Source of the DNA: Candidatus Hydrogenedentes bacterium CG07_land_8_20_14_0_80_42_17
GTDB taxonomy: Bacteria > UBA8481
Direction: 5' to 3'
DNA: 6,253 bases
Assembly (NCBI GenBank): GCA_002780065.1
Contig: PEWQ01000146.1
Coordinates: forward strand, 1-6,253
Positions 1 to 6,253 of this stretch are shown here, piece after piece. Made by a program: the position numbers and the translations under genes. Under the pieces are notes generated by a model. It saw only the letters and a program-made list of their open reading frames with translations, ran no database searches and had not been told where the DNA came from. Within the stretch, counting starts at the first letter, position 1. Every line of letters begins with the position of its first letter.

Positions 1-2
1 TT

Positions 3-746
3 ATTACTGAAGAAACTACATTGAAGAATGTAGTAGGCTCTCTTGAAAAAGAAAGTTCCGTGCTTGGAGGGATTTGGAAATACGAATTGTATTTCGGAGT
101 CGGCGCGTCGCTTTTTGGATTGGCAATAGGTTTTTTTTACAATTCTTGGGGGATTGCAATTGTAGGCGGCGTAGCTTTTTTCCTAGGGATTTCGCATTAC
201 TTTAAGCGAAGCGACAATACAGCGAATATAGGCAGATTTCAGTATGGCGCGGCAGGGGAGGCAACAGTCACTGAAATGCTGAAGTCTGGGCTTCCTGACA
301 CTTACATGATAATGAACGATGTGACTATTAAAGCCGGAACTTCTAAAGCTCAGAACGATCATATTGTTTTGGGGCCGAATGGAATTTTTGTTATTGAAAC
401 AAAGGCATACAGCGGAACGCTTTCCGGAAAAGCAGATGATGATTATTTAGATCAGGTCAAAGAATATAAAGGCAAGAAGACAGAAAATAAAATTAAGAAT
501 CCTGTTCCTCAAAACGAATATCATCTCGATGTGGTCAAAAGGAAGATGCAAGAAGGAGAATTTGCAGTTGACGATCTGCACTCAATTATAGTCTTCACTA
601 ATCGATACGCTAGAATTCGAATTGAAGGAAGCAAAGTGCCTCTTCTTAAACCTGAAATGATTTGCGTCACGATAAAGAACACGGTTTCAAAGTTTACTTA
701 CGATGAGGAATGGTTGAAGAGGCTGGCTTCTTTTTTGTTAGCTTAA
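3..746 (+). CDS. NERD-domain membrane-anchored protein, 5' end probably outside the window
   Basis: This is a NERD (nuclease-related domain) protein; the family has a PD-(D/E)xK-like core, and its cellular role is mostly unknown. Residues are counted from the TTG codon at 21. Two hydrophobic segments (about 23-39 and 43-61) form a membrane hairpin, and the NERD domain follows from about residue 71. Visible motifs are YGAAGE (E80), AQNDH (D113), GPNGIFVIETKAYSG with E126-T-K128 as the likely catalytic E-x-K, and the later NPVPQNEYH. The frame is open back to base 3 with no stop, and TTG 21 has no convincing Shine-Dalgarno, so I treat the gene as partial. A true TTG start at 21 would give 241 residues. 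It ends 43 bases before the convergent gene at 790. The family call is firm; nuclease activity is inference. Confidence 0.8.
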   Translation: MTEETTLKNVVGSLEKESSVLGGIWKYELYFGVGASLFGLAIGFFYNSWGIAIVGGVAFFLGISHYFKRSDNTANIGRFQYGAAGEATVTEMLKSGLPDTYMIMNDVTIKAGTSKAQNDHIVLGPNGIFVIETKAYSGTLSGKADDDYLDQVKEYKGKKTENKIKNPVPQNEYHLDVVKRKMQEGEFAVDDLHSIIVFTNRYARIRIEGSKVPLLKPEMICVTIKNTVSKFTYDEEWLKRLASFLLA

Positions 747-789
747 TAAATGTTTCAAAAATGCGACTTTCATGAGTTCGGAGGTTAAT

Positions 790-1581
790 CTATTCTGAAA
801 ACCAAGTTCGCGCTTTTTTAAGACTGAGTTTTACATAGTCATCGTCCTCGGAAAAAACCTCGAGCGTAATTGTTCCGCAATAATCTATTCGCTTCAAAGA
901 ATCTGTGATCTTTTTCCAATCGATATTGCCGACACCAAGTGGAAGATGATCGTCAGTGCGGCCTCTGTTATCTGAAAAATGAACATGAGTTAATCTGCGG
1001 CCATAACGACTTAAAAATTCTGGAGTCATATTTTTATTCGAGCCCGATATATTTGCGTGACCTACATCAAGATGAAATCCCAGTTTGGGAATTTTTTTGA
1101 AAAAATTATCTAGAATTTCAAATTGATCTTTGTAGCCGGTAACATGCTCTATAACGAGCTTTATACCCATTTTATTTGATTTATCCGAGACTCGTTTTAG
1201 TACTTCAACTTGAGATTTTATGGAATGCTTCAGCCCGATATAACGCGCCGCCATGCCTCGAATGTGATAAGTAAAGTATTTGGCGCCTAGCTTAGAAAAT
1301 TCTTTTGCCGCCCATAACATGGAATCACCGACACCTTTACGTACCTCCGGATATGCGGCTTCGGCATTCAAGTGCCACCCTGTGTGGCCTACGATCCCGA
1401 GCCCGTTTATATCAATTGCTTTCTTGACTTCTTTAAAATTAAATCTTTCCGTGCCCGCACACGGCGGTTCAAGAGTAAGATCGATGTAATCGAATCCAAG
1501 TTCGGCCGCTTTGTATATTTCGGCAATAGTATCCTTTGCAGGATGGTTCATCATGCCGAATTTAATATTTGATCTTTTCAT
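790..1581 (-). CDS. Xylose isomerase-like TIM-barrel sugar isomerase/epimerase
   Basis: This is a cytoplasmic enzyme of the AP-endonuclease-2/xylose isomerase-like TIM-barrel superfamily (IolE, hydroxypyruvate isomerase and sugar-phosphate epimerase relatives). The length of 263 residues is normal. The C-terminal metal-site pattern is recognisable: VIEH (E145), HLDVGHAN (D172, H175), HVHFSDN (H201), DDHLPLGVGNIDW (H212) and LEVF (E241), consistent with a divalent-metal enzyme. The substrate cannot be told from sequence. Three in-frame starts exist: TTG 1617, ATG 1605 and ATG 1581, none with a Shine-Dalgarno. I chose 1581 because the family normally begins just before the first strand (KRSNIKFG here) and because a TATAAT lies 9 bases upstream of that ATG, which would place 1605 inside the promoter. 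It is transcribed divergently from the lipoprotein at 1675. The family is confident; the start is moderate. Confidence 0.82.
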   Translation of the reverse strand: MKRSNIKFGMMNHPAKDTIAEIYKAAELGFDYIDLTLEPPCAGTERFNFKEVKKAIDINGLGIVGHTGWHLNAEAAYPEVRKGVGDSMLWAAKEFSKLGAKYFTYHIRGMAARYIGLKHSIKSQVEVLKRVSDKSNKMGIKLVIEHVTGYKDQFEILDNFFKKIPKLGFHLDVGHANISGSNKNMTPEFLSRYGRRLTHVHFSDNRGRTDDHLPLGVGNIDWKKITDSLKRIDYCGTITLEVFSEDDDYVKLSLKKARTWFSE

Positions 1582-1590
1582 AATGTTTTG

Positions 1591-1617
1591 ATTATACAAC
1601 TTCATGATATTTGACAA
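1591..1617 (-). promoter_or_regulatory. Candidate sigma-70-type promoter for the TIM-barrel gene
   Basis: Reading the minus strand, TTGTCA (1617-1612, 5/6 to consensus) is followed after 15 bases by a perfect TATAAT (1596-1591). The expected start point is 1-3 bases before ATG 1581, so the mRNA would be nearly leaderless. The 15-base spacer is short and the region is A+T-rich, so chance is possible. Confidence 0.4.
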
Positions 1618-1674
1618 GAGAAGAAACTGGACTGAAAGAAAGATAGGAATAAAGTTATTATGAGGTGAATGGTA

Positions 1675-2121
1675 ATGTCAATTTTTATACGGCTGTTATT
1701 ATTTTCTATTGCAATGGTTTTTATTTCAGCTTGCGGAAATACGGCTGATAATCAACGCACTACAAATGTTTCAGAAAATAAAGAGGAAGGTACTGCTGTT
1801 GATTCAGCAACTTTAGCTATTGCGCAGAGCCTAGCTATAGCGTTTGAAGGCGATGTTGAGCGAATTTCGGAGACTGAGTATAAATCTAAGGGCCCTGAAA
1901 TTAAATGCGCGGCAATTTTAATAGACAAAGATTCGACATTTTCGGTGACGAGTGATGCGGAGTGGATTGTAGTGCCTCAAGATGCGGGAACTTTTTCCGA
2001 GGGAGCTAGCGGAGTATTTTTTCTGCCGAATCAGAAGGGAAGTTTTAAAATTTACGCAAGATATCCTTTCGACAAGGAACCGAAAATAGAAAGTATCAAA
2101 CTTACTTTGATTTGCTCTTAA
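1675..2121 (+). CDS. Small secreted lipoprotein, family not recognised
   Basis: I do not recognise this 148-residue protein. Residues 1-20 are a lipoprotein signal: a short N-terminus with Arg6, a hydrophobic core and the lipobox I-S-A-C with the lipid-modified Cys20. Residue +2 is Gly, not Asp, so the outer membrane is the likely destination. A polar linker (about 21-42) leads to a compact C-terminal part (about 43-148) with alternating short hydrophobic strands, suggesting a small beta-rich domain. Cys78 and Cys147 could form a periplasmic disulphide. An ATG at 1669 is also in frame, but GAGGTGA (1662-1668) sits 6 bases before ATG 1675 and directly against ATG 1669, so 1675 is the start. 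Its last 20 bases overlap the end of the opposite-strand gene at 2102. Confidence 0.8.
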   Translation: MSIFIRLLLFSIAMVFISACGNTADNQRTTNVSENKEEGTAVDSATLAIAQSLAIAFEGDVERISETEYKSKGPEIKCAAILIDKDSTFSVTSDAEWIVVPQDAGTFSEGASGVFFLPNQKGSFKIYARYPFDKEPKIESIKLTLICS

Positions 2122-2677
2122 AAAGTTCTTGAGCGAGAGGAGTGAGCAAAACATCCGGCCCTAATTCTATTTTCTGATTGGCTTCGATATCCCGAGCAGT
2201 AACAAATCTTTTTTTAGGTTGAACATCTTTAGTTTCTTTTTCGACTTCGGTTATCATATCGATCCGTTTCTGATATTTTCCGCCAAGAAAATCTATCCTT
2301 AGCCATAGCTCAACAAGAGTTTTCGCTAAATCTTCAGAGACGCATTTCACTCCGAAAGCAAGTACATTCGAGTCCGAATGCTCTCTGCTGATTTTTGCCG
2401 TGAATTCATCGTGAACCACTGATGCTCTAATTCCAGGAAATTTATTTGCTACAATCGCAGAAGGCGAACCGGCTCCATCGATGACAATTCCTCGGTCAAC
2501 AGACTTTGTCATGACGGCGTGAGCAACTGCTCTTGCCGAAATCGGAAAATCATACGGAGCAGGGCTGTAACAGCCGCAGTCTTTTATTTCATGACCAAGA
2601 CTTTGAAGATAACGGATAAGCACCTCTTTAAGAGGAAACCCGCCATGATCACTTCCAATCGCAATTCTGTATCTCAT
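2102..2677 (-). CDS. RpiB/LacAB-family sugar-phosphate isomerase with Cys-to-Asp active site and C-terminal extension
   Basis: The core (residues 1-150) is clearly RpiB-like, the family that interconverts ribose-5-phosphate and ribulose-5-phosphate or related sugar phosphates. Motifs are IAIGSDHGGF (D10, H11), YDFP, ANKFPGIRA, REHSDSNVLAFG (H100) and FLGGKYQKR. The usual L-I-C-G-T-G-x-G loop reads VIDGAGSPSA, so the catalytic Cys of E. coli-type RpiB is Asp67 and the following Thr is Ala69. A tail (about 151-191), absent from typical 145-150-residue RpiB, contains VTARDI and LLTPLAQE. From memory, both the D-G-A-G loop and this T-P-L-A ending resemble RpiB-like proteins of microcompartment sugar-phosphate loci, but no shell gene is in the window. 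An upstream ATG at 2752 is disfavoured: 2677 matches the family start and has a promoter just upstream. Ribose-5-phosphate isomerase activity should not be assumed. Confidence 0.85.
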   Translation of the reverse strand: MRYRIAIGSDHGGFPLKEVLIRYLQSLGHEIKDCGCYSPAPYDFPISARAVAHAVMTKSVDRGIVIDGAGSPSAIVANKFPGIRASVVHDEFTAKISREHSDSNVLAFGVKCVSEDLAKTLVELWLRIDFLGGKYQKRIDMITEVEKETKDVQPKKRFVTARDIEANQKIELGPDVLLTPLAQELFKSKSK

Positions 2678-2683
2678 GATAAG

Positions 2684-2712
2684 AAGATAATGCTGAATGT
2701 TTTTTTCGTCAA
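2684..2712 (-). promoter_or_regulatory. Candidate promoter giving a leaderless RpiB-like mRNA
   Basis: On the minus strand TTGACG (2712-2707, 5/6) and TATCTT (2689-2684, 4/6) are separated by exactly 17 bases, and ATG 2677 begins 6 bases after the -10. The ATG is therefore at the expected transcription start. No Shine-Dalgarno is present. This supports 2677 over the in-frame ATG at 2752, which would lie upstream of the promoter. Confidence 0.5.
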
Positions 2713-2746
2713 GACAGGAAAGAAGTTGAATGTTATTATACTCATT

Positions 2747-3064
2747 ATGCATAGATGTTGGAATTGTGGAAAAGTTACTGGAATAATGGGCAGACCTGCA
2801 AGGACGGACGACTGTCCTTATTGCAGAGCAGAACTAAGATGTTGCAGAGGCTGCAAATTTTACGATGCGAATCTGAGCGGACAGTGTTCCGAAGAACGCG
2901 CGGAACCTTTGCCTGAAAAGGAAAAGGTCAACTTCTGTGATTTTTTTGTCGCAGTGGAAATAAATGCTCCGGAAAGCAAAGAAGGCTGGGTTATACGCTC
3001 AAATAATTTGCCGAATGTTGAAAAAGCAAAAACTGCTCTGGATAAACTTTTCGGAAATAAGTAA
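2747..3064 (+). CDS. Cys-rich double zinc-ribbon protein, conserved but uncharacterised
   Basis: This is a 105-residue soluble protein with nine cysteines. The first zinc-ribbon-like pair is C4-x2-C7 and C23-x2-C26. The second cluster is C32-C33-x2-C36, KFYD, C47 and C64 in NFCDFF. The pattern CxGCxFYD...C.E..AE.....K..NFCDFF is one I recall from unannotated small proteins of diverse bacteria; I know no function for it. Metal binding is a fair inference; a nucleic-acid or protein-binding role is only a guess. The C-terminal part (about 70-105) is a short helical tail ending in a Lys-rich stretch. The frame is open upstream to 2519, but that part lies antisense to the RpiB-like gene, so ATG 2747 is preferred. 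There is no Shine-Dalgarno. TATACT at 2737-2742, 4 bases from the ATG, might be a -10 for a leaderless transcript, without a good -35. Confidence 0.75.
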   Translation: MHRCWNCGKVTGIMGRPARTDDCPYCRAELRCCRGCKFYDANLSGQCSEERAEPLPEKEKVNFCDFFVAVEINAPESKEGWVIRSNNLPNVEKAKTALDKLFGNK

Positions 3065-3165
3065 CCGGAGTCATGCAAGCCACCGAAAACTTTCATTTAT
3101 TATAACTCGTCATGGAGGCACAGGCGTCTCGCGTCAATGGACGTCACGTGTCAAAGAATGTGTGA

Positions 3166-3235
3166 AATAATTGAAAAATGAAAATTGGAAAAATAAAATT
3201 TTCAATTTGCACTTTCCAATTTGCAATTTCAAATA
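3166..3235 (+). repeat. 70-bp dispersed repeat, copy 1
   Basis: This is identical over 70 bases to 6183-6252. The 17 bases upstream (from TCAAAGAA at 3151) also match apart from three substitutions. The repeat is very A+T-rich and contains an imperfect inverted repeat: AAATTGGAAA (3182-3191) pairs with TTTCCAATTT (3213-3222), and weaker pairing extends outward to about 3168 and 3234. Upstream, GCGTCTC occurs in both copies, but copy 1 has about 22 extra bases between it and AAAGAA. No coding sequence is seen. It looks like a short non-autonomous intergenic repeat; it could also act as a bidirectional terminator-like hairpin. Confidence 0.85.
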
Positions 3236-3251
3236 AAATAATATACCAGAT

Positions 3252-3298
3252 ACCAAGACACTGAGATTTTTTATCTATTTTTTTCTCTGTGACTTTGT
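3252..3298 (+). repeat. Imperfect inverted repeat of the CACAAAGTCACAGAG type
   Basis: ACCAAGACACTGAGA (3252-3266) is complementary to TCTCTGTGACTTTGT (3284-3298) at 12 of 15 positions, around an A+T-rich loop. The right arm continues into GTGCCTTAGTGG to about 3308. Read on the minus strand this gives the phrase CACAAAGTCACAGAG, which I recall as a common dispersed intergenic repeat in many unrelated bacterial genomes. Only one copy is present here, so its repetitive nature is from recall, not from this window. Confidence 0.5.
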
Positions 3299-3341
3299 GC
3301 CTTAGTGGTTTAATTTTATATCGACTTGAATGACGTCGATT

Positions 3342-3521
3342 AAAAAATGTCCCGCAATGGCCGTGAAGCACATCTTTATGGACCCTGTCTAAACAGGTGG
3401 GCACCTCGAGCTCGGTTCAGCTTACCCTTCAAATGAAGAGCTTCGCGTTCCCGTCATGTTAGATTCCCGTCCAATAAAAGTGTTGGGCCAAGAAATCAGT
3501 GCCTCTCGAACCATGCAGGAC
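3342..3521 (-). ncRNA. ssrS: Probable 6S RNA
   Basis: 6S RNA binds housekeeping RNA polymerase holoenzyme, mimicking an open promoter. This stretch is about 50% G+C inside much more A+T-rich DNA and folds as one long rod. By hand I find these pairings: 3348-3352/3518-3522, 3354-3356/3514-3516, 3358-3360/3511-3513, 3368-3371/3499-3502, 3375-3377/3493-3495 and 3383-3385/3485-3487 (closing stem with internal loops). An unpaired stretch 3464-3484 forms one side of a central bubble. Further pairs are 3388-3395/3457-3463, 3399-3401/3450-3452, 3407-3413/3438-3445 and 3416-3419/3434-3437 (apical arm). The small hairpin CCTGT-TTAG-ACAGG (3397-3384), preceded by CCCA, resembles the bubble-side hairpin typical of 6S RNAs. 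The strand is set by a promoter that places the start at about 3521 and by TTTTTT (3347-3342) right after the closing stem. Length and shape fit 6S; another rod-like RNA is the alternative. Confidence 0.72.
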
Positions 3522-3527
3522 AATATA

Positions 3528-3555
3528 ATTCTACTATCTTGATTTTAGTTTTCAA
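3528..3555 (-). promoter_or_regulatory. Sigma-70-type promoter for the 6S RNA
   Basis: On the minus strand TTGAAA (3555-3550, 5/6) and TAGAAT (3533-3528, 5/6) are separated by 16 bases. Six bases after the -10 comes G3521, which is also the first base of the RNA closing stem. The agreement of promoter spacing with the structural end is the main support. Confidence 0.6.
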
Positions 3556-3581
3556 TATAGTTTGATAATATTTTTAAATGG

Positions 3582-3611
3582 TTGTGAATAATTCGTTATG
3601 ATAATTATAAT
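3582..3611 (+). promoter_or_regulatory. Candidate promoter for the cyclophilin gene
   Basis: TTGTGA (3582-3587, 4/6) is followed after 18 bases by TATAAT (3606-3611, 6/6), predicting a start near 3618 and a leader of about 50 bases. It lies back to back with the 6S promoter, with about 26 bases between the two -35 elements. The leader carries a small direct repeat, GGCTATAGGCTAT. Confidence 0.45.
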
Positions 3612-3669
3612 AAAGGCTATAGGCTATGGACTTGTTTTTTGAGTAATTTTCTTTTTTTTGGAGGTTTTT

Positions 3670-4470
3670 ATGATCGACAATGTTTTATATTTAGCTCTGG
3701 TAATAATAATTCTTGCAACTCCGGCGTGCGCTAAAATGCCTGAATCGGCTCCACCTGATTCAAATATTTCGGCTGAAACAGTTGTGCCAGTTCCGATTCA
3801 TTACATGACCGATACCGACAGACTGATACCTTTTTTTGCGAATGCGATAAAACCCATGACTGAATATCGAGCGATAATCGAGATGGCGAACGGAAAAAAA
3901 TTTGAGATTGCCTTCTTCCCTGAAACAGCTCCGAATCATGTTGCAAATTTTGTTTCGCTGGCAAATTCTGGATTTTATGATGGAGTGACATTTCATCGAG
4001 TCATTCCGGGGTTTATGGCGCAGGGGGGCGACCCGACCGGAACTGGAATGGGCGGACCAGGTTATACGATACCTGCTGAATTTTCGGATTTACCTCACAA
4101 TCGCGGAACAGTTTCAATGGCAAGAACTAATGATCCCAATTCAGCCGGCTCTCAGTTTTTTATTTGTTTTACTAGAACTCCTTATTTGGATCGGCAATAC
4201 AGCATTTTCGGCGAAGTGGTGAAAGAAATGGAGACTGTGGATTCGATAAGACCTCGTGATCCTCAAAATAATCCGGACTTTCGTGGAGATGCTATCAAAC
4301 ACATAACGATTTTGGAGACTCCTGTAAGTATTGAATCGGATACTGCTGTTCTTTCATCTCGAACAATGCGACGAAACAGACCTGTTATTCGAAGAGCTGA
4401 ACATATTCGCAATGAAGAGAATCAGAAGAGCGAAGAGAATAACGGCAATACTGCTTATGGAACTAAGTAG
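3670..4470 (+). CDS. Exported cyclophilin-type peptidyl-prolyl cis-trans isomerase
   Basis: This 266-residue protein should catalyse cis-trans isomerisation of X-Pro bonds, outside the cytoplasm. Residues 1-21 are a signal peptide with a hydrophobic core (about 5-16). ACA before K22 fits signal peptidase I; T-P-A-C20 is a poor lipobox, so lipidation is possible but less likely. The cyclophilin domain spans about 64-216. Its active-site residues are present: FHRVIPGFMAQGGD (R110, F115, M116, Q118), SMAR (A151), SQFFI (F163) and YLDRQYSIFGEV (L173, Y177; Tyr in place of the His of eukaryotic cyclophilin A is common in bacteria). After the domain is a tail of about 50 residues, charged, low-complexity and rich in Arg, Glu and Asn (about 217-266). 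GGAGG (3660-3664) lies 5 bases before ATG 3670, which overrides the in-frame TTG at 3658. A possible terminator follows at 4481. Confidence 0.93.
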   Translation: MIDNVLYLALVIIILATPACAKMPESAPPDSNISAETVVPVPIHYMTDTDRLIPFFANAIKPMTEYRAIIEMANGKKFEIAFFPETAPNHVANFVSLANSGFYDGVTFHRVIPGFMAQGGDPTGTGMGGPGYTIPAEFSDLPHNRGTVSMARTNDPNSAGSQFFICFTRTPYLDRQYSIFGEVVKEMETVDSIRPRDPQNNPDFRGDAIKHITILETPVSIESDTAVLSSRTMRRNRPVIRRAEHIRNEENQKSEENNGNTAYGTK

Positions 4471-4480
4471 GAAATAATAC

Positions 4481-4506
4481 TTTCGAATATTCGGCCGAAA
4501 TTTTTT
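4481..4506 (+). terminator. Weak intrinsic terminator candidate after the cyclophilin gene
   Basis: TTTCG (4481-4485) and CGAAA (4496-4500) form a 5-bp stem with a 10-base loop, followed at once by six T. It starts 10 bases after the stop codon. The stem is short and A+T-rich, so the case rests mainly on position and the T-tract. Confidence 0.4.
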
Positions 4507-4509
4507 ATA

Positions 4510-4535
4510 AACTTTTTTCTTCTTTTTCCGTCTAA
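4510..4535 (+). promoter_or_regulatory. ECF-type (sigma-E-like) promoter, probably autoregulated
   Basis: AACTT (4510-4514) and GTCTAA (4530-4535) are separated by 15 bases of T/C-rich sequence. These match the conserved parts of the ECF/sigma-E promoter (-35 ggAACTT, -10 GTCTAA) and sit directly upstream of an ECF sigma gene, as expected for self-activation. The -10 overlaps the ATG at 4535, so transcription would begin near 4541 and that ATG could not be used. The -35 lacks the usual GG. Confidence 0.6.
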
Positions 4536-4576
4536 TGGTCAAGGAGATGAAGAACATTGCAGTTATGGGAGCCGTT

Positions 4577-5077
4577 ATGGAGTTTGATTCCAAGCAAAGT
4601 GAAGAGTTCGGCCGACTTTACGCTGAGCACAGAATCAAGCTTCGAAAGAGTGCATATCGACTTACGGGTTCCATGGATGAAGCGGAAGAACTTGTCTCTG
4701 AGGTGTTTTCTCGGGCATTTGAGAAGTATGGGAATTTTCGAAGCGAGGCGTCTTTTGGTACATGGATTTACCGGATTCTTCAAAATCTTGTCTTCGATTC
4801 GTGGAAGAAGCGGACTGAGGAATTGCCTGAAGTCATCGAGGCGAAGCCTTCCGAGCGTCCCGACGCAGTTTTTGAAAGACGGGTGCTGGCTGCTAAAATC
4901 GATGAGGCATTGGTTCGGCTTACGCAAACTCAGCGTCAGGTTTTTTTAATGAGAGAACTCGATGGAATGAGGCACTCTGAGATTGCAAGCAAATTGAATA
5001 TTGCAGAGAGCACATCAAAGGTGCATTACTTCAATGCTGTAAAACGCCTGAAGGAGGAGCTCAATGAATACATCTAG
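4577..5077 (+). CDS. ECF-type RNA polymerase sigma factor
   Basis: A 166-residue sigma-70 family protein with only regions 2 and 4, the hallmark of extracytoplasmic-function sigma factors. Region 2 (about 11-79) includes FGRLYAEH, a helix with DEAEELVSEVFSRAF and the DNA-melting segment SFGTWIYRILQNLVFDSWKKR-like stretch (59-79). A linker (80-109) leads to region 4 (about 110-166), with LTQTQRQVFLMRELDG and the helix-turn-helix HSEIASKLNIAESTSKVHY (133-151). In-frame ATGs lie at 4535, 4547 and 4565. I choose 4577 because GGGAG (4567-4571) stands 5 bases before it, the family start fits, 4535 lies inside the promoter, and AAGGAG abuts 4547 with no spacing. The gene overlaps the anti-sigma gene by 14 bases, so the two are probably co-translated. 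Target genes other than its own operon are unknown. Confidence 0.9.
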   Translation: MEFDSKQSEEFGRLYAEHRIKLRKSAYRLTGSMDEAEELVSEVFSRAFEKYGNFRSEASFGTWIYRILQNLVFDSWKKRTEELPEVIEAKPSERPDAVFERRVLAAKIDEALVRLTQTQRQVFLMRELDGMRHSEIASKLNIAESTSKVHYFNAVKRLKEELNEYI

Positions 5078-5546
5078 AAATTGTTCCGAGTACGAAGATG
5101 CGTTCGGAGCTTTACTTTCGAATGATGCAAGCAAGGATGATTTGCGGCGCGCAAACGAGCATTTATCCCAGTGCTCAAAATGTGCTGAACTTTACGGAAG
5201 CCTTGCGATTTTTAGAGAGAGAGTTTCCGATGTTTATGGTTTTGAGATGCGAAGACCTGTTCGCAAAATTTTCAGATATGCGTATCTCGCCGCGGCGGCA
5301 TCGCTTCTTGTAGGAATTCTGATTTTTAGAGCTGAAAATGGAAACAATAGCGAAGCGGTAAGAACTAATGTTGATTCTTCATTGCTTGCTGTTGCCACAA
5401 ATGACGTTTCTGCTGAAAAAGTTTTTGATGTCGAGCTTACAGATGAGGAAGCAAATTTTATTTTGGAATTTGTTCCGGAAGATTTGCAGGGCGCAAATCA
5501 AAATTGGAATGAGTGGGTTGATAATAACGAGGAGGTATCAGGATGA
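5064..5546 (+). CDS. Transmembrane zinc-finger anti-sigma factor
   Basis: This 160-residue protein should hold the upstream sigma factor inactive at the inner membrane. The cytoplasmic N-terminal domain has the zinc-binding anti-sigma signature: C7 and then H33-x3-C37-x2-C40. One transmembrane helix spans about 72-88 with Arg on both sides (R71, R89), so the N-terminus is inside. The periplasmic part (about 90-160) is acidic, with no Cys and no recognised domain; its end (about 124-160) is rich in Glu, Asp and Asn and is a candidate docking segment for the downstream periplasmic protein (inference). AAGGAGG (5051-5057) is 6 bases before ATG 5064, a strong ribosome site lying inside the sigma gene. 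The stop overlaps the next start as ATGA. Confidence 0.85.
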   Translation: MNTSRNCSEYEDAFGALLSNDASKDDLRRANEHLSQCSKCAELYGSLAIFRERVSDVYGFEMRRPVRKIFRYAYLAAAASLLVGILIFRAENGNNSEAVRTNVDSSLLAVATNDVSAEKVFDVELTDEEANFILEFVPEDLQGANQNWNEWVDNNEEVSG

Positions 5547-6043
5547 AGAATTTTGTTAAGGGCTTAGTTGTGTTTGGAGCATTAGTTTTAGCGGTGAATT
5601 CTGTAAGTGCAGAGAGTGCCGACCGAGGCGGAAATAGAGATGAGGGGCGAGGCCGGGAAAGAATGATTTCAAAAATTGCATTGAAGCTGGATATCGATAC
5701 CGCAACTGCTCAAAAAATGCAGGAGATAATGAAGACTGGGATGGATGCGCGAAAGAAGCTTAGTGAGGAATTGAAGGCGAATATGAAGAGCCTGAAAGAA
5801 CTTGTTGACAAAGGCGCTTCGGAAGCTGAATTGAATGCTCAGATAGATAAAGTTGAGGCAAACAGAGATGCGATTCATTCTGCAATGCTTTCAGGCGGAA
5901 AAGAGATAAGACAATTATTGGGAACTGAAAAGTATGCAAAATGGTTAGTCATGCAGGGAAAAGCAATGTCACAAATGAGAGAGAGACGAGGCGGACAAGG
6001 AGCGAGAAACAGCAACAGAGGCGGTAGAAGCGGCAGAAATTAG
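5543..6043 (+). CDS. Periplasmic Spy/CpxP-like (LTXXQ/metal-resistance type) helical protein with Arg/Gly-rich ends
   Basis: This 166-residue secreted protein has a signal peptide (1-23, cleavage after VSA). The mature part is almost all helix: about 41-145 contains LKLDIDTATAQKMQEIM, long charged helices (DARKKLSEELKANMKSLKELV) and KEIRQLLGTEKYAKWL. This layout is that of Spy, CpxP, ZraP and CnrX relatives, which act as periplasmic chaperones or metal/stress sensors. The classic LTxxQ pair is degenerate (LDIDTATAQ, LLGTEKYAKW), so the assignment rests on layout and context. Arg/Gly-rich stretches flank the helices (28-40 with RGG and GRGRER; 146-166 with RERRGG and RGGRSGR). There is no Cys and little His, so metal binding is not evident. 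GGAGG (5531-5535) lies 7 bases before the ATG, and its start overlaps the anti-sigma stop by four bases. It may feed back on the anti-sigma factor (inference). Confidence 0.75.
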   Translation: MKNFVKGLVVFGALVLAVNSVSAESADRGGNRDEGRGRERMISKIALKLDIDTATAQKMQEIMKTGMDARKKLSEELKANMKSLKELVDKGASEAELNAQIDKVEANRDAIHSAMLSGGKEIRQLLGTEKYAKWLVMQGKAMSQMRERRGGQGARNSNRGGRSGRN

Positions 6044-6100
6044 AGAAGGAGAAGAGGCAGCCGCAGGCTGACCAAAAAGTGTTTACATCTGCCATCGCAA

Positions 6101-6134
6101 CGAAGCAATCTGTTAACATTAAGAGATTGCTTCG
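6101..6134 (+). repeat. Palindromic element of the CGAAGCAATCT family
   Basis: CGAAGCAATCT (6101-6111) and AGATTGCTTCG (6124-6134) form a perfect 11-bp inverted repeat around a 12-base spacer that contains GTTAAC. To the right the sequence continues CTGCCGCTCGCAATGAC (6135-6151). The phrase CATTGCGAG...GAAGCAATCTC is one I recall as a dispersed palindromic repeat in many bacterial genomes. It lies about 60 bases after the last gene and could also stop transcription from either side, though no T-tract follows. Confidence 0.65.
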
Positions 6135-6182
6135 CTGCCGCTCGCAATGACAACAGGAAATTGCGTCTCAAAGAACGTGTAG

Positions 6183-6252
6183 AATAATTGAAAAATGAAA
6201 ATTGGAAAAATAAAATTTTCAATTTGCACTTTCCAATTTGCAATTTCAAATA
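6183..6252 (+). repeat. 70-bp dispersed repeat, copy 2
   Basis: This is identical to 3166-3235 over all 70 bases, in the same orientation 3,017 bases downstream. It carries the same imperfect hairpin (AAATTGGAAA with TTTCCAATTT). Only one base follows before the window ends, and it differs from copy 1, so the right boundary is probably but not certainly here. The left flank from 6168 also matches copy 1 (20 of 23 bases up to the shared ATTG). Confidence 0.85.
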
Positions 6253-6253
6253 T

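Follow-up and report, generated by a model that had tools for sequence, protein, structure and literature searches.

6S RNA, found widely among bacteria, mimics an open promoter and sequesters RNA polymerase. In known members of the family, the apical arm provides a −35-like and the 3′ side of the central bubble a −10-like element; polymerase starts short product RNAs (pRNAs) in the 5′ bubble, and refolding of the RNA frees the enzyme (PMC8876501, PMC4227106). The pRNA of B. subtilis 6S-1 starts at nucleotide 40 (PMC8876501) and reads 5′-GUUCGGUCAAAACUA (PMC12005410). In the open-access literature, we found no paper on 6S RNA in Hydrogenedentes.

The stretch of DNA analysed here (the window, 6,253 nucleotides of Candidatus Hydrogenedentes bacterium CG07_land_8_20_14_0_80_42_17) contains a complete 6S RNA gene on its minus strand, at 3521-3342. 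Specifically, the Rfam covariance model for this family (RF00013, 6S/SsrS) matches 3524-3345 (−) over its full length (cmscan, model positions 1-187 of 187), with 68.5 bits and E = 2e-12, far above the curated gathering score of 46.4 bits. Across the window, cmscan gave no other match on either strand, and none of the other families among the 4227 scanned appeared there at E ≤ 1. A first-pass annotation had proposed an unrecognised 6S-like RNA on this strand, and the covariance-model search bears out both the identity and the orientation. No second copy was found in the genome (2.39 Mb, 87% complete). Overall, we place at roughly 0.96 the probability that the locus encodes the only 6S RNA (ssrS) of the bacterium, a promoter mimic that binds and holds the primary-sigma RNA polymerase, which is then released by way of a product RNA.

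The locus also has the anatomy of the family, with which it shares the full-length match, a rod with a central bubble, a closing stem, an apical arm, a 3′-bubble hairpin, the CCCACCU motif and a length of about 180 nt, within the family's 180-200 nt form. The Rfam structure and our folds agree on this arrangement, as the first-pass annotation had claimed for the rod and its bubble; the predicted energy of 3342-3521 (−) is −63.8 kcal/mol, compared with −49.9 ± 4.45 kcal/mol for shuffled sequences (z = −3.1; 2 of 200 shuffles fold as well). The small bubble-side hairpin reported earlier corresponds to the 3′-bubble hairpin CCUGUUUAGACAGG at 3397-3384, which is conserved as CCUGGUUAGACAGG in a second genome of the phylum (J006, below) and as CCUggaAcagCaGG in the RF00013 consensus region. 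Among 22 aligned 6S sequences (a MAFFT alignment used for motifs only, being too diverged for safe counting of pairs), CCCACCT in the 3′ bubble and CTG in the closing stem are nearly invariant, and CCAACA is found in 13. The features are collected in the table.

Features of the 6S RNA locus (positions in the window; RNA nucleotide 1 = 3521)
Feature	Position	Strand	Basis
6S RNA gene, predicted transcript ~180 nt including T-tract	3342..3521	−	RF00013 match and syntenic homologue with covariation
−35 hexamer TTGAAA of the 6S promoter	3550..3555	−	J006 TTGTAA at equivalent place, same 16-nt spacer
−10 hexamer TAGAAT of the 6S promoter	3528..3533	−	J006 TATAAT
Closing stem, 5′ strand, pairs with 3371-3349	3499..3521	−	Fold; compensatory changes at model pairs 11-176, 12-175, 13-174
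5′ strand of P2 helix (RNA nt 27-37), which pRNA synthesis would open in the model	3485..3495	−	Rfam structure, constrained fold
Central bubble, 5′ side, with most of CCAACAC; pRNA synthesis predicted to start at RNA nt 40 = 3482	3469..3484	−	CCAACA in 13/22; likeness to B. subtilis 6S-1
Predicted product RNA 5′-GUUGGGCCAAGAAA, complement of 6S nt 40-27	3482..3495	+	By analogy; cf. B. subtilis 6S-1 pRNA
Apical arm and terminal loop (in E. coli, site of the −35-like region)	3399..3468	−	Rfam structure, fold
3′-bubble hairpin CCUGUUUAGACAGG	3384..3397	−	Fold; J006 CCUGGUUAGACAGG; RF00013 consensus region CCUggaAcagCaGG
P2 helix, 3′ strand, RNA nt 137-146; partner is 5′ P2 (ground) or CUUUUAUUGGAC 3480-3469 (collapsed)	3376..3385	−	Constrained folds, both genomes
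Closing stem, 3′ strand	3349..3371	−	Rfam structure, fold
U6 tract at 3′ end, one A past the stem	3342..3347	−	Window sequence; J006 has ACUUAUUAUUUUU here

Comparison was made with one other genome of the same phylum, the MAG Candidatus Hydrogenedentota J006 (NCBI name; record RFFU01000013.1), for which we found no papers in the literature. Its 6S RNA scores 78.4 bits against RF00013 (L031, 5758-5577) and is the nearest relative found, at 65% identity over 168 comparable Rfam columns. The gene is transcribed away from a cyclophilin gene, which is followed by an ECF sigma gene, and the 6S gene of the window lies upstream of the equivalent genes in the same place and orientation. Of the 45 Rfam pairs that could be compared, 38 are kept in both RNAs: 26 are unchanged, 4 differ on one side and 8 on both sides, the remaining 7 being broken in one or both RNAs. 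When the 3′ partners were slid by 1-3 columns as a control, the 8 double changes fell to at most 1; a plain MAFFT alignment, not fitted to structure, gave 7-8 double changes under the window's own predicted structure and 0-2 in controls.

These observations bear directly on the reading of the locus as an inverted repeat arisen by chance or as a 6S copy that has decayed and lost its function. The z-score of only −3.1 and the AT-rich intergenic setting of the gene, close to an interspersed repeat, are what such a reading would draw upon, but the compensatory changes and the promoter conserved relative to J006 argue against it, as does the status of the gene as sole copy in its genome, with no functional paralogue found; we reject it as very improbable. 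Equally hard to credit is a different structured RNA resembling 6S, such as one like Ms1, which one report describes as structurally related to 6S and as binding the polymerase core (PMC9130861): RF00013 matches over the whole length above its gathering score with no other of 4227 families at E ≤ 1, the CCCACCT and CCAACAC bubble motifs are common to other RF00013 matches, and this candidate was likewise rejected.

With respect to transcription of the 6S gene, the first-pass annotation's promoter, TTGAAA-N16-TAGAAT, was located at 3555-3528 (−); six nucleotides separate its last base from the G at 3521 that opens the stem. Taken alone, this match could have arisen by chance: a 601-base stretch contains 5 promoter-like sites, versus 2.2 ± 1.3 expected. 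It is rendered credible by J006, which carries TTGTAA-N16-TATAAT at a nearly equal distance from the stem. In both genes, 16 nt thus lie between the −35 and −10 elements and the promoter ends 6-7 nt ahead of the closing stem; the two elements are kept despite otherwise diverged upstream sequence. At the other end, the six T claimed earlier are present at 3347-3342 (−), but they do not directly follow the stem, whose last base is the C at 3349; an A at 3348 intervenes. A strict scan found no intrinsic terminator near the 3′ end, as expected because the rod is not a short-loop hairpin. The conserved promoter spacing and T-rich end emerge from comparing two genomes, and transcription itself is predicted.

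Just beyond the T-tract, ATCGACGTCATTCAAGTCGAT at 3320-3340 (−) may fold into a small hairpin that perhaps serves as a second terminator or as a boundary element; J006 shows no apparent counterpart.

In terms of product-RNA synthesis, the conserved CCAACAC places a template C at nucleotide 40, and by analogy the pRNA of the window would start there and read 5′-GUUGGGCCAAGAAA (beginning 5′-GUUGGGCC), similar to that of B. subtilis 6S-1 (nt 40, GUUCGGUCAAAACU). When nucleotides 28-40 were blocked, the window and J006 RNAs were both predicted to refold to a collapse helix in which the distal 5′ bubble (CUUUUAUUGGAC in the window, CUUUUGUUGGAC in J006) pairs with the 3′ strand of P2 (GUCCAUAAAG in the window). 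The prediction of this central bubble collapse helix draws on energy models and on a single A-U to G-C difference between the two genomes. The window RNA is predicted to be of the B. subtilis/Aquifex type in its collapse helix, its nt 40 start and its small 3′-bubble hairpin in the free RNA, a hairpin also present in free B. subtilis RNA (PMC8876501, PMC12005410, PMC4227106). The Escherichia coli 6S RNA shares the overall rod and the general mechanism, whereas its 9-bp 3′-bubble hairpin forms only after P2 opens (PMC8876501) and the shorter one of the window is predicted in the free RNA.

Two predicted features differ from the B. subtilis/Aquifex type. The P2-enforced ground state and the collapsed state of the window RNA are almost equal in energy (−62.9 versus −63.8 kcal/mol), and in J006 a stronger 5′-bubble hairpin (CCAACA...UGUUGG) would cover the pRNA start site, which is unexpected under a simple open-bubble model. 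The J006 difference should not be weighed heavily because the analogous weak 5′-bubble pairing predicted in B. subtilis is unconfirmed by probing (PMC8876501). It is unlikely, in our estimation, that the 6S RNA of this lineage acts as a near-balanced switch between P2 and the collapsed form, with a lineage-specific 5′-bubble hairpin partly hiding the product-RNA start; if true, these properties would set a different threshold for polymerase release.

By analogy with the 6S family, transcription, polymerase binding, product-RNA start, timing and release can be sketched for a locus with the features computed here (gene, fold, covariation, promoter conservation, single copy and a primary-sigma-like gene). 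A sigma-70-type promoter would drive transcription of the ~180-nt rod, which would imitate an open promoter, bind the primary-sigma RNA polymerase holoenzyme and keep it inactive, presumably as growth slows. Upon return of NTPs, polymerase would begin at about nt 40, with the 5′ bubble strand as template, and synthesis of the short product RNA would open helix P2. The freed GUCCAUAAAG strand could then pair with CUUUUAUUGGAC, collapsing the bubble and releasing the enzyme, a route like that inferred for B. subtilis 6S-1 and proposed for Aquifex. Both the window genome and J006 have a gene for a sigma factor with a strong match to sigma-70 region 3, and the large, RpoD-like protein of the window genome is the expected partner of the 6S RNA, its binding being predicted. 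The record of this RpoD-like gene (L121, G000:C190) reads N right after region 4 (...LKKLRHPTRRRR then X), leaving the C-terminal end unread.

The window RNA is a genuine but ordinary member of its family, with nothing outside the normal range. Since a standard Rfam scan finds it, the gene is not cryptic, and RF00013 was above the cut-off in 25 of the 60 genomes covered by a wider search, so this member is not exceptional. Knowledge of 6S RNA itself is unchanged; what is gained is a well-supported 6S RNA for a barely sampled phylum, kept in place in both genomes examined, and a concrete, testable product-RNA prediction.

Several further elements were observed in the window. A likely operon at 4535-6043 (+) comprises genes for an ECF sigma factor (4535-5077), a zinc-finger anti-sigma-like protein whose frame overlaps it (5064-5546) and a protein with weak similarity to Spy (5543-6043; NCBIfam E 6e-4, below the cut-off); it resembles an envelope-stress regulon given the cyclophilin gene just upstream. 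An AT-rich interspersed repeat (about 85-130 bp; some copies partial or tandem-like), possibly a REP/MITE-like element, lies at 3105-3240 and 6164-6252; it has 67 matches in the window genome and none in J006. Many of the copies are found at the ends of contigs, the window's own among them, so the repeat probably breaks assembly. A short hairpin-type sequence at 6090-6155, GAAGCAATCT ... AGATTGCTTCG, is presumably of the kind known as intergenic repeats in other bacteria.
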